From Leucobacter chromiisoli (GTDB lineage Bacteria; Actinomycetota; Actinomycetes; Actinomycetales; Microbacteriaceae), in NCBI RefSeq assembly GCF_016522505.1, contig NZ_JAEHOH010000003.1, positions 62,001 through 126,000 of the forward strand: DNA of 64,000 nt. Direction: 5' to 3'. Shown here one piece after another: positions 1 through 64,000 of the stretch. The notes below the pieces were generated by a model, which did not search any database, was not told the DNA's origin, and saw only the letters and a program-made list of their open reading frames with translations. The position numbers and the translations under genes were made by a program. The first letter of the stretch is position 1, and each line of letters opens with the position of its first letter.

Positions 1-243
1 GCCGAGGAACTGGCGCGCGTAGGCGCTGAGGCTCTCGACGTATCGACGCTGGCCCTCGGCGAAGATCGTGTCGAACGCCAGGCTCGACTTGCCGCTTCCG
101 GAGAGCCCGGTGAACACCACCATGGAGTCCCGCGGGATCGCCAGGTCGACGTCCTGCAGATTGTGTACTCGGGCTCCCTGCACGCTGATCCGGGCGTGAG
201 CGGCCGAGGAGCGGATGGGGGAAGGGGTGCTCTGCGAAGTCAC
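1..243 (-). CDS. uvrA: UvrABC excinuclease subunit A, N-terminal part (runs off the window)
   Basis: This is the first 81 codons of UvrA, the damage-recognition ATPase of nucleotide excision repair; the rest lies beyond base 1. The visible protein holds the start of the first ABC ATPase domain: a short N-terminal tail, [16 protein letters not shown], then the Walker A motif GLSGSGKSS and the family block [19 protein letters not shown]. The start is GTG at 241-243, the only start codon between the conserved region and the in-frame stop at 253-255. A purine-rich GGGGGA sits just before it. An SOS-box-like palindrome lies 32 bases upstream, so damage induction by LexA is likely. Its usual partner uvrB is about 2.7 kb upstream on the same strand, separated by accessory genes. 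Family assignment is very secure. Confidence 0.95.
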
Positions 244-274
244 TCCCCCATCCTACGGCTTCGCGTCTGAGAAT

Positions 275-290
275 TCGAACATATGTGCGA
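275..290. promoter_or_regulatory. LexA (SOS) box upstream of uvrA
   Basis: The 16 bases TCGAACATATGTGCGA match the actinobacterial SOS box TCGAAC-N4-GTTCGA at every fixed position but one (G for T in the right half). The site lies 32 bases before the uvrA GTG and about 80 bases before the divergent antitoxin start, so it could affect both. uvrA is a classic LexA target, which supports the call. Binding itself is inferred. Confidence 0.75.
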
Positions 291-370
291 GACCGTGCGG
301 AAGCGCCGCGGGTGGCCGTCGACCCGATTTGCGGGTATTATCGATGCAAGGGAACGAAAGGATAGGGCGA

Positions 371-1009
371 ATGTCCATAGCGCAGCTCCCCCGGCCCGCG
401 GGTCGGGATCGACGGGTCGGTGCACGTCGCTCCGAGCGGGATCGGTTGGTCGCGCTGGTCACCCAGATCGAGGACGACCGGCTGGACGTCGCCGCCGACC
501 TGCTCGCGGAGATCGTGGCGCAGCAGCGCAGGGGCACCCGGAGCCTCACGACCTCCGATCTCTCGGCGCTCCGACGCCTCGGGGTCCACGAGGCCGATCT
601 GAGCGAGTCGACGGCGCTTCCCGCCACGGTGCGCAGCCGTCTCTGGGAGCGGCAGTTCGCCGAGGACAGCATCACGGTCTCCGAGGCCTCCGAGCGGCTC
701 GGAGTCACGCCGGCGCGCGTGCGCCAGCGCTGCGCCGAGGGCACGCTCCTCGCGCAGCGGCGCTCCGACGGCTGGCACCTGCCGCTGTTCCAGTTCCCCG
801 AGGGGCGCGAGGTGCGGGGCTGGGCGAGCGTCGCGCGCTCGATCCCCCAGGGCACTCCCCTGCTGCTCGTCGAGCGCGTCCTCACCTCCCCGTCGCCGCG
901 ACTGGCGACGGATGAGGAGGAACTGGCGCCGCTCGAGTGGCTCGCCCAGGGCGGCGACCCCTCGCTCGCGGCGGCCGCCGTCGACGACGCCCTGAACCGC
1001 CTGCCGTGA
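371..1009 (+). CDS. Antitoxin of a RES-type toxin-antitoxin pair (HTH plus MbcA/ParS-like C-terminus)
   Basis: A 212-residue protein directly upstream of and overlapping a RES-domain toxin gene, so its role is inferred to be the antitoxin and autorepressor. The middle part (about residues 95-145) resembles an excisionase/MerR-type helix-turn-helix: ITVSEASERLGVTPARVRQR. The last 60 residues resemble the toxin-binding tail of Xre/MbcA/ParS antitoxins, with an LLLVERVLTSPSP stretch and a PLEWLAQGGDP motif. The start is ATG 371, 8 bases after AAAGGATAGGG; longer in-frame starts upstream would run across the promoter. A -10-like TATTAT sits at 336-341. The gene ends in GTGA, which holds the toxin's GTG start, so the two are translationally coupled. 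The DNA-binding domain is not the usual Xre fold of RES antitoxins, which makes the pair somewhat unusual. Confidence 0.7.
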   Translation: MSIAQLPRPAGRDRRVGARRSERDRLVALVTQIEDDRLDVAADLLAEIVAQQRRGTRSLTTSDLSALRRLGVHEADLSESTALPATVRSRLWERQFAEDSITVSEASERLGVTPARVRQRCAEGTLLAQRRSDGWHLPLFQFPEGREVRGWASVARSIPQGTPLLLVERVLTSPSPRLATDEEELAPLEWLAQGGDPSLAAAAVDDALNRLP

Positions 1010-1692
1010 GCGAGTTCCTCCCGGCCCCCGATCCGGGGAGGTTCCCGCCACTCGACCGCGATCCCAGCTGGGTGCGGGAGGTGCCCGCGGGCACCGCGCT
1101 CGCCCGCATCTTCCGCGCGGGAGGCGAGCACCCCGCGGAGTGGTTCGAGTTCCGCGAGTTCGGCCCGCTCGACGCGCGATTCGATCCGCACCCCGAACCG
1201 ATCGGCGAGCACCCCGGCTGCGGGGTCATGTACGCGGTGCTGGAGGGCGAGGCCGATCCCTCCGGGGGCGCCGAGGTGCCGCACGATTCCGCCTTCGCCG
1301 CGTGCGTGCTCGAGGTGTTCCAGCAGTTCCGGATCGTGCGCCGCAGCGCGGGGGCGCCGACGCTGGTGACCTTAGAACTCGCCCGACCGATCCGGCTGCT
1401 CGATCTGAGCGACAGCGACTGGATCGCCGTCGCGGGCGGCAACGCCGCCATCGCGTCGGGCGAGCGCTCCCGTTCCCGGGAGTGGGCCCGGGCGATCGCC
1501 CGCGCCCACCCCGAGCTGGACGGGGTGCTCGCCGCGTCCTCACTGGTGCCGACCGCCCGGGTCGCCGCGCTCTGGAACGGGGCCGTCGACGCGCTGCCCG
1601 AGCACCCGCTCTCCCTGCTCCGACTCGACCGGGAGGAGCTCACCCCGGTCATCGACGCCGTGGCCGAGCGGTACCGGTACACGCTGCTGTGA
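1006..1692 (+). CDS. RES-domain toxin (NAD-consuming family)
   Basis: A 228-residue protein that looks like a RES toxin. Characterised members such as MbcT degrade NAD+ using a conserved Arg-Glu-Ser set, and matching positions are visible: Arg34 or Arg37 in ALARIFRAGG, Glu103 in FAACVLEVF, and Ser178/179 in GVLAASS near the end of the domain. Other family-like blocks are MYAVLEGE (usually YLA), LDLSDSDW and SREWARAIARAHPELDGV. The start is GTG 1006, overlapping the antitoxin stop by 4 bases (GTGA), a typical coupled operon. The next gene, a VOC protein, has its own promoter. Family-level activity (NAD+ phosphorolysis or hydrolysis) is known for relatives, not shown here; similarity to the family is moderate. 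Confidence 0.7.
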   Translation: MSEFLPAPDPGRFPPLDRDPSWVREVPAGTALARIFRAGGEHPAEWFEFREFGPLDARFDPHPEPIGEHPGCGVMYAVLEGEADPSGGAEVPHDSAFAACVLEVFQQFRIVRRSAGAPTLVTLELARPIRLLDLSDSDWIAVAGGNAAIASGERSRSREWARAIARAHPELDGVLAASSLVPTARVAALWNGAVDALPEHPLSLLRLDREELTPVIDAVAERYRYTLL

Positions 1693-1764
1693 CGCGGGGC
1701 CGCGAGCCGCACCGCGTTCGTCGACGATGTCCGTTTCGTTCAATCGGGAGCGCCGATCGCGGCG

Positions 1765-1770
1765 TACGCT
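1765..1770 (+). promoter_or_regulatory. -10 element, leaderless arrangement, VOC gene
   Basis: TACGCT ends 7 bases before the ATG at 1778, so transcription would begin at or next to the start codon. The same spacing recurs before seven other genes in this window. Confidence 0.5.
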
Positions 1771-1777
1771 GACGTCC

Positions 1778-2206
1778 ATGACTCTCGCATTCGACTTCAT
1801 CGGCATCGTCACCGGCGACCTTCCCGCCTCGCTGGCCTTCTACCGCTCCCTCGGAGTGGACGTCCCCGACGGCCAGGAGGGGGCGCCGCACGTGGAGGCG
1901 CGACTCCCCGGCGGCATGACGCTGGCCTGGGATCCCGTCGAGACCGTCCGGGGGTTCATCCCCGGGTACGAGCTGCCGGCGGGTGAGAATCGCATCGGCT
2001 TCGCGTTCCGAGCGGAGAGCCCGGAAGAGGTGGACCGCGTCTACGCCCGGATCGTCGCCGCGGATGAGCGGGCCGGGCAGACGAAGCCCTGGGACGCCCC
2101 CTGGGGCCAGCGCTACGCGACGGTGCTCGACCCCGACGGGAACTCGATCGACCTCTATGCGCCGCTGCCGGCGCCTTCGAGCGGTGAGCCGCCGGCAGCG
2201 AGCTGA
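1778..2206 (+). CDS. VOC superfamily (glyoxalase/bleomycin-resistance fold) protein
   Basis: A 142-residue single-domain VOC protein. It starts with the typical beta strand FDFIGIVTGDLPASLAFYRS and ends with the signature RYATVLDPDGNSIDLYAPL, the strand that supplies a metal-ligand Glu/Asp in many members. These proteins are dioxygenases, lyases or drug-binding proteins; the substrate cannot be told here. ATG 1778 is chosen because a -10 hexamer ends 7 bases before it and the open frame upstream is arginine-rich and not VOC-like. The 3' end overlaps the convergent AraC-family gene by 52 bases. Confidence 0.8.
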   Translation: MTLAFDFIGIVTGDLPASLAFYRSLGVDVPDGQEGAPHVEARLPGGMTLAWDPVETVRGFIPGYELPAGENRIGFAFRAESPEEVDRVYARIVAADERAGQTKPWDAPWGQRYATVLDPDGNSIDLYAPLPAPSSGEPPAAS

Positions 2207-2952
2207 GCGGGGCTGGCGCCGATCATCCGTCGGAACTCCCGCGTGAGGTGCGGCTGGTCGGCGTACCCGGCGAGCTGGGCCGCGGTGGCGGGAGACGAGC
2301 CCGCCAGGATCAGTCTGCGGGCGCGCTCGGCCCGCAGCACCCGCCGCAGGGCTGCGTAGCCGTAGCCGAACGCCTGCAGCATGCGCCGGCGCAGCTGCCG
2401 TTCGGAGTAGCCCAGTCGCCTGGCGAGCCGGTCAGCCGGCTCCCCGCGCGCGGCGGCCGCCCTGGCCTCCCGCGTCCAGTCCAGGTCGGCGAGGTCGAGA
2501 GCCAGGTCGAGCGTGCGCGGCACCTCGAGCGCCGCGGCGCGGAACCGCTCTCGCCGCCTCGCCGGATCGGCGTCTCCCGAGAGGCGGGCCGCCCGCTCGA
2601 CCGTGCTGTCGGCGGAGGCTGTCAGGAGCCCTCGCAGAGCGGCTTCGCCGCGGTTCCGCAGCGGTCGCGGAAGAAACTCGCGGGCCGGCACGAGTCGATC
2701 CCGGAGCTGCTGCGGATCGACCCCGAGCGCCGCCCCGGCGCGCCCGGGAGGGAAGCGCAGCCCGACCGTGTCGGTGCCGTCACCGCCCCGGGCCAGCAGC
2801 CAGCGGGTGGAGGGACCGGCGATGAGGAGCTCGTCGTCGCGCAGGACGATGTCGGCGCAGCCGTCCGCCCGGATCACGCTCGCGCGGCTCTCGGGTTCGG
2901 GTGCCACTGCCCAGACGGTGCCGAGCCCTGGGATCCCACTCTCGCGGTACAC
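2155..2952 (-). CDS. AraC-family transcriptional regulator
   Basis: A 265-residue regulator. Residues about 1-150 form an effector/oligomerisation region like the DUF6597 class (VWAVAPEPESRASVIRADGC, then FPPGRAGAALGV). The C-terminal 100 residues are the double helix-turn-helix: DRLARRLGYSERQLRRRMLQ is the first HTH and AQLAGYADQPHLTREFRRM the second, matching the AraC signature A-x-x-x-G-x-x-D-x-x-x-x-x-R-x-F. The target is unknown. Its last codons lie antisense over the end of the VOC gene (overlap 2155-2206), and both C-termini are Ala/Gly/Ser-rich, so the overlap is probably a late read-through extension. It is transcribed towards, not from, the VOC gene, and 22 bases separate its start from the uvrB stop. 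Confidence 0.85.
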   Translation of the reverse strand: MYRESGIPGLGTVWAVAPEPESRASVIRADGCADIVLRDDELLIAGPSTRWLLARGGDGTDTVGLRFPPGRAGAALGVDPQQLRDRLVPAREFLPRPLRNRGEAALRGLLTASADSTVERAARLSGDADPARRRERFRAAALEVPRTLDLALDLADLDWTREARAAAARGEPADRLARRLGYSERQLRRRMLQAFGYGYAALRRVLRAERARRLILAGSSPATAAQLAGYADQPHLTREFRRMIGASPAQLAAGGSPLEGAGSGA

Positions 2953-2974
2953 GGCGGTCTCCGCCCGTCGCCCT

Positions 2975-5053
2975 CTAGAGATGCCCCGCCGAGTCCATGC
3001 TGCGAAGCTCCCGTTTCAACTCGGCGACCTCGTCGCGCAGCCGCGCCGCGAGCTCGAACTTCAGCTCCTCCGCGGCGGCCAGCATCTGGTCGTTGAGGTC
3101 CGTGATGAGCTCCTCGAGCTTCGCCGCGCCCTCGCCGGCGATCGCGCCCGCCCGCGCCGCGGCCTTTCCCCTGGCGCGCTGCGGCGACCCCTGCTTGCCG
3201 CCGCGCGAACCGAGGACATCCTGGGTGTCGGCGGCTTCGCGCGCCAGCATCTCGGTGATGTCGCCGATCTTCTTGCGGAGCGGCTGCGGGTCGATGCCGT
3301 GCTCGGTGTTGTAGGCGATCTGGATCTCGCGTCGCCGATTGGTCTCGTCGATCGCCTCCCGCATCGATCGTGTGACGGTGTCGGCGTACATGTGCACCTG
3401 GCCGGAGACGTTGCGCGCGGCGCGGCCGATGGTCTGGATCAGCGAGGTCGAGGAGCGCAGGAAGCCCTCCTTGTCGGCGTCGAGGATCGACACCAGCGAG
3501 ACCTCGGGAAGGTCGAGGCCCTCTCGGAGCAGGTTGATGCCCACGAGCACGTCGAACACGCCCGAGCGCAGCTCGGTGAGCAGCTCGACCCGCTTGAGCG
3601 TGTCGACGTCGGAGTGGAGGTAGCGGACCCGGATGCCGGCCTCCTCCATGAACGTGGTGAGCTGCTCCGCCATCTTCTTCGTGAGGGTGGTGACGAGGAC
3701 GCGCTCGTCGCGCTCCGCGCGCACGCGCACCTCCTCGAGGAGGTCGTCGATCTGCCCCTCCGACGGCTTCACCACGATCTCGGGGTCGATGAGGCCCGTG
3801 GGGCGGATGATCTGCTCGACCACCCCGTCCGCGAGATCCATCTCGTACTTGCCGGGCGTCGCCGAGAGGTAGACGGTCTGCCCCACCCGTTCCGTGAACT
3901 CCTGGAACTTGAGCGGCCGGTTGTCGAGAGCGCTCGGCAGGCGGAAGCCGTGATCGACCAGCGTCCGCTTGCGGGAGGCATCGCCCTCGTACATCGCCCC
4001 GATCTGCGGCACGGTCACGTGCGACTCGTCGATGACCACGAGGAAGTCGTCGGGGAAGTAGTCGAGCAGGCAGTGCGGCGCCTCCCCCGGTCGGCGGCCG
4101 TCGATGTGGCGGGAGTAGTTCTCGATGCCCGAGCAGAACCCGATCTGCTCCATCATCTCGAGGTCGAAGGTGGTGCGCATGCGCAGGCGCTGCTCCTCGA
4201 CCAGCTTGTTCTGCTGCTTCAGCTCCTTCGTGCGCCAGTCGAGCTCCTCCGCGATGGTGCCCATCGCGCGGTTCATGACGTTTCGGCTCGCCACGTAGTG
4301 CGAGCCGGGGAACACCGAGACCGTCTCGACGCGCTTGATCACGTCGCCCGTGAGGGGATGCAGGTAGTAGAGCGCCTCGATCTCGTCCCCGAAGAACTCG
4401 ATGCGGATCGCCAGCTCCTCGTACATCGGGATGATCTCGACTGTGTCGCCGCGCACGCGGAAGTTGCCGCGCACGAACTCGATGTCGTTGCGCTGGTACT
4501 GCATGTCGACGAAGCGGCGCAGCAGCACGTCGCGATCCAGCCGATCGCCCACGGCGAGGGGCACCATCGCCTCGTAGTACTCCTCGGGCTTGCCGAGACC
4601 GTAGATGCAGGAGACCGTCGAGACGACGACCACGTCACGGCGGCTCAGGAGCGCGTTCGTCGTCGAGTGCCGCAGGCGCTCGACCTCGGCGTTGACCGAC
4701 GAGTCCTTCTCGATGAAGGTGTCCGTCTGGGGCACGTAGGCCTCGGGCTGGTAGTAGTCGTAGTAGCTGACGAAGTACTCGACCGCGTTGTTCGGCAGCA
4801 GCTGCCGGAACTCGCTCGCGAGCTGAGCGGCGAGGGTCTTGTTGTGGGCGAGGATGAGCGTCGGCCGCTGCACCTGCTCGATCAGCCAGGCCGTCGTGGC
4901 CGACTTGCCCGTGCCCGTCGCGCCGAGCAGCACGATGTCGGTCTCGCCGGCGTTGATCCGCTGGGCGAGCTCCTCGATGGCGACCGGCTGGTCGCCGCTC
5001 GGCTCGTACTCGCTGACCACCTCGAAGGGGCGAACGCTGCGCGTGGTTTCCAT
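2975..5053 (-). CDS. uvrB: UvrABC excinuclease subunit B
   Basis: A 692-residue UvrB, the helicase-like subunit that verifies damage and loads UvrC; E. coli UvrB has 673. Domains in order: Walker [11 protein letters not shown] (residues about 42-51), the beta-hairpin DNA-clamp block [15 protein letters not shown], the DESH-type motif [12 protein letters not shown], helicase motifs V-VI with [14 protein letters not shown] and QTIGRAARN, and the C-terminal UvrC-binding UVR motif [23 protein letters not shown] 5053 is preferred because [16 protein letters not shown] matches the known start; an in-frame ATG at 5095 has no ribosome binding site. A Gly/Ala/Arg-rich linker precedes the UVR motif. 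Only a half SOS site is visible upstream. Confidence 0.97.
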
Positions 5054-5112
5054 GTGTTCGAGGGTACTCCGGACCTCTGACATCGAGGCTGGCAAGACCC
5101 CGGTCGACGCCG

Positions 5113-5135
5113 CGGCCCGCGACCTTCTCGGGCCG
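5113..5135 (-). terminator. Hairpin after the DUF4287-like gene
   Basis: A 7-bp GC stem (CGGCCCG / CGGGCCG) with a 9-base loop begins 12 bases past the stop of the gene at 5148 and lies between it and uvrB. No clear U-tract follows, so termination strength is uncertain. Confidence 0.35.
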
Positions 5136-5147
5136 TCCCGCGGCGGC

Positions 5148-5693
5148 TCAGATCTGCGCGAGCAGGCCCTTCCACACGGGGCGCCAGTACTCGATGGCGC
5201 TCGCGGAGTCGAGCCTCGAGTGGACGAGGCCGACGGACGCCTTGCCCTCGGTCTTGTCGGTGATGTTCACGGAGACGCGGGTGCCGTCCGAGAGCGGGGC
5301 GCGCCAGTACCGCCACTTCTCCGTGCCCGAGGTCGAGGCGCCGCCGTCGAGCGGCACTCCCCCGAACTCGTCGCGACCCTCCACGAGCTCCAGCCACGCG
5401 CGCAGGGCCTCGTCCTTGTCGCGCCGCACCGTACGCGTCGTCGAGAGCTGGAAGTCGCCGTCGCAGGTCTGACCCGGGACGCGCAGGCCCGCGTGCTGCT
5501 CGAATGCGACGGCGGTGCCCTGAGCCCACCACTCGCGTCGCTCGACCGACTCCGGCATGAGCTCGAGGGCGAGGCGCGCGATGTCGGTGTGGGTCAGATC
5601 GCGCGCTCCGGACCGCTCCAGGAGCTCCACCCACTCCTCCCAGGCCCGACCGGTTCCGGTGGAGATCGCCGAGGTGTTCGATGCGTTGACCAT
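5148..5693 (-). CDS. DUF4287/SRPBCC-like protein of unknown function
   Basis: A 181-residue cytoplasmic protein. Residues about 10-65 look like the DUF4287 domain: a TG-x-x-W-x-x-W-x-x-L-x-x-x-G start ([14 protein letters not shown]), then [11 protein letters not shown] and the [21 protein letters not shown] block. The remaining residues ([14 protein letters not shown] onward, [26 protein letters not shown]) resemble a shortened SRPBCC/AHSA1-like lipid-binding fold, a pairing known in actinobacterial relatives. Function is unknown. ATG 5693 starts 4 bases after the methyltransferase stop; in-frame ATGs at 5711 and 5729 would overlap that gene. It is probably co-transcribed with the methyltransferase. 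Confidence 0.65.
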
Positions 5694-5697
5694 GCAC

Positions 5698-6372
5698 TCA
5701 TGGTCGCGCATCGTCCGCGGGCGGCACAACGGCCGAGATGCAGACGAGGAAGTCCGAGTCCGCCTCGAAGGGGCGCAGGTCCCACGTCGAGAAGCGGTGC
5801 TGCACCGCGAGCCCGGCGGCGGCGAGATCCTCCGCGTACTCGTCGAAGCCGTAGCCGCGTCCCGCTCCGAAGCCGGTCACGAGGCGACCGCGCGGGGCGA
5901 GCGCGCCGCGGAGCCCCTGCAGAGCGGGGCGCCGGGCAGCGGGGTCCAGGAAGGTCAGCACGTTGCCCGCCGAGACGATCGCGTCGAAGCCCCGGGCTTC
6001 CCGGGATCCGGCGCCCGCGGCGTCGAGGCTCGGGTAGGTGAACTCCGCGAGGTCCCCGACCCGCCATTCGGCGCGGGGGAAGGCCCGTCGGGCCTCGGCG
6101 ATGAGGTGCTCGTCGAGGTCCACGCCGGCGACGCGGTAGCCGCGCTCGGAGAGGTAGCCGCCGAGCCTCCCCTGCCCGCACCCGGCATCGAGCACCGCGG
6201 AGCCGGGGGCCGCCAGGGCGGCGACGAGGCGGGCCTCCCCGTCGAGGTCGCGCCCCTCGGCCGCGAGATCCCGCCAGCGCTGCGCGTACCGCGCCGAGTG
6301 CTCGGGGTCCTCCGCCCGCAGCCGATCCCAGAGATGGGAGTAGGCGGCGCGCCCCTCGTTCTCGCTCTGCAT
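5698..6372 (-). CDS. Class I SAM-dependent methyltransferase
   Basis: A 224-residue Rossmann-fold methyltransferase. Motif I is VLDAGCGQGRLGGYL (residues about 60-74), followed by an acidic SAM-ribose position in VAGVDLDEHLI, motif II around WRVGDLAEF, and the post-motif FDAIVSAGNVLTFL. The substrate is unknown: small-molecule methyltransferases of this kind cannot be told apart by eye. The 4-base gap to the DUF4287-like gene suggests a two-gene transcript. The ATG lies 9 bases from the divergently placed end of the next membrane-protein gene. Confidence 0.85.
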   Translation of the reverse strand: MQSENEGRAAYSHLWDRLRAEDPEHSARYAQRWRDLAAEGRDLDGEARLVAALAAPGSAVLDAGCGQGRLGGYLSERGYRVAGVDLDEHLIAEARRAFPRAEWRVGDLAEFTYPSLDAAGAGSREARGFDAIVSAGNVLTFLDPAARRPALQGLRGALAPRGRLVTGFGAGRGYGFDEYAEDLAAAGLAVQHRFSTWDLRPFEADSDFLVCISAVVPPADDARP

Positions 6373-6381
6373 GCCTCGACC

Positions 6382-7044
6382 CTATCCGCTCCGGCCGGCG
6401 GGGACCCGCTCCGCGCCCAGGCCCGCCCGCAGTTCGTCGGCGAGGGCGCGCACCCGGCCGTTGCACGCGCCGATCTCGTCGTCGAGCGCGCGGCGCGCCG
6501 TCTCCTCGCGCGCCGCCTCGGCGTCCAGGGCGGCGTCCCGGATCCGATCGAGCCCCAGCGCGATATCGGCGACGTGCAGGAGGATCCTTTCGTTCTCCCC
6601 GCTCGACGCGAGGAACTGCGCCCAGCGGCTGAGCAGATCGGCCAGCACGCGGTGCTCGGCGACGACGAGCTCCCGGAGCCGCTGCAGCTCGCCCTCGTAC
6701 TCGGCGTCGGATCCGGTGTGGGCCGGCCGCGGCAGCGCCCTCAGCACCACGTGCCCGCGGGAGAGCTCGCTGCGCTCCTCGTCGGCGAGGGCGTGGAGGA
6801 ACTCGGTGTAGGCCAGCCGATTCACCGGCGCCCACCGGCGCGCGGCCGAGCGCGCCAGCACCCGGTCGAGCACGAAGACGGTGAGCAGGAACGTCACGAA
6901 CCCCGCGGCGAGCCCCGAGAGCACGACGAGCTCCTGCCAGACCTGCGAGGTGACGTCCAACCACAGGATGACGGCGGCGACGGCGGTGGCGCCCACCGCG
7001 ATCGCGACGACTCTCGCCCGCTCCAGTATCCGCGTGCCAGCCAC
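6382..7044 (-). CDS. Membrane protein of unknown function with cytoplasmic helical domain
   Basis: A 220-residue protein not recognised as a named family. Two hydrophobic segments near the N-terminus (about residues 11-30, VVAIAVGATAVAAVILWLDV, and 38-60, ELVVLSGLAAGFVTFLLTVF) are followed by a long helical, charged, soluble region (about residues 65-215) rich in Glu, Arg, Ala and Leu. It could be a membrane-anchored structural or sensor protein. It stands alone, facing away from the MarR gene, with 9 bases to the methyltransferase. Confidence 0.6.
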   Translation of the reverse strand: MAGTRILERARVVAIAVGATAVAAVILWLDVTSQVWQELVVLSGLAAGFVTFLLTVFVLDRVLARSAARRWAPVNRLAYTEFLHALADEERSELSRGHVVLRALPRPAHTGSDAEYEGELQRLRELVVAEHRVLADLLSRWAQFLASSGENERILLHVADIALGLDRIRDAALDAEAAREETARRALDDEIGACNGRVRALADELRAGLGAERVPAGRSG

Positions 7045-7165
7045 ACCCGATTCCCCGCTTCCTCGCCAGCGACCGATGCCCTTGCGGCCACCATAGCCGG
7101 GAAAGTCGGATCGCGGGCGGCCCGGCGCGGCCTCCGCGCCGGTATCGCGTCCGTGGTGAGGGGAT

Positions 7166-7186
7166 TTAGTTACTCAATGTAATTAA
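7166..7186. promoter_or_regulatory. Probable MarR autoregulatory operator
   Basis: Inverted repeat with arms TTAGTTAC and GTAATTAA (7 of 8 pairs) around a 5-base centre, in a short AT-rich island just upstream of the MarR start. Size and AT-richness are typical of MarR operators. It ends 17 bases before the chosen ATG, so binding would block the promoter. Confidence 0.6.
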
Positions 7187-7203
7187 GTGTTAAGGTAATG
7201 AAT

Positions 7204-7665
7204 ATGGAAGCGACCGTACTCGACCGCCTGCTCGCCCTCAGCGACCTGCTGCAGCGCGACATGGGCGACTCCTTCGCCGCCGACCTCACCGAGAGCCGCG
7301 TGCACGCCCTGTGGGTGCTGCACCACCTCGGCCCGTCCACGCAGCAGGCCATGTCGCAGGCGCTCCGGGTCACGCCCCGCAGCGTGTCGGCGCTCGTGGA
7401 CGCGCTCGAGGCCGCCGGGTACGTGACGCGGTCCCCGCACCCCGAGGATCGACGCGCGGTGCTCGTCGCGCTCACGCCGGGAGCGGCGAGCATGATGGCG
7501 CGGATGCAGCGGGATCACACGAGCCTCGCGACGCGCCTCCTGGAGGCCGTTGCGGCGGAGGACCGCGATGCGTTCGAGCGCGGCCTGGACGCGGTGCTCG
7601 GTCGGCTGCGCGAGCTCGTCGCGAGCGAGTCGGTCTCCTACGGTCTCGAGGAGGAGCGGCCATGA
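7204..7665 (+). CDS. MarR-family transcriptional regulator
   Basis: A 153-residue winged-helix regulator. The recognition region is STQQAMSQALRVTPRSVSAL, followed by VDALEAAGYVTRSPHPEDRR, where the DRR wing motif is characteristic of MarR. ATG 7204 is chosen because TTAAGG ends 8 bases before it; the upstream ATG at 7198 is only 2 bases from that site. A palindrome just upstream suggests autoregulation. The gene overlaps the next one by ATGA (7662-7665), so the membrane protein downstream is likely part of the regulon. Confidence 0.88.
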   Translation: MEATVLDRLLALSDLLQRDMGDSFAADLTESRVHALWVLHHLGPSTQQAMSQALRVTPRSVSALVDALEAAGYVTRSPHPEDRRAVLVALTPGAASMMARMQRDHTSLATRLLEAVAAEDRDAFERGLDAVLGRLRELVASESVSYGLEEERP

Positions 7666-8375
7666 CGCCGCCGGAGCAGACGGCGGACCGCGGGGTGCCC
7701 GCCCGGCCGGGCCCCGCCGCCCGGACGAAGGATCTCGCGGCTCGCGCGGTCCGCATGGAGCTGCTCGTCTACGAGAGCCTCTGGCGCGCGGTGTCGCGTC
7801 GCCCCAAGATCGACGCCGGTGCGCACGGATTCCGCTACCACGGCCCCGTGCTGACGGTCCTCATCATCTTCATCGTGCTCTCGGCCGTGGAGATCCCGAT
7901 CATCGACCTCATCGTGCACCGCTGGACGCCGGTGCGGATCGGCTTCCTGATCCTCGGCATCTGGGGGCTCACCTGGATGATCGGCCTGCTCTGCGCGTAC
8001 TTCACCCGCCCGCACACCGTCGGGCCCGAGGGGATCCGGGTGCGCGAGGGGCTCGAGATCGACGTGCTCGCCGAGTGGGGCGACGTCGCGTCGGTGCGGG
8101 TGCGCACCGTCAGCGCGGAGAGCATCGATCCGACGAGCACCGAGAAGCCCGGCCGCGTGTTCGACCACGAGGGCGAGCGGATCTGCGCGATCTGGGTCGG
8201 CAGCGAGACGAACCTCGAGATCGAGTTCGAGGGGCCCACCGAGGTGGTGCTGCCCGGGCTCGCGCCGAAGGGCGGATCGCAGGTGGTTGATCGGCTGCGG
8301 TTCTGGGGCGACGACCCCGAGGCGCTGCTCCGAGCCGTGCGCGACGAACTCGAGGCCGCGCGCGACCCTCGCTAG
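7662..8375 (+). CDS. Small membrane protein with PH-like cytoplasmic domain, MarR operon
   Basis: A 237-residue protein. An N-terminal cytoplasmic part (about 50 residues) is followed by two membrane helices (VLTVLIIFIVLSAVEIPIID and VRIGFLILGIWGLTWMIGLL), then about 125 residues of soluble domain. The soluble part reads like a bacterial PH domain (GPEGIRVREGLEIDVLAEWG, then an acidic beta-rich stretch). No function is known. ATGA overlap with the marR stop indicates translational coupling, so expression probably follows the MarR signal. It is the last gene before the GC drop. Confidence 0.65.
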   Translation: MTPPEQTADRGVPARPGPAARTKDLAARAVRMELLVYESLWRAVSRRPKIDAGAHGFRYHGPVLTVLIIFIVLSAVEIPIIDLIVHRWTPVRIGFLILGIWGLTWMIGLLCAYFTRPHTVGPEGIRVREGLEIDVLAEWGDVASVRVRTVSAESIDPTSTEKPGRVFDHEGERICAIWVGSETNLEIEFEGPTEVVLPGLAPKGGSQVVDRLRFWGDDPEALLRAVRDELEAARDPR

Positions 8376-8382
8376 CCGGTGC

Positions 8383-9510
8383 TCATTGCGAGCCTCCAGG
8401 GCCAGACCGGTCTGCTCGGCCCGCAGCGTCTTCAAGTGCTGCCACGGCTTCGTCTTGGCTGAGTCCGGTGATCCGCAGAAGGTCGACCACCGTGGAACGG
8501 ATCTGTCCGACCAGCACACTCGTCGTAGGCGAGTACGGATCGGAATACACCGCCGAGGCAGTCACAGCTGCGGTCAAGGCCTTCTGCCGAACCTGGGAGG
8601 CGTTCGTCCGGGAGCCGATCCAAGACCTGAGTTCGTCCACGGCTCGGGCGAGCTGGTCGACCGCGTGTGGCAAGGCGGGGGCGACCTGGCGCGGATGCCG
8701 CACCAGGTTCGCGCCCGCCCGACACATCGCGCGCCCCGACGACAGCAGGAGGTCCATACGCGCGCCGAGCTGCTCCACGGCGTGAAGTCGACGCCTCTGC
8801 ACCGCGCGTGTCCGCGATCGCGCGAGAGAGATGCGTTCTCGAGCGGCCGCGACCGCATCGGCGATATCTTGACGAGCGCTCACCAGGGACGCCATATCCT
8901 CCAGGGCTTCCTCGGCGCCGGGAAGGGACCGGCCGGCGATCTCCTGGCCGAGTCGCTCCAAGATATGGGAGTACCGGGACAGGATCGCCTCCGCCTCCGC
9001 CACCGCCGCCCGAAACGGATCGGCGCCGACCAGGGAGGTCAGCAGGAGCGCGACAGCCGCTCCGACCACTGCATCGCCTAAGCGAACCCAGGGGTCTGAA
9101 CCGAGATGCTGCGCCAGGGTCATCACGACCACGGCGGCCACCGCGGCTTGATTGGCCATGAGGCTGCTGGGCCGGAACGCGACCGCCGTCGTCATCGCCA
9201 CCAGAACCGCAAGGGCCAGCTGCCAAGCGCCGATGCCGAGCCAGCGCGAAAGGAGGTCCGCCGAGGCGATGCCGAGAACCACGCCGGCCGAGATCTCGAC
9301 GGCGCGTCCGCGGCGCTGTCCCGCTGAAAGCCCGGTAGCGACCACGGCGGCGATCGGCGCGAATACCGCCTGCTGAGTGCCGAAGAGCGCACCCGCCAGC
9401 AGATAGGAGATCCCGGCCGCGAGCGCAGCGAGCAGGAGGACGGACGCGTGCTGTCGCACTCCCCCGCCCATCTGGGCGCCCAGGCGGCGTACCCGATGCA
9501 GGAGCGTCAT
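8383..9510 (-). CDS. FUSC / aromatic acid exporter-like inner membrane protein
   Basis: A 375-residue protein with a hydrophobic N-terminal half: about five or six helices, including LLLAALAAGISYLLAGALFG, FAPIAAVVATGLSAG, LALAVLVAMTTAVAF and QAAVAAVVVMTLA. A long cytoplasmic helical half follows (VAEAEAILSRYSHILERL onward). The QRRGRAVEISAGVVLGI loop after the second helix pair is typical of FUSC/ArAE proteins, which export aromatic acids or remodel membranes. Members are often twice this size with two membrane halves; this one has a single half. ATG 9510 leaves 7 bases after the ASRT stop; an in-frame ATG at 9540 would overlap that gene by 23 bases. Third gene of the oxidase operon. Confidence 0.75.
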   Translation of the reverse strand: MTLLHRVRRLGAQMGGGVRQHASVLLLAALAAGISYLLAGALFGTQQAVFAPIAAVVATGLSAGQRRGRAVEISAGVVLGIASADLLSRWLGIGAWQLALAVLVAMTTAVAFRPSSLMANQAAVAAVVVMTLAQHLGSDPWVRLGDAVVGAAVALLLTSLVGADPFRAAVAEAEAILSRYSHILERLGQEIAGRSLPGAEEALEDMASLVSARQDIADAVAAARERISLARSRTRAVQRRRLHAVEQLGARMDLLLSSGRAMCRAGANLVRHPRQVAPALPHAVDQLARAVDELRSWIGSRTNASQVRQKALTAAVTASAVYSDPYSPTTSVLVGQIRSTVVDLLRITGLSQDEAVAALEDAAGRADRSGPGGSQ

Positions 9511-9517
9511 GATCCTG

Positions 9518-9913
9518 TCAGGAGCTCCTGCGCCCGACATCCGGGACCCCGGAGATCATCGCGACGGCCAGATTGTTCTTGCGAGTGTCCACGTACACGA
9601 GCTGTGCGACGATCGGTGCATCGCTGATCAGGACGAGGCCGTAGGGCCGGCCGAGTGGTACGGCCTCGGGATCGATCAAGTCGTTGATCCTGACGTGACG
9701 AACCCGGGAAGCGGGAACGAGAATCTCATACGGCGAGATCGGATCCCGATCCTCGTGATACACCGTCACGCGGACGCATGCGTCTCCTGACGACGTGTTC
9801 AGCACGCACAAGACGTTGCGACTCGTGTATTCCGGTTCGCGACCGGTGCTCTGGGCGGGAATCCAGCCCGCCGAAAACGTCCATCGGGTGTGCCCCAGCA
9901 CGGAGTGCTCCAT
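9518..9913 (-). CDS. Anabaena sensory rhodopsin transducer (ASRT)-like protein
   Basis: A 131-residue soluble beta-rich protein, near the usual ASRT length of about 125. Family blocks are visible: GHTRWTFSAGWIP at the start, GREPEYTSRNVLCVLNTS, VTVYHEDRDPISPYEILVPA, then RVRHVRINDLIDPEAVP and SDAPIVAQLVYVDTR. In Anabaena the protein is a tetrameric partner of sensory rhodopsin with a sugar/nucleotide-binding-like fold. No rhodopsin gene is visible here, so its role is unlikely to be light signalling. It sits 14 bases after the FAD oxidase and 7 before FUSC, in one operon, which suggests a link to carbohydrate metabolism. Codon use is less GC-rich than average for the window. Confidence 0.75.
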   Translation of the reverse strand: MEHSVLGHTRWTFSAGWIPAQSTGREPEYTSRNVLCVLNTSSGDACVRVTVYHEDRDPISPYEILVPASRVRHVRINDLIDPEAVPLGRPYGLVLISDAPIVAQLVYVDTRKNNLAVAMISGVPDVGRRSS

Positions 9914-9927
9914 CGTTCCCCCTCCTC

Positions 9928-11130
9928 TTACGCCTCGTCCAGGAGTTGTCGCAGGTAGTCATTCTGGAAGACCCCGTCCGGGTCGAGGGCGCGTCTGATC
10001 CGCTGAAACTCGTCCCACTCCGGGTACAGCTCCCGCAGCTCGCCGGCGGACAGACTGTGCTTCTTGCCCCAGTGCGGGCGGCCTCCGAAACTTCGAAGCA
10101 GCGGCTCCATATCGGCGAAATACTCCTCGTGCGGAAGCGAAGCGTTCTGGAGCAGCGCGACGGTCACGGTGGATCGGCCCTGGGCGGTGCTGATCATGCC
10201 CCGATCGGGCGCTATGGTGCGAACCAGAACACGCCACGCCACCCGTGCTCGGTGTTTCTCCTTGATCCGCGTTCGCGCTTCGCCGAATGCCTCTAATCCG
10301 TTGTCGAACGGGAGCATGTACTCCATCTCATCGAAACGGAGATCCCGTGCGCTGGGGATGATCTCGTAGGAGGGTCCGGTTTCATCGGTCTTGAGGCGTC
10401 CCGGGGGTGTCAGTTCGGGCTCCTCACCGGGCACGTTCAGCAGGCGGATCTGCGCCAGATCGCTTCTCGGATACCAGTAGAAATCCATGCTGCGATTGGT
10501 CTCGACCAACTCGTCGAAGTTCTCCAAGACCCAATCGATGTGCGTTATCCAGTTCGTGCGGCGAAGCTCGTACGCGGGCTCGAGCCGCAGTGTGAGAGAG
10601 GTGAGAACTCCGAGTGCGCCGAGCGACACCTGCGCCGCCCGAAGGAGATCGTGATGTTCGTCCTCGCCCGCATCGACTCCGAAGGGCAGGGTGTCGCCGG
10701 TGCCGGTGACGAGCGTACCGCCGATCAGTGTCGACGACAGGTTTCCCAACCGCACCCCGGACCCGTGGGTGCCTGTGGCGATGGCTCCCGCAAGGGACTG
10801 ATAATCGACATCACCGAGGTTCTCCATTCCCAGTCCCGCGTCTGCGAGTTCCGCGCCCAGGCGGGCGAGCTCGATTCCCGGCGAGACGGCCGCTCGCATC
10901 CGGCGAGGATCGGCGGACCGCACGTCGACCATTCTCTTCAGAGACACCAGCACGTCTTCGGTCGTCATCAACGGCGTCGAGGAATGCCCCGACCCGACGG
11001 GACGGACGGTCCGACCCCGGTCGCGCGCTTCACGGACGATCCGCACCACCTCTTCCTCGCCTTCGGGCTCACGCCGCTCCGACGGGGTGAATCTCAGGCT
11101 GCCGGACCAGTTCGTGAAGCGATCAGCCAT
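9928..11130 (-). CDS. FAD-linked oxidase, D-arabinono-1,4-lactone oxidase / alditol oxidase type
   Basis: A 400-residue VAO-type flavoenzyme. The N-terminal FAD domain has VRPVGSGHSSTPL; His49 lies where relatives such as AldO bind FAD covalently. Next come NLGDVDYQSLAGAIATGTHG, the phosphate/adenine-binding region, and SLGALGVLTSLTLRL. The C-terminal half is the ALO domain, with HWGKKHSL near the end, as in gulonolactone/arabinonolactone oxidases. It would oxidise a sugar lactone or alditol with O2 and release H2O2; the exact substrate cannot be told. Start ATG 11130 follows AGAGGAGAGG. A good promoter (TTGCAA, 17 bases, TAGCCT) lies 52 bases upstream. First gene of a three-gene operon with ASRT and FUSC. 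Confidence 0.85.
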   Translation of the reverse strand: MADRFTNWSGSLRFTPSERREPEGEEEVVRIVREARDRGRTVRPVGSGHSSTPLMTTEDVLVSLKRMVDVRSADPRRMRAAVSPGIELARLGAELADAGLGMENLGDVDYQSLAGAIATGTHGSGVRLGNLSSTLIGGTLVTGTGDTLPFGVDAGEDEHHDLLRAAQVSLGALGVLTSLTLRLEPAYELRRTNWITHIDWVLENFDELVETNRSMDFYWYPRSDLAQIRLLNVPGEEPELTPPGRLKTDETGPSYEIIPSARDLRFDEMEYMLPFDNGLEAFGEARTRIKEKHRARVAWRVLVRTIAPDRGMISTAQGRSTVTVALLQNASLPHEEYFADMEPLLRSFGGRPHWGKKHSLSAGELRELYPEWDEFQRIRRALDPDGVFQNDYLRQLLDEA

Positions 11131-11181
11131 CGACGCCTCTCCTCTGCATACGGCCGCTGCGGCCAGGAGGTCGGGTCATTC

Positions 11182-11210
11182 AGGCTAACGGCGGCCGGTC
11201 ATGATTGCAA
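11182..11210 (-). promoter_or_regulatory. Promoter of the oxidase-ASRT-FUSC operon
   Basis: On the minus strand, -35 TTGCAA (11205-11210) and -10 TAGCCT (11182-11187) are separated by exactly 17 bases, giving a leader of about 45 bases to the ATG at 11130 with a strong ribosome binding site. Confidence 0.6.
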
Positions 11211-11293
11211 CGGTGTTCCGGCGACGCCCGGGGCTCCTTGTACCATCGGAGGAATCACCCGAGACGAGTACGGGGTACCGGTACCGCGAGGAG

Positions 11294-13105
11294 ATGCACG
11301 TGGACAACGGCGAGAAATCAGCGATCCCTCTCGACGCCATCCCGGCCCGTTCCAGCGGGTACGTCGACTTGCGCTCGTACTCCGCTATCGGAGACGGCTT
11401 GACAGTGGCCCTCATCGCTCACGACGGCTCGATCGACTGGTATCCAACGCCTCTCCTCGACTCCCCTCCCGCGTTCGCGAGACTGCTCGACGCCGAGAAC
11501 GGCGGATGCATCGAGCTCGCGCCGGACGGAGACTTCACCGTCGAACGGGCGTACATCCCCCGAACCAACGTGCTGCAGACCACCTACACTACGGCGACGG
11601 GATCAGCACGCGTCACCGATTCTCTGAACACCGGTCTATCGGGACGGTTGCCGTGGGGAGAGCTCGCGCGGCGTATCGAAGGCCTTGAGGGCGAGGTTGC
11701 GATGCGGTGGCGAGTCGCGCCCGGTACGGCCTTGGCCTCGGCTTCCCCCTGGGCCCATTCTTCCCCTCTGGGTCCTGTGCTGCGGATCGGAGACACCACG
11801 GTCGGAGTGCGAGGCACCGCAATCGGAGACTCCGTCGTCACGGGGCGAGACATTTCAGGAACGTTCACCGCGCGCCGTTCTTCCCACCACCTGCTGGGGA
11901 TTCTCACGACGAGTGCTGAACCGCTCCAGTTGCCCGATCCTGAAGATATCGATCGAGGGATCGACCGAACCGTACGCTACTGGGAGAGCTGGTCTGCCGA
12001 GCTGCGGTACGAGGGCCCCTGGTCGGACGAGGTCCTGCGAAGCGCCCTCGCCTTGAAACTGTTGCACAGTCCGTCAGGTGCGATCGCTGCCGCGGCGACC
12101 ACCTCTCTGCCTGAGAGCCTCGACGGCGGCAAGAACTGGGACTACCGTTTCGCCTGGGTTCGTGATGCCGCCTACACTCTGCACACGCTGATTCGATTTG
12201 GCGAGCGAGAGGAAGTGCACGCGGCTCTCTCCTGGCTGCTCCGCGTCGCACGAGACCGCGGGGCGGATCTCGCCGTCTTCACCCGTCTCGACGGGGGCGA
12301 GCCCGATGCGGAACGCGCAGTCGATGTTCCGGGCTGGCGGCGGATCGGCCCCGTCGTCACCGGCAATCGGGCGAAAGGCCAGCTTCAGCTCGGCATCTAC
12401 GGGGACCTGTTCGAGATGGTTCGGCTCTACGTCGAGGGCGGGCACCTGCTCGACACGGACACCACGCGACTGCTCTCGGAGATGGCGGATCGCACCTGCG
12501 ATGTATGGCAGCGAGCCGACGCGGGAATCTGGGAACTGCAAACCGATCGTCACTACACGAGTTCCAAAATGGGATGCTGGCATGCTCTGGAGTGCGCGGT
12601 CGCCCTGGCGGAGGAGGGCCATATCGAGGGATCGGTCGAGAGATGGCGTTACGAGCGCGATCGCATTCGAGATTGGATCGACGAGCACTGCTGGTCGGAA
12701 ACGCTCCAGAGCTACACCTGGTATTCGGGAACCGACCAGCTCGACGCGTCCGTGCTGCTGCATGCGGCGAGCGGATTCGATCGCGGGCCGCGAATGTCCT
12801 CCACGATCGACGCGGTGACCCGAGAGCTCGGCGACGGTCCCCTGATCTACCGCTACAGCGGTGCGGACGAGGAGGAGGGCACGTTCGTCGCCTGCGCGTT
12901 CTGGGCGGTTGCGGCACTCGTGGAAGTCGGGCGCAGGCGAGAAGCTGAAGAGCTGATGGGTCGGCTCGTGCCACTCGCAAACGATGTGGGCTTGTACTCG
13001 GAGATGATCGCGAGTCGAGACCACTCGTTCCTCGGAAACCTTCCCCAGGGCCTCAGTCATCTGGCGCTCATGGCCGCCGCCCTCACTCTTGTCGAGGAAT
13101 ACTGA
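11294..13105 (+). CDS. Glycoside hydrolase family 15 protein (glucoamylase/trehalase-like)
   Basis: A 603-residue cytoplasmic GH15 enzyme, the usual length of bacterial members. The N-terminal beta domain begins SYSAIGDGLTVALIAHDGSIDWYPTP. The catalytic (alpha/alpha)6 barrel contains KNWDYRFAWVRDAAYTLHTL, the general-acid motif DAGIWE (Glu about residue 413) with SSKMGCWHALECA, and the general base in DEEEGTFVACAFW (about residue 525). GH15 enzymes cut terminal alpha-glucosidic bonds; mycobacterial members include a trehalase, so the substrate may be trehalose or another alpha-glucoside. ATG 11294 abuts a GAGGAG site; GTG 11300 is in frame with better spacing. It lies 9 bases from the next gene in a two-gene operon. 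Confidence 0.9.
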   Translation: MHVDNGEKSAIPLDAIPARSSGYVDLRSYSAIGDGLTVALIAHDGSIDWYPTPLLDSPPAFARLLDAENGGCIELAPDGDFTVERAYIPRTNVLQTTYTTATGSARVTDSLNTGLSGRLPWGELARRIEGLEGEVAMRWRVAPGTALASASPWAHSSPLGPVLRIGDTTVGVRGTAIGDSVVTGRDISGTFTARRSSHHLLGILTTSAEPLQLPDPEDIDRGIDRTVRYWESWSAELRYEGPWSDEVLRSALALKLLHSPSGAIAAAATTSLPESLDGGKNWDYRFAWVRDAAYTLHTLIRFGEREEVHAALSWLLRVARDRGADLAVFTRLDGGEPDAERAVDVPGWRRIGPVVTGNRAKGQLQLGIYGDLFEMVRLYVEGGHLLDTDTTRLLSEMADRTCDVWQRADAGIWELQTDRHYTSSKMGCWHALECAVALAEEGHIEGSVERWRYERDRIRDWIDEHCWSETLQSYTWYSGTDQLDASVLLHAASGFDRGPRMSSTIDAVTRELGDGPLIYRYSGADEEEGTFVACAFWAVAALVEVGRRREAEELMGRLVPLANDVGLYSEMIASRDHSFLGNLPQGLSHLALMAAALTLVEEY

Positions 13106-13114
13106 GGACACCGT

Positions 13115-14077
13115 ATGGCGACGATTGGATTCCACGCATCTCACGAGCAAGTTGCTCCGGCCCGGCTCTTGCGCGATGTGCAGTACGCCGAACAGGCCGG
13201 GTTCGCGGCGGCGATGTGTTCGGACCACATCGCGCCATGGTCAGTGCGGCAGGGCCATTCGGGGTTTGCCTGGTCGTGGCTCGGTGCTGCGTTGGCGACC
13301 ACTGACCTGTCCTTCGGCGTCGTCACCTCGATGGGGCACCGTTACCATCCGGCTGTGCTGGCTCAGGCCTCGGCTACGCTTGCCTCGATGTTTCCGGCTC
13401 GCTTCTGGGTGGCCCTGGGAAGCGGAGAGAATCTGAACGAGCACGTGGTGGGGCACGGCTGGCCGGCGAAGGAAGTGCGGCAGCAGCATCTCGAGCGCGG
13501 CTTCCACCTGCTTCGCCGGCTCCATGCCGGCGAAACCGTCAGCGATAGCTTCGGTCCTGTCGTGGTGGATGAGGCGCGCGTGTGGGAGGTGCCGGAAGTG
13601 AAGCCGCCCCTGATTCTCCCCGCACTCACGCCGGAGACCGCCCGACGATGTGCAAGAACGGCCGATGGATTGATCACGGTGAATCAGCCACTCGACGGGC
13701 TGCGAGAGATATGCACTGCCTACCGGGAGCACGGCGGCCGGGGACCCATCATGCTTCAGGTGCATCTGAGTTGGGCGGAAACGCAGGGGGAAGCCGAGGC
13801 AATCGCGTTCGATCAGTGGCGCACCAACGTCTTCGATCCTCCCGTGATGGCAGATCTGCCCTCGGTCGCCGACTTCGAAGCGAGAGCCGACCGGCACGAT
13901 GCTCACGCGCGCCTCGCCGAGGCCGTCAATATCTCCGCTGATCTGAACCGTCACGCGGATTGGATCAGCGAATTTCTCGAGCTTGGCGTAGATTCGGTGT
14001 TTCTCCACCACGTGGGGAAGGAACAGGTGCGATTCATCGAGGCGTTCGGCGATCGGGTGCTGCCTCAGCTGCGGTGA
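13115..14077 (+). CDS. LLM-class flavin-dependent oxidoreductase, TIGR03885-like
   Basis: A 320-residue luciferase-like TIM-barrel oxidoreductase. It opens with IGFHASHEQVAPARLLRDVQ and carries AGFAAAMCSDHIAPW, SGFAWSWLGAALATT, FGVVTSMGHRYHPAVLAQA and FWVALGSGENLNEHVVG, matching the TIGR03885 group, which is thought to use FMN rather than F420. LLM enzymes oxidise alcohols or sugars or add oxygen; the substrate is unknown. GAGGA lies before ATG 13115, inside and just after the GH15 stop, so the two are co-expressed. TIGR03885 proteins next to GH15 enzymes are known from other genomes, which suggests a common sugar pathway. Confidence 0.85.
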   Translation: MATIGFHASHEQVAPARLLRDVQYAEQAGFAAAMCSDHIAPWSVRQGHSGFAWSWLGAALATTDLSFGVVTSMGHRYHPAVLAQASATLASMFPARFWVALGSGENLNEHVVGHGWPAKEVRQQHLERGFHLLRRLHAGETVSDSFGPVVVDEARVWEVPEVKPPLILPALTPETARRCARTADGLITVNQPLDGLREICTAYREHGGRGPIMLQVHLSWAETQGEAEAIAFDQWRTNVFDPPVMADLPSVADFEARADRHDAHARLAEAVNISADLNRHADWISEFLELGVDSVFLHHVGKEQVRFIEAFGDRVLPQLR

Positions 14078-14205
14078 TCTCGCCAACGGGCGATCTCACT
14101 CAGGCACGGGAAGGGCAACCGTGGAGGGTAGAGCGTTCGGTGAGGAGCGCGTCGGGAGCCTCCCGCAGAGACGCATCGCCCCAGGCGAGGACCGCGAGAG
14201 CGCTG

Positions 14206-14622
14206 TCAGGCGAACCAGAGGGCGAGCTCGCGCTCCGCCGACTCGGGCGAGTCGGACCCGTGCACGAGGTTCTGCTGCACCTTGAGCCCCCAGTCGCGCC
14301 CGAGGTCGCCGCGGATGGTGCCCGGCGCCGCCGTCGTCGGATCGGTCGTGCCCGCGAGCGAGCGGAAGCCCTCGATGACCCGCTCCCCGGCGGCTCGGAT
14401 GGCGACGGTCGGGCCCGACGACATGAACTCGATGAGCGGCTCGTAGAAGGGCTTGCCCTCGTGCTCGGCGTAGTGCGCCGCGAGCAGCTCGCGATCCGCG
14501 TCGACCAGGCGCAGGTCGACCAGCGTGTAGCCCTTCGCCTCGATGCGGCGCAGGATCTCGCCGGTCAGTCCACGGGCAACACCGTCGGGCTTCACCAGGA
14601 TGAGGGTCTCTTCTGCAGACAT
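14206..14622 (-). CDS. ndk: Nucleoside diphosphate kinase
   Basis: A 138-residue NDP kinase that moves the gamma-phosphate from ATP to NDPs through a phosphohistidine. It starts EETLILVKPDGVARGL and has the active-site signature NLVHGSDSPESAERELALWF, where His is the phosphorylated residue. Length and motifs are standard. Start ATG 14622 follows AAGGAG by 8 bases. It is the last gene of the ileS-folC-DUF4233-ndk group on this strand, 59 bases after DUF4233. Downstream the conserved order ends and the lower-GC block begins. Confidence 0.97.
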   Translation of the reverse strand: MSAEETLILVKPDGVARGLTGEILRRIEAKGYTLVDLRLVDADRELLAAHYAEHEGKPFYEPLIEFMSSGPTVAIRAAGERVIEGFRSLAGTTDPTTAAPGTIRGDLGRDWGLKVQQNLVHGSDSPESAERELALWFA

Positions 14623-14681
14623 GCACGCTCCTTCGTCACACGGAAAGTCGGGTGGGGGCGCCGGGCCCCCGGTCCACCAGC

Positions 14682-15155
14682 TTAGCCGCCCTGCGCGGCC
14701 ATCCAGGCGCGGCGGTCGCGATCGATCTGCGCGCCCTTGACCATGCAGTAGATCCAGAGGGCGGTGAAGAGCAGGCCGACGATCCACGCCATCGGCAGCA
14801 GGAAGCCGGTCAGCAGCATGAGGACGTGCACCGCCCAGCCGATGACGATGCCGGCCCTTCCGAAGCGCATGACCCCGAGACCGACGACGATGACCAGTGC
14901 GAGGCCGCCCCCGAGGTAGAGGCCGAGTTCGCGCGGTTCGAGCGCGCCGAGCCCGAACAGGGTGAGGCCGATGAGCACGACGATGACGAGCTCGAAGCCG
15001 AGCACGATCGAGGCGAGCGCCTTCTGCGTCGACCGCTCCCCCCGGCCCGCGCCCGAGACGCGCATCGCCGAGTTGTGCGCCATCGTCTCGGAGGGCGAGA
15101 GCTGCAGCTCGTCGGGATCCGGCGCCTCGGCGCCGTTCCGGTCGCGATCGGTCAT
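14682..15155 (-). CDS. DUF4233 membrane protein
   Basis: A 157-residue integral membrane protein found next to folC in actinobacteria. A polar N-terminal tail (about 45 residues) is followed by four helices: ALASIVLGFELVIVVLIGL, LGLYLGGGLALVIVVGLGV, IVIGWAVHVLMLLTGFLL and WIVGLLFTALWIYCMVKG. Function is unknown. ATG 15155 overlaps the folC stop by 4 bases (ATGA), so translation is coupled. Confidence 0.85.
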   Translation of the reverse strand: MTDRDRNGAEAPDPDELQLSPSETMAHNSAMRVSGAGRGERSTQKALASIVLGFELVIVVLIGLTLFGLGALEPRELGLYLGGGLALVIVVGLGVMRFGRAGIVIGWAVHVLMLLTGFLLPMAWIVGLLFTALWIYCMVKGAQIDRDRRAWMAAQGG

Positions 15156-16525
15156 GCGATCCCCCATCCCTCTTCGCGCGAGTGGGCGATCGCCTCGCCG
15201 GCGAGCAGCACCGAGCCGACGACCAGCACCGCCCGATCGTCGGAGCGCGCGGCCCATCCCCTGGCCACCTCGAGCGCCTCGGGAAGGCTCTGCGCCACCT
15301 CGATCGGCGTCGCGGGGATCGCCTCCTCGGCGAGCGCCCGGAGGTCGTCGGGGTCGAGGCTCCGCGGCGAGGCGACCGGGGTGACGTAGACGGCGTGGGC
15401 CAGCGGCGCGAGCGCGGTCAGCAGCCCGGCGGCGTCCTTCTCCTCCAGCACGCCGACCACGAGCGCGAGCTCCTCGAACCCGAACGACTCGGTCACCGCC
15501 TCCGCGAGGGCGGCGGCGCCGTGCGGGTTGTGCGCCGAGTCGACGTAGACGACCGGGTCGGTGCCGATGAGCTGCAGTCGCCCCGGCGAGGTGAGCTGCC
15601 CGAGACCCTCGTCCAGGATCTCCTCGGGCAGCGGACGATCCGCTCCGAAGAACGCCTCGGCGGCGGCGATCGCGAGCGCGACGTTCTCGGCCTGGTGCCG
15701 CCCGAAGAGCGGCACGAACGCCGGGTCGTAGGGCTGCCCCGAGGCGCCGATCACGTCGATCTGCCTGCCGCCCACGGCGAGCCGATCCTCCACGAGCCTG
15801 AAGTCGCGGCCGGCGACGAACAGCGGCGACCCGTGCTCCTCGGCGGTCGCGACGATCTCGTCGAGCGCCTCCGGAACCTGAGCGGCCGTGACGACGGTGG
15901 AGCCGTCCTTGATGATCCCCGCCTTCGTCCTCGCGATCGTGGCGACGTCGCGGCCGAGCACCGCGGTGTGGTCGAGGTCGATCGGCGTGAACACGGCCAC
16001 GCGGGCGTCCACGATGTTCGTCGCGTCCCACTCGCCCCCCATGCCGACCTCGATCACGGCCACCTCGACGGGCGCGTCGGCGAAGGCGGTGAAGGCGAGC
16101 ACCGCCAGCGCCTCGAAGAAGGTGATGGCGCCGTGACCGGCGGCCGCCAGCTCGCCGTCGACGACCTGCAGCGGCAGCTGCAGCTCGTCCCAGGCCTCGG
16201 CCAGGGCGGCGCCGTCGATCGGGGCGCCGTCGACCTGGAAGCGCTCGGTGAAGTCGATGAGGTGCGGGCTCGTGAACAGGCCGGTGCGCAGGCCGTGCGC
16301 GCGCATCAGCGACTCGATCGCCCGGCTGGTGGAGGTCTTGCCGTTGGTGCCCGCGACCTGGATCACGGGGAACGAGAGCTGCGGAGATCCGGCCAGCTCG
16401 GCCAGGCGCCGCACCGGCTCGATGCGGGGCCGCGGACTCGCCTCTCCCACGCGCTCGAGCAGCTGCTCGTAGACGCGCCGGGCCGCCGCGGCCCCGCCCC
16501 GATCCTCGGGCGCGACGGGGCTCAC
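15152..16525 (-). CDS. folC: Bifunctional dihydrofolate synthase / folylpolyglutamate synthase
   Basis: A 457-residue Mur-ligase-fold enzyme that adds glutamate to dihydropteroate and to reduced folates. The ATP-binding P-loop is [16 protein letters not shown]; next come [15 protein letters not shown], the family motif [19 protein letters not shown], and [13 protein letters not shown] in the C-terminal domain. It overlaps the ileS stop by 4 bases upstream and DUF4233 by 4 bases downstream, so ileS, folC and DUF4233 are translated as a coupled unit. Confidence 0.95.
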
Positions 16526-19500
16526 GACTCTCCTCCCGCGCTCCGCACCGTCTCGGAGACGTCGATGGTGATGGCGAGCAGCGCCTTGTCGGTTCCGAGC
16601 GCCTCGGCCGCGCTGGTGAAGACGACGCCCTCGATGCTCTTCGGCTCCGTGTCGGCGAGCGTCGAGATGTCGGCCGTCGGCTGCACGGCGATGGCGACCG
16701 CCAGGGTCTCCGCGGCGATCAGGCCGGCGTGCGCCTCCAGCGCGGCCGCGTGCGCTGGCTCGGCGTTCAGCGCCAGGCCGATGCGGTCGCTCACGTCGAG
16801 GCCCGCGTTCTTGCGCGCCTCCTGCACGGCCCGGATCGCGTCGCGCGCGACCCCCTCGGCCTCCAGCTCGGGAGTCGTGCGGGTCTCGAGCAGCACGAAT
16901 CCGCCGTCGGGGATGAGCGTCAGCGCCGGGCCCTCGTCCCCCGCGCCGCCCGAGGCTCGCTCGTCCGTCGAACCCGCCCGGAGCGTCAGCTCGTACTCCT
17001 GCGGCTCCAGCGCGATGCCGCCGGCCACGATCACGCCGTCCTGCTCGCGCCAGTCACCCGACTTCGCGGCCGCGATCGCCTGCTGCACCTGCTTGCCGAG
17101 GCGCGGGCCGGCCGCCCGCGCGTTCACCGTGAGCGTCTGCACGATGCCGTGGTCGGCGGCGCTCGTCTCGGTCTGCTGCACGAGGCGCACGTCCTTGACG
17201 TTGAGCTCCTCGCGCAGGATGCCGGCGAAGGGCCGCAGCGCCTCGGGGTTGGCGGTCACCACGGTCAGCGCGGCGAGGGGCAGTCGCACGCGGAGCCGGC
17301 GGGCCTTGCGCAGCGCCAGGGCCTGGGAGGTGATCTGCCGCACCTCGTCCATCGCGGCGACGAGCTCCGCCGTCTCGGGCGAGGCCGACGCGTCGGGGAA
17401 TGCCGATGCGTCGGGCCAGTCCTCGAGATGCACCGAGCGCCCTCCGGTCAGGCCGCGCCACAGCTCCTCGGAGACGAGCGGCGTCAGGGGGGCGGCGACG
17501 CGGGCGACGGTCTCGAGCACGGTGTAGAGCGTGTCGAAGGCCTGCCGGTTGGACTCGCGGCCGTTCTCCCCGTGCACGCCCTCCCAGAACCGATCGCGCG
17601 AGCGCCGCACGTACCAGTTGGTGAGCACCTCAGCGTAGGAGCGGAGCGCCTCGGCCGCGGACGTGGTGTCCAGACCCTCGAGGTGCGCCCCGACGTCCTG
17701 CACGAGCCGGCCCGTCTTGGCGAGGATGTAGCGGTCGAGCGGATCGGCGGAGTCGGTGCGCCACCGCGCCTCGACGCCGTCGGCGTTGGCGTAGAGGCTG
17801 AAGAAGTACCAGGTGCTCCAGAGCGGCAGGATGAACTGCCGGACGCCCTCGCGGATGCCCTCCTCGGTGACGATGAGGTTGCCCCCGCGCACCACGGGAG
17901 AGGCCATGAGGAACCAGCGCATCGCGTCCGACCCGTCGCGGTCGAAGACCTCGTTGACGTCGGGGTAGTTGCGCAGCGACTTCGACATCTTGTTGCCGTC
18001 GGAGCCGAGCACGATGCCGTGGCTGATCACGTTCTTGAACGCCGGGCGGTCGAAGAGCGCCGTCGCGAGCACGTGCTGCACGTAGAACCAGCCGCGCGTC
18101 TGCCCGATGTACTCGACGATGAAGTCGGCGGGCTGGTGCGTGTCGAACCACTCCTGGTTCTCGAACGGGTAGTGCACCTGCGCGAAGGGCATCGACCCCG
18201 AGTCGAACCAGACGTCGAAGACGTCCTCGATGCGGCGCATCGTCGACCGCCCCGAGGGGTCGTCGGGGTTCGGGCGGGTGAGCGTGTCGATGTAGGGGCG
18301 GTGCAGGTCGACCTCGCCGGCCTCGTTCCTCGGCAGATCCCCGAAGTCGCGCTCGAGCTCGGCGAGCGACCCGTAGACGTCGATGCGGGGGTGCTCCGGG
18401 TCGTCGCTCTTCCAGACCGGGATCGGGCTGCCCCAGTACCGGTTGCGGCTCACCGACCAGTCGCGGGCCCCCTCGAGCCACCTGCCGAACTGGCCGTGCT
18501 TGACGTTCTCGGGCACCCAGGTGATCTGCTCGTTCGTCTCGAGCATGCGCTCCTTGATCGGCGCGATGCGCACGAACCAGCTCGACACCGCCCGGTAGAT
18601 GAGCGGGTTCCGGCAGCGCCAGCAGTGCGGGTACGAGTGCTCGTAGCTCTGCTCGCGCAGCAGGCGCCCGCGCTGCCTGAGCAGGCGGATGAGCGGGCGG
18701 TTCGCGTCCATCCAGAGCTCTCCGGCGACGTCGGAGACGGCGTCGATGAAGCGTCCGCTGTCGTCGAGGCTCAGGATCGTGGGCATGCCCGCGGCGCTCG
18801 TGATGCGCATGTCGTCCTCGCCGTACGCGGGCGACTGGTGCACGATGCCGGTGCCGTCGGTCGTGGTGACGTAGTCGTCGACCAGCACGCGCCAGCAGTT
18901 CTCGGTGCCCCACACGCCCGCGTCGGCGAAGTAGTCGAAGACCGGCTCGTAGCGCACGTCGGCGAGCTCCGCGCCCGGCAGGGTGGCGACCACGGCCTCG
19001 CGCAGCGCCTCGGCGGACTCGTAGCCGAGATCCTTCGCGTAGCCGCCGGCGAGGTCGAGCGCCAGGAGGTACCGGTCGCCGCCGTCCGGTCCCGTCGCGC
19101 CGTCGCGCGGGCCCGCCGAGGCTCCGAGCGGCCCCTCGGGCACGACCGCGTAGGCGATCTCGGGCCCGACCGCGAGTGCGGCATTGGTCGGCAGGGTCCA
19201 GGGCGTCGTCGTCCAGGCGAGCGCCCGCACCCCCTCGAGGCCGAGCTCGGCCGCGCGCTCGCCGAGGAGCGGGAAGGTCACGGTGACCGAGGGATCCTGG
19301 CGCATCTGGTAGACGTCGTCGTCCATGCGCAGCTCGTGGTTCGAGAGCGGCGTCTCGTCGCGCCAGCAGTACGGCAGCACGCGGTGGCCCTCGTAGGCGA
19401 GCCCCTTCTCGTGCAGCTGCTTGAACGCCCAAATGACGCTCTCCATGTAGTCGAGGTTCAGCGTCTTGTAGTCGTTCTCGAAGTCGACCCAGCGCGCCTG

Positions 19501-19989
19501 GCGGGTGACGTACTCCTCCCACTCGCGCGTGTACTGCAGCACCGACTCCCGCGCCTTCTCGTTGAAGGCCGCGACGCCCATCTCCTCGATCTCGCTCTTC
19601 TCGGTGATGCCGAGCTGCTTCATCGCCTCGAGCTCCGCGGGCAGGCCGTGGGTGTCCCAGCCGAAGCGGCGCTCGACCTTCTTGCCGCGCATCGTCTGGA
19701 AGCGGGGGAACACGTCTTTCGCGTAGCCCGTGAGCAGGTGGCCGTAGTGCGGCAGGCCGTTCGCGAAGGGCGGTCCGTCGTTGAACACCCACTCGTCGTG
19801 TCCCTCGCGACGGCGGATCGACTCCCGGAACGTGTCGTCCCGGCGCCAGAAGTCGAGCACCCGCCGCTCGATCTCGGGGAACTTCGGCGAGGGGGTGACG
19901 CCGAAGGCGGCGCCCGCGGGCTGGCTCGCGGTGTCGCCGCCGTTCGCCTCGGCTGCGTCTGCGCCCGTCGACTGCTGGGGGTACGGCAT
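16522..19989 (-). CDS. ileS: Isoleucyl-tRNA synthetase
   Basis: A 1155-residue class Ia synthetase. The HIGH motif is [10 protein letters not shown], the editing (CP1) region contains [20 protein letters not shown], and the second ATP motif is [17 protein letters not shown]. The anticodon-binding and C-terminal regions complete the long actinobacterial form. ATG 19989 follows GAAGAGGAACCC; a longer open frame reaches 20382 but would run through the T-box RNA. A 36-residue Ala/Gly/Gln-rich tail precedes the conserved domain. Expression is expected to respond to uncharged tRNA-Ile through the T-box leader. First gene of the ileS-folC-DUF4233-ndk set. Confidence 0.96.
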
Positions 19990-20294
19990 GGGTTCCTCTT
20001 CTGCTCCGGCTTCCGAATCTCTCGGCCGCTCCGCCGCAGGCCTCCCGGTTCGGGATCCGCTGGTGCGAACGGCTTCGTCACGCCGGGACGAGCGCCGGCG
20101 TGCATCTGCACGCGGCTCCCGCGGTACCACCCCGCTTGCCCGTTCCCCTCGCCGCTTCCGCGGCTCCGGATCCGGGCCTCTCCGTTCGGCTGTGACGGGC
20201 CGTACCCGCCCGGTTCTACTGAGCGCCGCCCGTCGCGAGACGTTCGGCGCCGTTCTTCCGGGGACTCCCCAGTGATAGTGGATCGACGTCGCTG
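19990..20294 (-). promoter_or_regulatory. T-box riboswitch (isoleucine) in the ileS leader
   Basis: The leader carries the T-box sequence GGGTGGTACCGCGG (minus strand, 20119-20132), the signature that pairs with the tRNA 3' end. Near its 5' end, CACTATCACTGGGG holds the specifier ATC (20274-20276), an Ile codon, followed by the GGAAGAACG element typical of the short stem I of actinobacterial ileS T-boxes. These work at translation by freeing the ribosome binding site when uncharged tRNA-Ile binds. A -10 TAGAAT at 20301-20306 sets the 5' end. The stretch between the T-box core and the ATG (about 130 bases) is longer than usual. This explains the 383-base gap without a gene. Confidence 0.88.
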
Positions 20295-20308
20295 CCGGAA
20301 ATTCTACA

Positions 20309-20324
20309 CGTCCGACCTCGGACG
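20309..20324. promoter_or_regulatory. Perfect palindrome, probable TetR operator, overlapping the ileS promoter
   Basis: CGTCCGACCTCGGACG has 7-bp perfect arms around a 2-base centre. It lies 2 bases upstream of the ileS -10 element and about 49 bases from the divergent TetR start, the normal place for a TetR operator. Binding would cover the ileS -35 region. Confidence 0.5.
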
Positions 20325-20360
20325 GAGCGTCGAGGCGCGGACCGCGGCCGGGACGTTCAC

Positions 20361-20366
20361 TAGCAT
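20361..20366 (+). promoter_or_regulatory. -10 element, leaderless arrangement, TetR gene
   Basis: TAGCAT ends 6 bases before GTG 20373, so the transcript would start at the start codon. Confidence 0.5.
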
Positions 20367-20372
20367 GGGGCT

Positions 20373-21503
20373 GTGACGACACGAGCCTCCGCGGGATCCG
20401 CTGCTCCGGGCGGCCGGGGGCGACCCCGCGCCTCGAGCCGCGAGGTGCTGGAGGAGGCCGCCTACGAGCTGTTCCTCGAGCAGGGCTTCGAGGGCACGAC
20501 CGTGGCCGAGATCGCGCGCCGAGCCGGCGTGAGCCGCGGCACCTTCTTCAACTACTTCGCCTCGAAGGCCGACGTGTTCTGGGCCGACATCGACGAGGCG
20601 CTCGCCCAGCTGCCCGGCGCGCTGCGGGAGTGCGAGCGGGGGGTGCCCCCGGCGGAGGCGCTCAGCAGCGGGCTCGTGAGGCTCGCCGCGGTCTTCGGGC
20701 CGGACCGGGTGCCCTGGATCCTCACCCAGTACGAGGCGATGGGGAGCCCGGCCGAGGTCGGCGTCTCGGCGCTCGCTCGACTGGGCCGGGCGGCGGAGGA
20801 GCTCACGCAGTTCCTCGCCGAGCGCTCGGGAGCCGCAGCGCGGGATCTCCCGTCGCGCGCGCTGTCCTACGCGGCGCTGGGGACGCTCGTCGCCGCCGCT
20901 CGGACGTGGGCGGAGGCCGGGCCGGCCCGCGGCCGCCTGAGCGCGCATGTCGAGCGGGCGTTCGCGGCCGGGCCCTGGCGGGTAGACTCGGCGGCATCCC
21001 GTACGGAGGAGTCGACGATGACCGAGCACCAGTTCCCAGTCCCCCGGATCGAGCAGCACGAGGAGCGGCATCTCGCCGTCGTGCGCGAGAAGGTCCCGTT
21101 CTCCGGCATCGCGGGCCTCTACGATCGGGCCTATCCGCTCGTCTTCGACGCGCTCCGCCGCGCGGGCGTCGAACCCGCCGCCGCCCCCATGGGGGTCGTG
21201 CACGGCGAGCCGGGCGAGACGCTCGACCTCTCGGTCGCGGTGCCCGTCGCCGAGCCGTTCACGGCCGCGGAGGACGGTGGAGAGGTGACGGCGGAGACCC
21301 TCCCCGGCGGCCGCGTCGCCACCATGCTCGTGCGGGGAGACTACTCGCTGATCTCGGCCGGTTACGAGCGCCTGTTCGGATGGATCTCCGAGCAGGGCCT
21401 CGTCCCGGCGGGCATCTCGTGGGAGCAGTACCTCACGGAACCGGAGCCCGGCGGCGATCCGGCGCTGAACGAGACGCTGCTCGGCGTGCCCATCGCGGAC
21501 TAG
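20373..21503 (+). CDS. TetR-family regulator fused to a GyrI-like effector-binding domain
   Basis: One uninterrupted frame of 376 residues joins two proteins. Residues 1-215 form a complete TetR regulator: the HTH is [20 protein letters not shown], then [11 protein letters not shown], then a C-terminal ligand domain. Residues 216-376 resemble GyrI/AraC effector-binding (SRPBCC-like) domains ([20 protein letters not shown], then [20 protein letters not shown]), which bind small amphipathic ligands or drugs. At the joint is an in-frame ATG (21018) with CGGAGGAG 6 bases before it and a -10-like TAGACT at 20983-20988, so the second part may also be made alone. GTG 20373 is leaderless. Likely a drug or metabolite sensor; the target is unknown apart from the palindrome beside ileS. 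Confidence 0.75.
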
Positions 21504-21705
21504 GCGGAGGCGCGGCCGGCCTCGATCCTCGCGTGCGCCGGATCGGCGGCTGCTCGCCGGTCATGGAGACTCGTCGGGGACCCCGGCTGAGGATGTCGCC
21601 GGGCTGGCAGCCGAGCGTGCGGCAGATGGCGCCCCTCCCCGCGCGACACCCCCGCACCCGATAGACTGTTGCGGTCAACCATCAGGCACCAGGGCGCCCG
21701 GTACC

Positions 21706-21729
21706 GCACCGCGCCCGACGACGCGGTGC
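21706..21729 (+). promoter_or_regulatory. Hairpin in the valS 5' leader
   Basis: GCACCGCG and CGCGGTGC form an 8-bp perfect stem with an 8-base loop. It lies between a -10-like TAGACT (21662-21667) and the ribosome binding site GGAG before ATG 21758, so it may modulate valS expression. It lacks T-box features. The rest of 21504-21757 holds nothing else I recognise. Confidence 0.35.
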
Positions 21730-21757
21730 CGCCCACATCGACCCCCGGAGCCACGGC

Positions 21758-24346
21758 ATGAGCGCGATCCCTGACAAGCCCAAACTCGAAGGCCTCGAGG
21801 CGAAGTGGGGTGAGACCTGGGAGCGCGAGGGCACCTACGCCTTCCCGCGCGAGGGCGCGGACCGCGACGACGTCTTCAGCATCGACACTCCCCCGCCGAC
21901 GGCGTCGGGATCGCTGCACGTCGGCCACGTGTTCTCGTACACGCACACCGACTCCGTCGCCCGCTACCGGCGCATGCGCGGCAAGCGGGTCTTCTACCCG
22001 ATGGGCTGGGACGACAACGGGCTGCCGACCGAGCGCCGCGTGCAGAACTACTACGGCGTGCGGTGCGACCCCTCGCTGCCCTACGTCGAGGGCTTCGTGC
22101 CGCCGCACGACGGCGGCGAGGGCAAGAGCGTGAAAGCCGCAGACCAGCAGCCCGTCTCGCGTCGCAACTTCATCGAGCTCTGCGAGCGGCTGACGGTCGA
22201 GGACGAGAAGCAGTTCGAGGATCTCTGGCGCACGCTCGGCCTCTCGGTCGACTGGACGCAGAGCTACCGCACGATCGGCGACGACTCGATCCGGGCGTCG
22301 CAGCTCGCGTTCGTGCGCAACGTCGAGCGCGGCGAGGCGTACCAGTCGCAGGCGCCCACGCTGTGGGACGTGACGTTCCGCACGGCGGTCGCGCAGGCCG
22401 AGCTCGAAGATCGGGATCAGCCGAGCGCCTACCACACGCTCGCCTTCCACAAGACCGACGGCTCCGGCGACCTCCTCGTCGACACCACGCGCCCCGAACT
22501 GCTCGCGGCATGCGTGGCGCTCGTGGCCCATCCCGACGACGAGCGCTATCGGCCGCTCTTCGGGCAGACCGTGCGCACCCCGCTCTTCGACGTGGAGGTG
22601 CCGATCGTGGCCCACCACCTCGCGCAGCAGGACAAGGGCACCGGCATCGCCATGATCTGCACCTTCGGCGACGTCACGGACGTCGTGTGGTGGCGCGAGC
22701 TCGATCTGCCCAACCGCGCGATCCTCGGCTTCGACGGCCGCGTCCTCGCGGAGGCGCCCGAGGCGATCACGAGCGAGGCCGGCCGCGACGCCTACGCGCA
22801 GATCGCCGGCAAGACCGTGTTCAGCGCGAAGAAGGCCGTCGTCGAGCTGCTGCAGGCATCCGGGGAGCTGGTCGGCGAGATCCGCGCCATCACCCACCCC
22901 GTGAAGTTCTTCGAGAAGGGCGACAAGCCGCTCGAGATCGTCTCGACGCGCCAGTGGTACATCAAGAACGGCGCCCGCGACGAGGAGCTGCGCGAGCGCC
23001 TGCTCGCGCACGGTCGCGAGCTCGAGTGGCACCCCGAGTTCATGCGGGTCCGCTACGAGAACTGGGTCGAGGGCCTCTCGGGCGACTGGCTCATCTCGCG
23101 CCAGCGCTTCTTCGGCGTGCCGATCCCCGTCTGGTACCCGCTCGACGCCGAGGGCAACCCGGTCTTCGACGAGCCCATCCTGCCCGCCGAGGACGAGCTG
23201 CCCGTCGATCCCTCCAGCGACGTTCCCGCGGGCTACACCGCCGATCAGCGCGGCGAGCCCGGCGGTTTCCAGGGCGAGGTCGACGTCATGGACACCTGGG
23301 CGACCTCCTCCCTCACCCCGCAGCTCGCAGGCGGCTGGGAGCGCGATCCCGAGCTCTTCGACCTCGTCTTCCCCTACAGCCTCCGCCCCCAGGGTCAGGA
23401 CATCATCCGCACCTGGCTCTTCTCCACCGTGCTGCGCGCCGAGCTCGAGTCCGGGCGGCTGCCGTGGGAGCACGCGGGCATCTCGGGCTGGATCCTCGAC
23501 CCCGACCGGAAGAAGATGTCGAAGTCGAAGGGCAACGTCGTGACTCCGGCGGGTCTGCTGCAGCAGCACGGCTCGGATGCGGTCCGCTACTGGGCGGCGT
23601 CGGCGAGGCTCGGCACCGACGCGGCGTTCGACCCGCAGAACCCGACGCAGATCAAGATCGGGCGCCGTCTCGCGATCAAGCTGCTCAACGCGGCGAAGTT
23701 CACGCTCTCGTTCGACGCGAGCGCGGCCGGCGCCGTCACCGAGGCGCTCGACCGCTCGATGCTCTCCGGCCTCGCGCAGGTGGTCGAGGACGCCACGCGG
23801 GCGTTCGAGGCCTACGACCACGCCCGCGCGCTCGAGCTCACCGAGTCGTTCTTCTGGACGTTCTGCGACGACTATCTGGAGCTCGTCAAGGAGCGCGCGC
23901 ACGCGGGCAGCGGACAGACCCAGGCCTCGGCCGTCACCGCGCTGCGCGCCGCGCTCTCGGTGTTCATCCGGCTGCTCGCGCCCTTCATCCCCTACGCGAC
24001 CGAGGAGACCTGGTCGTGGTTCAACGAGGGCTCCGTGCACCGCGCGCGGTGGCCGGAGGCGGCCGAGCTGACGGGGCTCGCCGGCGACGACGCCGACCCC
24101 GCGCTGCTCTCGCTCGTCGGCGGCGCGCTCATCGGCATCCGCGGCGCCAAGACCGCGGCGAAGGCCTCGCAGAAGACGCCCGTGACCCTCGCGGTCGTGC
24201 AGGCGCCGGCCGCGGATCGGGATCGACTGGCGCTCGCCTCGACCGACCTCGCCGCGGTCGGGCGGATCGCCGAGCTGCGCATCGAGCCGGCGGAGGTCGC
24301 CGAGGTGACCGTCGCCGACATCCGGCTCGAGGCGCAGGAGGCGTAG
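21758..24346 (+). CDS. valS: Valyl-tRNA synthetase
   Basis: An 862-residue class Ia synthetase that charges tRNA-Val and edits mischarged Thr. The first ATP motif is ASGSLHVGHVFSYTHTD (HVGH form of HIGH), the substrate pocket includes YPMGWDDNGLPTERRVQNYY, and the second is DRKKMSKSKGNVVTP. The protein is shorter than E. coli ValS (951) because the C-terminal coiled-coil arm is reduced, as in many actinobacteria. ATG 21758 follows CCGGAG by about 8 bases. A small gene follows after 2 bases. Confidence 0.96.
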   Translation: MSAIPDKPKLEGLEAKWGETWEREGTYAFPREGADRDDVFSIDTPPPTASGSLHVGHVFSYTHTDSVARYRRMRGKRVFYPMGWDDNGLPTERRVQNYYGVRCDPSLPYVEGFVPPHDGGEGKSVKAADQQPVSRRNFIELCERLTVEDEKQFEDLWRTLGLSVDWTQSYRTIGDDSIRASQLAFVRNVERGEAYQSQAPTLWDVTFRTAVAQAELEDRDQPSAYHTLAFHKTDGSGDLLVDTTRPELLAACVALVAHPDDERYRPLFGQTVRTPLFDVEVPIVAHHLAQQDKGTGIAMICTFGDVTDVVWWRELDLPNRAILGFDGRVLAEAPEAITSEAGRDAYAQIAGKTVFSAKKAVVELLQASGELVGEIRAITHPVKFFEKGDKPLEIVSTRQWYIKNGARDEELRERLLAHGRELEWHPEFMRVRYENWVEGLSGDWLISRQRFFGVPIPVWYPLDAEGNPVFDEPILPAEDELPVDPSSDVPAGYTADQRGEPGGFQGEVDVMDTWATSSLTPQLAGGWERDPELFDLVFPYSLRPQGQDIIRTWLFSTVLRAELESGRLPWEHAGISGWILDPDRKKMSKSKGNVVTPAGLLQQHGSDAVRYWAASARLGTDAAFDPQNPTQIKIGRRLAIKLLNAAKFTLSFDASAAGAVTEALDRSMLSGLAQVVEDATRAFEAYDHARALELTESFFWTFCDDYLELVKERAHAGSGQTQASAVTALRAALSVFIRLLAPFIPYATEETWSWFNEGSVHRARWPEAAELTGLAGDDADPALLSLVGGALIGIRGAKTAAKASQKTPVTLAVVQAPAADRDRLALASTDLAAVGRIAELRIEPAEVAEVTVADIRLEAQEA

Positions 24347-24348
24347 CC

Positions 24349-24657
24349 GTGCGACTCGGTACGCGCTGGGGTGCGGGGACTCCCCCGCACCCCAGCGTGC
24401 CCTCCGCCCTGCACGAGGCCATCGCGACGCAGGAGGCCCGGTTCCCCGAGGCCGCGTCCTGGACGCTCACCTGGCTCGAGGGTCGGCCGCGCTGCGAGCT
24501 CGACGGCGAGGTGCTCGTGTCGCTCGACCCGGCCGGCCGGGTCGTCGTGAGCGCCCCGCCGCGCGCGGGCGAACCGGGCGCGACGGGACCGACCGCCGGC
24601 GGACCGGGCGCCGCGGAGTGGGAAGACGACGATTCCGACGACGATTGGCTGACCTGA
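24349..24657 (+). CDS. Small conserved protein of unknown function downstream of valS
   Basis: A 102-residue protein starting at GTG 24349, 2 bases after the valS stop, so it is read by translational coupling. It begins VRLGTRWGAG, has a central ASWTLTWLEGRPRCELDGEV block, and ends in an acidic tail (EWEDDDSDDDWLT). Similar short proteins with the TLTWLEGRP block occur in Microbacteriaceae, but no function is known to me. A perfect 15-bp hairpin lies inside codons 6-16. Its TGATG end overlaps the next start by one base. Confidence 0.6.
   Translation: MRLGTRWGAGTPPHPSVPSALHEAIATQEARFPEAASWTLTWLEGRPRCELDGEVLVSLDPAGRVVVSAPPRAGEPGATGPTAGGPGAAEWEDDDSDDDWLT
24364..24397 (+). other. 15-bp perfect hairpin just after valS
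   Basis: Arms CGCTGGGGTGCGGGG and CCCCGCACCCCAGCG pair perfectly around a 4-base loop (ACTC). The hairpin begins 17 bases after the valS stop and lies inside the first codons of the next small gene, so it could act as a partial terminator or attenuator between valS and the two downstream genes. There is no U-tract. Confidence 0.5.
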
Positions 24658-25178
24658 TGCACCGCACGAGCGGGGGCGGAGCAGCCGCCCCGGGCAGGCG
24701 CGGAGCGCGCCTGGCGGCCGCCGCGACGGGCGTCGCCCTGGCACTCTGCCTCGCCGCCTGCGCACCCGAGCCGGGCGATGTCGCCGGCGCCCCCGACAAG
24801 GGCAGCGAGACCCCGAACGGCGAGAGCAGCTGGGGCGAGACCGGATCGGAGGACCTCGCGCCGAAGCAGACGGAGATCCCGCAGAGCTTCCCGCGGGACG
24901 CCTTCCCGATCCCCGAAGGGGCGGTCGTCGACGACACCGGCGAGCGGAGCGCGGATCAGTGGTTCGTCGTGCTCAGAGCGGCGGATCCCGCCGATGCCGA
25001 CGCGCTCTGGTCCGAGATCGTCGCCGCAGGCGGCTTCTCCGTGGGCGACGAGCAGGAGACCGTCGAGGGCGGCCGAATCGCGACGCTCGAGAGCGCGACG
25101 CTCTCGGTGCAGGCCATCACGATCCCGCAGAGCGACGACTCGATGCTGCTGAGCTTCGACCTGAGCCGCATCGGATGA
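24657..25178 (+). CDS. Predicted lipoprotein of unknown function
   Basis: A 173-residue exported lipoprotein. After a basic N-terminus, the hydrophobic stretch LAAAATGVALALCLAAC ends in a lipobox (LAAC) with Cys35 as the lipidated residue. A flexible Gly/Ser/Glu-rich linker follows, then an alpha/beta domain from about residue 75 (FPIPEGAVVDDTGE, then QWFVVLRAADPADADALW). The start ATG 24657 overlaps the previous stop (TGATG). It is the last gene of the valS transcript and converges on clpX. Confidence 0.75.
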   Translation: MHRTSGGGAAAPGRRGARLAAAATGVALALCLAACAPEPGDVAGAPDKGSETPNGESSWGETGSEDLAPKQTEIPQSFPRDAFPIPEGAVVDDTGERSADQWFVVLRAADPADADALWSEIVAAGGFSVGDEQETVEGGRIATLESATLSVQAITIPQSDDSMLLSFDLSRIG

Positions 25179-25243
25179 CTCGAACCGGCTGAGCCGGGCT
25201 CGCAGCGGCCGAGGCTCCGCCGGAGCGGGCGGATCCTCCGCCG

Positions 25244-26509
<1,266 letters not shown>

Positions 26510-26624
26510 CCGCGATTCCTCCCAGCATCATCACGTGTTCGCTGCACACGAGCCTATCCGCAGCCACCGACATTCGACGACGGCACGCCGCGGGCCCCGA
26601 GGCGCTCCCCGGGGCCCGCCTCGG

Positions 26625-27296
26625 CTACTCCTGAGGCAGCACCGGCTGCGGGTTCTTGCGGCTCGTCAGCACCTGATCGACGAGTCCGTACTCGAGCGCC
26701 TCCTGGGCTCCGAGGATCTTGTCGCGATCGATGTCGCGGTTCACCTGCTCGGGCGTGCGCTTCGAGTGCTTCGACAGCGTCTCCTCGAGCCACTCGCGCA
26801 TGCGCAGGATCTCGCGCGCCTGGATCTCGATGTCGGACGCCTGCCCGTGGCCGGCCTGCCCGGTCGAGGGCTGATGGATCAGCACGCGGGCGTTCGGGAG
26901 CGCCAGGCGCTTGCCCGGCGTGCCGCCGGCGAGGAGCACGGCCGCGGCCGAGGCCGCCTGCCCGAGGCACACCGTCTGCACGTGCGGTCGGATGTACTGC
27001 ATCGTGTCGTAGATCGCCGTCATCGCGGTGAAGGAGCCGCCGGGCGAGTTGATGTACATGGTGATGTCGCGCTCGGGATCCTGGCTCTCCAGGACGAGCA
27101 GCTGCGCCATGACGTCGTCGGCGGAGGCGTCGTCCACCTGCACCCCGAGGAAGATGATGCGATCCTCGAAGAGCTTCGCGTAGGGGTCCTGACGCTTGAA
27201 CCCGTACGCGGTGCGCTCCTCGAAGGACGGCAGGACGTAGCGGGACTGCGGCATCGCCACGCCGGATCCGCCCGACTGCGGCATCTCTGCATTCAT
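26625..27296 (-). CDS. clpP2: ATP-dependent Clp protease proteolytic subunit 2
   Basis: A 223-residue serine protease subunit that assembles with ClpP1 into a mixed tetradecamer in actinobacteria. The nucleophile is in [18 protein letters not shown] (Ser of AAS), His in [10 protein letters not shown], and the Asp in the RDIDRDKI region. The N-terminal tail is longer than in ClpP1. ATG 27296 is chosen; an ATG at 27311 is also in frame. It follows clpP1 by 26 bases. Confidence 0.94.
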
Positions 27297-27322
27297 GTGT
27301 GGATGATTCACTTTCTCTCGAC

Positions 27323-27916
27323 CTACTTGCCCGTGCCGCCGCCGCCGACGACGTCGCTCGCGGAATCGCGGATGAAGTCGACGAACCCGTACTCGAGCGC
27401 TTCATCGGCGGTGAACCAGCGGTCGCGGTCTCCGTCCTCGTTGATCTGCTCGACCGACTTGCCGGTCTGGGCGGCGGTGATCTCCGCGAGACGGTTCTTC
27501 ATCGAGATGATCAGCTCGGCCTGGGTCTGGATATCGCTCGCGGTGCCGCCGAAGCCGCCGTGCGGCTGGTGCAGCAGCACGCGCGCGTTCGGGGTGATGT
27601 AGCGCTTGCCCCTGGTGCCCGCCGTCAGCAGGAACTGCCCCATCGAGGCCGCCATGCCGATGCCGACGGTGACGATGTCGTTGGGAACGAACGACATCGT
27701 GTCGTAGATGGCCATGCCCGCGGTGATGGAGCCGCCGGGCGAGTTGATGTAGAGATAGATGTCGGCCTCGGGATCCTCGGCCGCCAGCAAGAGGATCTTG
27801 GCGCAGATCTCATTCGCGTTGTCGTCGCGAACCTCGGACCCCAGCCAGATGATGCGATCTTTCAGCAGCCGCTCGAACACGCTGTTCTGCGGCGACTGTC
27901 CTGCCTGTTCTGCCAT
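27323..27916 (-). CDS. clpP1: ATP-dependent Clp protease proteolytic subunit 1
   Basis: A 197-residue ClpP. Catalytic Ser is in [18 protein letters not shown], His in [12 protein letters not shown] and Asp in [23 protein letters not shown] 27916 follows GGAG by 8 bases; the upstream in-frame ATG at 27928 lacks a ribosome binding site. It heads the clpP1-clpP2(-clpX) unit, separated from tig by a strong terminator. Most Clp substrates in actinobacteria need both subunits. Confidence 0.95.
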
Positions 27917-28075
27917 TCGGCGCTCCATTCGATTCGGTTACTACGAGGCTACCCACTCGCGGCCCTGCGTACGCCCGTGTTCGCCGTGGGCGCATGCGGA
28001 GAGCGATCCGGTGCCCCGGGCCGTGCGCCGTCGTCGGGATCCGCGCGAGGCGGCCGCCCGGCCGGCCCGAAACGG

Positions 28076-28115
28076 GACGATCCCCCGCCCCGGAGAAGCG
28101 GGGCGGGGGATCGTC
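28076..28115 (-). terminator. Strong terminator after tig
   Basis: A perfect 16-bp stem (GACGATCCCCCGCCCC and its complement) with an 8-base loop begins 15 bases after the tig stop. It isolates tig from clpP1. No long U-run is visible, as is common in high-GC actinobacteria. Confidence 0.75.
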
Positions 28116-28130
28116 GGGAGAATCGGCGGG

Positions 28131-29663
28131 TTACTCCGCGGTCTTCTCGGCCTCGGCGGCCGCCTTCTTGGCGGCGCGGGTGGCGGCGGCCTTCTTCGCA
28201 GCCGCGGAGCGGGCGGCCTTCTTCGCAGCCTCCGCGTCCTCGTCGGCCTCCTCCGTCTTCGCGGCCTTCTTGGCCTTCTTCGCCGGCGCCGCGGGGGTCT
28301 CCGCGGCGGCCTCCTCGGCGGGAGCCGGCTCCGCGCTCTCGGCGGGCGCCTCGGAGCCCTCCTCGTCGCCCTCCTCCTCGCTGTCGTCGACGGCGGTGAA
28401 CTCGCTCAGATCGACGGCGTTGCCGTCCTGATCCACGACCTTGGCCTTCGCGAGCGCCACGGCGAGGGCCTTGTTGCGGGTGACCTCGCCGAGGATCAGG
28501 TTCATCTGCCCGCCCTGGCTGATCGCCTGCAGGAACTGCGCGGGCTCCATGCCGTACTGCTGAGCCGACTGGAAGATGTACTGGGACAGCTCGGCCTGGG
28601 TCGGGGTGACGCCCTCGGCCTCGACGATCGCGTCGAGCAGGAGCTGCAGCTGCAGCTGCTTCTCGGAGGAGACGCGGACCTCCGCGCGGTGCTCGTCGTC
28701 CTCGAGGCGGCCCTCGCCCTCCAGGTGGCGGTGCACCTCCTCCTCGACGAGCTCCTCGGAGACGGGGATGCCGGCCTGCTCGATCAGGGTCTCGGTGAAG
28801 AGGTCGCGCGCCTGCTGGCCCTGCGCGAAGACCGCGGCGCGGACGGCCTGATCCTTCAGGCTGTCGCGCAGCTCCTCGATCGTGTCGAACTCGCTCGCGA
28901 GCTGCGCGAACTCGTCGTCGGCCTCGGGCAGCTCGCGCTCCTTCACGGCCGTGACGGTGAGCTCGACCTCGGCGTCCTGACCCTCGTACTCGCCGCCGAG
29001 CAGCTGCGAGGTGAAGGTCGTCGTCTCGCCGGCGGTGAGCGTCTCGACGGCCTCGTCGGTGCCCTCGAGCAGGTTGCCCGCGCCGACCTCGTAGGAGACG
29101 CCCGAGGCCTGGTCGACCTCGTTGCCGTCGATCCGGGCGACCAGATCGAGCTCGACGAAGTCGCCCTTCGCGGCGGGGCGGTCGACGGTCACGAGGGTGC
29201 CGAAGCGCTCGCGGAGCTTGTCGAGCTCGGCGTCGACGGCGTCGTCGCCGAGCACGGCGTTGTCGACCTTCAGCTCGAGGCCCGCGTAGTCGGGCAGGGT
29301 GAACTCGGGGCGGACCTCGACCTCGAAGACCAGCTCGAGCTCGCTCTGCTCGTCCTTGGGATCGATCCACTTGGCGACGTCGGCGGTCGGGCGGCCCATC
29401 GGGCGCTCCCCGGACTCGGCGAGGGCGGCCTGGTAGAACTCGTCGAGCGAGGAGTTCACGGCCTCCTGGATCACGGCCTCGCGGCCGATGCGCTGGTCGA
29501 TGATGGGGGCGGGAACCTTGCCCTTGCGGAACCCGGGGACGGAGACCTGCTCCGAGATCGTCTGGTACGCCTGCTTGAGGTGCGGCTCCAGCTCGTCAAG
29601 AGTGATAGCCACGTTCAGCTTGACGCGGGTCGGAGTGAGCTTCTCAGCGTTCGTCTTCGGCAA
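28131..29663 (-). CDS. tig: Trigger factor (ribosome-bound chaperone / peptidyl-prolyl isomerase)
   Basis: A 510-residue chaperone that docks at the ribosome exit tunnel. The ribosome-binding signature is [10 protein letters not shown] (residues about 42-51), the FKBP-type PPIase domain spans about 150-245 ([14 protein letters not shown]), and the helical arms follow. From about residue 425 there is an extra tail of some 85 residues made of acidic runs, then Ala/Lys repeats (AKKAAKT, AAKKAA). The start is TTG 29663, preceded by GAGAGGCC; the sequence from it ([17 protein letters not shown]) matches family N-termini. A tRNA-Pro gene lies just upstream on the same strand. Confidence 0.95.
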
Positions 29664-29731
29664 TTTGGCCTCTCAGATTTCGGATTCGTGCGGGGTGTGC
29701 AGCGTGAGACGGACCAGACGACTGATCCGAG

Positions 29732-29806
29732 TCGGGGCGACAGGATTCGAACCTGCGACCTCCCGCTCCCAAAGCGGGCGCTCTAGCCAAGCTGAGCTAC
29801 GCCCCG
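29732..29806 (-). tRNA. tRNA-Pro (TGG)
   Basis: A 75-base cloverleaf with a 7-bp acceptor stem (CGGGGCG/CGCCCCG), T-arm GGTTCGAATCC and anticodon loop TTTGGGA giving anticodon TGG. No encoded CCA. It lies upstream of tig on the same strand. Confidence 0.95.
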
Positions 29807-30024
29807 AAACCACTGTCGGTTCGGTCACCTCGTGCGCGTTCCGCGTACGCGAAACCACCCAAGACGTGGACAACCTTAGCAAGTCTAGCCGAATCGGCCC
29901 CGCCACCGGGTTCGCGCGGCGATCCATGTCGCGCAGGGCGGCGGTGCGCCGGCGACACGCCTGCGCAGCGTGCGGGCGCCGAGGGCACTCTCGATGCACT
30001 ATGCTTGGGGAGGTGCGTTCGCAC

Positions 30025-30095
30025 GGGGATGTAGCTCAATGGTAGAGCCTCAGTCTTCCAAACTGATTACGCGGGTTCGATTCCCGTCATCCCCT
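30025..30095 (+). tRNA. tRNA-Gly (TCC)
   Basis: A 71-base cloverleaf with acceptor GGGGATG/CATCCCC, D-arm TAGCTCAATGGTAGAGC, anticodon loop CTTCCAA (TCC) and T-arm GGGTTCGATTCCC. A -10 TATGCT lies at 30000-30005. It is followed by a strong terminator. The 3' end of the carbonic anhydrase frame on the other strand overlaps bases 30067-30095. Confidence 0.95.
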
Positions 30096-30669
30096 CCGTG
30101 TCGAGAGGCCCCGCTTCGAGGAGCGGGGCCTCTTCGCGTCTCCGCTCCTCCGTCGCGGCGCGGTGGGAGCCGGTGTAGCCCAGGTAGCGCTCCGCGTTGC
30201 GGAGCAGCCCCGCGCGCTCCTCGTCGCTCAGGGCGCGCACCACGCGACCGGGCACGCCCGCGACGAGCGATCCCGGCGGGATCGACGCCCCCTGCGGCAC
30301 GACGGCGCCCGCGGCGACGAGCGTGCCCTCGCCGATCACCGCGCCGCTCAGGACGGTGGCGTTCATCCCGATCAGGCACCCGTTCCCGACCGTCGCCCCG
30401 TGCACCACGGCGCCGTGCCCGACGGAGACGTCGTCGCCGACCACGGCGGGGGCGCCACGATCCGCGTGCAGCACGACGCCGTCCTGCAGGTTGCTGCGCG
30501 CGCCGACGCTGATCGAGTCGGAGTCGCCGCGCAGCACGGCGTGGTACCAGACGCTGCATCCGTCCCCCAGCGCCACCGCCCCGACGACCACGGCTCCCGG
30601 CGCCACCCAGGCGGACTCCGGGACGCGGGGACTGCGCTCCCGGTCGAGTGCGATGACCGTTCCACCCAT
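30067..30669 (-). CDS. Gamma-carbonic anhydrase family (left-handed beta-helix) protein
   Basis: A 200-residue hexapeptide-repeat protein. Repeats such as GAVVVGAVALGDGCSVWYHA, VLRGDSDSISVGARSNLQD and VSVGHGAVVHGATVGNGCLI match gamma-carbonic anhydrase/YrdA proteins. Zinc-ligand-type histidines appear in VLHADRG, VGHGAVVHG and the nearby turns. Many such homologues lack proven CO2 hydration, so the enzyme role is inferred. Start ATG 30669 follows GAAGGAG. The last roughly 20 residues are odd: they are encoded by the tRNA-Gly terminator hairpin and the antisense of the tRNA T-arm, and the stop codon lies inside the tRNA gene. Confidence 0.85.
   Translation of the reverse strand: MGGTVIALDRERSPRVPESAWVAPGAVVVGAVALGDGCSVWYHAVLRGDSDSISVGARSNLQDGVVLHADRGAPAVVGDDVSVGHGAVVHGATVGNGCLIGMNATVLSGAVIGEGTLVAAGAVVPQGASIPPGSLVAGVPGRVVRALSDEERAGLLRNAERYLGYTGSHRAATEERRREEAPLLEAGPLDTEGMTGIEPA
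30104..30133 (+). terminator. Terminator of tRNA-Gly(TCC)
   Basis: A perfect 12-bp stem (AGAGGCCCCGCT and complement) with a 6-base loop begins 9 bases after the tRNA. It is followed by TCG rather than a U-run. It is embedded in the 3' coding end of the opposite-strand carbonic anhydrase gene. Confidence 0.75.
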
Positions 30670-30740
30670 GTTCGAGACTCCTTCGCCCTGCCGCGGCACC
30701 TTCGCCTGCCCGTCCGCGAGCGGCATCGCTCGGGATACGG

Positions 30741-30771
30741 CGAAGCCCCCGTCGAGACGACGAGGGCTTCG
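30741..30771 (-). terminator. Terminator of tRNA-Asn
   Basis: CGAAGCCC/GGGCTTCG plus an inner CGTCG/CGACG, broken by one mismatch, form a 31-base hairpin 7 bases beyond the tRNA-Asn 3' end. It separates the tRNA from the carbonic anhydrase gene. Confidence 0.65.
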
Positions 30772-30777
30772 GGATCG

Positions 30778-30850
30778 CTCCCCGACTTGGACTCGAACCA
30801 AGAACCTGCCGGTTAACAGCCGGCTGCTCTGCCAATTGAGCTATCGAGGA
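30778..30850 (-). tRNA. tRNA-Asn (GTT)
   Basis: A 73-base cloverleaf with acceptor TCCTCGA/TCGGGGA (one G-U pair), D-arm AGCTCAATTGGCAGAGC, anticodon loop CTGTTAA (GTT) and T-arm GGTTCGAGTCC. No encoded CCA. Confidence 0.94.
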
Positions 30851-30943
30851 TCATCGCTTGCGCAACTCATTCATAGTAGCAAGCCGCGAAAAGCCGATGC
30901 AAATCGAGACACGCCGACCCGGCCCGACCGTCGCGTCTCCGGC

Positions 30944-31792
30944 TCACTCGTCGGCGATCTCGTCGTAGGCGGTCGCCCGCAGCGCCTGGGCGAGGCGCTG
31001 CACGTAGCCGTGATCGGCCTGGCGGAAGATCTCGTTGATGTCGCCCTGACCGATCAGGCGCCCCTCCTGGAGCACCAGCACCTCCTGGACCAGGGCCTCG
31101 AGCATGCCGATGTCGTGACTGATGAGCACCATCGTCGCGGCGCTGCGTTCGCGGTACCAGCGGAGCAGCTCGACGATGCGGGGTCGGTTGTTGGCGTCGA
31201 CGCCCAGGGTCGGCTCGTCGGCGAGCAGCACGGGCGGATCGAGGATGAGGGAGCGCATGACGGCCACCCGCTGGCGCTGCCCCTTGGAGAGCTCGTACGG
31301 ATAGCTCTGCAGCTTGCTCAGCGGCAGCGCCACGATGTCCATCATCTCGGCGATCCGCTCGCCCAGCTGCTCCCGGTCGAAGTTCCTGCTGCGCTCGACG
31401 ATCGGCTCGAGCAGGATGTCCCCGACGTTCTTCTCGGGGGGCAGCGTCGCCCCCGAATCCTGCGCGAGGAACCCCACGTACGCCGTGAGCTTCGTGTAGG
31501 AGCGCCGGCCGAGGCGCCGCAGGGAGACCCCGAGCACCGAGGCGTCGCCGCCCGTCGCCTTGATCCTCGCCGACTTCTCGCCGGCGTCCCTCGCGCGCCC
31601 CGCGAGGAAGCGGGTGAGGGTGGACTTGCCGGATCCGCTCTCGCCGAGCAGCGCGAGCACCTCGCCGCGTGCGATCTCGAAGCCCACGCCCTCGACCGCG
31701 TGGAAGGCGCGCCCGCCCGCGTGGGCGGGGTAGGCCAGCGAGAGATCGGAGACGCGGATCGCGGGGTCGCTCGTCAGTATCGGATCGGCCAA
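30944..31792 (-). CDS. ABC transporter ATP-binding protein (peptide/nickel type), orphan
   Basis: A 282-residue ABC ATPase. Walker A is LLGESGSGKSTLTRFLAG, the Q-loop is GFLAQDSGATLPPEKNV, the signature is LSKGQRQRVAVMRS (LSKGQ instead of LSGGQ), and Walker B is PPVLLADEPTLGVDA, with the switch His in VLISHDIGML. It resembles DppD/OppD but lacks their C-terminal Cys-containing extension, and no permease or binding-protein gene is nearby, so the substrate is unknown. TTG 31792 is chosen because AAAGGGG lies about 8 bases before it; GTG/ATG alternatives upstream (to 31828) lack such a site. Confidence 0.82.
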   Translation of the reverse strand: MADPILTSDPAIRVSDLSLAYPAHAGGRAFHAVEGVGFEIARGEVLALLGESGSGKSTLTRFLAGRARDAGEKSARIKATGGDASVLGVSLRRLGRRSYTKLTAYVGFLAQDSGATLPPEKNVGDILLEPIVERSRNFDREQLGERIAEMMDIVALPLSKLQSYPYELSKGQRQRVAVMRSLILDPPVLLADEPTLGVDANNRPRIVELLRWYRERSAATMVLISHDIGMLEALVQEVLVLQEGRLIGQGDINEIFRQADHGYVQRLAQALRATAYDEIADE

Positions 31793-31886
31793 CTCGTCGT
31801 CCCCTTTCGAACGGTGTGCCGCTCGCATCGGGACAGGTGCGCGAGCGGCGTCGGACTCGGGAAAAGCCTAGGGCATGCGGCTCCGC

Positions 31887-33779
31887 CTACTCTTCGCGCA
31901 GTCCCCGGCGAGCCGCTTCGAGCGCGACGAGCTGCTCCTGGATCCGCCTCGATCCCGGGTCCGCGGGATCGCCGATGCGCTGCATCCTCGCCACCAGCTC
32001 CCCCTTCAGCGAGAGCAGATCGCGGTCGAGCAGCGAGATCACCACGTCGCGCGAGTACGCGGCGAGCTGGCTCGCGTTGCGCTGCGGCATCGGGGCCATC
32101 GCGAGCTCTCGGACGAGCCCGCGGATCGCCTCCGGCGCCTCGGCGAGCACGCGGTCGAGCCATCCGGGCGTGCCCAGGGCGGGCAGCGCGGCGCCGACGG
32201 CGTCGCGCACGGCGCGCAGGCTCGGCTCCGAGACCTGCGCGGTCACGGCCTGGGCGAGCAGGTCGGCGCCCACCGACTCCCCCTGCTGCAGCATCGCCAT
32301 CAGCGCGTCCCGCTCGAGCCACGTGCTCGGCGCGTGGGCGAGCGTCGCGAGGCCGATCCGCGGCGCCGGCGCCGGTTCCCGGCCGCCCCCGTCGACCCCG
32401 GCCCCGCGGTCGCCGCCGGCGCCCTGCGGCGACCGCGGATCCGGCTGCCGCCCCCGTACGGCGCCGGCCTCCGCAGCGCGCACGGCGCGCTGCACCTCGC
32501 CGAGGTCGCTGCCGAGCATCCGGGCCAGCTCCCGCGAGTACCCGGGGCGCAGAGCGGGATCCTTGATCTCGGCGATGATGGGCGCCGCCCGCCGCAGCGC
32601 CGCGACCCGGCCCTCGACGGTGTTCAGGTCGAACCGGGAGATCGCCTGGCGCAGCGCGAACTCGAAGAGCGGCACCTTGCGGTCGAAGAGCTCCCGGACC
32701 GCCTCGTCGCCCCGGTGCAGCCGCAGGTCGCTCGGATCGAGCCCGTCGGGGGCCACCGCGACGTAGGTCTGCGCGGTGAAGCGGCGCTCCTCGCTGAACG
32801 CGCGCAGCGCGGCCTTCTGGCCGGCCTCGTCGGGGTCGAACGTGAACACCACCTCGGCGGCGGCGTCGTCGCCCATGATCCTGCGCAGCACCGAGATGTG
32901 GTCCTTGCCGAACGCCGTGCCGCAGGTCGCGACCGCGGTCTCCACTCCGGCCAGGTGGCACGCCATCACGTCGGTGTACCCCTCGACGACGATCGCGCGG
33001 TGCCCGCGGGAGACCGCGCGCTTGGCGAGGTCGAGGCCGTAGAGCACCTGCGATTTGTGGTAGACCGGCGTCTCCGGCGTGTTGAGGTACTTCGGCCCCT
33101 GGTCGTCGTCGTAGAGCTTGCGGGCGCCGAAGCCGAGCGTCTGGCCGCTCGTGTCCCGGATCGGCCAGACGACGCGCCCCCGGAAGCGGTCGTACACCCC
33201 CCGCTGCCCCTCGGACACGAGCCCCGCCTGGGTGAGCTCGACCGGTGTGAAGCCCCGACCCCGCAGGTGCTTCGTGAGGGAGTCCCAGCCGCGCGGGGCG
33301 TACCCCACCCCGAATCGGTCGCACGCCTCGCCGTCGAAGCCCCGGCGGGCGAGGAAGTCGCGGGCGAAGGATCCCTCGTCCCCCGCCAGCTGCTCCCGGT
33401 AGAAGGCCGCGGCCTCCTGGTTCGCGGCGAGCAGCCGGGCCCGGTTCGGGCCGTCGTCGCGGCGGACGCCGCCCTCCTCGTAGGTGAGCACGTAGTTGAT
33501 GCGGGCCGCCAGGCGCTCGACCGACTCGGTGAAGCTGAGGTGGTCCATGCGCTGCAGGAAGGTGAAGGCGTCGCCCGACTCGCCGCAGCCGAAGCAGTGG
33601 TAGTAGCCGAGGGCCGGGCGCACGTGGAAGCTGGGGCTGCGCTCGTCGTGGAACGGGCAGAGCCCCTTCATCGAGTCGATGCCCGCGTTCTTCAGCGCGA
33701 CGTAGTCGCCGACCAGATCGGCGAGATTGACACGGCGCTTCACCTCTTCGATGTCGCCCTGCCGGATCCGCCCTGCCAT
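31887..33779 (-). CDS. dnaG: DNA primase
   Basis: A 630-residue primase that makes RNA primers for replication. The N-terminal CHC2 zinc finger is CPFHDERSPSFHVRP with YYHCFGCGESGDAF. The TOPRIM core has GHRAIVVEGYTDVMACHLAGV and VFTFDPDEAGQKAALRAF. A low-complexity Gly/Pro linker (about residues 440-470) leads to the helicase-binding C-terminal domain. It is the last gene of the recO-uppS-dusB-dgt-dnaG operon, 11 bases after dgt, with its own AGGGCGACATCG-rich leader. Confidence 0.97.
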   Translation of the reverse strand: MAGRIRQGDIEEVKRRVNLADLVGDYVALKNAGIDSMKGLCPFHDERSPSFHVRPALGYYHCFGCGESGDAFTFLQRMDHLSFTESVERLAARINYVLTYEEGGVRRDDGPNRARLLAANQEAAAFYREQLAGDEGSFARDFLARRGFDGEACDRFGVGYAPRGWDSLTKHLRGRGFTPVELTQAGLVSEGQRGVYDRFRGRVVWPIRDTSGQTLGFGARKLYDDDQGPKYLNTPETPVYHKSQVLYGLDLAKRAVSRGHRAIVVEGYTDVMACHLAGVETAVATCGTAFGKDHISVLRRIMGDDAAAEVVFTFDPDEAGQKAALRAFSEERRFTAQTYVAVAPDGLDPSDLRLHRGDEAVRELFDRKVPLFEFALRQAISRFDLNTVEGRVAALRRAAPIIAEIKDPALRPGYSRELARMLGSDLGEVQRAVRAAEAGAVRGRQPDPRSPQGAGGDRGAGVDGGGREPAPAPRIGLATLAHAPSTWLERDALMAMLQQGESVGADLLAQAVTAQVSEPSLRAVRDAVGAALPALGTPGWLDRVLAEAPEAIRGLVRELAMAPMPQRNASQLAAYSRDVVISLLDRDLLSLKGELVARMQRIGDPADPGSRRIQEQLVALEAARRGLREE

Positions 33780-33790
33780 AGCTAGGAAGT

Positions 33791-35071
33791 TTAGACCAGC
33801 GGCACGTCGCAGAGCCGCCGGTACCAGGCGATCGCCGACTGGTCCGTCAGCGAGGCGACCTGATCGACCACGGCCCGCTTGGCGTCGGCATCCGACGAGG
33901 CCGCCCGCAGGTCCGCGGCGAAGGGCGGCTCGAGCTCGCTCTCCCCCGCCTCCCACAGCGTGTCGAGCAGCTCCGTCAGCAGGTCGCGCTGACGCTGGTA
34001 GGTCGGCTGCCGGCGTCCGCTCGCCATCACGAAGGCGGCGACGATGCCCTTCAGCACGGCGATCTCGGCGCGCACGTCCCGCGGCACGATGACGTCGGCC
34101 CCGTAGCGCGCGAGCGGGCGCCCGTCCGCCTCGGCGAGCGTCGCGTCGATCGCGGCGCCGGCGAAGCGCCCGATCATCTCGCTCGTGAAGTTCTTCAGCT
34201 GCGCCTGGTCGCGCCGCGAGCCCTCCCACCGCGTCAGCCAGGTCGAGGCGCCGGCGATGCGGTCGAACGCCGCCCCGAGCTCGTCGCCCGAGAAGGAGCC
34301 CCCCGCCCACTCCGACACGGCGCGGATCAGCGAGTCGTGGCCTGAGCGCGAGGTGAGGATCTCGGGGTCGATGTGCTCGCTCACCACGGCGTCCTCGAAG
34401 TCGTGCACCGAGTAGGCGACGTCGTCGGAGAGATCCATCACCTGCGCCTCGGCGCACTTCCGGCGATCGGGCGCGCCGGCGCGGAGCCACTCGAACACGG
34501 GCGCGTCGTCGGCGAAGTAGCCGAACTTGGCGCGCCCCTCCCCGGGGTCGCGCTCGGCCGCGTCGAGCGCCCAGGGGTACTTGCAGCTCGCGTCGAGCGT
34601 GGCCCGGGTCAGGTTGAGGCCGACGCTCCCGCCGTCGGGCGCGAAGCGCTTCGGCTCCAGCCGGGTGAGCACCCGCAGCGTCTGCGCGTTGCCCTCGAAC
34701 CCGCCGGCGTCGGCCGCCCAGTCGTTCAGCGCGCGCTCGCCGTTGTGGCCGAACGGCGGGTGGCCGAGATCGTGCGCGAGGCAGGCGGTGTCGACGACGT
34801 CCTGCGCGAGGCCCAGGGCCACGGCGAGCTCGCGGCCGATCTGGGCGACCTCGAGCGAGTGCGTCAGCCGGTTGCGGGCGAAGTCGATGCCGGCGGTCGG
34901 GCTGAGCACCTGCGTCTTCGCGGCGAGCCGCCGCCAGCCGCTCGAGTGCAGCACGCGGGCGCGATCCCGGGCGAAGTCGCTGCGCCGGCTGCGGTGATGC
35001 TCGGGCACGAAGCGCTCGGCGTCGCGGTCGGAGTACCCGGGGGGCAGCGCCGCCGCCGGAGCCTCAGCCAC
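33791..35071 (-). CDS. dgt: Deoxyguanosinetriphosphate triphosphohydrolase-like protein
   Basis: A 426-residue HD-domain dNTPase that releases triphosphate from dNTPs, or a relaxed-specificity relative. Metal-binding residues are visible in RNRLTHSLEVAQIGRELA and ACLAHDLGHPPFGHNGE (the HD pair), with a later Asp in MDLSDDVAYSVHDFED. It overlaps the dusB stop by 8 bases. Adjacent dgt and dnaG genes are common in actinobacteria, linking dNTP control to replication. Confidence 0.92.
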   Translation of the reverse strand: MAEAPAAALPPGYSDRDAERFVPEHHRSRRSDFARDRARVLHSSGWRRLAAKTQVLSPTAGIDFARNRLTHSLEVAQIGRELAVALGLAQDVVDTACLAHDLGHPPFGHNGERALNDWAADAGGFEGNAQTLRVLTRLEPKRFAPDGGSVGLNLTRATLDASCKYPWALDAAERDPGEGRAKFGYFADDAPVFEWLRAGAPDRRKCAEAQVMDLSDDVAYSVHDFEDAVVSEHIDPEILTSRSGHDSLIRAVSEWAGGSFSGDELGAAFDRIAGASTWLTRWEGSRRDQAQLKNFTSEMIGRFAGAAIDATLAEADGRPLARYGADVIVPRDVRAEIAVLKGIVAAFVMASGRRQPTYQRQRDLLTELLDTLWEAGESELEPPFAADLRAASSDADAKRAVVDQVASLTDQSAIAWYRRLCDVPLV

Positions 35072-36293
35072 CGTCGGAGCCCCCGTCGACGCGCTCGCCC
35101 TCCGCGACGGCCGCGCGATCGGCGCTGTCGCTCTCGCGGCTGTCGAGCCAGCCCATGGGCAGGATCGGCCGCTTCGGGCTGCCCGCGCGACCCCTCGGGC
35201 CCTCGGCGCCCTCGCCCGGATACGGCATCGCCGGATCCATCGTCTCGAAGATCTCGTCCATCTGCTCGAGGGACTCGACCATCGCCAGGGCGCGACGGGT
35301 GTCGCCGCCGACCCCGTAGCCCTTGAAGTACCAGGCGACGTGCTTGCGGATGTCGCGGCAGGCGCGGTCCTCCTCGCCGTCGAAGAAGTCGACGAGCAGC
35401 TCGGCGTGCCGACGGAGGGCCGTCATCACCGCGCCCAGCGCAGGCCTCGCGGTGGCGGCGCGCGCCTCGTCCCAGCCGATCTCCCCCGCCTCTGCGCGGA
35501 ACGCGGCCGCGAGGTCGCCGAAGAGCCAGGGGCGGCCGAGGCAGCCGCGTCCGACCACGACGCCGTCGCAGCCCGTCTCCCGCACCATGCGGAGCGCGTC
35601 GTCTGCCGACCAGATGTCGCCGTTGCCGAGGATCGGCACGCTCGTGATCGCCTCCTTGAGCGTGGCGATCGCCGACCAGTCGGCATGCCCGGAGTAGAAC
35701 TCGTTCGCCGTGCGGCCGTGCAGCGCGATCGCCGCGACGCCCGCGTCCTCGGCGGCCTTCGCCGCGTCGAGGTAGGTGAGGTGATCGGCGTCGATGCCCT
35801 TGCGCATCTTCACCGTCAGCGGGATGTCGCCGGCGGCCCGCACGGCCTGCTCCACGATCGAGCGGAAGAGGTCGCGCTTCCAGGGCAGCGCCGATCCCCC
35901 TCCCCGGCGCGTCACCTTCGGCACGGGGCACCCGAAGTTGAGGTCGATGTGGTCGGCGCGATCCTCGTCGACGATGAAGCGCACGGCGTCCGCGACGGTC
36001 CTCGGGTCCACGCCGTAGAGCTGGATCGACCGCGGGGTCTCGCTCTCGTGGTGCTTGATGAGGCGCATCGATGCCGGCGTGCGCTCCACGAGCGCCCGGC
36101 TCGTGATCATCTCGCTGACGTACAGGCCCGCGCCGTACTCGCGGCAGAGCCGGCGGAACGCGGTGTTCGTGATGCCCGCCATGGGCGCGAGGACGACGGG
36201 CACGTCGAGCTCGATCGGCCCGATCCGCAGGCGGGACGGCGCCGAGGCCGCGGCGGACGGCCGGTCGGGGCGTGTGAGGGTCTGGGAAGTCAT
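35064..36293 (-). CDS. dusB: tRNA-dihydrouridine synthase, DusB type
   Basis: A 409-residue FMN TIM-barrel enzyme that reduces uridine in tRNA D-loops. It opens LAPMAGITNTAFRRLCREYG; the catalytic Cys is in IDLNFGCPVPKVTRRGGGSA; the FMN-phosphate region is PILGNGDIWSADDA with VVVGRGCLGRPWLF. The C-terminal 60 residues form an acidic, Gly/Asp-rich tail not needed for the fold. ATG 36293 is preferred over 36302. Third gene of the recO operon. Confidence 0.94.
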   Translation of the reverse strand: MTSQTLTRPDRPSAAASAPSRLRIGPIELDVPVVLAPMAGITNTAFRRLCREYGAGLYVSEMITSRALVERTPASMRLIKHHESETPRSIQLYGVDPRTVADAVRFIVDEDRADHIDLNFGCPVPKVTRRGGGSALPWKRDLFRSIVEQAVRAAGDIPLTVKMRKGIDADHLTYLDAAKAAEDAGVAAIALHGRTANEFYSGHADWSAIATLKEAITSVPILGNGDIWSADDALRMVRETGCDGVVVGRGCLGRPWLFGDLAAAFRAEAGEIGWDEARAATARPALGAVMTALRRHAELLVDFFDGEEDRACRDIRKHVAWYFKGYGVGGDTRRALAMVESLEQMDEIFETMDPAMPYPGEGAEGPRGRAGSPKRPILPMGWLDSRESDSADRAAVAEGERVDGGSDGG

Positions 36294-36317
36294 CCTTCCC
36301 ATTCTCTCACGGCGGGA

Positions 36318-37103
36318 TCAGCCCTCCGAGGGCGTGTCGACGGCGCCGCCGTAGCGGCGATCCCTCGACTGGTAGACCCGGATGGCGCGCCACAGCTCCC
36401 GGCGCCCGAAATCGGGCCACAGCGTGTCGAGGAACACCATCTCGGCGTAGGCCGACTGCCACAGCATGAAGTTGCTGATGCGCTGTTCGCCCGAGCTGCG
36501 CAGGAACAGGTCGACGTCGGGCAGCTCCGGCACGTACAGGTGCTTCTGGATCGTGCGCTCCGTGATGCCGCCGGGCGAGAGCCGCCCGACCTCGACCTCC
36601 TCGGCGATCCTGCGCATCGCGTCCCTGATCTCCGTGCGGCCGCCGTAGTTCACGCACATCGTGAGCGTGAGGCCCGTGTTGTGCGCGGTGACGCGCTCGG
36701 CGGTCTTCAGCTCCGAGATCACCGAGCCCCAGAGCTTCGGGCGCCTGCCGGCCCAGCGCATCCGCACGTTCCAGGCGTGGAGCTGCTCGCGGCGCCGGCG
36801 CAGCACGTCGCGGTTGAAGCCCATCAGGAAGCGCACCTCGTCGGGGGACCTGCGCCAGTTCTCGGTCGAGAAGGCGTAGACGCTGAGGTGCTGCACTCCG
36901 GCCTGGATGGCGCCGGCGACCACGTCGAGCAGCGCCTGCTCGCCCATGCGGTGCCCCTCGACGCGCGGCAGGCCGCGCCGGTTCGCCCACCGGCCGTTGC
37001 CGTCCATCACGATGGCGACGTGCTTCGGCGCGGGGCCTGCGAATTCGGGGGGCGTCTCGCCCGTCCAGTCGACGGGCACCAGTTCGTCGGGCGCGCGGTG
37101 CAT
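36318..37103 (-). CDS. uppS: Isoprenyl (undecaprenyl or decaprenyl) diphosphate synthase
   Basis: A 261-residue cis-prenyltransferase for the polyprenyl carrier of cell-wall synthesis. The substrate-binding signature [19 protein letters not shown] holds the catalytic Asp, and the C-terminal motif is [19 protein letters not shown]. Start ATG 37103 lies 10 bases after the recO stop. The final chain length (C50 or C55) cannot be told from sequence alone. Confidence 0.94.
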
Positions 37104-37113
37104 AGCGATCAGC

Positions 37114-37836
37114 CTATCGTCGCGACGGCCCCAGGGAGCGCAGGCCGCGTTCGAGGTGCCACTGCGTGTAGGCCGACACGATGCCGGCGGCCTGGCCCTG
37201 CTCGCGCGCGCCGGCGCCCAGCGCGGCGTCCCAGTCGCCGGCCAGCAGCGCCGAGAGCAGGGCGACGGCGCCCGTGTCGAGCCGAGGGGCGCCGGGAACT
37301 CGGCAGGTCTCGCACACGACGCCGCCGAGCTGCACCACGACCAGCGTGTGCGGCCCGGGTGCACCGCAGCGCACGCACTCCTCGAACCCCGGGGTCCAGC
37401 CCGCGAGCCCCATCGCGCGCAGCAGGTAGCCGTCGCGCACGAGGCCGGCCGGGATCTGCGCCGCGGCGAGCGTGCGCAGCGCCCCCACCAGCAGGTGGTA
37501 CTGATGCGGAGTCGGCCCGCCCTCGCTCAGCCGCTCGGCGGTCTCGACCATGACGCTGCCCGCGCGGTAGCGGTCGTAGTCGGCGCTGATGCGGGGTCCG
37601 TAGGCGCCGAGGGTCTCGGCCTGGGTGATGGAGTCGAGGGTGCGCCCCTCGTAGCACTGGATGTCCGCGACCATGAAGGGCTCGAGGCGGGCGCCGAACT
37701 TCGAGGAGGTGCGCCGCACGCCCTTGGCGACGGCGCGCAGCAGCCCCCTCCCCTGGGTCAGCATCGTGACGATCCGGTCGGCTTCGCCGAGCTTGTGGGT
37801 GCGCAGCACGACACCCTCTTCGCGGTACAGGGGCAC
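37114..37836 (-). CDS. recO: DNA repair protein RecO
   Basis: A 240-residue recombination mediator that loads RecA on gaps with RecR. The N-terminal OB fold starts [20 protein letters not shown]; the helical C-terminal domain holds a zinc site (CVRCGAPG and VCETCR). It is first in the recO-uppS-dusB-dgt-dnaG operon. Its start faces the leaderless promoter of the divergent TRIC gene, about 47 bases away. Confidence 0.95.
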
Positions 37837-37871
37837 CCCTCAAGTATCGCGCACCGGGAGCTCGCGTGCGC

Positions 37872-37877
37872 GAGAAT
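37872..37877 (+). promoter_or_regulatory. -10 element, leaderless arrangement, TRIC gene
   Basis: GAGAAT ends 6 bases before GTG 37884. This supports that start over the longer GTG at 37866. Confidence 0.45.
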
Positions 37878-37883
37878 GGACGG

Positions 37884-38681
37884 GTGCTGCTCGACGAGAC
37901 CTTCACCATCCCGCTCGCCGCGGATCTCACCGCGGTAGCCGTCGGCAGCCTCCAGGGCGCGCTGTTCGCGGCGGGCTTCAAGCGCCTCGATCTGCTGGGC
38001 GTCGCCTTCATCGGCATCGCGTCGGGCGTCGGGGGCGGATTCCTCCGCGACATCCTGCTCGGGGTCACGCCGGCCGCGTTCTCGAACGACCTGTACCTGC
38101 TCGTCGCGACCGGGGCCGCGTTCATCGGCATGCTGCTCCCCCGCCTGCTGCAGCGGGTCGACCCCGTCGTCACCCTCCTCGACGCGATCAGCATCGGCAT
38201 GTTCGGCGCGATCGGCACGACCAAGGCGCTCGCCTTCGGACTCCCCGTCGTCCCCGCGCTGTTCATCGGCATGGTGTCGGCGGTCGGCGGCGGCGTGCTG
38301 CGCGACGTCATGCTGAACATCCCGATCGCCGTCATGCACGTCGGATCGCTCTACGCCTTCGCGAGCCTCGCGGGCGTGGCCGTGCTCTCGGTGCTGGTCG
38401 CGTTCGGGGCGCCCGTCGTGGTCGCCGGTCTCGTCTGCGTCGTCGTCACGGCCGTGGTGCGGCTGCTCGCGGTCCGCTTCGGGTGGAGCCTCCCCGAGCA
38501 GCGGGCGCTGAGCAGGATCCGCCTGCGCAGGCAGCGCCAGGTCGAGGAGGCGATCGAGGAGGCGCTCCACACGGGCGCCATCACGCTGCCGGTCGATCTC
38601 CCGGATGATCCCGAGGGCCGCGACGGACCCGAAGACCCCGACGGCCCCGACGGCGGGAGGCCCGGACGCGGGCGGAGCTAA
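37884..38681 (+). CDS. TRIC cation channel / UPF0126 family membrane protein
   Basis: A 265-residue membrane protein made of two repeated glycine-rich modules, each about three helices. The repeats read GVAFIGIASGVGGGFLRDIL and ALFIGMVSAVGGGVLRDVML, the hallmark of UPF0126 (YadS/YicG), now known as TRIC-type trimeric cation channels. A basic cytoplasmic stretch and an acidic Asp/Gly/Pro tail (from about residue 245) end the protein. The start is GTG 37884 from the leaderless -10; GTG 37866 is the alternative. The TAA overlaps the convergent ruvC stop. Confidence 0.88.
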   Translation: MLLDETFTIPLAADLTAVAVGSLQGALFAAGFKRLDLLGVAFIGIASGVGGGFLRDILLGVTPAAFSNDLYLLVATGAAFIGMLLPRLLQRVDPVVTLLDAISIGMFGAIGTTKALAFGLPVVPALFIGMVSAVGGGVLRDVMLNIPIAVMHVGSLYAFASLAGVAVLSVLVAFGAPVVVAGLVCVVVTAVVRLLAVRFGWSLPEQRALSRIRLRRQRQVEEAIEEALHTGAITLPVDLPDDPEGRDGPEDPDGPDGGRPGRGRS

Positions 38682-39268
38682 CCGCGGGCCCCGCGGCGCA
38701 GCCCGGATCTCCGCTCGGCCTCGCGCCACGCCCGCTGGGCCGGCGTCTCCGCGGACGGCGCGGCACCCGGGCCGAGGCGGTCCGCCGTGCCGCCTCGGCC
38801 GAGGTGCCAGGCGTGGGTGATCGCGAGGGCGAGCGCGTCGGCCGCGTCGGCGGGCTTCGGCGGCGCGGCGAGACGCAGCAGCCGCGTCACCATCGTCGTC
38901 ACCTGCGCCTTGTCGGCGCTGCCGTAGCCGGTGACCTGCGCTTTCACCTCGTTCGGGGTGTAGAGGGCGACCGGGATCCCCCGGTGCTCGGCCAGGTACA
39001 TCACGACGCCGCTGATCTGGGCCACGCCCATGACGCTCGGCAGGTTGTCCTGCGCGAACACCCGCTCCAGCGCGATCGCATCGGGCTTCTCGCCGTCGAG
39101 CAGCCGCTCGATCCCGGAGCCGATCCGGTGCAGCCGCTCGGGCAGGCTCGCGCCGGCCGCGCTCGTCATCACCTCGACGTGCTCGAAGGTGACGCGGCGG
39201 CCCGCGCCCGCGGTCACGACGCCGATCCCGCACCTCGTCAGGCCGGGGTCGATGCCGATGATGCGCAC
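38678..39268 (-). CDS. ruvC: Holliday junction endonuclease RuvC
   Basis: A 196-residue RNase H-fold resolvase. First catalytic Asp in RIIGIDPGLTRCGIGVV, Glu in ALERVFAQDNLPSVMGVAQ, and the closing acidic pair in ADAADALALAITHAWHL. The C-terminal 25 residues are extra. It follows yebC by 22 bases as usual, but ruvA and ruvB do not follow; instead it converges on the TRIC gene with overlapping stop codons. Confidence 0.95.
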   Translation of the reverse strand: MRIIGIDPGLTRCGIGVVTAGAGRRVTFEHVEVMTSAAGASLPERLHRIGSGIERLLDGEKPDAIALERVFAQDNLPSVMGVAQISGVVMYLAEHRGIPVALYTPNEVKAQVTGYGSADKAQVTTMVTRLLRLAAPPKPADAADALALAITHAWHLGRGGTADRLGPGAAPSAETPAQRAWREAERRSGLRRGARG

Positions 39269-39290
39269 GCGGGCCTCCCGTCGGCCGGGC

Positions 39291-40055
39291 CTACTCGTCG
39301 TTCTCGAGCTCGGCCTGCACCTCGGGCGTCAGGTCGAAGTTCGAGAAGACGTTCTGCACGTCGTCGCTGTCCTCGAGGGCGTCGATCAGGCGGAACACCT
39401 TGCGGGCGGTGTCGGCATCGATCTCGACCTTGAGGTTCGGCACGAACTCGGCGTCGGCCGAGTCGTAGTCGATCCCCGCGTCCACCAGGGCGGTGCGGGC
39501 GGCGACCAGCTCGGAGGCCTCGGTCAGCACCTCGAACGCCTCGCCGTTGGGGGTCGGGGTGACCTCCTCGGCGCCGGCCTCGAGCACGGCCAGCAGCACG
39601 TCGTCCTCGGTCGTGCCCTCGGCTGGCACGGTGATGACGCCCTTGCGCGCGAAGTTGTAGGCGACGCTGCCGGGGTCGGCGAGGGTGCCGCCGTTGCGGC
39701 TGAGCGCGGTGCGCACCTCGGCCGCCGCGCGGTTCTTGTTGTCGGTGAGGCACTCGATCATGAGCGCGACGCCGTTCGGGCCGTAGCCCTCGTACACGAT
39801 GGTCATGTACTCGACGGCGTCGCCGTCGAGTCCGGCGCCGCGCTTGATCGCGCGATCGATGTTGTCGCCGGGGACCGAGTTCTTCTTCGCCTTGTGCACG
39901 GCGTCGGCCAGGGTCGGGTTGCCGGCCAGGTCGGCTCCGCCGATGCGGGCCGCGACCTCGATGTTCTTGATGTACTTGGCGAAGGCCTTGGCGCGCTTCG
40001 CGTCGATGACGGCCTTCTTGTGCTTGGTCGTCGCCCACTTGGAGTGTCCGGACAC
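39291..40055 (-). CDS. yebC: YebC/PmpR family regulator / translation factor
   Basis: A 254-residue three-domain protein. It opens [19 protein letters not shown] and has [19 protein letters not shown] and [19 protein letters not shown]. Members were described as transcription regulators and more recently as helping ribosomes pass proline stretches. It is paired with ruvC, as in most bacteria. ATG 40055 follows AGGAGCAACC. Confidence 0.96.
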
Positions 40056-40110
40056 GGTTGCTCCTCTTTTCCTAACGTTGCATCGGTGAGTAAGTGTAGA
40101 TCGCGGCCGC

Positions 40111-40689
40111 TCAGGCGGGTCCGGGGTCGACGGGCCAGGCCGCCGCGATCGCCTCTCGCACGTCGCCCAGCAGCTGCGGCAGCGCCTTCGTCTTCGCGAT
40201 GATCGGGAAGAAGTTCGCGTCCGAGGCCCAGCGCGGGACGACGTGCTGGTGGAGGTGGGCCGCCACGCCGGCGCCCGCGATCTGCCCCTGGTTCATGCCG
40301 ATGTTGAATCCGTGGCAGTTCATCACCTGCCGCGCGACGCGCATGGCGGTCTGCGTGAGCTCGCCGATCTCGACGGTCTCCTCCGGCGTGGCGTCGTCGT
40401 AGCTCGAGAAGTGCCGGTACGGGCACACGAGCATGTGCCCGTTGTTGTACGGGAACAGGTTCAGCAGCACGTACGCGTGCCGGCCGCGTGCGACGATCAG
40501 CGCGTCCTCGTCGCTGCGGCCCGGCGCGGCGCAGAACGGGCAGTCGTGCTCGTCGGGCTGGTGCGCGTCGGCGACGTAGACCATGCGGTGCGGAACCCAC
40601 AGCCGCTGCATGTCGTCCGGGGTGCCCACCGCCCCGCTCTCCGGGATGCGCTCCGCCTCGGCACCCTCCCCGTCGACTACTCCGCCCAC
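40111..40689 (-). CDS. HIT-family protein (nucleotide hydrolase/transferase)
   Basis: A histidine-triad protein with the active-site motif [11 protein letters not shown]. It also has a Cys pair (HDCPFCAA) and [16 protein letters not shown], matching the actinobacterial HIT protein encoded next to thrS (ApaH-like AP4A phosphorylase group). Start is uncertain: GTG 40689 (192 residues) overlaps the thrS stop by 13 bases and gives the usual N-terminal tail; GTG 40629 and ATG 40611 are later options. Translation is likely coupled to thrS. Confidence 0.85.
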
Positions 40690-42644
40690 GCCGTCGACAC
40701 CTGCTCGTGGTTCTCGATCGACCGGACGATCCGCTCGATCGCCTCGTCGACCGGCACGCCGTTGAGCTGCGACCCGTCGCGGAAGCGGAAGCTGACGGCT
40801 CCGGCGGAGCGATCCTCCTCGCCCGCGATGAGCTGGAACGGCACCTTGGCCTTCGTGTGGGTGCGGATCTTCTTCGGCATGCGGTCGTCGGAGTGGTCGA
40901 CCTCGGCGCGCACGCCGCGGGAGCGAAGCTTCGCGACGACGTCGTCGAGGTACGGAGCGTACTCCTCGGCGACCGGGATGCCGACCACCTGCGTGGGCGA
41001 CAGCCAGACGGGGAACGCGCCGGCGTAGTGCTCGAGCAGGATCGCGAAGAAGCGCTCGACCGAGCCGAGCAGGGCGCGGTGGATCATCACCGGCTGCTTG
41101 CGCGTGCCGTCGGCGGCGGCGTACTCGAGCTCGAACAGCTCGGGCTGGTTGAAGTCGAGCTGCACCGTGCTGAGCTGCCAGGTGCGGCCGATCGCGTCGC
41201 GGGCCTGCACCGAGATCTTGGGGCCGTAGAAGGCGGCTCCGCCGGGATCCGCGACCAGCTCGAGCCCGGACTCCTCGCCCACCTGGCGGAGCGTCTCGGT
41301 CGCCTCCTCCCACTGCTCGTCCGTGCCGACCGACTTCTCGGGATCCCGCGTGGAGAGCTCGAGGTAGAAGTCGTCGAGACCGTAGCCGCGCAGCGTCTCG
41401 AAGACGAACTCGAGCTGGCGCTTGATCTCATCCTTGACCTGTTCGTCGGTCACGTAGATGTGCGCGTCGTCCTGGGTGAGGCCGCGCACGCGGGTGAGGC
41501 CCGAGAGCGTGCCGCTCTTCTCGTAGCGGTAGACGGTGCCGAACTCGGCGAGGCGCAGCGGCAGCTCGCGGTAGCTGCGGGCGCGGGCGCGGAAGATCAG
41601 GTTGTGGAAGGGGCAGTTCATGGGCTTCAGGTAGTAGTCCTGGCCCTGCTTCGTCACGTGCCCGGTCTCGGGATCCCGCACCTCGTCGAGGTGCATGGCC
41701 GGGAACATCCCCTCCCGGTACCAGTTGAGGTGCTGGCTCGTCTCGAAGAGCGTGCCTTTGGTGATGTGCGGGCTGTTGACGAGCTCGTAGCCGTTCTGCA
41801 GCAGCTGATCGCGCATGAACGACTCGATCTCGTGCCGGATGATGCCGCCCCGCGGGTGGAAGACCGCGAGGCCCGAGCCGATCTCGTCGGGGAAGCTGAA
41901 CAGGTCGAGCTCGACGCCGAGCTTGCGGTGGTCGCGCTTCAGCGCCTCCTCGATGCGGGTCTGGTAGGCCCGCAGCTCGTCCTTGGCGGGCCACGCGGTG
42001 CCGTAGATGCGCTGCAGCATGGGGTTCGCCTCGCTGCCGCGCCAGTAGGCGCCGGCGCTCCGCATGAGCGCCCACCCGTTGCCGATCATGCGCGTGCTCG
42101 GCAGATGCGGGCCGCGGCAGAGATCCTTCCAGCAGACCTCGCCGGTCTTCGGATCCACGTTGTCGTAGATCGTCAGCTCGGCGCCGCCGACCTCCACGTT
42201 CTCGTTGTCGTCGCCCGTACTGCCGCCCTTGAGCCCGATGAGCTCGAGCTTGTAGGGCTCGCCCGAGAGCTCCGCGCGGGCCTCGTCCTCGGTGACCACG
42301 CGGCGCACGAAGCGCTGGCCCTGCTTCACGATCTTCTGCATCTCGGAGGAGATCGCCTTGAGATCGTCGGGGGTGAACGCCTCGGCGGGGTCGAAATCGT
42401 AGTAGAACCCGTCGGTGATGGGCGGGCCGATCCCGAGCTTGGTCTCGGGATTGATGCGCTGCACCGCCTGCGCGAGCACGTGCGCCGCGGAGTGGCGGAG
42501 GATGTTCAGCCCGTCCTCCGAGTCGATCGCGACGGGCTCCACCGTGTCGGCGTCGGTCACCGTCGCCGCGAGATCCGTGAGCTCGCCGTTGACGCGCATC
42601 GCGACGATCGAGCGATCGGTGAACAGGGAGAAGCCATCGGCCAC
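40677..42644 (-). CDS. thrS: Threonyl-tRNA synthetase
   Basis: A 655-residue class II synthetase. The N-terminal TGS region is partly reduced; the editing domain has [14 protein letters not shown] (HxxxH zinc-type motif). The catalytic core has motif 2 [17 protein letters not shown] and motif 3 [16 protein letters not shown], with zinc ligands in PMNCPFHN. The C-terminal domain binds the anticodon. GTG 42644 follows AAGGAG by 7 bases, better than the ATG at 42695. It overlaps the HIT gene downstream. Confidence 0.95.
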
Positions 42645-42727
42645 AGGTGGACTCCTTCGGGATGGAATGACTGACTCCACGAGTCTAGTCGGCATGCCGC
42701 TCCCGTTCCGCTGTCGGCGGCTCGGGC

Positions 42728-42733
42728 TAGCCT
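42728..42733 (+). promoter_or_regulatory. -10 element, leaderless arrangement, AAA ATPase gene
   Basis: TAGCCT ends 6 bases before ATG 42740. Confidence 0.5.
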
Positions 42734-42739
42734 GAGGCC

Positions 42740-43540
42740 ATGGATCGGAGAGCGAATCGGGGCGCCGCCGAGGATCGCGACGCCGCCGAGTGGCAGACGG
42801 ATTCCCGCTCGATCAGGCGCGTGCACGTCTTCGCGGACGCCCGCATCGACGAGCGGGCCTGGCCCGCGACCGTGCCCGCCGTGCGCGCGTTCCTGGACGG
42901 CATCGCGGAGCGCGATGGCTGGGAGTTCTCGCCCGGGGTGACCTTCCTCGTCGGAGAGAACGGCTCCGGCAAGAGCACCCTCCTCGAGGGCATCGCCGAG
43001 GCGGCCGGCCTGCCGCCCGAGGGCGGCAGCACGAACGGGGGCCGGTCGACCTGGCGGACGGAGTCGCCGCTCGGCGAGTGGTTGCGGATCGAGCGGGGGC
43101 TGCAGGGCACGAAGTGGGGGTTCTTCCTCCGGGCCGAGACGATGCACGGGTACTACTCGTACCTCGAGGACCTCGGAGGTCCTGGGCCGGCGCTCCACCG
43201 GATGAGCCACGGCGAATCCTTCAACGAGATCCTCGCGGAGAAGCTCGACCCCGAGCAGTTCGTGACCGGCCTCGCGCTGCTCGACGAGCCGGAGGCCGGG
43301 CTGTCCTTCTCGTCCCTGCTGAACCGGCTGACGGCGCTGGACCGCATGCGCGAGCGGGGCACGCAGGTCGTCTGCGCGACGCACTCCCCCGTGCTCACCT
43401 CGCTGCCGGGCGCCACGATCCTCGAACTCGGCGAGTGGGGCATCCGGGAGGCCTCGTGGGAGGATCTCGAACTGGTGCAGCACCACCGTCGCTACCTCGA
43501 GGCGCCGGAGCGGTACCTCAGACACCTGCTGGACGGGTGA
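42740..43540 (+). CDS. AAA ATPase (ABC-type, AAA_21/23-like)
   Basis: A 266-residue single-domain ATPase related to the ABC/SMC fold. Walker A is [20 protein letters not shown], a signature-like [11 protein letters not shown] follows, Walker B is [14 protein letters not shown], and [16 protein letters not shown] is the H-switch region. Such proteins are often cytosolic and linked to defence or stress; none of these is shown here. No partner gene is next to it. Start ATG 42740 is set by a leaderless -10. The gene ends before a bidirectional terminator shared with the tRNA cluster. Confidence 0.85.
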
Positions 43541-43632
43541 GCGGACGCCCGGCGGCCTGCGCCATGGCCCGCGCAGGAGATTTCGGGGTATCTTCAGCGG
43601 CACCGCGCCGCGTGGAGACGGGCGGAAAACAA

Positions 43633-43657
43633 AAACCCCCGGCATGACCGGGGGTTT
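43633..43657. terminator. Bidirectional terminator, AAA gene and tRNA cluster
   Basis: AAACCCCCGG and CCGGGGGTTT form a 10-bp stem with a 5-base loop. On minus it is followed by a T-rich tail (TTTTTGTTTT), a good intrinsic terminator for the Gly-Cys-Val tRNA transcript; on plus it is followed by TTTCTCTCT. Confidence 0.85.
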
Positions 43658-43664
43658 CTCTCTG

Positions 43665-43736
43665 TGCGCGATACTGGGATCGAACCAGTGACCTCTTCCG
43701 TGTCAGGGAAGCGCGCTACCGCTGCGCCAATCGCGC
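43665..43736 (-). tRNA. tRNA-Val (GAC)
   Basis: A 72-base cloverleaf with acceptor GCGCGAT/ATCGCGC, anticodon loop CTGACAC (GAC) and T-arm GGTTCGATCCC. No full CCA encoded. Third in the cluster. Confidence 0.94.
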
Positions 43737-43764
43737 CTGTTCAGGCTATTCAGTTGTGCGACGA

Positions 43765-43835
43765 GGTGGCGACGGGATTCGAACCCGTGTATACGGCTTT
43801 GCAGGCCGCTGCCTCGCCTCTCGGCCACGCCACCG
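43765..43835 (-). tRNA. tRNA-Cys (GCA)
   Basis: A 71-base cloverleaf with acceptor GGTGGCG/CGCCACC, anticodon loop CTGCAAA (GCA) and T-arm GGGTTCGAATCCC. Second in the cluster. Confidence 0.95.
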
Positions 43836-43876
43836 GAGTGGTTGACACCACAAGCGGCCGAGAAGAACTCGGCCAC

Positions 43877-43952
43877 TGGAGCGGATGACGAGACTCGAAC
43901 TCGCGACCCTCACCTTGGCAAGGTGATGCGCTACCAACTGCGCTACATCCGC
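43877..43952 (-). tRNA. tRNA-Gly (GCC)
   Basis: A 76-base gene including an encoded CCA, with acceptor GCGGATG/CATCCGC, anticodon loop TTGCCAA (GCC) and T-arm GAGTTCGAGTCTC. First gene of the Gly-Cys-Val transcript. Confidence 0.95.
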
Positions 43953-44000
43953 ACGATCACCCCGGCTCCGCGTTTCCGCTGCGCCCTGGCGACCTGTATT

Positions 44001-44030
44001 ACTTTAGGCGAGGTTCGGCCCCCGGCGCAA
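44001..44030 (-). promoter_or_regulatory. Promoter of the Gly-Cys-Val tRNA cluster
   Basis: On minus, -35 TTGCGC (44025-44030) and -10 TAAAGT (44001-44006) with an 18-base spacer, about 49 bases before the tRNA-Gly 5' end. Confidence 0.55.
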
Positions 44031-44124
44031 ATTGGGGTCGGATCCCCGGGCGTGGCGACCGTTCCTTCGGCATATCCGCGCCGTTTTTCCGCCGTATGGA
44101 TGGCGTTCGGGGAGCCCGTCCGAC

Positions 44125-44130
44125 CATACT
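44125..44130 (+). promoter_or_regulatory. -10 element, leaderless arrangement, HExxH protein gene
   Basis: CATACT ends 7 bases before ATG 44138, a one-base variant of TATACT. Confidence 0.45.
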
Positions 44131-44137
44131 TGTCTGC

Positions 44138-45154
44138 ATGGGGGGCAAGGCGCGCAGGGTCGCGAATCGAATTCTCGGGTGCGCCGTGCTCCTCGCGCTC
44201 CTCGTCGTGGGCGGGCTCGCCTTCACCCACCGGCAGGCGATCTCCGACCACTTCAAGGCGCAGGGCTTCGAAGCCTCGGAGGAGGTGTCCTCGCTCGTCG
44301 ATCGGCTGGATCTGACCGACGCCGGTCGACGGATATTCCTCGCCTCGCACCCCACGCTCGACGCGAGCCAGGGGTTCAACGAGCAGTGCGCCAAGGTCGA
44401 CCACTCGGAGCAGGGCCACGTGCTGGGCTGCTATTCGGGTTCCGCCATCCACCTCTTCGCGGTGACCGACGAGCGGCTGGACGGGATCGTGGAGGTGACG
44501 GCCGCGCACGAGCTGCTCCACGCCGCGTACGAGCGCCTGGGGGCGGGCGAGCGCGACGCGCTCTCCCGGCAGCTGCTGGACGCCTACGAGTCGCTGGCGG
44601 AGGAGGACCCGGAGCTGGCCCGGAGGATGGAGGTCTACGAGCACCTGTCCGACGCGGCGTTCGCGAACGAGCTGCACTCCGTGCTCGGCACGGAGGTGCG
44701 GAAGCTGCCGCCTCGACTCGAGGAGCACTACCGGCAGTGGTTCGGCTCGCGCGAGCTGATCGTCGACTTCTTCGACGCGTACCACGGCGTGTTCTCGGAG
44801 CTGCAGACCCGAGCCGAATCCCTGCAGGCCGAGCTCACGGCCCTGAGGGAGGATGTCGAGCGGCGCAGCGCCGAGTACGACGCGGCCGTCGAGCGGTTCA
44901 ACGCGGACGCGGCGGAGTTCCAGCGGCGCAATGAGGCGCTCGAGTTCTCCGACGAGCCGGAGGAGTTCGACCGGATCTACGCCGACCTCGATCAGCGCCG
45001 GGCCCAGCTGGAGGCGACGCTCGCGGGGCTGCAGGCCGACATCGCGCGCTACGAGACGCTGCGAACCGAGCTCCAGCAGCTGAACCAGACCAGCAACGAG
45101 CTGGATCAGCACCTGAACAGCGACCTGGCCCCACCCTCGACACGCCCGGGGTAG
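44138..45154 (+). CDS. Exported/membrane-anchored protein with HExxH motif and C-terminal coiled coil
   Basis: A 338-residue protein not recognised as a named family. A hydrophobic segment at residues 11-29 (RILGCAVLLALLVVGGLAF) acts as signal or anchor. The outside part contains AAHELLHAAYERLG (His124, Glu125, His128), a gluzincin/zincin-type HExxH motif, preceded by GCYSGSAIHLFAVTD; two Cys (about 84 and 98) may pair. From about residue 205 the rest is a long Glu/Arg/Leu-rich coiled coil (LQTRAESLQAELTALREDVE). A secreted zinc peptidase or pseudo-protease is possible; the third zinc ligand is not obvious. It is monocistronic, between two tRNA loci. Confidence 0.6.
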   Translation: MGGKARRVANRILGCAVLLALLVVGGLAFTHRQAISDHFKAQGFEASEEVSSLVDRLDLTDAGRRIFLASHPTLDASQGFNEQCAKVDHSEQGHVLGCYSGSAIHLFAVTDERLDGIVEVTAAHELLHAAYERLGAGERDALSRQLLDAYESLAEEDPELARRMEVYEHLSDAAFANELHSVLGTEVRKLPPRLEEHYRQWFGSRELIVDFFDAYHGVFSELQTRAESLQAELTALREDVERRSAEYDAAVERFNADAAEFQRRNEALEFSDEPEEFDRIYADLDQRRAQLEATLAGLQADIARYETLRTELQQLNQTSNELDQHLNSDLAPPSTRPG

Positions 45155-45220
45155 AGCGGCGCCGGCCCGCAGGATCACGCGGAGAACCCCGGCGGTGTCA
45201 CTCGGGGGTCGGGATCCGTG

Positions 45221-45226
45221 TATGAT
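45221..45226 (+). promoter_or_regulatory. -10 element of tRNA-Val(CAC)
   Basis: TATGAT lies 35 bases before the tRNA 5' end, close to the consensus TATAAT. No clear -35 is seen at normal spacing. Confidence 0.45.
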
Positions 45227-45261
45227 CGATCAGGTTGGTGCGCGAGGGATCGCGGATCCAC

Positions 45262-45337
45262 GGGCGATTGGCGCAGTTGGTAGCGCGCTTCCTTCACACG
45301 GAAGAGGTCATCAGTTCGAGTCTGGTATCGCCCACCA
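45262..45337 (+). tRNA. tRNA-Val (CAC)
   Basis: A 76-base gene including an encoded CCA, with acceptor GGGCGAT/ATCGCCC, anticodon loop TTCACAC (CAC) and T-arm AGTTCGAGTCT. It is followed by a perfect terminator hairpin. Confidence 0.95.
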
Positions 45338-45340
45338 CAC

Positions 45341-45376
45341 GGAAAGGCCTCCTGCCGAGCGGCAGGAGGCCTTTCC
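45341..45376 (+). terminator. Terminator of tRNA-Val(CAC)
   Basis: GGAAAGGCCTCCTGCC and its exact complement form a 16-bp stem around the loop GAGC, starting 3 bases after the encoded CCA. Confidence 0.85.
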
Positions 45377-45420
45377 GCTGCGGGCGGCCGGTCTTCGGAG
45401 CCGATGAGGAGCGAGCCCGG

Positions 45421-45426
45421 TACGCT
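45421..45426 (+). promoter_or_regulatory. -10 element, leaderless arrangement, DUF1206 gene
   Basis: TACGCT ends 6 bases before GTG 45433. Confidence 0.5.
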
Positions 45427-45432
45427 CGTACC

Positions 45433-46236
45433 GTGCACCGCTCCGTCAAGTCCGCCGCCCGCTCGGCGGAAGGCTCCTCCGCGCTGCGCGTCCTCGCCCG
45501 CGGGGGCTACGTCGCGAGCGGCCTCATCCACATCATCGTCGGGGTGCTCGCGATCGCCGTGGCGTGGAGCGGGCACGGCGAGAGCGACCAGGCCGGCGCG
45601 CTCACCGCGATCGCCTCGGCGCCGCTCGGCTTCGCCGCGCTCTGGGCGCTCGCGCTCCTGCTCTGGGCGCTCGGCGTCTACCACGGGATCCACGGAGTCG
45701 CCCTGCGCATAGACGGGCGGATGCGGCGCTGGGGACGCAGGGTCGCCGAGTGGGGGCAGGCCGTCCTCTTCCTCGCGATGGGAGTCATCGCGGCCGCGGT
45801 CGCGCTCGGCGCGCGCCCGGACCCCGACCAGAGCGCCCAGGAGGCGAGTCGGAGCCTGCTGACGGTTCCGGCCGGACCTCTGCTGCTGGCGGCGATCGGC
45901 ATCGCGATCGGCATCGGCGGCGTCGTCTGGGTCGTCATGGGATTTCGCCGCAGCTTCCACGCGAGGGTCACCTTGCCTGCGGGCACGAGCGGGCACGCGA
46001 TCTCGGCGCTCGGCGCCGTCGGCTTCGTGGCCAAGGGGGCGGCGCTCCTCGTCGTGGGGGCGCTCTTCGTGATCGCGGCGCTCCGCGCCGATCCGAATTC
46101 GGCCGGCGGCCTCGACGCGGCCATCGAGTCCATTCGCGAGCTTCCGTTCGGGCCCGTCCTCGTCACCGCCGTCGGGGCGGGTTTCCTCGCCTACGGGGTG
46201 TTCTGCGGGTTCCGCGCGAGGTACGCCGACCTGTAG
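45433..46236 (+). CDS. DUF1206 membrane protein
   Basis: A 267-residue protein with six membrane helices arranged as three repeats of two. Each repeat begins with a Gly-rich helix: RVLARGGYVASGLIHIIVG, RVAEWGQAVLFLAMGVIA and ISALGAVGFVAKGAALLVVG, as in DUF1206. No function is known. GTG 45433 is set by a leaderless -10; the longer frame upstream runs through the tRNA and its terminator. Confidence 0.85.
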   Translation: MHRSVKSAARSAEGSSALRVLARGGYVASGLIHIIVGVLAIAVAWSGHGESDQAGALTAIASAPLGFAALWALALLLWALGVYHGIHGVALRIDGRMRRWGRRVAEWGQAVLFLAMGVIAAAVALGARPDPDQSAQEASRSLLTVPAGPLLLAAIGIAIGIGGVVWVVMGFRRSFHARVTLPAGTSGHAISALGAVGFVAKGAALLVVGALFVIAALRADPNSAGGLDAAIESIRELPFGPVLVTAVGAGFLAYGVFCGFRARYADL

Positions 46237-46293
46237 CGCAACCCGGCCGATGCGAGACTGGACTCAGGACCGCGACGACGTGCAGGAGGCCCC

Positions 46294-46998
46294 GTGAGCG
46301 CGAACCCGGACCGGAGCAGGACCGTGCCGACCTACCGCGCCGAGCAGGTGCGCGCGGCGGAGGCCCCGCTGCTGAACGCGGGCGCGCCCCTCATGCGCCG
46401 CGCCGCGAGCGCGCTGGCGCGGATCGTCGGAGAGCGGCTCGGCGATGGCGAGCGCATCCTCGTGATCGCGGGCAGCGGCGACAACGGGGGCGACGCCCTC
46501 TTCGCGGCGGCGCTCCTCGCGGAGCGGGCGGAGGTGAGCGTGCTGCGCGTCTCCGACCGCGTGCATCCCGAAGCGTTCAGCGCGGCCGAGTCCGCGGGCG
46601 CCCGCGTCGTCGACCTCGCGGAGGCGCGAGCCTCCGCTCCCGGGATCGTCATCGACGGGATCATCGGACTCGGCGCTTCCGCGGACCCGGCGCTCAGAGG
46701 GCGGGCCAGAGCGGCCGTCGAGGCGCTGCTCCCCCGCCTGCGCGACGAGGGGACGCGGGTGATCGCGGTGGATCTCCCCAGCGGTCTGCACCCCGATACC
46801 GGCGCGGCGGACGATGTCGTCCTCCCCGCGGCGCTCACGGTCACGTTCGGCGCCGTGAAGCACGGGCTCGCCGCTGCCCGCGGCCCCGAACTCGCGGGCG
46901 AGATCGTGCTGGTCCGCATCGGGTTGGATGATCAACTGGCGGGGGTCCGTCCGGAGGGACAGGCCACCGTGTCGGCGGTCATCGAGGTGGGCGGCTGA
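46294..46998 (+). CDS. nnrE: NAD(P)H-hydrate epimerase
   Basis: A 234-residue YjeF_N domain protein that interconverts R and S forms of hydrated NAD(P)H so that the dehydratase can repair them. The nucleotide-binding motif is LVIAGSGDNGGDALFAAALL; IVIDGIIGLGASADPALRG and VIAVDLPSGLHPDTG carry the catalytic Asp region; VTFGAVKHGLA follows. The dehydratase (YjeF_C) domain is not attached and no separate gene is visible here. GTG 46294 follows GCAGGAGG. Confidence 0.9.
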   Translation: MSANPDRSRTVPTYRAEQVRAAEAPLLNAGAPLMRRAASALARIVGERLGDGERILVIAGSGDNGGDALFAAALLAERAEVSVLRVSDRVHPEAFSAAESAGARVVDLAEARASAPGIVIDGIIGLGASADPALRGRARAAVEALLPRLRDEGTRVIAVDLPSGLHPDTGAADDVVLPAALTVTFGAVKHGLAAARGPELAGEIVLVRIGLDDQLAGVRPEGQATVSAVIEVGG

Positions 46999-47015
46999 CG
47001 GCGGGCCCGCCGTCT

Positions 47016-47044
47016 TTGGACTTTCCCCCGTCGTTCCCTAAACT
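47016..47044 (+). promoter_or_regulatory. Promoter of the purine operon
   Basis: -35 TTGGAC (47016-47021) and -10 TAAACT (47039-47044) with a 17-base spacer. The leader of about 90 bases to ATG 47143 contains a small hairpin (CCCAG/CTGGG around TTCGG). Confidence 0.6.
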
Positions 47045-47142
47045 GAGTTGGCCAGGCGCCCGACGAGTCCTTCGCGACCGTGCGCCGTGCGCGGACCCCA
47101 ACCCAGTTCGGCTGGGCACCTCTCACAACGCAGGAGACATCC

Positions 47143-48591
47143 ATGTCAGGTCCCGTCGAGCAACGCGGAATCGATCTCGTCCCACTCCAGAATCGCTACG
47201 GCAAGCCGCGCGACCTCTTCTTCCTCTGGGCCGGAACCACGACCAACATCTACACCGTCACCTACGGCGCGCTGCTCGTACTGGTCTTCGGGCTGTCATT
47301 CCCCCAGGCGGTCATCGCGATCGTCGCGGGCAACATCCTCGCCTACCCGCTGCTCGGCCTCACCTCGCTGCAGGGCCCCACGACGGGCACCACCACGATG
47401 ACGATCTCCCGCGCCTCGCTCGGGCCGAACGCGGCGCGCGTCAACGGCGTCTTCTCCTGGCTCATGCTCATCGGCTTCCAGGCCGGCGGCCTCATCCTCG
47501 TCTACTACGCCGTCGACGCCCTGCTCGGCTTCGCGGGTCTCGCGGTCGACGGCGCACTGCAGATCGCGCTGATCGCCCTGCTGGGCGTCATCCAGATGCT
47601 GCTCCCGCTCTTCGGGCACCGACTGCTCATGGCCGCGCAGAAGTACGCGACCGTGGTGTTCGCCGTCGCCTTCGTCGTGCTCGCGGTGCTCATCGTCCCG
47701 CAGATCCGCCCGGACAGCGCCGACGTGCCGTTCAGCATGATGGGCATGATCTCGGCGATCGCGCTCGTCGTCGTCTCCGGCGGACTCTCCTGGGCGCCCT
47801 CCGGAGCGAACTTCTCGCGCTACCTCCCCGCGGAGTCGAACCCGAGGAGCATCGCCCTGTGGGCGGGCCTCGGCGGCTTCCTCCCCTACGTGCTGCTGCA
47901 GACGCTGGGCGCCGGCATGGCGACCGTCGCGGTCGACGACACGATCGACCTCACCAACCCGCTCGCGATCCCCGCGATGCTGCCGACGGCCTTCGCCGTG
48001 CCGTTCCTGCTGCTCGTCGTCGTCGGCCTGATGGTGCAGAACAGCACGAACATCTACTCCTCCGGCCTGAATCTGCAGACCGCGGGGATCCACGCCCCGC
48101 GCTGGCTCATCGTCATCACCGACACCGTCGCGTGCGTGGTCATCGCCGTCATCGCCGTCTCGCAGTCATCCTTCTACGAACTGCTCAACGCCTTCGTCGC
48201 GTCGCTGAGCATCTGGCTCGCGCCGTGGGTGACCATCTACCTGATCGACTGGATCATGCGCCGGGGCCGTTACCGCCTCTCGGGTCTCGCGAACGAGCGC
48301 GGCGGCGTCTACTGGGGCACCGGCGGCGTGCGCTGGCCCGGCTTCATCTCGCTCGTCGTCGGCATGGTCGCCGCGGCGCTCTGCGCCAACACCGGCACCT
48401 TCGTCGGCCCCGTGACGCAGCTCTTCTCCCCCGACGCCCCGGCCTACGCGCCCGACCTGAGTATCATCGTCGGGATGGTCGTCTCGGGCCTGCTCTACGC
48501 GATCCTGAACCGTACGGATCCCACCCTGCAGGCCTCTCCCGAGCACGCCCACCCCGGCACCGCACACGACGAGGAGTTCACCCATGCCTAA
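47143..48591 (+). CDS. NCS1-family purine/cytosine permease
   Basis: A 482-residue transporter of the nucleobase:cation symporter-1 family with about 12 membrane helices. It begins with a soluble RGIDLVPLQNRYGKPRDLFF stretch, then helix 1 with GTTTNIYTVTYGALLV; the substrate-site regions are LSWAPSGANFSRYLP and LMVQNSTNIYSSGLNLQTAG. Because the next two genes are deaminases for adenine-type substrates, a purine base such as adenine is the likely cargo. ATG 47143 follows GCAGGAGA. It overlaps the adenine deaminase gene by 8 bases. Confidence 0.9.
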   Translation: MSGPVEQRGIDLVPLQNRYGKPRDLFFLWAGTTTNIYTVTYGALLVLVFGLSFPQAVIAIVAGNILAYPLLGLTSLQGPTTGTTTMTISRASLGPNAARVNGVFSWLMLIGFQAGGLILVYYAVDALLGFAGLAVDGALQIALIALLGVIQMLLPLFGHRLLMAAQKYATVVFAVAFVVLAVLIVPQIRPDSADVPFSMMGMISAIALVVVSGGLSWAPSGANFSRYLPAESNPRSIALWAGLGGFLPYVLLQTLGAGMATVAVDDTIDLTNPLAIPAMLPTAFAVPFLLLVVVGLMVQNSTNIYSSGLNLQTAGIHAPRWLIVITDTVACVVIAVIAVSQSSFYELLNAFVASLSIWLAPWVTIYLIDWIMRRGRYRLSGLANERGGVYWGTGGVRWPGFISLVVGMVAAALCANTGTFVGPVTQLFSPDAPAYAPDLSIIVGMVVSGLLYAILNRTDPTLQASPEHAHPGTAHDEEFTHA

Positions 48592-50350
48592 CCGCCGCCT
48601 TCTGGATGTGGCCTACGGCCGCGCGCACGCGGACACGATCATCGACAACGGCCAGCTGGTCAACGTCATCACCGGCGAGATCTACCCCGCCTCCGTGGCG
48701 ATCGCCGACGGCAGGATCGCGGCGGTCGGCGACGTCTCCGCGCAGCGCGGGCCCGACACCGAGATCATCGACGCGGAGGGCCGCTACCTCACCCCCGGGC
48801 TGATCGACGCGCACCTGCACATCGAGTGCTCGAAGCTCTCGGTGACGATGTTCTCCGACCTCGTCTCGCGATACGGCACGACCTCCGCCATCTCCGGCCT
48901 CGACCAGATCCTCGTCACCAACGGGATCGAGGGCGTCAAGGAGTTCCTCGCGGAGACCGAGGGCGGCTCGATGCGCGTCTGGTGGGGCGCCCCCGCCAAG
49001 GCGCCGTACACGGTGCCGGAGTCGAACGTCGGCTACCGGTTCGCGGTCGAGGACCACGAGCAGGTGCAGCACATGCCCGAGTGCGTGGGGCTCTGGGAGA
49101 CCGTGCAGGAGATGGTCGAGTACGGCGACGAGGAGGTGCTCACCGCGATGGACATGGCGGAGCGCAACCGCCTGCGCGCCTTCGGTTGCGCCCCGCTCGT
49201 CGACGCCCGCCGCGTCGCGGGCTACGCCGCCTCCGGCGTCGCCCTCTGCCACGAGTCCTACTCGCCCGAGGAGGAGCTCGAGAAGATCCGCAACGGCATC
49301 GACATCGTGATCCGCGAGTCGGTGGCGGCTCCGATGCTGCGCGAGAACATCAAGCTGATCACCGAGATGGGCGTGCCGTCGGATCGCGTCGGCTTCTGCA
49401 CCGACGACGTGACCGCCACCGACATCCTGGGCCGCGGCCACCTCGACTACGTGGTGCGCCTCGCCGTCGAGTGCGGCGTCACGCCGATGCAGGCGATCCA
49501 GATGGCGACCGTGAACACGGCTCGCATGTACCGTCTCGACGACAAGATCGGAGCGATCGCCCCGGGGCGCTTCGCCGACATCCTGTTCGTCGACTCGCTC
49601 GACGACTTCCGCCCGCAGACGGTCATCACCGACGGCCGCGTCGTCGCCCGCGACGGCAGGCCGGTGGCGGATCCGGTCGCCCCGGAGCGCTCGGAGGCGC
49701 TGCTGAGCACCTTCAAGCTGGGCGAGGTCGCCGCGGATCGCCTGAAGGTCCGCGTGCCCGAGGGCGCGAGCGCCGCCGAGGTGCAGACCATCGTGCTGTC
49801 CAAGGACGTGGCGTTCAAGCGCGCCGGCAATCGGGTCGAGCTCGCCGTCGCCGACGGCGTGGTGGAACCGGATCCCGAGCAGGACACGATCCTGCTGGCC
49901 GTCGCGGAGCGCTTCGGCAAGACCGACAACCTGCCGGTCGCCTTCGTGCAGGGCTTCGGCCTGCGCAAGGGCGCCATCGCGACCTCCGCCTCCCCCGACG
50001 ACAACAACATCGTCGTCGCGGGGGTGACGAGCGAGGACATGGCCTTCGCGATCAACGAGGTCGTGCGCATGGGCGGCGGCCAGGTCGCCGTGGCCGACGG
50101 CGAGGTGCTCGCCGCGCTGCCGCTCCCCATCGGCGGCGTGGTCGCCGATCTCACGGCCGAGCAGATGGCCGCGAAGGAGGAGGAACTCGACGGCGCCGCC
50201 CGCGAGCAGCTGGGCTCCGAGCTCCCCTCCCCCTTCGGCCAGCTCCTGTTCCTCTCGATCACGGCGATCCCCGACTGGGCGATGACCGACCTCGGCCTGA
50301 TCGACTGCATCGATTTCACGGTCGTCGACCCCGTGCTCTCCACGCGGTAG
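48584..50350 (+). CDS. ade: Adenine deaminase (AdeC family)
   Basis: A 588-residue amidohydrolase that converts adenine to hypoxanthine. Metal-binding HxH is in LIDAHLHIECSKLSVTMF, further metal residues are around ALCHESYSPEE and FCTDDVTATDILGRGHLD, and the C-terminal Ade domain has AVADGEVLAALPLPIGG. Length is typical for bacterial AdeC. It is translated in overlap with the permease gene and followed 27 bases later by a deaminase-family gene, so the operon takes up and deaminates purines. Confidence 0.92.
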   Translation: MPNRRLLDVAYGRAHADTIIDNGQLVNVITGEIYPASVAIADGRIAAVGDVSAQRGPDTEIIDAEGRYLTPGLIDAHLHIECSKLSVTMFSDLVSRYGTTSAISGLDQILVTNGIEGVKEFLAETEGGSMRVWWGAPAKAPYTVPESNVGYRFAVEDHEQVQHMPECVGLWETVQEMVEYGDEEVLTAMDMAERNRLRAFGCAPLVDARRVAGYAASGVALCHESYSPEEELEKIRNGIDIVIRESVAAPMLRENIKLITEMGVPSDRVGFCTDDVTATDILGRGHLDYVVRLAVECGVTPMQAIQMATVNTARMYRLDDKIGAIAPGRFADILFVDSLDDFRPQTVITDGRVVARDGRPVADPVAPERSEALLSTFKLGEVAADRLKVRVPEGASAAEVQTIVLSKDVAFKRAGNRVELAVADGVVEPDPEQDTILLAVAERFGKTDNLPVAFVQGFGLRKGAIATSASPDDNNIVVAGVTSEDMAFAINEVVRMGGGQVAVADGEVLAALPLPIGGVVADLTAEQMAAKEEELDGAAREQLGSELPSPFGQLLFLSITAIPDWAMTDLGLIDCIDFTVVDPVLSTR

Positions 50351-50377
50351 CCCCCGCACGCAGGAAGGATCCGAACC

Positions 50378-51397
50378 ATGACCGATATCCAGATCTCCCC
50401 GTTCGTCGCGGGCCTCCCCAAGGTCGAGCTGCACCTGCACATCGAGGGCACGCTCGAGCCCGAGCTCAAGTTCGAGCTCGCCAGACGGAACGGGATCGAG
50501 CTCGCCCACTCGACGGCGGAGGAGGTGCAGGCCTCGTACGCCTTCGACGACCTGCCCTCCTTCCTCACGGCCTACTACGACGGCATGAACGTGCTGCAGA
50601 CCTCCGAGGACTTCACCGACCTCGCGATGGCCTACTTCCGCAGGGTCGCCGAGCAGAACGTGCGCCACGTCGAGATGTTCTTCGACCCGCAGGCGCACAC
50701 CTCGCGCGGCGTCTCCTTCGACGCCGTGATCACCGGCCTGCGCCGCGCGCAGATCGAGGCGGAGCGTCAGTTCGGCATCACCTCCGCGCTCATCATGTGC
50801 TTCCTCCGGGACTTCCAGGCGGAGTACGCGATGGCGACGCTGCTGGAGTCGCTCCGCTACCGCGAGTGGATCCTCGGCGTCGGCCTCGACTCCGACGAGA
50901 ACGGCAACCCGCCGGCGAAGTTCGCCGAGGTGTTCGCCCGCGCGAAGGCCGAGGGCTACCTGCTGACGATGCACTGCGACGTCGACATCCCCGGCTCCAT
51001 CGAGCACATCCGCCAGGTGATCGAGGAGATCGGCGTCGCGAGGATCGATCACGGCACCAACATCGTCGAGAACCCCGAGCTGCTGAGCGTCATCGTCGAG
51101 CGCGGTATCGGCCTCACCTCGTGCCCGATCTCGAACACCTGGGTGTCCGACGGCTCCAAGGTCGAGCTGGTCAAGCGGCTCGCGGAGGCGGGCGTGAAGA
51201 TCACACTGAACTCGGACGACCCCGCCTACTTCGGCGGCTACATCGCCGAGAACTTCCAGCGGGTGGCCGACGAGGGCGGCGTCGACGAGGCGTTCCTCGC
51301 CCAGCTGTCGCGGAACGCCGTCGACATCTCGTGGGCGCCGGCCGTGCTCAAGGCGCAGCTGCGCGCGGAGATCGACGACTACGCCGCTCGGGCCTGA
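50378..51397 (+). CDS. Adenosine/adenine deaminase-family protein with altered active-site motif
   Basis: A 339-residue TIM-barrel amidohydrolase of the ADA family. His19 and His21 (PKVELHLHIEG) and the pair TLNSDDP (278-282) fit the zinc site, and RIDHG (223-227) the catalytic His. The usual HAGE motif, whose Glu is the proton shuttle, is replaced by MHCDVDIPGS (His199, Asp201, Asp203). An Asp might replace it, or the substrate may differ; adenine, adenosine or a modified adenine are candidates. AGGAAGGA lies before ATG 50378. Last gene of the permease-ade operon, ended by a 23-bp hairpin. Confidence 0.82.
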   Translation: MTDIQISPFVAGLPKVELHLHIEGTLEPELKFELARRNGIELAHSTAEEVQASYAFDDLPSFLTAYYDGMNVLQTSEDFTDLAMAYFRRVAEQNVRHVEMFFDPQAHTSRGVSFDAVITGLRRAQIEAERQFGITSALIMCFLRDFQAEYAMATLLESLRYREWILGVGLDSDENGNPPAKFAEVFARAKAEGYLLTMHCDVDIPGSIEHIRQVIEEIGVARIDHGTNIVENPELLSVIVERGIGLTSCPISNTWVSDGSKVELVKRLAEAGVKITLNSDDPAYFGGYIAENFQRVADEGGVDEAFLAQLSRNAVDISWAPAVLKAQLRAEIDDYAARA

Positions 51398-51435
51398 GCC
51401 GCTCGCCCCGCACGCCCGCTCGGGTCGCGCCGGAC

Positions 51436-51485
51436 CGCAGACGAAGGCGCCCGCAGCTCTCGAGCTGCGGGCGCCTTCGTCTGCG
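51436..51485. terminator. 23-bp perfect bidirectional terminator
   Basis: The two 23-base arms pair without a mismatch around the 4-base loop CTCG. It lies between the convergent deaminase and metallo-beta-lactamase genes and can end both transcripts. Confidence 0.85.
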
Positions 51486-51511
51486 CCGGGTTCGCCGTCG
51501 CTCGGCCCGGG

Positions 51512-52159
51512 TCAGTGCCCGCGCGCGATCCACTCCTCGAGGTGCGGCGCCTCGTCGCCGATGGTCGTGGTGTCGCCGTGCCCGGTGTGCACCACCGTCT
51601 CCGGAGGCAGCGTCAGCAGCCGCTCGCGGATCGAGTCGATGATCGTCGGGAAGTCGCTGTAGGACCGCCCGGTCGCGCCGGGTCCGCCCTGGAAGAGCGT
51701 GTCCCCCGTGAACACCGCGCCCAGCGCGGGTGCGAAGAAGCTCGTCGATCCCGGGGAGTGCCCGGGGGTGTGGATCGCCGTCAGCTCGACACCGGCCACG
51801 GTGAACGTCGCGCCGTCCGAGAGCTCGAAGTCGGGCAGGGTCTCGTGGACCTGCTCCCAGAGCACGTGGTCCTCCGGGTTCAGGTAGAGATGCGAGTCGA
51901 GTCGGTTCGCGGTGTCGACGGCCGCGCGCACGTGATCGTCGTGCCCGTGCGTGAGCAGGATGCCGAGCACGTCGCGCTCGCCGACCGCCTCCGCGACGGC
52001 CTCGGCGTCATGCGCGGGATCGATGACGATGACCTCGGAGTCGTCGCCGACGATCCACACGTTGTTGTCGACCTCCCACGTGCCTCCGTCGAGCGAGAAG
52101 GTGCCGCTCGTCACGAGGTGCTCGATACGGGCGCCGGCGGCGCCGTCCGCGCCGCTCAC
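51512..52159 (-). CDS. Metallo-beta-lactamase-fold hydrolase, probable S-formylmycothiol hydrolase
   Basis: A 215-residue MBL protein. Metal ligands: LLTHGHDDH (His71, His73, Asp75, His76), [17 protein letters not shown] and the final His in [10 protein letters not shown], as in glyoxalase II-like enzymes. It overlaps the mycothiol-dependent formaldehyde dehydrogenase by 4 bases (GTG within CTGTGAGC), the same pairing as Rv2259/Rv2260 in mycobacteria. The inferred job is to hydrolyse S-formylmycothiol to formate and mycothiol. A general glyoxalase role is the alternative. Confidence 0.85.
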
Positions 52160-53241
52160 AGCTCGACCACCGATCGCAGCACGGTGCCCTCGGACATCCG
52201 GTCGAAGGCGGCCTCCACGTCGCCCAGCCCGATCCGCTCCGTCACGAAGCCGTCGAGGTCGAGGCGCCCCAGCTTGTACTGGTCGATGAGCATCGAGAAG
52301 TCGCGGCTCGGCAGGCAGTCGCCGTACCAGGAGGACTTCAGCGATCCGCCGCGCCCGAACACGTCGAGCAGCGGCAGCTCGAGCTGCATCTCGGGGGTCG
52401 GCACGCCGACGAGCACCACGCGACCGGCGAGATCGCGCGCGTAGAACGCCTGCCGGTACGTCTCCGGGCGGCCGACGGCGTCGATCACCACGTCGGCGCC
52501 GAAGCCGCCCGTGAGAGCGCGGATCGCCTCCACGGCGTCCTCCGAGCGCGAGTTGACGGCGTGCGTCGCCCCGAAGCGCTTCGCCTGCTCGAGCTTCGCA
52601 TCGTCGATGTCGACCGCGATGATCGTCGTGGCCCCCGCCAGCTGCGCGCCGGCGATCGCCGCGGTGCCCACGCCGCCGCATCCGATCACGGCCACCGACT
52701 CGCCGCGCCGCACCTCGCCCGTGTTGATCGCGGCCCCGATGCCGGCCATCACCCCGCAGCCGAGCAGGCCCACGGCCGCGGCGTCGGACTCCTCGTCGAT
52801 CTTGGTGCACTGCCCCGCCGCGACGAGGGTCTTCTCGACGAAGGCCCCGATGCCGAGCGCAGCCGACAGCTCGGTGCCGTCCTCCAGCGTCATCTTCTGC
52901 GTGGCGTTGTGCGTCGCGAAGCAGTACTGCGGCTGACCCTTCGCGCAGGCCCGGCACTGGCCGCAGACGGCGCGCCAGTTCAGGATGACGCGATCCCCGA
53001 CGGCCACCTCGGTGACGCCCTCGCCCACGGCCGCGACCCGGCCGGTGGCCTCGTGCCCGAGGAGGAAGGGGAACTCGTCCGTGATGCCGCCCTGCTTGTA
53101 GTGGAGATCGGTGTGGCAGACCCCGCTCGTGATGATGTCGACGACCGCCTCGCCGGGCCCCGGATCCGGCACGACGATCGTCTCGATCGTGGCGGGCGCG
53201 TCCTTCTCGCGGACGACGACACCCTGAACTCGATAGGCCAT
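52156..53241 (-). CDS. mscR: S-(hydroxymethyl)mycothiol dehydrogenase
   Basis: A 361-residue zinc-type medium-chain alcohol dehydrogenase that oxidises the formaldehyde-mycothiol adduct (and can reduce S-nitrosomycothiol). Catalytic zinc residues are in [14 protein letters not shown] and [16 protein letters not shown], structural Cys in [20 protein letters not shown], and the NAD motif is [19 protein letters not shown] 53241 follows AAAGGAACC. The downstream overlapping MBL gene completes formaldehyde detoxification. Mycothiol use fits an actinobacterium. Confidence 0.92.
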
Positions 53242-53379
53242 GTGGGTTCCTTTCTCGATGGATCCGCGCATCGGCCGAGCACGCCTCGAGCCGCTCCTGT
53301 CGCGCTGTCTCCAGGCTACCGAGAACGCCCCTCCGCCGCATTCCGGCCGCGGCGCGGCGATGGCCGCCGCGACGCGTGG

Positions 53380-53385
53380 TTGACT
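53380..53385 (+). promoter_or_regulatory. Possible -10, leaderless arrangement, ankyrin gene
   Basis: TTGACT ends 6 bases before ATG 53392. The hexamer is a poor -10 match, so this is the weakest member of the leaderless set. Confidence 0.3.
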
Positions 53386-53391
53386 GGTGGC

Positions 53392-53784
53392 ATGGACGAG
53401 CAGTCGAACGAGCACTCCCCCGATCCCGTCGTCGAGTTCGCGCACCGGCTCTTCGACGGCGCTCGCGCGGGCGACACCGGCTTCGTGGTCGGGGCGGTGG
53501 AGCAGGGCGCGCCCGTCGACCTCGCGGACGCGAGCGGCAACACGCTGCTCATGCTGGCCGCCTATCACGGCAACGCGGAGCTGGTGGCGGCCCTGGCCCG
53601 GCTGGGGGCCGACGTGAACCGGTCGAACGACCGCGGGCAGACTCCGCTCGCGGGAGCCGTGTTCAAGCGGCACGCACCCGTGATGCTGGCCCTGCTGCGC
53701 GCCGGAGCCGATCCCGACGCCGGCGCGCCCTCGGCCCGGGCCGCGGCGCAGATGTTCGGCGTGGAGCTGCCGCGGGCGGAGTAG
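53392..53784 (+). CDS. Ankyrin-repeat protein
   Basis: A 130-residue protein with about three ankyrin repeats. Examples are [21 protein letters not shown], with [20 protein letters not shown] and [18 protein letters not shown]. Such small bacterial ankyrin proteins mediate protein contacts; some protect catalase or bind toxins. The partner is unknown. It is monocistronic. Confidence 0.85.
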
Positions 53785-53944
53785 CGGCCCCGTCCCACGG
53801 CCCGCCCGGATCCTCGTCTGGAGGAAGGCTCACCTCGGGATGCCTCCGGCCCCGATCGGCTGCAGCATCCTCTACGAAGACGTGGCGCCCGCCCGGCGCG
53901 TGCGCGACAATGAGCACTCCGAATGACTGGTGGGAGGAATCGCG

Positions 53945-55162
53945 ATGACGTCAGCGCACCTGAGGCTCGGGACGGCCGAACCGGAGTACGAGCTGTGGGA
54001 GCCCCTCGACCCCGATGTGGCCGGCGTCTTCCGAGACGTCCCGGCCGCCGACCGCGCCTACCGCGATCGGGCCAGGGCCTTCGTGCAGGACGAGCTGCGG
54101 CCGGTGATCGACGGCTTCTGGGACCGCGCCGAGTACCCGCTGCACCTCGCGCGCCGGCTGGGCGAGCTCGACCTGCTGCGCGACGGCATCGACGTGCCGG
54201 GCTTCCCCGAGCAGAGCCTCACCGCCGCGAGCCTCGTGACGATGGAGCTGAGCCGCGGCGACGGCTCGATCGGCACCATCGTCGGAGTCCAGGGCGGGCT
54301 TGCGCTCCGCTCGATCGCCCTCTGCGGCTCGCCCGAGCAGCGGGATCGCTGGTTGGAGCCGCTCGCCAGCGGCGCCGAGCTCGGTGCGTTCGCGCTCACC
54401 GAGCCGACGCACGGCTCGGACTCGGTGAGCCTCGAGACCCGGGCACGGGCGGTCGACGGCGGCTACCTGATCGACGGGCACAAGAAGTGGATCGGCAGCG
54501 GAGGCGTGGGCCAGGTCTCCGTCGTGTGGGCGCGCGGGGACGACGGGCAGGTGCAGGGCTTCCTCGTGCCGCAGGACGCCCCCGGCTATCGGGCGCGGAC
54601 GATCGAGGGCAAGGTGTCGCTGCGGGCGATCTGGCAGGCCAGCATCGAGCTCGACGGCGTCTTCGTGCCCGAGGCGGCGCGGATGCCCGGCGCCAGCACC
54701 TTCGCGGACACCGCCCGCGTGCTGCAGGCGACGCGGCTCGGGGTCGCGTGGTCCGCCCTCGGCCACGCCACGGCGGTCTACGAGACGTCGGTCCACTACG
54801 CGCGGCAGCGCGTCCAGTTCGGCCGCCCGCTCGCCGCCTCGCCGATCGTGCAGAACCGCCTCGCGGAGATGCTGAGCGATCTGACGGGCCTGCAGTCGCT
54901 GCTCATGCAGCTCACCCGGGCCGAGGAGCGCGGCGAGCTGAGCGGGCCCGGGGCCTCCCTCGGCAAGTACACGGCCACGCGTACCGCGCGCCGCATGGCC
55001 GCGAACGCCCGCGATCTGCTCGGCGGCAACGGGATCCTGCTCGAGAACCGGGTGGCCCGCCACTTCGCCGACATCGAGGCGCTGCACACCTACGAGGGCA
55101 CCGAGACGGTGCAGGCCCTCATCATCGGCCGCGACATCACCGGCCTCTCGGCCTTCGCCTAG
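53945..55162 (+). CDS. Acyl-CoA dehydrogenase, glutaryl-CoA dehydrogenase-like
   Basis: A 405-residue flavoprotein. FAD/substrate motifs are GAFALTEPTHGSDSVSLETR, WIGSGGVGQVSVVWARG, YARQRVQFGRPLAASPIVQN and ARDLLGGNGILLENRVARHF; the catalytic Glu is in TYEGTETVQALIIGRDITG, the pattern of glutaryl-CoA and related dehydrogenases. It could act in lysine/tryptophan or branched acyl-CoA breakdown; no pathway partner is adjacent. ATG 53945 follows GGGAGG by 8 bases. The TAG overlaps the convergent PemK-like stop. Confidence 0.88.
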   Translation: MTSAHLRLGTAEPEYELWEPLDPDVAGVFRDVPAADRAYRDRARAFVQDELRPVIDGFWDRAEYPLHLARRLGELDLLRDGIDVPGFPEQSLTAASLVTMELSRGDGSIGTIVGVQGGLALRSIALCGSPEQRDRWLEPLASGAELGAFALTEPTHGSDSVSLETRARAVDGGYLIDGHKKWIGSGGVGQVSVVWARGDDGQVQGFLVPQDAPGYRARTIEGKVSLRAIWQASIELDGVFVPEAARMPGASTFADTARVLQATRLGVAWSALGHATAVYETSVHYARQRVQFGRPLAASPIVQNRLAEMLSDLTGLQSLLMQLTRAEERGELSGPGASLGKYTATRTARRMAANARDLLGGNGILLENRVARHFADIEALHTYEGTETVQALIIGRDITGLSAFA

Positions 55163-55770
55163 CCCCGCATCCCGTGCCTGCCCGCGATCGCGCGGGCGGC
55201 GGAGACGAAGCGATCCCGATCGATCTCGTGCCCCTCCCGGCGCATCCCCGCGTGCGAGATGCGCAGCACGCGCTCCGGCGAGAGGAAGCTCTCGCGGCCC
55301 TGGGAGTCCCAGCCGCCCGTGCCGACGCTCACGAAACCCTCTCGGTGCTTCGTGCTGAGGTAGCACCCGGCGACGGTCTCCGCGTCGATCCGGGCGACGA
55401 TGAGCACGGGGCGATCCTTCCCCCGGCCGTCGTTCTCGACGTAGGGCACCCACGTCCAGACGACCTCGCCGGGGTCGGGATCGCCGTCGGGGTGCGGCGC
55501 GTAGTCGAACCGCAGCCGCCGGATCCCGGCGGCGGTGAGATCCCGCGTGGCGTCGGCGCCGAGGCGGCCCGGCGAGGTCCGTTCGTCGGCGGAGCCGCGC
55601 AGATAGGGTCTCGGCGCCGAGGGGGCCGTCCCCGTTCCGCGCCTCCGCGAGCGGGATCCCGAGCCGGCGCCCGCGCCGAGCAGGCCCGCCAGCGAGCGGC
55701 CCAGAGCTCTGATGAGCTCGCCGCCCGCCCCGGACGCGGGGCGGCGGCCGCCGGATCCGCCCCGCGTCAC
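55159..55770 (-). CDS. PemK/MazF-like toxin-fold protein coupled to zapE
   Basis: A 203-residue protein. Residues about 85-200 resemble the actinobacterial PemK/MazF-like group: DYAPHPDGDPDPGEVVWTWV, then YVENDGRGKDRPVLIVAR and GCYLSTKHREGF. The fold is a small SH3-like barrel and known members cut RNA. The first 85 residues are Arg/Gly/Ser/Ala-rich and look disordered. No antitoxin gene is beside it; instead it overlaps zapE by 4 bases (ATGA), an arrangement seen in relatives. Toxicity is therefore uncertain; it may be a domesticated RNase or a non-toxic binding protein. Confidence 0.72.
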   Translation of the reverse strand: MTRGGSGGRRPASGAGGELIRALGRSLAGLLGAGAGSGSRSRRRGTGTAPSAPRPYLRGSADERTSPGRLGADATRDLTAAGIRRLRFDYAPHPDGDPDPGEVVWTWVPYVENDGRGKDRPVLIVARIDAETVAGCYLSTKHREGFVSVGTGGWDSQGRESFLSPERVLRISHAGMRREGHEIDRDRFVSAARAIAGRHGMRG

Positions 55771-56831
55771 GCCGGGCTCTCGCCCGCGGTCAGCGCGTTC
55801 AGCCGGGACATGCAGCGCAGGTACTTCTTGCGGTACCCGCCGTCGAGCATGCCGCCGCCGAAGATCGTCGTGAGCGGGGCGCCCGTGGCCCGGATGGGGA
55901 TCTGCGCGTCGTACACCCGGTCGATGAAGGCGACGAAGCGCAGCGCGGCCGACTGGTCGGTGAGCTCGAACACGTCGCGCAGCCCGATCGTCTGCACCCC
56001 GTCCAGAATGCCCACGTAGCTCGACGGGTGCACCGTCGAGAGGTGCGCGACGAGGTCGCCGAAGTCGTCGTCGGTCATGCGCTCCCCCGCCGCCGCGACG
56101 TCGGCCAGGGCGAAGCGGTAGGCGTCATCGGAGAGCGTCACCGCCTCCCCCGCGAGATCGCGCTGCCGGTAGTCGGATCCGTCGATGCGGATCGTGACGA
56201 AGCGATCGGCCATCGCCTGGATCTCCCGCATGAAGTCGGCGGCGGCGAACCGGCCCTCTCCGAGGGCGTTCGGCGGGGTGTTCGAGGTCGCGACGATGCG
56301 CGAGCCCGTCTTCGTGAGATCGCCGATGAGGCGGGTCATCAGCATCGTGTCGCCCGGATCGTCGAGCTCGAACTCGTCGATGCAGATCAGTCGCGCGCCC
56401 TGCAGCACGCTCACCGCTCCGGAGTAGCCGAGCGCTCCGACGAGCGCCGTGTACTGGATGAAGGTGCCGAAGTACTTGCGGCCCGCCGTCGCGTGCCAGG
56501 TCGCCGCGAGCAGGTGCGTCTTGCCGACGCCGAAGCCGCCGTCGAGATAGACGCCGGGCCTCGTCGGAGCGTCGGGGCGCGGCTCGGCGGTCTTCTTACG
56601 GCCAAAGCCGAAGAAACCGCCGCGGGAGGCCGGGGGCTCGGGCTCGGCGAACGCCCGGAGCGTATCCCGCGCCTCGGCCTGCGAGGGGTGCTGGGGATCC
56701 GGCCGGTAGGAGTCGAACGTGGCGTGGTCGAACTGCGGCGGCGGCACGAGTGTGGCGACGAGCTCGGCGCCCGAGATATCGGGTCGGCGATCGACCAGGC
56801 GGGGCGAGCTGTGGAGTGGGTCCGTTGACAT
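55767..56831 (-). CDS. zapE: Cell division ATPase ZapE (AFG1-like)
   Basis: A 354-residue AFG1-type ATPase. Walker A is YLDGGFGVGKTHLLAATW, Walker B is LICIDEFELDDPGDTML, followed by IVATSNTPPNALGEGRF. The E. coli homologue acts at the division ring under stress; in actinobacteria the role is less studied. A Gly/Phe-rich insert (RGGFFGFGRKK) lies before Walker A. ATG 56831 is followed by a 4-base overlap into the PemK-like gene. Confidence 0.9.
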   Translation of the reverse strand: MSTDPLHSSPRLVDRRPDISGAELVATLVPPPQFDHATFDSYRPDPQHPSQAEARDTLRAFAEPEPPASRGGFFGFGRKKTAEPRPDAPTRPGVYLDGGFGVGKTHLLAATWHATAGRKYFGTFIQYTALVGALGYSGAVSVLQGARLICIDEFELDDPGDTMLMTRLIGDLTKTGSRIVATSNTPPNALGEGRFAAADFMREIQAMADRFVTIRIDGSDYRQRDLAGEAVTLSDDAYRFALADVAAAGERMTDDDFGDLVAHLSTVHPSSYVGILDGVQTIGLRDVFELTDQSAALRFVAFIDRVYDAQIPIRATGAPLTTIFGGGMLDGGYRKKYLRCMSRLNALTAGESPA

Positions 56832-56852
56832 CCCCGCCAGCTTACCGCGAGC

Positions 56853-58031
56853 TCACGCGCCCTGGCGGGGCAGCGCGCGCACGAAGGTCTCGGTGGCGTC
56901 CTCCCAGCCCTCCGGGTCGACGTTCCAGAGTCTCACGTGCTCACCCTGCCTCTGCAGCCGGAGCTGCACGAAACGGGGGCGCGCCGCTGCGAAGCGCACC
57001 GCGCCCTCCGGAGGCACGAACGTGTCGCCCTCGCTCGCGTGCACCAGCACCGGCACCCGGAGATCCCGGGCGAACCGCTCCGCGCTCAGGCGCTCGAAGT
57101 CGAGGCCCCCCGGCTCGCCAGCCCGCACCACGCCGCGGCCGAGCATCTCGACGCCCGCTCTCGCGACCGGGCGCGGCACCCGCGAGAGGGTCGCCTGGTG
57201 GCGCAGCAGCGGCTCCCAGTCGAGCGCCGGGGAGTCGAGGACGAGACCGTCGACGAGGCGCCGATGCTCCCCGTGCGCCGCGCTGAGCAGGCAGGCGGTT
57301 CCTCCCATCGACCAGCCGAAGAGGGTCACGCGCGTGGCGCCCCGCCGCTCGGCCTCCGCGATCGCGGCGTCGACGTCGCGGCTCTCGGCGAGTCCGAGGC
57401 CGTACCGGCCGTGGGTGCCGCGCGGGGCCCCAGGGTCGTTGCGGTAGGAGATCACGAGGCTCGTCACTCCCGCGCGGGCGAACGGCGCCACCCCGCGGAT
57501 GGCCTCCTCGGGAAGCGCCCCGCGGCCGTGCACGTGCACCGCCCAGCGGCCCTTCTTCGCGCGCCGCGGGTGCACCAGCCACGCCTCGGCCTCCCCGCCC
57601 TCCACGGGGAAGGCCACCCGCTCGACGCGGTACCCGAGCTCGGAGGGATCGACGTACCACCAGCCGGTGATCCGTCCTCGCACGCCCTCCCGGAGGGTGC
57701 CGCGGTCGACGCCGACGACCTCGCGCGCGACGCTGCCGCCGCGGCGGGCGAGCACCGGTCCCAGGCGGGCGTGCCCCGCGCCGTCGTCGAAGATGAAGGA
57801 GTACCGGCCCGGCAGATCGCCGTCGGGACCGCTCAGCCAGGCGCGGATGCGCCCGCCGGCGCGATCGATCTCGTGGATCGTCGCGCGGGACTCCGGTCGT
57901 GCGGCCGGCGTGACGACCCGGCGGGCCACGGCGATCCCGAGCCCCCCGACGACGATCGCCCCGAGGGCGGCGCATCCCGCTGCGACGCCCGTCCAGAGCC
58001 CGAAGCTGCGAGCAGCTGATCGTGTCGACAT
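56853..58031 (-). CDS. Membrane-anchored alpha/beta hydrolase
   Basis: A 392-residue hydrolase. One N-terminal membrane helix (GLWTGVAAGCAALGAIVVGG) anchors it; the alpha/beta domain has the nucleophile elbow TLFGWSMGGTACLL (GWSMG), an Asp region VPVLVHASEGDTFVPPEG, and a His near the C-terminus (QRQGEHVRLWNVDPEGWED), giving a full triad. Substrate unknown; esterase, lipase or peptidase are possible. ATG 58031 follows GAGGAGGAAC. It diverges from the DUF3000 gene over 82 bases. Confidence 0.85.
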   Translation of the reverse strand: MSTRSAARSFGLWTGVAAGCAALGAIVVGGLGIAVARRVVTPAARPESRATIHEIDRAGGRIRAWLSGPDGDLPGRYSFIFDDGAGHARLGPVLARRGGSVAREVVGVDRGTLREGVRGRITGWWYVDPSELGYRVERVAFPVEGGEAEAWLVHPRRAKKGRWAVHVHGRGALPEEAIRGVAPFARAGVTSLVISYRNDPGAPRGTHGRYGLGLAESRDVDAAIAEAERRGATRVTLFGWSMGGTACLLSAAHGEHRRLVDGLVLDSPALDWEPLLRHQATLSRVPRPVARAGVEMLGRGVVRAGEPGGLDFERLSAERFARDLRVPVLVHASEGDTFVPPEGAVRFAAARPRFVQLRLQRQGEHVRLWNVDPEGWEDATETFVRALPRQGA

Positions 58032-58100
58032 GTTCCTCCTCAACCTCTCCCGGATCGGTGGTTCCCGGCGTGGCATCCGCGCCGGGCTCACAGCAAACCC

Positions 58101-58106
58101 TACAGT
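58101..58106 (+). promoter_or_regulatory. -10 element, leaderless arrangement, DUF3000 gene
   Basis: TACAGT ends 7 bases before GTG 58114 (10 before ATG 58117). Confidence 0.5.
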
Positions 58107-58113
58107 TCCCTGT

Positions 58114-58728
58114 GTGATGGCAAGGATCTCCGGCGAACCGAGGGCGTTCCGAGAAGCCGCCGAGCAGCTGCGCGGCGCTCGGTTCCGCAGCGAACTCCAT
58201 GTGCGCGAGATCGCCGCTCCCGAGCGGATCGCGCCGCACTCCGTCGCCTTCGCCGCCGGGGTGAGCGGCGGTCGCGGCGACGACGCCGAGGGTGACTCCC
58301 CCTACGGCGCCGGCCGGCTCGTGCTGCTGTTCGATCCCGACTCCGCCGAGGAGTGGGGCGGCCCGTTCCGCATTGTCTGCTACGCGCAGGCCCCGCTCGA
58401 GGTCGAGATCGGCATCGATCCGTTCATCGCCGACGTCGCGTGGTCGTGGCTGATCGACGCCCTCGAGTCGCGGGGGGCTCGCTACAGCTACGCCTCGGGC
58501 ACCGCCACGAAGACGCTCTCGTCGGGCTTCGGCACGCTGGAGTCCCAGGGCGAGGGGGCGCAGCTGGAGGTGCGGGCGTCGTGGACGCCCGAGGGGCCGG
58601 GGTTCGCGGCGCACGCCGAGGCCTGGTCCGAGCTCCTCTGCCTGCTCGCCGGGCTGCCGCACCAGGAGGGCGTCGACTCGCTGGGAGCTCGCCGCGCGAG
58701 GCAGCGGGCCGAGAAGGCCGGAGCCTGA
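58114..58728 (+). CDS. DUF3000 family protein
   Basis: A 204-residue protein of the actinobacteria-specific DUF3000 family, recognisable by FRSELHVREIAAPERIAPHS, GRLVLLFDPDSAEEWGGPFR and VAWSWLIDALESRGA, ending ELLCLLAGLPHQEGVDSLGA. Function unknown. It is always next to the RNase D gene in relatives, here 4 bases before it, so the pair is an operon. GTG 58114 (leaderless) is chosen; ATG 58117 is the next codon. Confidence 0.85.
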   Translation: MMARISGEPRAFREAAEQLRGARFRSELHVREIAAPERIAPHSVAFAAGVSGGRGDDAEGDSPYGAGRLVLLFDPDSAEEWGGPFRIVCYAQAPLEVEIGIDPFIADVAWSWLIDALESRGARYSYASGTATKTLSSGFGTLESQGEGAQLEVRASWTPEGPGFAAHAEAWSELLCLLAGLPHQEGVDSLGARRARQRAEKAGA

Positions 58729-58732
58729 CGAG

Positions 58733-59920
58733 GTGGTCGAGCAGTCCGAACTGAACGCCGCCTGGTCGATGGTCGTCGACGGCCCGGGCGTCGAGCGCGC
58801 CGCCGAGCAACTCGCGTCGGGCACCGGCCCCGCGGGCGTGGACGCTGAACGCGCCTCCGGCTTCCGCTACGGCTCCGAGGCCTACCTCGTGCAGGTGCAT
58901 CGCCGCGGATCCGGCACCTTCCTCTTCGATCCGATCGGGATCGACAGCTTCGCGCCGCTGGCCGAGGCGCTCGCTGGCGAGGAGTGGATCCTGCACGCCG
59001 CGAGCCAGGACATCCCGTGCCTCGACGACCTCGGCCTGCACCCCCCGCAGCTCTTCGACACGGAGCTGGCGGCGCGTCTGCTGGGCTTCGAGCGGGTGGG
59101 GCTCGGCGCCATCGTGGAGCAGATGCTCGGGATCCACCTGCGGAAGGCGCACTCGGCGGCCGACTGGTCCACCCGGCCGCTGCCCGAGCCGTGGCTCGAG
59201 TACGCGGCGCTGGACGTGGCGCTGCTCCCCGAACTCCGCGACGCGATCGCGCGCGAGCTCGACGCCCAGGACAAGGCGGAGTTCGCGAGGCAGGAGTTCG
59301 AGGCCGTCCGCACGCGGCCGGCGAAGCCTCGGCAGGAGGAGCGCTGGCGCGGGCTGTCGGGCGGGCACAAGCTGCGCTCGGCCAGAGAGCTCGCGCTGGC
59401 GCGGGAGCTCTGGCTCGCCCGCGACGAGCTGGCCCGCATGAAGGACGTCTCCCCCGGGCGGCTGATCCCCGATGCCTCGATCGTCGCCGCCGCGACGGCG
59501 AATCCGCGATCGCCCGGCGATCTCGCCCGTCTGCAGACCTTCAAGGGCCGCGCCAGCCGCTCCGAGCTCGACCGCTGGTGGCGGGCGATCCTGCGCGGCA
59601 AGACCACGGAGGATCTGCCCGGGCCGCGACCGCGCGTGCCGGGGGCCATGCCGCACCATCGCGGCTGGCCGCAGCGGCATCCCGAGGCCGCAGCCCGCCT
59701 CGCCGCCGCCCGGACGGCCCTCGAGGCCGAGGCCGAGCGCCGCAGGATCCCGCTCGAGAATCTCCTCACCCCGGAGCTCCTGCGCCGGCTCGCGTGGCAG
59801 CCGCCGGTGCCCGCCACCTCCGAGGCCGTGTCCGAGCGCCTCCGGGAGCTGGGCGCGCGCGAGTGGCAGACTGCACTCACCGCACCAATCATCGCCCGGG
59901 CTTTTGTAGAGGTCGCATAA
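58733..59920 (+). CDS. rnd: Ribonuclease D-like 3'-5' exonuclease with HRDC domain
   Basis: A 395-residue DEDDy exonuclease that trims RNA 3' ends. Motif I is GVDAERASGF (DxE), motif II ILHAASQDIPCLDDLG, and motif III LEYAALDVALLPEL (Y-x-x-x-D). The C-terminal half has two HRDC-like helical regions (LARDELARMKDVSPGRLIPD). GTG 58733 lies 4 bases after the DUF3000 stop. Confidence 0.92.
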   Translation: MVEQSELNAAWSMVVDGPGVERAAEQLASGTGPAGVDAERASGFRYGSEAYLVQVHRRGSGTFLFDPIGIDSFAPLAEALAGEEWILHAASQDIPCLDDLGLHPPQLFDTELAARLLGFERVGLGAIVEQMLGIHLRKAHSAADWSTRPLPEPWLEYAALDVALLPELRDAIARELDAQDKAEFARQEFEAVRTRPAKPRQEERWRGLSGGHKLRSARELALARELWLARDELARMKDVSPGRLIPDASIVAAATANPRSPGDLARLQTFKGRASRSELDRWWRAILRGKTTEDLPGPRPRVPGAMPHHRGWPQRHPEAAARLAAARTALEAEAERRRIPLENLLTPELLRRLAWQPPVPATSEAVSERLRELGAREWQTALTAPIIARAFVEVA

Positions 59921-60032
59921 CGTCGACTCCGCGCGGCCCCGCGCTCCCTGCGGTTCCGCACGCCGCGCTCGAAAGCGGCGCCGCAGTTCTTAGGATGGTG
60001 GCAGACCAGAACCCACATCCGATGGAGGCACA

Positions 60033-61238
60033 GTGGCCGCAATGAGAGACGTCGTGTTCGTGGACGGGGTCCGCACCCCGTTCGGACGGGCCGGTGAAAA
60101 GGGAATGTACTGGGGAACGCGAGCCGACGATCTCGCGGTGAAGGCGCTCCAGGGGCTGATCGAGCGGAACCCCGACCTGCCGCTCGACCGGATCGATGAC
60201 GTGGGGATCGCCGCCACGACGCAGCAGGGCGACCAGGGGCTCACCCTCGGCCGCACGGTCTCGATCCTGGCGGGCATCCCGCTGACCGTGCCGGGATTCG
60301 CCCTCGACCGCATGTGCGCGGGCGCCATGACCGTGGCCTCGTTCATGGGAGCCGCCATCGGGGCCGGCCAGTACGACGTCGCCATCGCCGGCGGCGTCGA
60401 GCACATGGGCCGCCACCCCATCGGCTTCGACGCCGATCCCAACCCCCGCTTCGTCGCCGAGAAGATGGTCAGCGCCGACGCGCTCAACATGGGCGTCACG
60501 GCCGAACGGCTGCACGACCGCTTCCCGCAGCTGACCAAGGAGCGCGCGGACCGCTTCGGCATGCTGAGCCAGCAGAAGGTGCAGGCGGCCTACGACCGGG
60601 GCGACATCCAGGCCGACCTCGTGCCGGTGGCGTTCCGCACACCGGAGGGCTGGGGGCTCGCGACCGAGGACGAGGGCCGTCGCCCCGAGACGACGATGGA
60701 GGGGCTCGCCGGTCTCAAGACCCCGTTCCGACCGCACGGGCGCGTGACCGCCGGGACCTCGTCGCCCCTCACCGACGGGGCCACCGTCTCGCTGCTCGCG
60801 GGCGCGGACACCGCGAAGGAGCTCGGGCTCACGGCGAAGATGCGGCTCGTGGGCTTCGGGTTCGCCGGCGTGCAGCCCGAGGTCATGGGCCTCGGCCCCG
60901 TGCCCTCGACCGAGAAGGCCCTGCGCCGGGCCGGCCTGACCATCGACGACATCGGGCTCTTCGAGCTCAACGAGGCGTTCGCGGTGCAGGTGCTCTCCTT
61001 CACCGACCACTTCGGGATCTCCGACGACGACCCGCGGGTCAACCCCTGGGGCGGCGCCATCGCGTTCGGGCACCCGCTGGCCGCGTCCGGCGTGCGGCTC
61101 ATGATCCAGCTGGCGAGGCAGTTCGAGCAGCGGCCGGACGTCCGCTACGGCCTCACCGCGATGTGCGTGGGCCTCGGTCAGGGCGGTTCCATGATCTGGG
61201 AGAACCCGCACTTCGACGGCAAGAGGAAGAGGAAGTAA
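60033..61238 (+). CDS. fadA: Acetyl-CoA acyltransferase (3-ketoacyl-CoA thiolase)
   Basis: A 401-residue thiolase, the last step of beta-oxidation. The nucleophilic Cys is in ALDRMCAGAMTVASFMGA; the second active-site regions are LFELNEAFAVQ, WGGAIAFGHPLAASGVR (His) and AMCVGLGQGGSM (Cys). GTG 60033 follows GGAGG by about 4-9 bases; a -10-like TAGGAT is at 59991-59996. It is followed 7 bases later by fadB in one operon. Confidence 0.95.
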   Translation: MAAMRDVVFVDGVRTPFGRAGEKGMYWGTRADDLAVKALQGLIERNPDLPLDRIDDVGIAATTQQGDQGLTLGRTVSILAGIPLTVPGFALDRMCAGAMTVASFMGAAIGAGQYDVAIAGGVEHMGRHPIGFDADPNPRFVAEKMVSADALNMGVTAERLHDRFPQLTKERADRFGMLSQQKVQAAYDRGDIQADLVPVAFRTPEGWGLATEDEGRRPETTMEGLAGLKTPFRPHGRVTAGTSSPLTDGATVSLLAGADTAKELGLTAKMRLVGFGFAGVQPEVMGLGPVPSTEKALRRAGLTIDDIGLFELNEAFAVQVLSFTDHFGISDDDPRVNPWGGAIAFGHPLAASGVRLMIQLARQFEQRPDVRYGLTAMCVGLGQGGSMIWENPHFDGKRKRK

Positions 61239-61245
61239 CGCGACC

Positions 61246-63381
61246 ATGACCGACTACAGCAGCATCGACTTCTCCCCGCTGATCGAGGCCTCGGCCGACG
61301 AGGTGGTCACGGAGGCCTTCGTCCGCGACGTCGCGCTCCCCTCGGGCGGGGCGCTCGCGCTCATCACCCTCGACAACGGCCGAGATCATACGCGCCCGAA
61401 CACCCTCGGCCCCCGCACCCTCGAGGGGTTCGGCCGCGTGCTCGACGCGCAGGCCGCTCGCGCGGCCGCCGGCGAGATCCGCGCGGTCGCCGTCACCGGG
61501 AAGCCGTTCATCTTCGCGGCGGGGGCCGACCTCTCGAAGGTGTCGAGCCTCGCCACCGAGCAGAACGCCCGCCTCATGGCGCAGTACGGCCACCACATCC
61601 TCGGCAAGCTCGGCGACCTGGGCGTCCCCTCGTTCGCCTTCGTCAACGGGCTCGCCCTCGGCGGCGCCGTCGAGATCGCGCTGAACTGCGACTATCGCAC
61701 GGTCGACTCCTCGGCCGCCGCGATCGCATTCCCCGAGGTGTTCCTCGGCATCATCCCCGGCTGGGGCGGCGCGACCATCGTGCCGAACCTCATCGGCATC
61801 GAGAAGGCCATCGAGATCGTCATCTCGAACCCGCTGAAGAACAACCGCATGCTGAAGCCGAAGCAGGCGCACGAGCTGGGCCTCTTCGACGCGATCTTCG
61901 GCTCGGCCAGCTTCCTCGAGCGCTCGATCGCGTGGGCCGACGGGGTGCTGAGCGGCGGCGTCGACGTCGACCGGCCGCACCTCCCCGGCAAGCTGGAGCG
62001 GCTCACGAAGTGGCCGGCGGCGATCAAGATCGCCCGCGAGACCCTGAAGGCGCGGATCGGCACCGCCGCGCAGGCGCCCTACGTCGCGCTCGACCTGCTC
62101 GCCGCCGCGAAGGACAACGACCGGGTGCGCGGCTTCGAGCGCGAGGACGAGGCCCTCGCCCAGCTCATCTCCGGCGATCAGTTCCGGGCCTCCATCTACG
62201 CCTTCGACCTCGTGCAGAAGCGTGCCAAGCGTCCGGCGGGCGCACCCGACCGGGAGCTCGCGAAGCCGGTCAAGAAGGTCGGCATCATCGGTGCGGGTCT
62301 CATGGCCAGCCAGTTCGCGCTGCTCTTCGCACGCAAGCTCCGCGTCCCCGTCCTCATCACCGACCTGGATCAGAGCCGCGTCGACAAGGGCCTCGAGCAC
62401 ATCTCGGGGGAGATCGACCAGATGCAGGAGAAGGGCCGGCTGACGGCCGACGACGCGAATCAGGTGCGCGCGCTCGTGCGCGGCACGACGGACACGGGCG
62501 AGTACGCCGATTGCGACTGGGTCATCGAGGCGGTCTTCGAGGAGCTCGGCGTGAAGCAGCAGGTGTTCGCCGAGATCGAGCCGATCATTCCCGAGACGGC
62601 CGTGATCGCGACGAACACCTCCTCGCTCTCGGTCGAGGAGATCGGCGCGCGGCTGACCCGCCCCGAGCGCCTCGTGGGCTTCCACTTCTTCAACCCCGTC
62701 GCGGTCATGCCGCTCGTCGAGGTCGTGAGGACGCCGGGCACCGACGACGCCACCCTGGCGACGGCGATGGCCGTCGCGAAGCAGCTCGGGAAGAGCGCCG
62801 TCATCACGGCGGATCGCCCCGGCTTCGTCGTCAACCGCCTGCTCGCCAAGGTCATGGGCGAGGCGGCCAGGGCGCTCGACGAGGGCACCCCGATGCCCGT
62901 CGTGGAGCGCGCGCTCGCCCCCATCGGTCTGCCGATGGGCCCCTTCGAGCTCATCGACCTCGTCGGCTGGAAGGTGGCCGCGCACGTGCAGGACACGATG
63001 GCCGGCGCGTTCCCGGACAGGTTCTACGCGTCGCCCAACCTGCACGCCCTCGCCGATCTCGATGAGCCGCTCGTCAAGAGCAAGCACGGCAAGGTCGAGG
63101 ATCTCTCGAGGGCCGCGAAGAAGCAGCTGAAGCTCGGCTCGAACGCCGTCTCGGAGGAGGAGATCCTGCGCCGCGTGGAGGACGAGCTGGCCCGCGAGAT
63201 CCGGATCATGCTCGACGAGGGCGTGGTCTCGGCGCCCGAGGACATCGACCTCTGCCTCATCCTGGGCGCCGGCTGGCCCTTCCAGGCGGGCGGGGCGACG
63301 CCGTACCTCGACCGGGTCGGTGCGAGCGAGCGCGCCGCGGGCGGCGACTTCCACACGCCGAGGGTCGCGGCGACCCGCTGA
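61246..63381 (+). CDS. fadB: Multifunctional fatty-acid oxidation enzyme (enoyl-CoA hydratase / 3-hydroxyacyl-CoA dehydrogenase)
   Basis: A 711-residue FadB/FadJ-type fusion. The N-terminal crotonase part has oxyanion/active-site blocks FIFAAGADLSKV, FVNGLALGGAVEIALNCDYR and FPEVFLGIIPGWGGAT. The NAD-binding dehydrogenase domain begins VGIIGAGLMASQFALLF, with IATNTSSLSVEEIGARL and VGFHFFNPVAVMPLVEVV (catalytic His). The C-terminal domain completes the dehydrogenase. With FadA it carries out three steps of beta-oxidation. Confidence 0.95.
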   Translation: MTDYSSIDFSPLIEASADEVVTEAFVRDVALPSGGALALITLDNGRDHTRPNTLGPRTLEGFGRVLDAQAARAAAGEIRAVAVTGKPFIFAAGADLSKVSSLATEQNARLMAQYGHHILGKLGDLGVPSFAFVNGLALGGAVEIALNCDYRTVDSSAAAIAFPEVFLGIIPGWGGATIVPNLIGIEKAIEIVISNPLKNNRMLKPKQAHELGLFDAIFGSASFLERSIAWADGVLSGGVDVDRPHLPGKLERLTKWPAAIKIARETLKARIGTAAQAPYVALDLLAAAKDNDRVRGFEREDEALAQLISGDQFRASIYAFDLVQKRAKRPAGAPDRELAKPVKKVGIIGAGLMASQFALLFARKLRVPVLITDLDQSRVDKGLEHISGEIDQMQEKGRLTADDANQVRALVRGTTDTGEYADCDWVIEAVFEELGVKQQVFAEIEPIIPETAVIATNTSSLSVEEIGARLTRPERLVGFHFFNPVAVMPLVEVVRTPGTDDATLATAMAVAKQLGKSAVITADRPGFVVNRLLAKVMGEAARALDEGTPMPVVERALAPIGLPMGPFELIDLVGWKVAAHVQDTMAGAFPDRFYASPNLHALADLDEPLVKSKHGKVEDLSRAAKKQLKLGSNAVSEEEILRRVEDELAREIRIMLDEGVVSAPEDIDLCLILGAGWPFQAGGATPYLDRVGASERAAGGDFHTPRVAATR

Positions 63382-63406
63382 CCCGCCCGCGCGGCGGCCG
63401 CACCCC

Positions 63407-63416
63407 GGGGGGGGGG
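63407..63416. repeat. Run of ten G between fadB and dxs
   Basis: An uninterrupted G10 tract (on + strand), flanked by CCCC before and CCCGGG after, in the 47-base gap between two convergent genes. It is noncoding here. Confidence 0.8.
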
Positions 63417-63428
63417 CCCGGGCGGCGA

Positions 63429-64000
63429 CTACTCCGGGCGGGCCACCGGGATCCGGGTGCCCCGAACCTGCTCGGCCACGTTGGAGGCGATCTGCTCGGC
63501 GGTCAGCCCGGCGTCGGCCAGCAGCTCACCGCGGGAGGCGTGCTCCGGGAACTCGTCGGGGGTGCCGAGCTCGCTCACCGCCGTGTCGACCCCGGCGTCG
63601 CGGAGCGCCTGGCGGATGCGCGTGCCCACACCGCCGACCCGGATGCCGTCCTCGATGCTGATGAGCAGCCGGTGGTCGCCGGCGAAGTCGATGACCGACT
63701 CCCGCACGGGCACCACCCATCGCGGATCCACGACCGTCGAGGTGATGCCCTGCTCGGCCAGGATCGCGGCCGCCTCGAGCGCCACCCTCGCCATGGGCCC
63801 GACCGTGACGAAGAGCACGTCGCGCATCGGGGCGCCCTCCGCAGCGTCGGCCTCCGCGCCCGCTCCCGCGGCGCGCGCCTCCGCGATGCTCTCGGCGAGA
63901 GTGAGGGTGCCCGTGGCGGTGGAGACCGAGGCGTCCTCGTGCAGCACGTCCGCGCCGTCCGCCGTCCGCCGCAGAGCGGGCACGGGAGCGCCCACGGATC
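63429..64000 (-). CDS. dxs: 1-deoxy-D-xylulose-5-phosphate synthase, C-terminal part (runs off the window)
   Basis: The last roughly 190 codons of DXS, the first enzyme of the MEP isoprenoid pathway. Visible are the end of the transketolase central domain (GAPVPALRRTADGADVLHE) and the C-terminal domain with DVLFVTVGPMARVALEAA, VVDPRWVVPVRESVI and LLISIEDGIRVGGVGTRI. Between them is an inserted stretch rich in Ala, Gly and Glu of about 30 residues (SIAEARAAGAGAEADAAEG) not usual in the family. The 5' part lies beyond base 64000. Confidence 0.93.
   Translation of the reverse strand, partial: SVGAPVPALRRTADGADVLHEDASVSTATGTLTLAESIAEARAAGAGAEADAAEGAPMRDVLFVTVGPMARVALEAAAILAEQGITSTVVDPRWVVPVRESVIDFAGDHRLLISIEDGIRVGGVGTRIRQALRDAGVDTAVSELGTPDEFPEHASRGELLADAGLTAEQIASNVAEQVRGTRIPVARPE

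Follow-up and report, generated by a model that had tools for sequence, protein, structure and literature searches.

Genes of the ASRT-like family (ASRAH domain) were described in operons with amylases (in Sinorhizobium), pyruvate oxidase and an FAD oxidoreductase, and an intracellular sugar sensor was proposed, the His and Cys of the pocket signature SHEshChhN being called nearly absolutely conserved and the His being tied to ligand binding (De Souza, Iyer and Aravind 2009, PMC2739507). On pSymB of S. meliloti, we found an operon with the order pyruvate oxidase-ASRT-ALO-ASRT-GH13-LLM, which we place around treS, the gene SMb20099 according to PMC4960864. As for the control of this operon by RpoE2, the accessible part of PMC3616915 does not show the operon genes, and the combined literature search returned nothing on it. 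Characterised relatives of the two redox enzymes considered below are the AldO/GALDH family (PDB 2vfr, 8ot8, 8qnc) and F420-G6PDH (FGD1, PDB 3b4y); the entry for the family of the second enzyme, TIGR03885, gives no substrate and calls it a 'hypothetical equivalog'.

The block of five genes found in the window (the whole analysed stretch of 64,000 nucleotides; Table 1) resembles the operons of PMC2739507 in its solo ASRT with an FAD oxidoreductase and differs from them in having GH15 in place of the amylase, a TIGR03885 LLM protein, FUSC and a lost pocket His; the words 'luciferase', 'glucoamylase', 'exporter' and 'fusaric' are absent from the main text of that paper. The S. meliloti operon likewise combines ALO, ASRT, an alpha-glucoside enzyme and a TIGR03885 LLM in one tight operon, but it contains two ASRT genes, a TreS-like GH13 instead of GH15, pyruvate oxidase and no FUSC, all on one strand. 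Profile searches of the window confirmed the ORFs of all five families that the earlier note had named, and its two divergent operons agree with the gene strands and the spacing: FUSC-ASRT-ALO reads leftward (FUSC and ASRT overlapping by 23 bp, ALO and ASRT separated by 14 bp) and GH15-LLM rightward (gap of 9 bp, all from the coordinates). The statement that the set had not been described holds for the LLM link and the paired residue changes reported below, which were not found in the literature searched, but not for ASRT sugar operons, which PMC2739507 contains.

Table 1. Features of the block and its flanks (positions in the window)
Feature	Position	Strand	Remarks
Left flank, outside block: hypothetical gene beside MarR regulator (7198-7665)	7659..8375	+	common to G154, G196
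FUSC-type membrane protein, 385 aa	8383..9540	-	last gene of leftward unit; PF13515 FUSC_2 E 3.6e-14; GC3 0.772
ASRT-family (PF07100) protein, predicted small-molecule binder, pocket His -> Arg	9518..9913	-	PF07100 E 4.7e-42
FAD-linked oxidase, ALO/TIGR01679 family, ASRT-linked clade	9928..11130	-	FAD_binding_4 + ALO; TIGR01679 337 bits (cut-off 292.25)
Divergent intergenic region, probable site of both promoters	11131..11293	.	end = 11200 if GH15 start = 11201
GH15 alpha-glucosidase/trehalase-like hydrolase	11201..13105	+	PF00723 E 1.1e-43 + TREH_N domain; likelier start 11294 or 11300
TIGR03885 FMN-type LLM oxidoreductase	13115..14077	+	TIGR03885 432 bits (cut-off 398.7)
Right flank, outside block: ndk ORF	14206..14787	-	NDK domain starts at residue ~57-59

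The composition of the block had been described as unlike that of its neighbours, with transfer as the proposed cause; the analysis supported a shared, foreign-like composition and made transfer probable. GC is 0.643 at positions 9500-14077, compared with 0.714 in those parts of the window that lie outside the block, and GC3 is 0.738-0.780 in the five block genes against 0.917-0.954 in six flanking genes; FUSC was counted in the block because its GC3 lies in the block range, though its GC is 0.69. In a frame test, the DNA was divided into 450-bp tiles and GC3 was read from whichever open frame was best in each; the 28 block tiles had a median of 0.747, compared with 0.940 in the 356 tiles from the rest of the window (p 1.3e-8). 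No other 5.7-kb stretch of the window, of 157 compared, fell as low as the block in this test. Values this low did occur in 57 of the 884 stretches that the window and longer genome pieces provided and, for plain GC, in 28 of 317 background windows, so that other such islands exist. DNA homology with the congeners G154 and G196, in which the left-flank hypothetical gene (no Pfam match) is retained at 72-73% by tblastn, runs to 8341/8342, and homology with congeners resumes at 14205-14210, at ndk, a gene found in 52 of the 54 genomes of the genus. Since G154 and G196 hold other DNA between the same two flanks, the block was probably acquired horizontally. A sigma-70 consensus search of positions 7000-15500 gave no match and nothing beyond chance in the divergent region, where the RNA structure search also stayed within chance (fold z-score -1.0).

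The flavin oxidase of the block scores above the TIGR01679 subfamily cut-off. In a tree of 19 ALOs, the eight ASRT-linked members, originating from genomes of the same phylum, Deinococcus, Sinorhizobium and haloarchaea, form a separate clade with support of 100/100. All eight are encoded beside ASRT: besides the window, the two genes adjoin in G226, G049, Natrialba, Natrononativus, D. deserti and S. meliloti, and in G229 across a contig break. Alignment with the AldO/GALDH family, to which the block ALO is related in sequence, revealed the flavin-site His and the HWGK motif as common to both. Of the E-x-R motif, whose Glu and Arg we take to be active-site residues of AldO/GALDH-type lactone or alditol oxidases, the Arg is kept, whereas the Glu is replaced by Leu in 8/8 ASRT-linked ALOs; it is present in both unlinked ALOs aligned, as well as in AldO and 8ot8. 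The window ALO therefore lacks the residue pair of the AldO/GALDH type, and the name 'GULO-type' given to it in the earlier note is appropriate at the family level but not for the active site. In consequence, an aldonolactone substrate cannot be deduced from annotation, and the reaction of the clade may be different from that of the characterised relatives, which have Glu.

A corresponding change was found in the neighbouring ASRT protein, which matches PDB 2iia/2ii7/1nc7 and in which the PF07100 match spans the whole single domain (model positions 2-113 of 119). Its motif, SRNVLCVLN, keeps the Cys and the Asn of the family signature and has Arg in place of the pocket His; since this residue, part of the signature of ASRT-like proteins in the sugar-sensor sense, is lost, we term the protein a homologue of PF07100 whose pocket is altered, and its ligand may differ from that of other ASRTs. 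The pocket His is gone in seven of the eight lineages of ALO-downstream ASRT and in none of 29 ASRT genes without ALO. The family as a whole has other partners too, as 17 of 23 ASRT loci (a count that leaves out 12 weaker ASRT places) contain no match to ALO, GH15, GH13 or GH65 at E 1e-6 in the stretch around the locus, or 16 if the G229 contig break is bridged. GH15 lies within 5 kb of ASRT in five of the 23 loci; in Deinococcus AJ005, D7000 and Caballeronia, too, it adjoins ASRT or is 0.6 kb away from it. A different type of ASRT locus carries a GMC oxidoreductase, gluconate 2-dehydrogenase subunit 3, a TPP enzyme and an enolase-like gene.

The hydrolase is assigned to GH15 by its Pfam match, and E445 and E601, presumably the catalytic glutamates of GH15, are invariant in 18 aligned sequences. 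Judging from the sequence and its structure model, the start at 11201 is doubtful and one at 11294 or 11300 is more likely, because residues 1-46 have pLDDT <50 and most homologues align only from residue ~33-59 (one, L084, from residue 10). The model (pLDDT 83.6) gave the bacterial glucoamylase 1lf6 as the best fold match, and a sequence search of the PDB returned no match. The enzyme is a putative trehalose or malto-oligosaccharide hydrolase; the fold match suggests a glucoamylase, and with the trehalase TreH1 model (trehalase_H1, NF041084) it scores 251 bits, below the cut-off of 820, as do the proteins of G229 (359) and G226 (352).

The LLM protein likewise scores above its family cut-off, and the proteins of G229, S. 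meliloti and D. deserti reach 501-507 bits with TIGR03885. The family shares the LLM branch with FGD1: the positions of the catalytic His and Trp of F420-G6PDH are kept in all 32 TIGR03885-level proteins, and that of the Glu in 29. It differs from FGD1 in the phosphate pocket, whose positions have no Lys or Arg in 32/32 proteins, while in the six TIGR03557-type proteins two of the three are occupied by Lys/Arg, one in 6 and the other in 5 of them. The block protein is accordingly set apart from F420-G6PDH, with 118.6 bits against a TIGR03554 cut-off of 420, replaced pocket residues and no match in a search of this genome for CofD. No paper was found on 9hav, which by sequence is the nearest of the solved LLM structures. 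A trehalose/maltose-type enzyme is encoded directly after the TIGR03885-level LLM in 27/27 loci inspected in the bacterial family of the window (24 GH13 TreS-like, 3 GH65), and this enzyme is GH13 in all 23 closest family loci as against none of six TIGR03557-type LLMs (tblastn); GH13 or GH65 follows in 4/4 loci of the genus. GH15 adjoined LLM in none of 29 family loci inspected within 1.5 kb on either side. The FUSC protein carries the FUSC_2 domain and is a predicted exporter; in G226/L141, a homologue with 35% identity likewise follows ASRT, and G226 is the one other genome in which FUSC was seen with ASRT-ALO.

As a unit, the full five-gene set was not found in the 53 congeners and other genomes compared, so co-occurrence of all five families, which the earlier note had suggested as a check, was not seen beyond the window; the theme of release, oxidation and sensing does recur in distant lineages. 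Among the congeners, the closest ALO relative has 37% identity; the GH15 subfamily (57-60% identity) occurs in four and the LLM in four, and in the three having both, the genes are 104 and 109 kb apart or, in the third, on separate contigs. All four core functions are found together in the window, on Sinorhizobium pSymB and, across the contig break, in G229, where GH15 directly adjoins LLM and is divergent from ALO. Near the relatives, genes of LigD, Ku, catalases, ferritin-like/DUF892 proteins and trehalose enzymes were observed.

We consider the block, with a probability of roughly 0.4 and on sequence grounds, to be a sugar-oxidation cassette that was acquired horizontally and belongs to a widespread kind centred on ASRT, mobile and stress-associated, with ASRT as a ligand sensor. 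In such a cassette, GH15 would release glucose from trehalose or malto-oligosaccharides, and the LLM enzyme, with FMN in place of F420, would oxidise a neutral sugar, most probably glucose at its C1, as suggested by the kept catalytic positions, the lost phosphate pocket and the regular occurrence next to trehalose/maltose enzymes. The flavin oxidase of the ALO clade would use O2 to oxidise the product, or a sugar related to it, and give H2O2. ASRT, as a specialised partner of ALO, might bind the sugar, lactone or acid and tune partner proteins rather than DNA, in line with the 2009 proposal (PMC2739507), the adjacency of the genes and the paired pocket change. FUSC may export an acidic product, which is the weakest step. 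The stress and trehalose genes near the relatives point to a use when cells are dried, osmotically stressed or in stationary phase. Against the cassette stand the whole set occurring only here, the distance between GH15 and LLM in congeners, the single recurrence of FUSC, the 17 ASRT loci with no ALO, GH15, GH13 or GH65 match, the missing pocket His of the window ASRT, the missing Glu of the ALO clade, and the low trehalase score of GH15 together with its glucoamylase fold match.

Alternatively, the block may be a loose genomic island, in which separately useful stress genes (ALO-ASRT, GH15-LLM and FUSC) travel as neighbours and form no single pathway; we regard this as a serious, if somewhat less probable, explanation. 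Trehalose/glycogen and stress genes often lie in common islands without being one pathway. ALO-ASRT occurs with no GH15 or LLM match in the Natrialba, Natrononativus and G049 stretches, no ASRT or ALO was found within 1.5 kb of LLM-GH13 in 23 loci of the bacterial family, and LigD, Ku, catalase or DUF892 genes are seen mixed in; the packing of the four functions into one S. meliloti operon and one divergent G229 cluster speaks against this reading. Improbable, in our view, is a reductone (ascorbate/erythorbate-like) antioxidant pathway, in which glucose from GH15 would be converted by LLM to gluconolactone and by ALO to a D-erythorbate-like compound exported by FUSC: the family-level match of ALO to lactone oxidases, its glycine at what we take to be the position tied to O2 use in GALDH/AldO and the stress genes near relatives would fit, but the Glu-to-Leu change in all linked ALOs led us to demote it, a lactone isomerase is not among the five block genes, and no bacterial erythorbate pathway appeared among the literature matches listed. 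Slightly more improbable still is a conventional locus for the breakdown of an external glycoside, where ASRT would sense the inducer and FUSC would rid the cell of toxic acids; the ASRT loci of the GMC oxidoreductase/gluconate 2-dehydrogenase subunit 3 type do resemble sugar-acid catabolism, yet a sugar importer and a regulator are absent among the five genes, and trehalose/glycogen-type enzymes dominate beside LLM.

Returning to the cassette, we tentatively propose, as a rather doubtful extension, that the TIGR03885 LLM is an FMN-dependent dehydrogenase for an unphosphorylated trehalose/maltose-derived sugar and the ASRT-linked ALO an oxidase whose altered active site is matched by a correspondingly altered ASRT pocket, and that together they would constitute an undescribed stress pathway, passed between archaea and several phyla of bacteria, from trehalose/maltose to an oxidised sugar that the ASRT of the pathway senses. 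For PF07100 proteins outside rhodopsin loci, only a predicted role has been available so far. The LLM pairing in 27/27 loci, the lost phosphate pocket and the matched changes of the ALO-ASRT pair, present from archaea to bacteria, offer concrete and inexpensive substrate tests for three unassigned protein groups and open the sugar-sensor proposal of 2009 to direct test.

The five open reading frames of the block and their named families were confirmed by ORF coordinates and Pfam/NCBIfam profile matches, and the claim of the earlier note that the block differs in composition from its neighbours was borne out by sliding and tiled comparison with the flanks. GC amounted to 0.643 over 9500-14077 against 0.714 in the window outside the block, and the GC3 of each gene (table below) contrasted with 0.917-0.954 in six flanking genes (those of MarR, NDK, FolC, IleS and UvrB and the gene at 7659-8375). 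With GC3 read from the best open frame of every 450-bp tile, the median was 0.747 in 28 block tiles vs 0.940 in the 356 other window tiles. Within the window, none of 157 further 5.7-kb stretches had best-frame values this low, but 57 of 884 such stretches did once genome pieces were included, and plain GC was as low in 28 of 317 background windows; the composition is unusual locally without being unique genome-wide. Stretches of equally low best-frame GC3, possibly further islands, were seen in the own-genome pieces L209, L213, L215, L217, L220, L223 and L228.

Genes of the block, with window positions, strand, family and GC3
Gene	Position	Strand	Family	GC3
FUSC	8383-9540	-		0.772
ASRT	9518-9913	-	PF07100, putative ligand binder	0.780
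ALO	9928-11130	-	TIGR01679, FAD-linked oxidase	0.773
GH15	11201-13105	+		0.751
LLM	13115-14077	+	TIGR03885, oxidoreductase	0.738

The block lies in the ndk-uvrB interval (window 5095-14206; loci L229-L240), whose length differs among congeners; both genes were present in 10 of the 12 congener loci fetched. In the congener G154, whose NDK came closest to that of the window (84%) when the genus was searched, an AlkZ-like gene (PF06224) comes after ndk and before the hypothetical and MarR genes and uvrB; the congener G196 shares this order, with an additional ORF that has a weak TPR match. DNA homology of the window to these two genomes ends on the left at 8341-8342 and restarts on the right at 14205-14210. 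The AlkZ-like glycosylase gene adjoining ndk in both is absent from that site in the window. The closest tRNA gene is 29.7 kb from the block, and a domain scan of nine proteins revealed no integrase or transposase. Like the earlier note, we infer horizontal transfer of the block.

Within the genus sample (54 genomes), ALO relatives occurred in 50 genomes, the best one outside the own genome being only 37% identical; a paralogue in the own genome (contig 35) was 36% identical. GH15 was found in six genomes (relatives: four at 57-60%, one at 39%) and LLM in five, own included, and neither ASRT, ALO nor LLM matched within about 8 kb on either side of GH15 in five fetched genus loci. GH15 and LLM are 104 kb apart in G158, 109 kb in G151, and on separate contigs in G159. 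ASRT was detected only in the own genome and in G049 among 150 family genomes.

Outside the window, ALO adjoins ASRT in the genomes G226 and G049, Natrialba magadii, Natrononativus amylolyticus (where two ASRT copies flank it, ASRT-ALO-ASRT), Deinococcus deserti and S. meliloti. The FUSC-ASRT-ALO genes of G226 have the order and strand of the window, and its GH15 lies 2.2 kb past ALO, with an alcohol dehydrogenase gene in between. Adjacency is likely also in G229, across a contig break: its ALO stops 59 bases short of the contig end, the final bases being an ORF start (MAIGK), and a second contig ends within an ASRT gene without the first ~21 codons. When 19 ALOs were placed in a tree, the eight with ASRT beside them (in G229 by likely adjacency), termed linked here, formed one side of a branch with 100/100 support; G049 had been sampled via the ASRT search, the plasmid rows, G226 and G229 via both ASRT and ALO searches, and the 11 unlinked rows were nine congener ALOs (ASRT-free within 1.5 kb on each side) and two phylum hits (ASRT-free over 18 kb). 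The identity gap around the linked ALOs is independent of how these rows were chosen: only G226 and G229 exceeded 40% in the phylum sample (296 genomes), and among the best 60 of 110 plasmid rows identity dropped straight from 47-51% (Sinorhizobium, D. deserti, Natrononativus, and Natrialba from a separate search) to at most 36.9%. Linked ALOs retain what we take to be the flavin-site His (G-H-S, but A-H-S in S. meliloti) and the HW(G/A)K motif, and at the Glu position of the presumed active-site E-x-R their clade has Leu, as opposed to Glu in AldO, 8ot8 and two unlinked ALOs. An rve (integrase-core) transposase ORF lies ~1.3 kb from the pair in G049 (L159, 11347-12414), possibly a sign of mobility.

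De Souza, Iyer and Aravind (2009; PMC2739507) give ASRT the signature SHEshChhN and assign ligand contact to its His and Cys. The nine signature positions were read in ASRT genes of 36 fetched loci. Downstream of ALO, the pocket His was lost in seven of eight lineages (L141, L155, L159, L161, L162, L165, L254 and the window gene), the position being occupied by Arg in the window, G226, G229, G049 and two S. meliloti strains, by Asn in Natrialba, by Tyr in D. deserti, and by His in Natrononativus; the second, upstream copies have His in Natrononativus and S. meliloti RCAM1750 and Pro in strain 1021. Since His is mostly lost downstream of ALO but kept in ASRT genes from ALO-free loci (29/29), the ALO partner appears, by its residues, to be a specialised ASRT, and the changed pocket also speaks against simply extending the ligand proposal of 2009 to it.

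ASRT neighbourhoods were counted over 23 loci of other genomes, namely the strongest 22 of 34 phylum-sample places (E up to 7e-17) and G049. GH15 was within 5 kb of ASRT in five of them (G226, G346, G486, G515, G243), with a chance of 1e-5 to 5e-5 for 4/22 under a rough model ignoring relatedness. ALO was present in two, or in three with G229 by inference, and G278 gave a weak ALO match (27%). No ALO, GH15, GH13 or GH65 matched at E 1e-6 in 17 of the 23 fetched stretches, G229 included, several stretches running out at contig ends. Among the 13 of 79 plasmid ASRT records opened, ALO adjoined ASRT in five (Natrialba, D. deserti, Natrononativus, two S. meliloti), GH15 adjoined it in Deinococcus AJ005 and D7000 and was 0.6 kb off in Caballeronia, and an annotated glucoamylase-family gene was 1.5 kb away in Methylomagnum. 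Croceicoccus has GH15 6 kb from ASRT and a GMC/gluconate dehydrogenase/TPP cluster, and Nitrobacter a similar cluster near ASRT without GH15. None of ALO, GH15, glucoamylase or a GMC/gluconate-type cluster was near ASRT on the Klebsiella and Sphingobium plasmids, the Klebsiella neighbours being a sugar porter, SDR and mandelate racemase.

A second type of ASRT neighbourhood, of varying content, combines gluconate 2-dehydrogenase subunit 3, GMC oxidoreductase, SDR, TPP enzyme, an enolase-like gene and often GH15 on the Deinococcus, Nitrobacter, Caballeronia and Croceicoccus plasmids (L164, L167, L258, L260, L261). In Sphingobium (L259), ASRT adjoins a MarR gene and genes for ectoine biosynthesis, which suggests an osmotic-stress link. 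On the Methylomagnum (L168) and D. deserti (L162) plasmids, ASRT has AI-2E family transporter genes nearby, which may replace FUSC as a transporter partner.

Some LLM match was present in 92 of the 150 family genomes, with 23 places outside the own genome at 49-59% identity; these were taken as TIGR03885 level and those at 39-43% as TIGR03557-type, the TIGR03885 model itself being applied only to the window protein and those of G229, S. meliloti and D. deserti. A GH13 gene stands next downstream on the same strand in 23/23 TIGR03885-level family loci vs 0/6 for the TIGR03557-type (Fisher p 2e-6, relatedness ignored). The GH13 proteins found with LLM scored 545 (locus L012, partial), 533 (S. 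meliloti) and 591 bits (A. vitis) with TIGR02456 (maltose alpha-D-glucosyltransferase), below its cut-off of 678, so that 'TreS-like' is their safe name. The downstream partner in the genus is GH13 in G190 and GH65 in G158, G151 and G159, with a TPP enzyme gene farther along past GH65 in G158. In the plasmid loci read (10 of 99 records, covering nine organisms), LLM had a gene of the trehalose/alpha-glucan or glucosidase kind within 5 kb in Streptomyces, Spirosoma, A. fabrum, A. vitis, Ketogulonicigenium and S. meliloti and none at this distance in Paracoccus, A. pusense and D. deserti.

Thirty-two TIGR03885-level LLMs (23 family and 9 others) and six TIGR03557-type ones were aligned and read at positions of FGD1, the F420-dependent glucose-6-phosphate dehydrogenase. 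The former have His at His40 and Trp at Trp44 (32/32 each), Glu (29/32) or Gln (3/32) at Glu109, and no Lys/Arg at Lys198, Lys259 or Arg283. The TIGR03557-type proteins (L025-L030) have Lys/Arg in 0/6 at Lys198 and 6/6 at Lys259 and Arg in 5/6 at Arg283; as they too lack Lys/Arg at the first position, only two pocket positions discriminate the types. Such a phosphate-pocket residue test may separate phosphosugar from neutral-substrate LLMs. CofD gave no match in the own genome, in a search lax rather than blind, the control matching below cut-off even in genomes not known for F420, e.g., E. coli.

In GH15, E445 and E601 are unchanged across 18 aligned sequences, the predicted structure (pLDDT 83.6) has the bacterial glucoamylase 1lf6 as its best Foldseek match (E 3e-17, TM 0.66), and trehalase profiles scored under cut-off. 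The relatives of GH15, together with the GC content, point to an actinobacterial host. The window, pSymB of S. meliloti and, across the contig break, G229 each bring together ALO, ASRT, an alpha-glucoside enzyme and a TIGR03885 LLM; in G229 the order of LLM and GH15 is reversed relative to the window. The pSymB order is pyruvate oxidase-ASRT-ALO-ASRT-GH13-LLM in CP050512 and ASRT-ALO-ASRT-GH13-LLM in strain 1021; the identification of this operon with the treS SMb20099 locus rests on the text of PMC4960864 and on gene count. D. deserti has the ALO-ASRT pair with LLM 3.5 kb off. Among stress-type genes, LigD is nearby in G229 (ORF read by eye), Stenotrophomonas, Paracoccus and A. vitis, and A. 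fabrum, A. pusense, S. meliloti and G226 have a catalase gene or one of the DUF892/ferritin-like kind close by. Neither TIGR03885 by name nor 'sensory rhodopsin transducer' together with 'lactone oxidase' was found in the open-licence papers searched.

Gene families, composition, insertion-site contents, adjacency and residue patterns are thereby established; substrates, reaction order, stress use, the role of ASRT and export by FUSC are what we infer. The pathway of sugar release, oxidation, sensing and export proposed in the earlier note holds in outline, on firmer ground than the note had, as a recurring modular neighbourhood rather than a fixed five-gene system.
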